In this document: in pieces, positions 1 to 7,086 of the stretch | Layout: the number at the start of each line of letters is the position of its first letter | Position numbering within the stretch: position 1 is the stretch's first letter | Assembly: GCA_021779435.1 (NCBI GenBank) | Contig: JAJYAR010000141.1 | Coordinates: forward strand, 1-7,086 | DNA from: a bacterium | GTDB taxonomy: Bacteria; Verrucomicrobiota; Verrucomicrobiae; JAJYAR01 | Direction of reading: 5' to 3' | Length of the DNA: 7,086 nt | The notes under the pieces: model-generated | What the model was told of the DNA's origin: nothing | The model's database searches: none | Seen by the model: only the letters and a program-made list of their open reading frames with translations | Program-made: the position numbers and the translations under genes

Positions 1-120
1 TCTATACATTAGGCCGATATAATACTCTGCATGGGCATTCCCTTTCCCTGCTAACGGCTTTAATATCGCGAACGATAATGAATAGCTTTCTTGATTTAAG
101 GCGGCTTCTCCATCTTCAAA
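1..120 (-). CDS. Sel1-repeat protein fragment, truncated at both ends
   Basis: Read on the minus strand from base 120 down to base 1 the frame is open and gives FEDGEAALNQ, then ESYSLSFAILKPLAGK, then GNAHAEYYIGLMYR. The last part fits the Sel1-like repeat (SEL1/TPR-like helix pairs; family consensus about GNAxAQYxLGxMYxxG), and the first part looks like the start of the mature protein, which in small secreted Sel1 proteins often begins F/Y-E-x-G. Such repeats serve as protein-interaction scaffolds; a specific role cannot be inferred. The protein would continue past the left edge. At its 5' side it runs straight into opposite-strand GH2 sequence, so its own start and signal peptide are missing. 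Base composition is clearly AT-richer than everything downstream, which points to a different origin. The call rests on about 40 residues, so it is a good but short match. Confidence 0.62.
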
Positions 121-1518
121 AGCCCCAGCCGTTGCGTAACTACGCCAGAGTGCGACGAACACCGCTACTACGACACACACGGCTTCGCCGCAATGGACGG
201 AGTCGTGTACTCCGACCGCACGCCGCAGGTCGACTACTGGGTCGTCCGGAAGGCCTACTCACCCGTCCAGGTCAAGGAGCGCGAAGTCGCGGCCTCCCAA
301 AACGCGGACTCAATTCCGTTGCACGTGGAAAACCGCCACGACTTCCGCTCGCTGTCCGGCTTCACCCTGCGTTGGTCGCTGAAGCGCAATGGTGTCTCCG
401 TGCAGGATGGCTCGGTCGCGCTGTCCACCAAAGCGAAGCAGACCGAGACTGTGGCGATTCCCGCCCGGCTTCCCGCCGGTGCCGGCACCGACATCTTCAC
501 GCTGGAGCTGCGCTGCGTGGACGAAACCGGACGCCAGCTCTACGAACGCAGCCTGCAAGTGAACACCGGTGCGACGCGTGACAGCCGGTGGTCCGCGCTG
601 CTCGCAGCTCTGCGCGATGCCGCTCCCGTGCTCGAAGAATCCGCCGCGTCGGTCGTCGTCCGGCACTCCGCCTACCGGCTCGAGCTCGACCGCGCATCCG
701 GCCGGCTCGCGCTGCTGCGTCCCGACGGCTCATCGCTGGTGACGGCTTTCGGTCCGCACACCGGACGGAATCCAACCATCAACGATATGGGCAAGGGTCG
801 CGAGCGCCTCCCAAGCCTGTGGACGGGGAGCCTGCTCCGCGACCCGGCCGACGTGAAGACCGCGGTGCGCCGGACCGATGCCGGCATCGAGATTTCCGTG
901 TCGGGCCGCTACGTCCGACCCGACAAACCGGATGAGTCGGTGTCCGGCGGTTACACGCTGCTTGCGAAGGCAAACGGCACGATCGAGGTGAGCTACGCCT
1001 ACGCACCCGAGCACGCAACCGGCGACCTGCTCGAGGCAGGCCTCGCTCTCTCGGTGCCCGCACAGCAGTCGGAGTTCCAGTGGCTCGGGCAGGGCCCTTA
1101 CGCAGGGTATCCCGGCAAGGACCGTCAAAACGAATACGGCCTGTATCACCTCAACCGCGACGACCTCTACCTCCCCGGAAACCGCCGCGCCGTCGAGCTG
1201 GCCGCGTTCGCCCAGCCGTCCGGGCCCGGAGTGCTGCTTTCGGGCGAACGCATGACGCTCGACCTCGAGAACAAGGATGGCGCGACGATCTTGTCGCATC
1301 TGGCGCTCGTCCCGGGAGAACGCAGCACGAACGAGGGACAAGGGGAGAACGTCGACATTTCCTCCCGGCTGAAGGCGTCCTCAATCAAGTCGATTTCGGG
1401 CCGTTTCATCCTCATGCCGCTTTCCAACGAGTGGCCGTCCCACCTCGCCGCGTGGTTCGGCGCACCTGGCACACGCGTCCCTGTTACCAGGCCGTTCACC
1501 CGCAGTTACGATCAATAG
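121..1518 (+). pseudogene. GH2 beta-galactosidase, C-terminal fragment without catalytic domain
   Basis: This is the C-terminal half of a LacZ-type GH2 enzyme. The frame is open after a TAA at 97-99, but recognisable GH2 sequence begins only around 121-150 (TPECDEHRYYDTHG), so no native start exists; the first in-frame ATG is at 193. Counted from that ATG (441 residues), MDGVVYSDRTPQVDYW (1-16) is the end of the TIM barrel, comparable to the NG-V-xPDRTPHP stretch of LacZ. Residues about 25-125 form the following beta-sandwich (DUF4981/domain 4), and about 150-425 the Bgal_small_N mutarotase-like domain with the family motif WLGQGPYAGYPGKDRQ (297-312). Both catalytic glutamates of GH2 lie upstream of this fragment, so the piece cannot hydrolyse sugars as it stands. 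The intact parent would release terminal beta-galactose or a related sugar. The remainder shows no stop or frameshift, so truncation is recent or an artefact of assembly. GH115 follows 89 bases downstream on the same strand, suggesting they were once co-transcribed. Confidence 0.85.
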
Positions 1519-1535
1519 CCACTGCCGGCCTTTCC

Positions 1536-1553
1536 CCGGGTCAGCGACCCCGG
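1536..1553 (+). other. Stem-loop between the GH2 remnant and GH115
   Basis: In the 89-base spacer, GGGTC (1538-1542) pairs with GACCC (1546-1550) over a three-base AGC loop, and CC (1536-1537) can pair with GG (1552-1553) across one bulged C. No T-run follows, so this is not a convincing intrinsic terminator. It could be an intercistronic RNA hairpin or chance in GC-rich DNA. The rest of the spacer shows no promoter that I can recognise. Confidence 0.25.
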
Positions 1554-1607
1554 CTACATCAATCACAGAATCCCGCCACCTACCGAGCCCCTCACCCGAC
1601 CCATCTC

Positions 1608-4181
1608 ATGAATTCCGTTCGCTCGTACTGTTCCGCTGCGCTCCTCGCTCTCCTCGCCCTTTCACCCCGGCTCTTCGGCGCCGTCTCGCTTATCGACCCG
1701 TCCCTCGACGCATCGGGTGGGTTTCCGCTTGTCGCGACCGGAGCCGCCGCGCCGATCGTGCTTCCCGCCGACGCACCCGAGGTCGTGAAGATCGCTGCCC
1801 GCGCGCTCGCGGCGGACATTGCCACCGTCTCCGGCGTCACCCCGAAGATCGTCGACAAGGGCGGTGCCCAGGCCCTCGGCCCGCGCGTCGAACTTGTCTT
1901 CGCGCCCGACCTCGCGGGACGCTGGGAAGCCTTCCGCCTCACCGCGACGCCCGAGGTTCTCACAATCGCCGCCTCCGACAAACGCGGGCTGGCGTACGGC
2001 ATCTACGACGTCTCCCGCCGGATCGGCGTCTCGCCGTGGAGCTGGTGGGCCGACGTTCCCGTGGCGCATCGCACGGAGCTGCGCCTCAGCACGGGCGCGG
2101 AGCCGGTCGATGAGCCCGCCGTTAAGTACCGCGGCATCTTCATCAACGACGAGGACTGGGGGCTGGAGCCGTGGGCCTCGAAGACGTTCGAGCCGGAGGT
2201 CGGCAACATCGGGCCGAAAACGTACTCGAAGATCTTCGACCTGATGCTTCGGCTGCGGGCCAATCTCCTCTGGCCGGGCATGCACCCGACGACGCGTCCG
2301 TTTCACACGGTGCCGGGCAACGCACAGGCGGCCGACGCCTACGCCATCATCGTCGGTTCGAGCCACGCCGAGCCGATGCTCCTCAACAACGGCAAGGAAT
2401 GGCCGGGCAAGCCCAACGAGTTCAACTATCTGACAAACCGCGACACCGTTTACGCGTATTGGGAAAAGCGGGTGCTGGAGCGCACGTCCGGCGAAAGCAT
2501 CTTCACGATCGGCATGCGCGGCATCAACGACTCGCCCATCATCGGACCGAAAACCGAGAAGGATCGCATCAGCACCTTGGAAAAGGTGTTCGTCGACCAG
2601 CGCAAGATGCTCGCCCAGCACCTGGGCAACGGGGATCCAACCCGCGTTCCGCAAATGTTCTGTCCCTACAAGGAAGTGCTCGACGACTACAATGCCGGGC
2701 TGCGCGTGCCGGAGGACGTCACGATCGTCTGGCCCGACGACAACTTCGGCTACATCCGCCGCTACGGCACCGCCGCCGAGCGCGCCCGCTCCGGCGGCCT
2801 GGGCGTGTATTACCATGCCTCGTACAGCGGACTTCCGATGTCCTGGCTCTGGATCGACGTCATGCCGCCGTCGCTCACGTGGTCGGAGATGACCCGGGCG
2901 TACGAGCAGGGCGCGAAAACCCTCTGGATCGTGAACGTCGGCGACATCAAGAACACCGAGCGCTCAATGGAGTTCTTCCTCGATCTTGCCTGGCACGCGA
3001 ACCGCACAGACGAGAACGCCCCGACCCGCTTCATCCGCGAATCCGCCGCGCGTGACTTCGGTCCCGCCGACGCCGACGCGATCGCGTCGCTGCTGCAGCG
3101 GCTGCAGACTTTCTCCGCGAACCGCCGGGCCGAACACCTGCAGTGGCATCTGTCGCTGGCGCCGTACGCCCCGACCGAGATGAACGAGTCGGAAATCGCC
3201 GAGCGGCTCCGCACCGCCGCCGACCTGAAACGGGAGAGCGATGCGATCGCAGCCAGGCTCCACGCGGAGTTTCGCGACGCCTATTTCGAGCTCGTTGCAT
3301 ACCCTGTCGCGATCACTGCGGGCGCCAACCAGCGGTATTTTTACGCGGAACTGGCGCGCGCCGATATCGCCCGCGGTCGTGACCCGAAGCCGAATCTCGC
3401 CGGCGCAGAGGAGGGACAGAATCTCATCACCGCAGCGACGAAGCGGTACCATGAGGCCGTCGCCGACGGCAAATGGCGGTACATCGTGAGCGAAAATGGC
3501 TATTCGCCGGGTGCCTGGCCGCGCTTCCAGCGCGACGTCAAAACCCCGAGGCCGGAGCCCGCACCCGACAATGTTGCGCCGCCGGCCGTGCCAGCTCCCT
3601 CACCGTTCCAAAAGCCAGAAGGCGCCCGTCCCGGCGACTTCGTCGAACGTGACGGCGTCGTTTCAATCCACGCAGGCGACTTCACCGCCCGGACCGACCT
3701 TTCCTCCGATGCCGGCTGGCGAGTGATCCCCGGCCTCGGCCGGACCGGATCCGCGGTCACCGTCCTGCCTTCGTCCGCGAAACTCCCGTCAGGCGCGACG
3801 CCGACGCTCGACTATCGCTTCCACGTGGCGACCGGCGGCCACGCCAATGTCCGCGTGCGGTTCCTGCCGACGTATCCGATCGTTCCCGATCAGGGACTAC
3901 GCGTCGCAATCGCGATCGACGGCGCCGAGCCAGTGCCCGTCTCCATCACCACAGGTTTCGACAACAAGCGCTCCGACGCCGGGATGACGCAGTGGCAGCG
4001 CCGTGTTCTCGCAAACGCCACCGAGGCAACCGTGCAGCTTTCCGCGCCGATCACATCCGGCTGGCACACGCTCCGGCTGGTGGCGGTGGATACCGGTGTG
4101 GTGGTCGACAAGATCACCGTGGAGTTCGGCCCCGTGCCCAAGTCGTACGACGGTCCCGCCGAAACAAGGATCGCGAAGTAG
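1608..4181 (+). CDS. Secreted glycoside hydrolase family 115 (xylan alpha-glucuronidase type)
   Basis: GH115 enzymes remove (4-O-methyl-)alpha-D-glucuronic acid side chains from glucuronoxylan; some members may accept other glucuronosyl polysaccharides. The product has 857 residues, near the usual length. Residues 1-24 are a signal peptide (hydrophobic LLALLALSP, likely cleavage after FGA), so it works in the periplasm or outside. About 45-160 is the N-terminal domain. The TIM barrel at about 170-480 shows family motifs in order: KYRGIFINDEDWG (173-185), LWPGMHP (221-227), GSSHAEPM (250-257), IGMRG (301-305), FCPYKEVLDDYNAGLRVPED (351-370), VWPDDNFGYIRR (374-385), YYHASYSG (401-408) and WIVNVGDIK (440-448). 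A helical region follows (about 485-640), then an unusual proline-rich linker (about 645-670) and the C-terminal beta-sandwich of the family (about 680-845; GRTGSAV 711-717). The ATG at 1608 is chosen because the signal peptide starts there; the frame is open further upstream but overlaps GH2. No Shine-Dalgarno-like sequence precedes it. The acidic residues in the motifs are candidates for catalysis, not mapped individually. Confidence 0.93.
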   Translation: MNSVRSYCSAALLALLALSPRLFGAVSLIDPSLDASGGFPLVATGAAAPIVLPADAPEVVKIAARALAADIATVSGVTPKIVDKGGAQALGPRVELVFAPDLAGRWEAFRLTATPEVLTIAASDKRGLAYGIYDVSRRIGVSPWSWWADVPVAHRTELRLSTGAEPVDEPAVKYRGIFINDEDWGLEPWASKTFEPEVGNIGPKTYSKIFDLMLRLRANLLWPGMHPTTRPFHTVPGNAQAADAYAIIVGSSHAEPMLLNNGKEWPGKPNEFNYLTNRDTVYAYWEKRVLERTSGESIFTIGMRGINDSPIIGPKTEKDRISTLEKVFVDQRKMLAQHLGNGDPTRVPQMFCPYKEVLDDYNAGLRVPEDVTIVWPDDNFGYIRRYGTAAERARSGGLGVYYHASYSGLPMSWLWIDVMPPSLTWSEMTRAYEQGAKTLWIVNVGDIKNTERSMEFFLDLAWHANRTDENAPTRFIRESAARDFGPADADAIASLLQRLQTFSANRRAEHLQWHLSLAPYAPTEMNESEIAERLRTAADLKRESDAIAARLHAEFRDAYFELVAYPVAITAGANQRYFYAELARADIARGRDPKPNLAGAEEGQNLITAATKRYHEAVADGKWRYIVSENGYSPGAWPRFQRDVKTPRPEPAPDNVAPPAVPAPSPFQKPEGARPGDFVERDGVVSIHAGDFTARTDLSSDAGWRVIPGLGRTGSAVTVLPSSAKLPSGATPTLDYRFHVATGGHANVRVRFLPTYPIVPDQGLRVAIAIDGAEPVPVSITTGFDNKRSDAGMTQWQRRVLANATEATVQLSAPITSGWHTLRLVAVDTGVVVDKITVEFGPVPKSYDGPAETRIAK

Positions 4182-4194
4182 CCCAACCTGGTTG

Positions 4195-4221
4195 AACAGA
4201 AGGCCACGAAGGGAACGAAGT
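4195..4221 (+). repeat. 9-base periodic module, copy 1 (left arm)
   Basis: Three tandem 9-mers, AACAGAAGG, CCACGAAGG and GAACGAAGT, make up most of the left palindrome arm. They share the pattern xxCxRAAGG-like with CGAAG in units two and three. The same three-unit order recurs in the right arm and near 6897. I do not recognise a named repeat family with certainty. Confidence 0.7.
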
Positions 4222-4347
4222 CCGCGATTTTAGCCGCAGAGGGCATGGTCGGCGCGCCTCGGATCGACTTCACCACACGGGTGGCGCTACCGAGCGCCGA
4301 GCTGCGCGAGGCGAGAAGGTGGCGCCGCGGCTTCGTGTCTGCCAGGC

Positions 4348-4374
4348 CCTTCGTTTCCTTCGTTGCCTTCTGTT
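4348..4374 (-). repeat. 9-base periodic module, copy 2 (right arm, inverted)
   Basis: Read on the minus strand the units are AACAGAAGG, CAACGAAGG and AAACGAAGG. They keep the unit order and period of copy 1 exactly; within the 9-mers they differ from copy 1 at one base in unit two and two in unit three. Confidence 0.7.
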
Positions 4375-4399
4375 CAACAGCCTAGGTTCGTCTCCCCCT

Positions 4400-6715
4400 T
4401 CATCCAATCACCGCCACCTCGTGGTCCAGGATCGAAGGAATTTCGAACCGCGCCCACGCGTCCTGTACCGTCATGCGGGACGCTGCCCGACCGACCAGCA
4501 ACCGCAAATCGCGCCCGCGCACACCGTCCGGGAGCTTCACGGAAACCGTGACGGGCCCGACCGGAATCAGCTCGTCGACCGGCGCACGCCAGGCACCGGC
4601 GCTCGTCAGGTTCACCAGATGAAGGATCACCCGGTCGCGCTGACGGTAGAGGTGGCAGTCGATCCAGCCGCGGCCTTCCACACGCACCGGGATCTCGTCG
4701 CGCGCCGTCCAGCGAACGACGTTCGCGAGCAGCGTCGAATAGTCCGGCAGGTTGTCGCGTGCGAAGCGTCGATCGAGATCGGCGGGAAGGAAGGCAACTC
4801 GGCCCGCTCCGTTTCCTTCGTTGAGCACCAGCGCCGGAATGTCAGTCCGGGGCTCCTTCATCCAGGACATCTCGGGCGGTGATACCGGGAACGCTCCAAC
4901 GAACGTCGCGAGCACCTTCGCAGCCGGGTCGATGCGAAGCGGTTCCAGTGTTCCTCCGAACGGAAGGATGTCGGTCTCATCGAAGCCGCGGAAGATGGGA
5001 TGCCGGGCTGCTGTGACCGGCGGTTCGGACGCAACATGCGGCCCGCCGACGCGCGATGCCAGCGACGGCGTGAGGCGTAGATACGTGTGCGCAGCGGCCG
5101 TCGCCCAACGGCGGCGAATGGCTTCGTCCCGCGCTCCGTGTCCCGCGGGCAGATGTGCCCCGAAGAGATCGGCCAGGCCATAGTCGTCGCGGCACTCTCC
5201 CCACTCGTTGGCGAGGCTGCTGTGGCCGGTGGCAAGAAGTCCTCCGCCTTTCGCCACGAAACGCCTCACCGCGGCCAGCTGTACGTCGGACATCGCCGCG
5301 AGATTCGGCAGGATCAGCGTGCGCAACTGCGCGCCGTCGCGCTCGAGGTGGTCGAGATGCACCGGCAGGTACGGGATCCGCGCGCGAACCAGCGCGTGCA
5401 TGAAGCCGACCATCGGTTGCCCCGTGACGAGTTCAGCTTCATCACGCCCGAAGAAGTCCTCGTTGCGCTGCGACCAGGCCACGCCGACGGTCGCGATCGG
5501 CGTTCTGTTCACGAGGAACTCCTCGTTCTCCCGATGCCAGCGCATGATCGGCTCCGCCGTCCTGAACTGCCGCCGATCCTCCTGATACGCGCCAACGTGA
5601 TGCCACCACGGCTGAATCCCTCCGGCGAAACCCTCGAGCATCCACATCCGCGCCTCCGGCTCGGGTTTGCTCGAAACGCGGAACGTGGGGCTCGTCGTCT
5701 GGTACATCGCCATGCTCTCAGGCATCACCTTGTCCCAGCCGAGCAGCCCGTGAACGAGCTTGCCCACGTGCCCGTTGCGCTGGAAACCCGTCGCATCCCG
5801 GCGACGCTGGTCATCGAGCATGAGCATTTCCGCGCGCTCACAAATGGCCTTCGTGTCGCGGAACTGTTCTCCCTGTCCCGCCATGTCGCCGCCGTTCATG
5901 CCGACCCACAGGCACTCGGGCCCGCCGGCCTCGCGCGTCACCCGGTTGTTCTGGTCCCAGATTTCGAGACGCCGTTCGTAGTTCCAAACGACCCATTCCC
6001 GATAGAGGGGGTTGTTCCAGTCGCGGGTCCGAGGGATCGCCTGCCCGGTCCGCGCGCGAAACTTCCGCTCGCAATTTGGACAGAAGCACGGGCTGTTTCG
6101 GCCGAGTCCGCTCCAGCTGTTGTCGGTGAATCCTTCGGGACGATAGCGCGTGGCAACCTCCCGGAGGATCGCCGGAATATGCTCGTCGTAGTACGGGCTG
6201 TTGACGCAGGTCACCCAGAGGTCGCGGTTTCGGTAAGGTTTTCCCGACGCATCCACCGCGAACCAATCGGGGTGCGCCTTGTAGAAATCCTCGTGGGCCG
6301 TGTTGGAGTCCATGCGCGCGAACACCACGATCCCGTCGTCATGGGCGGCGCGGCAAAGGTCGCCAAAGAGGTCGCGATCACCGAGCCCCGAAGCGCGATG
6401 CTGGAGCGGCAGCACACTGGGGTAGTACGCGACGATGCCGCCGGCATTGATGACAAGGCCCTGAACGGCGGTGCGTTTCCAGTGCTCGCGCCACCAGCCA
6501 ATGTCGTAGCGGGTCGGATCGATCTCGGTGATGTTGGTCTGGCCCCAGCGGATTGTCCGCCGAAACCACGGCTGGCTGTCGGGCCGGGCGCCGGCGGGCG
6601 CTGCCATCGGGGCCGGCGCCTGGGCTGCGTAGGCGGAGCGAAGGGCGTCCACCGCCGAGAGCATCGCGATGCCGGCGACGGATTTTTTGAGAAAACTGCG
6701 GCGGGTTTCGTTCAT
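4400..6715 (-). CDS. Tat-exported GH42/GHL6-like glycoside hydrolase with trimerisation-type domain
   Basis: The 771-residue product starts MNETRRSFLKKSVAG: a twin-arginine motif (RRSFLK, 5-10), a hydrophobic stretch and a YAA-type cleavage near 29-32, so it is exported folded by the Tat system. About 50-400 is a TIM barrel of the GH42-like/hypothetical glycosyl hydrolase 6 kind: WGQTNITEIDP (57-67), INAGGIVAYYPS (89-100), VFARMDSN (131-138), WVTCVNSPYY (167-176), FTDNSWSGLGRNSPCFCPNC (196-215), LMLDDQRRR (298-306) and GGIQPWWHHVG (365-375). About 405-550 resembles the beta-galactosidase trimerisation domain (Rossmann-like), with LILPNLAAMSD (467-477) and FVAKGGGLLATG (486-497). A small beta-rich C-terminal region follows (about 675-770). 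The ATG at 6715 is placed just before the Tat signal; no Shine-Dalgarno-like sequence precedes it. The gene converges on GH115. Its substrate is unknown; a beta-galactosidase-like or fucosidase-like exo-activity is possible. The glutamate that follows Asn in GH42 (NE, acid/base) is not evident at the equivalent place. Confidence 0.85.
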   Translation of the reverse strand: MNETRRSFLKKSVAGIAMLSAVDALRSAYAAQAPAPMAAPAGARPDSQPWFRRTIRWGQTNITEIDPTRYDIGWWREHWKRTAVQGLVINAGGIVAYYPSVLPLQHRASGLGDRDLFGDLCRAAHDDGIVVFARMDSNTAHEDFYKAHPDWFAVDASGKPYRNRDLWVTCVNSPYYDEHIPAILREVATRYRPEGFTDNSWSGLGRNSPCFCPNCERKFRARTGQAIPRTRDWNNPLYREWVVWNYERRLEIWDQNNRVTREAGGPECLWVGMNGGDMAGQGEQFRDTKAICERAEMLMLDDQRRRDATGFQRNGHVGKLVHGLLGWDKVMPESMAMYQTTSPTFRVSSKPEPEARMWMLEGFAGGIQPWWHHVGAYQEDRRQFRTAEPIMRWHRENEEFLVNRTPIATVGVAWSQRNEDFFGRDEAELVTGQPMVGFMHALVRARIPYLPVHLDHLERDGAQLRTLILPNLAAMSDVQLAAVRRFVAKGGGLLATGHSSLANEWGECRDDYGLADLFGAHLPAGHGARDEAIRRRWATAAAHTYLRLTPSLASRVGGPHVASEPPVTAARHPIFRGFDETDILPFGGTLEPLRIDPAAKVLATFVGAFPVSPPEMSWMKEPRTDIPALVLNEGNGAGRVAFLPADLDRRFARDNLPDYSTLLANVVRWTARDEIPVRVEGRGWIDCHLYRQRDRVILHLVNLTSAGAWRAPVDELIPVGPVTVSVKLPDGVRGRDLRLLVGRAASRMTVQDAWARFEIPSILDHEVAVIG

Positions 6716-6779
6716 CGGAGGGACAGGGATTAGCGCTGCGGGTAGAGCGTTTGGACCGCCGGCGCGGTTACGGAAGGAT

Positions 6780-6807
6780 GCGCCATTCGGCGCACGTCTG
6801 CCAGACG
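6780..6807. promoter_or_regulatory. Two adjacent palindromes upstream of the hydrolase gene, possible operators
   Basis: GCGCC-ATTC-GGCGC (6780-6793) is followed after one base by CGTCTG-C-CAGACG (6795-6807). They sit 65 to 92 bases upstream of the ATG at 6715 on the minus strand, a position suitable for regulator binding sites or for an RNA hairpin in the leader. No regulator gene is present in the window, and I cannot match them to a known operator consensus. Confidence 0.3.
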
Positions 6808-6840
6808 CACCGAAAAAGAATTAAGTGCGAGTGTCTGCAT

Positions 6841-6865
6841 GTAGGAGCAGATTTATCTGCGATGG
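6841..6865 (+). repeat. REP-like palindrome, copy 1
   Basis: The 25-base sequence opens with the tetranucleotide GTAG and contains the palindrome GCAGAT-TT-ATCTGC, followed by GATGG. This is the architecture of REP sequences mobilised by RAYT (REP-associated tyrosine) transposases: GTAG/GGAG head, imperfect foldback, short tail. An identical copy lies at 6973. Right after it GCGAT-GG-ATCGC (6859-6870) can form an alternative hairpin. No RAYT gene is in the window. Confidence 0.8.
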
Positions 6866-6896
6866 ATCGCTGCCACGCAAAAACCGATCCGGTTAT

Positions 6897-6923
6897 CACA
6901 GGAGGCAACGGAGGGAACGGAGG
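6897..6923 (+). repeat. 9-base periodic module, copy 3 (solitary variant)
   Basis: Three tandem 9-mers: CACAGGAGG, CAACGGAGG and GAACGGAGG. The period and unit order equal those of the palindrome arms at 4195 and 4348, but position 6 of each unit is G instead of A. It is preceded by GGTT (6891-6894), as in the left arm (4190-4193). No inverted partner is visible between 6716 and 7086. Confidence 0.7.
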
Positions 6924-6972
6924 AGCCGATCGTCGCTGAGGTGTCACATCCGAACTCTGCTCCGGTCCGCCT

Positions 6973-6997
6973 GTAGGAGCAGATTTATCTGCGATGG
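6973..6997 (+). repeat. REP-like palindrome, copy 2
   Basis: Identical over 25 bases to the copy at 6841 and in the same orientation, 132 bases further on. The preceding bases are also similar (GTCTGCAT before copy 1, GTCCGCCT before copy 2). It is followed by a second hairpin GCCCG-ACGTG-CGGGC (7000-7014), which copy 1 does not have. Confidence 0.8.
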
Positions 6998-7086
6998 CTG
7001 CCCGACGTGCGGGCGCTTCGTCGGTAATCGTCTGTGGTTCCTTGCCCAATCCGGCCGGCCCAGCGGTCCGGCCCTGCTATGATGCC

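Follow-up and report, generated by a model that had tools for sequence, protein, structure and literature searches.

In this study, a window of 7,086 nt (the whole stretch of DNA that was analysed, contig JAJYAR010000141.1) was found to contain three 27-nt modules. On balance, these modules are probably arms of ORF-less, non-autonomous and MITE-like members of a mobile family linked to a GxxExxY nuclease gene, and the base that changes in concert would be part of a recognition word. Such arms are dispersed, lie between genes, carry a coherent word and are linked to a nuclease gene, whose own arms match the dispersed copies of the same genome in class; the copies turn over between two related species.

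Direct reading returned the modules as the initial annotation had described them, at 4195-4221, 4348-4374 (inverted) and 6897-6923. In the 9-mer register, the first reads AACAGAAGG CCACGAAGG GAACGAAGT, the second, as its reverse complement, AACAGAAGG CAACGAAGG AAACGAAGG, and the third CACAGGAGG CAACGGAGG GAACGGAGG; the A-to-G substitution at position 6 claimed for all three units of the last module is present in each. The first two modules constitute an inverted repeat with 30-nt arms, I1 (93% complementary, separated by 128 nt), and this pair, element 1, occupies the whole gap between two convergent genes ending at 4181 and 4400. The third module is located upstream of the GHL6 gene, whose relatives are named Opitutaceae. 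A 22-letter pattern that leaves the A/G base free matched the window four times with at most 3 mismatches (200 shuffles: mean 0.02, maximum 1). Three of these matches are the modules, with 0-1 mismatch each, and the fourth (4807-4828, 3 mismatches, within a gene) is probably due to chance. The arms of element 1 fit a design of three 7-nt words per inverted arm at a spacing of 8-10 nt, apart from one deviating word, CACGAAG, in the left arm; both arms begin with the word ACAGAAG. No GxxExxY gene was found between these arms or elsewhere in the window, and element 1 is regarded as ORF-less because the 117-position GxxExxY domain would not fit into its interior. A decayed partner arm for the second copy, following it at about 6955-6974, was not significant (242/2000 shuffles scored as high).

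Table 1. Features of the window, with the words of each arm and their basis (right-arm words are read on the minus strand).
Feature	Position	Strand	Description
GH115-family gene	1608..4181	+	Pfam PF15979 394.8 bits, PF17829 144.3 bits; ends just before element 1
Element 1, left arm	4191..4220	+	ACAGAAG 4196-4202, CACGAAG 4205-4211, AACGAAG 4214-4220; A class; 2-nt spacers; inverted repeat I1; pattern match with 1 mismatch
Element 1, interior	4221..4348	.	128 nt
Element 1, right arm	4349..4378	-	AACGAAG 4349-4355, AACGAAG 4358-4364, ACAGAAG 4367-4373; A class; inverted repeat I1; exact pattern match
GHL6 / GH42-like gene	4400..6715	-	Pfam PF14871 64.7 bits, PF02449 30.2 bits; ends just after element 1
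Second copy, single arm	6898..6922	+	ACAGGAG 6898-6904, AACGGAG 6907-6913, AACGGAG 6916-6922; G class; exact pattern match

The pattern occurs in 35/288 genomes sampled from the phylum of an Opitutaceae MAG (G002). In ten chosen genomes, 11-154 dispersed copies were counted per genome, against 0-9 for a reversed-pattern control. Only 15 of 340 arms lie inside called genes, which cover 75% of the bases. Inverted pairs, for which a genome-wide mapping had been suggested, are common, and some arms carry additional tandem units (e.g. L122, L157, L195). A pattern with a fixed gap and an ill-chosen tail gave 6 matches in 4 genomes. The window pair and copies of its class in related genomes combine terminal inverted repeats with dispersal, as MITEs do, and like MITEs they are short and non-coding. 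Among 17 copies of the window's class in genome G010, the 4-bp flanks agreed at 42/68 positions compared with 27.9 after permutation (0/5000), and the duplication was exact in 7 of the 17. In contrast to MITEs, each arm repeats an element-specific word three times, a word shared with the arms of the nuclease gene, and no transposase was identified.

The linked gene belongs to the GxxExxY family (NCBIfam TIGR04256, 140.7 bits at a cut-off of 35; Pfam PF13366, PDDEXK_3, 136.8 bits). In 7 of the 10 chosen genomes, a GxxExxY PD-(D/E)XK gene is located between arms of the window's class, and the A/G class of these arms is the same as in the dispersed copies detected in the respective genomes. In G010, a GxxExxY element with the word CACTAAT lies alongside 60 CACTAAT triplets. 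Inverted repeats flank 96/118 GxxExxY loci, a non-random sample of mostly best-scoring matches, compared with 61/1770 cross-locus and 2/118 reversed comparisons; 22/118 show no repeat at the threshold. Ordinary small genes have such a repeat in 2/72 cases, and both turned out to be GxxExxY loci. The GxxExxY arms mostly consist of units of about 9 bp with an element-specific word, and the median identity of the six units is 0.88 (0.50 shuffled, 0.68 cross-arm). A Mantel test of word divergence against protein divergence gave r -0.45 (0/999 permutations), a correlation that may be plain co-inheritance. PF13366 was detected in 31/35 pattern-bearing genomes and in 133/253 others, as raw counts irrespective of genome size. 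In the 118 loci, D is conserved in 117, E in 115 and K in 117, and these residues presumably form the active site of the PD-(D/E)XK superfamily. Comparison of the fold with solved structures gave weak matches, a sequence search against solved structures gave none, and no GxxExxY match was obtained in the phages searched. Our elements and the family definition have in common the gene enclosed by arms of this class, but the definition covers the protein only; no description of modular arms or ORF-less copies was found in the literature searched.

We propose that the GxxExxY nuclease, or a complex with it, recognises the word on DNA at every unit. In general, each GxxExxY element carries its own word about six times, and each arm is built of three 7-nt words at a spacing of 8-10 nt, the bases in between being largely free. 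Most probably, the arms are the sites where elements are recognised, cut, and moved or copied, and ORF-less copies might be mobilised in trans. An altered recognised base would persist once all units have it, which could produce the concerted A/G change.

Alternatively, the arms might be palindromic repeats that existed beforehand and are mobilised by a different enzyme; the GxxExxY gene would then have entered between them as a homing-type invader, cutting or marking arms that are still unoccupied. The extra outer ends and 4-bp duplications of the 17 G010 copies speak for such an invader, as they are missing from GxxExxY elements: no such outer ends were detected at the GxxExxY element of the same class, and direct repeats of at least 5 nt at 16/56 GxxExxY loci (expectation 9.1), among which the longer repeats are largely A-rich, are unconvincing as target duplications. 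Therefore, the ORF-less copies may owe their movement to a different enzyme. Certain GxxExxY genes are flanked by entire ORF-less pairs (L303, L291, L309, L435), loci that serve as illustrations only, since a search for ORF-less pairs regardless of their word gave 102 matches and the reversed control 160. Moreover, one gene element is retained at a single site in two related species, whereas their ORF-less copies differ. A GxxExxY element of G010 is absent from the corresponding gap of G316, yet other sequence is present there, so that this is no clean empty site. However, word and nuclease diverge jointly across elements, and the words are so varied that entry into ready-made arms would need a match every time; we therefore consider a homing invader rather unlikely.

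The behaviour of the concerted base bears on the remaining explanations. In genome G003, where both classes occur, 61/85 distinct arms are uniform across their three units (0.72, 0.25 expected), so the concerted change extends genome-wide as had been proposed. Among 132 inverted pairs, agreement at the A/G base spans the units and both arms, i.e. six units. Other variable positions in these pairs agree by no more than 0.03 beyond expectation, except for one spacer base (0.39, 0.31 expected), and between the units of G003 the spacers agree as expected (spacer 1, 0.75 and 0.77; spacer 2, 0.26 and 0.24). Coherence is not strict: the pattern AGA occurs in 18/264 arms, G007 shows no excess of unit agreement (0.73, 0.74 expected), and in G005 two versions of a related word are mixed in all 23 listed arms. 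Agreement at the A/G base with hardly any agreement elsewhere argues against both unit copying and selection for stem pairing, and a recognised word fits.

A stem-loop element acting at the RNA level is an unlikely alternative. Arms could pair in a transcript as in 23S rRNA intervening sequences, with cleavage by RNase III, an ORF in some loops, and unit coherence arising from pairing, slipped registers included. The elements share with intervening sequences the outline of a small ORF enclosed by inverted ends (PMC4990558), genes of their protein family PF05635 lie between inverted repeat arms at 22/29 loci, and several GxxExxY elements have a deviant unit with a counterpart in the opposite arm (e.g. 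L374, L352, L286). On the other hand, variable positions other than A/G lack covariation between arms, and no preference for G-U is seen in transcript orientation (core, 22 G-U and 42 A-C among 68 pairs situated between tandem genes; arm mismatches of GxxExxY elements, 104 G-U and 101 A-C). In addition, pairing does not require three like units. Selection for hairpin pairing was rejected, with covariation confined to A/G and the one small spacer effect.

The initial annotation had left a choice between unit-wise copying and selection on the 9-base period, for example by a repeat-recognising protein, and the latter is the better half of that idea. Slippage or gene conversion would make units uniform, and the extra tandem units noted above are in line with it, but it is disfavoured, and in our opinion very improbable, because, in G003, agreement between units at spacer bases 1-4 nt away from the coherent base is no better than chance. 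Equally improbable is a role at gene ends, as a bidirectional terminator or a similar device, rejected although the window pair fills a convergent gap, since the expected preference for such gaps failed to appear (of 280 arms lying between called genes, 39 were in convergent, 182 in tandem and 59 in divergent gaps; 336 background gaps of at least 60 bp: 65, 201 and 70), T runs are found on the 5' side of the stem and A runs on its 3' side, the reverse of an intrinsic terminator, and occurrence among genomes is patchy.

The elements can be set beside two further known systems. Like intervening sequences of 23S rRNA with an S23p or four-helix-bundle ORF (PF05635), they are selfish-looking and have inverted-repeat borders and a small internal ORF (PMC4990558). 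In contrast, the window elements are intergenic between two protein genes and ORF-less, the linked gene encodes a nuclease and the units measure about 9 bp; no insertion in 23S rRNA was found, and the window gave no Rfam match and no rRNA. Intergenic PF05635 genes (four-helix-bundle, 23S IVP) also lie within inverted modular arms, with units of 7 bp. REP or GTAG palindromes moved by RAYTs are likewise dispersed and intergenic, and O. terrae is described as highly enriched in GTAG repeats (PMC3733652). However, the 9-mer modules lack a GTAG or CGTC tag, and direct reading of element 1 showed no such tag at its arms. The window does contain GTAG-like repeats (6833-6865 and 6965-6997), which form a feature separate from the modules. 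A RAYT reading and a CsrA-like one were also considered.

The GxxExxY protein family and intervening-sequence-type inverted-repeat elements with an ORF are already known; new here, as far as the literature searched shows, are the modular arms and the ORF-less copies tied to GxxExxY. Tentatively, it may be speculated that these elements represent an undescribed class of selfish bacterial elements spanning several phyla. A tiny PD-(D/E)XK nuclease would read a 7-nt word present in six copies across two inverted arms, the word would diverge along with the nuclease, swarms of ORF-less copies would be moved in trans, and the four-helix-bundle/IVP family would have the same architecture in 7-bp units. 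Through the association, the GxxExxY and four-helix-bundle/IVP proteins, two families of small proteins present in many environmental bacteria, acquire a genomic context and a substrate that can be tested, and intergenic repeats of a common class are tied to them. Several sites of a single element change in concert, and whether a protein co-evolves with its repeated site can be tested directly on them. Many natural word-nuclease pairs could show how a compact nuclease shifts its DNA specificity and, if the proposal is true, the dozens of pairs sampled by nature would be a readable specificity code.

The three repeated modules of the window are real, as established by direct reading, inverted-repeat detection and pattern matching. 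Modules 1 and 2 are the two arms of a single inverted pair that occupies the convergent gap between the GH115 and GHL6 genes, and module 3 is a lone arm upstream of the GHL6 gene, for which a candidate partner arm did not reach significance. The beginning of the window appears AT-rich by eye, precedes a beta-galactosidase-like gene without its 5' part and contains a minus-strand frame that we take to be similar to a Sel1-type repeat; it is possibly an assembly junction. The host is Opitutaceae-like: the ten top entries in the list of GHL6 protein relatives show 70-73% identity, and those that carry a name belong to Opitutaceae or Verrucomicrobia. Module 3 lies between two direct repeats (94% identical) containing TGTAGGAGCAGATTTATCTGC, which judged by sequence seem to resemble GTAG-type REP palindromes. 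Strong enrichment in GTAG repeats is described for O. terrae in PMC3733652.

Features of the window (nucleotide positions)
Feature	Position	Strand	Remark
Start, AT-rich by eye	1-135		possibly an assembly junction
Beta-galactosidase-like gene	193-1518		3' part only
GH115 gene	1608-4181		
Module 1	4195-4221		arm of inverted pair
Module 2	4348-4374		inverted arm of same pair
GHL6/GH42-like gene	4400-6715	minus	
Direct repeat, left	6833-6865		contains TGTAGGAGCAGATTTATCTGC
Module 3	6897-6923		lone arm
Direct repeat, right	6965-6997		contains TGTAGGAGCAGATTTATCTGC

With the variable base left free, the family pattern GNAGGNAACGNAGGNAACGNAG was found at at least 120 loci. Most copies in Verrucomicrobiota, Planctomycetota and Lentisphaerota are preceded by ACA, often with a T-rich stretch before it. 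For many of these copies an inverted partner lies no more than 200 bp away. Among matches in Streptomyces, Butyrivibrio, Lactobacillus and others, longer tandem arrays are frequent. With up to 2 mismatches allowed, ten genomes picked from the pattern-bearing loci contain 11-154 copies each, against 0-9 for the reversed pattern, and within the phylum of G002, an Opitutaceae MAG, the pattern is present in 35/288 genomes, with at least 3 matches in 19. Only 15 of 340 distinct arms at fetched loci lie inside called genes, which make up 75% of bases (45 arms are at locus edges, and genes were called with a simple in-house codon-usage caller).

In a MAG labelled Chthoniobacter flavus, an ORF lies between the arms of one such pair (L123; same place as in L102). 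It belongs to the GxxExxY family of small PD-(D/E)XK nucleases (TIGR04256, 140.7 bits, cut-off 35; PF13366, 136.8 bits). An AlphaFold2 model of the L102 protein (mean pLDDT 72.6) has the order helix-helix-strand-strand-strand-helix-strand and gives weak and mixed fold matches; therefore, the nuclease assignment depends on conserved residues together with the family profile. The D, E and K presumed to form the active site are kept in 117, 115 and 117 of 118 GxxExxY domains. All ten chosen genomes have PF13366 genes, and in seven of them arms of the window's class lie on both sides of such a gene (G009, L305; G008, L309; G004, L316; G005, L314; G007, L318; G002, L327; G010, C185:206834); none was seen in G001, G003 and G006 among the subset of matches examined. 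The A or G class of these arms is that of the dispersed copies seen in the same genome. PF13366 is also commoner in genomes with the pattern (31/35 vs 133/253) and occurs in 19/19 genomes with at least 3 matches vs 145/269, counts that are uncorrected for genome size.

Repeat arms are a general property of these genes. An in-house profile gave 128 domains in 122 loci, mostly best-scoring matches rather than a random sample; setting aside 6 that were duplicate or weak and 4 whose flanks were short left 118 for testing. A flanking inverted repeat (score of at least 30) was found at 96/118 loci, vs 61/1770 cross-locus flank pairs and 2/118 with flanks reversed but uncomplemented. Ordinary called genes of ~90-200 aa reached this score in 2/72 cases, both GxxExxY loci. 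Arms scoring at least 34 flank 13/21 further loci in other phyla (mostly Planctomycetota; flank windows crudely placed), 6 of the 8 misses being truncated loci. Among plasmid-borne genes (8 matches, 7 fetched), 4/7 have arms scoring at least 36 (Bacteroides finegoldii, Gemmatirosa kalamazoonensis, Bernardetia and Sphingomonas parapaucimobilis, the Sphingomonas element lying between fabD and fabG) and 3/7 do not. The majority of the repeats are triplets of one 7-nt word spaced 8-10 nt apart (CACAGAG, CACGAAG, CGCCAAG, CACTAAT, CACGAAT, CACGGAT, ACAGGAT, CACGACG and others), and lag identity is highest at 9 (0.40). Median six-unit identity is 0.88 for the arms of one element, compared with 0.50 after shuffling and 0.68 cross-arm; it is at least 0.84 in 60/96 elements, and some of the remaining 36 have no word triplets. 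Across these 60 elements protein identity correlates with word distance (Mantel r -0.45, 0/999 permutations), which could be explained by co-inheritance alone. At L303, L291 and L435, the gene lies between whole ORF-less pairs with the same word, resembling a composite element.

The initial annotation had described a concerted A to G change in module 3 and considered unit-wise copying or selection on the 9-base periodicity as its cause. The change was borne out as part of a wider rule. Of 264 arms (132 distinct inverted pairs), 113 carry A in all three units, 95 carry G and 56 any other combination, most frequently AGA (18). The arms of a pair agree at the A/G positions in 0.90, 0.88 and 0.80 of pairs (expected 0.50, 0.50 and 0.48); one spacer base shows a slight excess (0.39 vs 0.31), and all remaining positions, including those varying in 14-28% of arms, are within 0.03 of expectation. 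Thus, a single base per unit is coherent across six units, and the bases next to it are not. Unit copying is disfavoured, because neighbouring bases would be homogenised as well. In G003, where both classes are present, 61/85 arms are uniform (0.72 vs 0.25 expected), and in G002 57/61 (0.93 vs 0.83), with no excess in G007 (35/48; 0.73 vs 0.74). Where arms are mixed, the odd unit is often the middle one, and at L374, L352 and L286 the deviant middle unit is mirrored in both arms. Selection for RNA pairing is disfavoured by the scarcity of covariation outside the A/G positions in the 132 pairs and by the lack of G-U preference when arms are oriented by flanking genes (68 core pairs: 22 G-U, 42 A-C, 42 other mismatches; GxxExxY arms: 104, 101 and 221).

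Dispersed copies also share the word of a gene-bearing element. Genome G010 has a CACTAAT element with arms at C132:19215 and 19684 and the gene in between, together with 60 CACTAAT triplets when up to 3 mismatches are allowed (none in the control). In G316 there are 64, and 5/11 genomes searched have none. By manual count, all three units show the same change in 19/33 listed three-mismatch matches (G002, G010, G316), and 9 of these 19 are on two G010 contigs with duplicated segments. Against strict coherence, CACTAAT and CGCTAAT-type units are mixed in 23/23 arms listed for G005, and 12/22 one-mismatch arms among those listed for G316 deviate in the middle unit only.

In G010, 17 copies of the window's class have in common a ~187-bp unit with outer inverted ends, which were not seen around the G010 GxxExxY element of that class. 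The 4-bp flanks of the 17 copies match at 42/68 positions vs 27.9 permuted (0/5000) and are identical in 7/17. Border repeats at GxxExxY elements show a weak, mostly A-rich excess. One G010 GxxExxY element is absent from the corresponding G316 gap, which holds other sequence; another is common to both genomes, and G316 adds an adjacent ORF-less pair.

PF05635 genes (four-helix bundle, 23S IVP), present in 66/96 genomes, parallel GxxExxY in having inverted, repeat-built arms (22/29 loci of sufficient length from 30 fetched; cross control 20/812), but with locus-specific units of 7 bp (L392-L421; lag-7 identity 0.63) instead of ~9 bp. The Coxiella IVS is described in PMC4990558 as a selfish element with inverted repeats at its borders and an S23p ORF. 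No title or abstract describing a link between arms and nuclease was found in the literature covered, which excludes most subscription journals; there, the name GxxExxY turns up once, in passing, in each of two papers, and PF13366 in one paper. The modules of the window are one instance of a wider rule by which the repeated word of an element tends to change as a set. In the most economical reading, this word would serve for recognition in a family of nuclease-linked elements, of which the window would carry ORF-less members.
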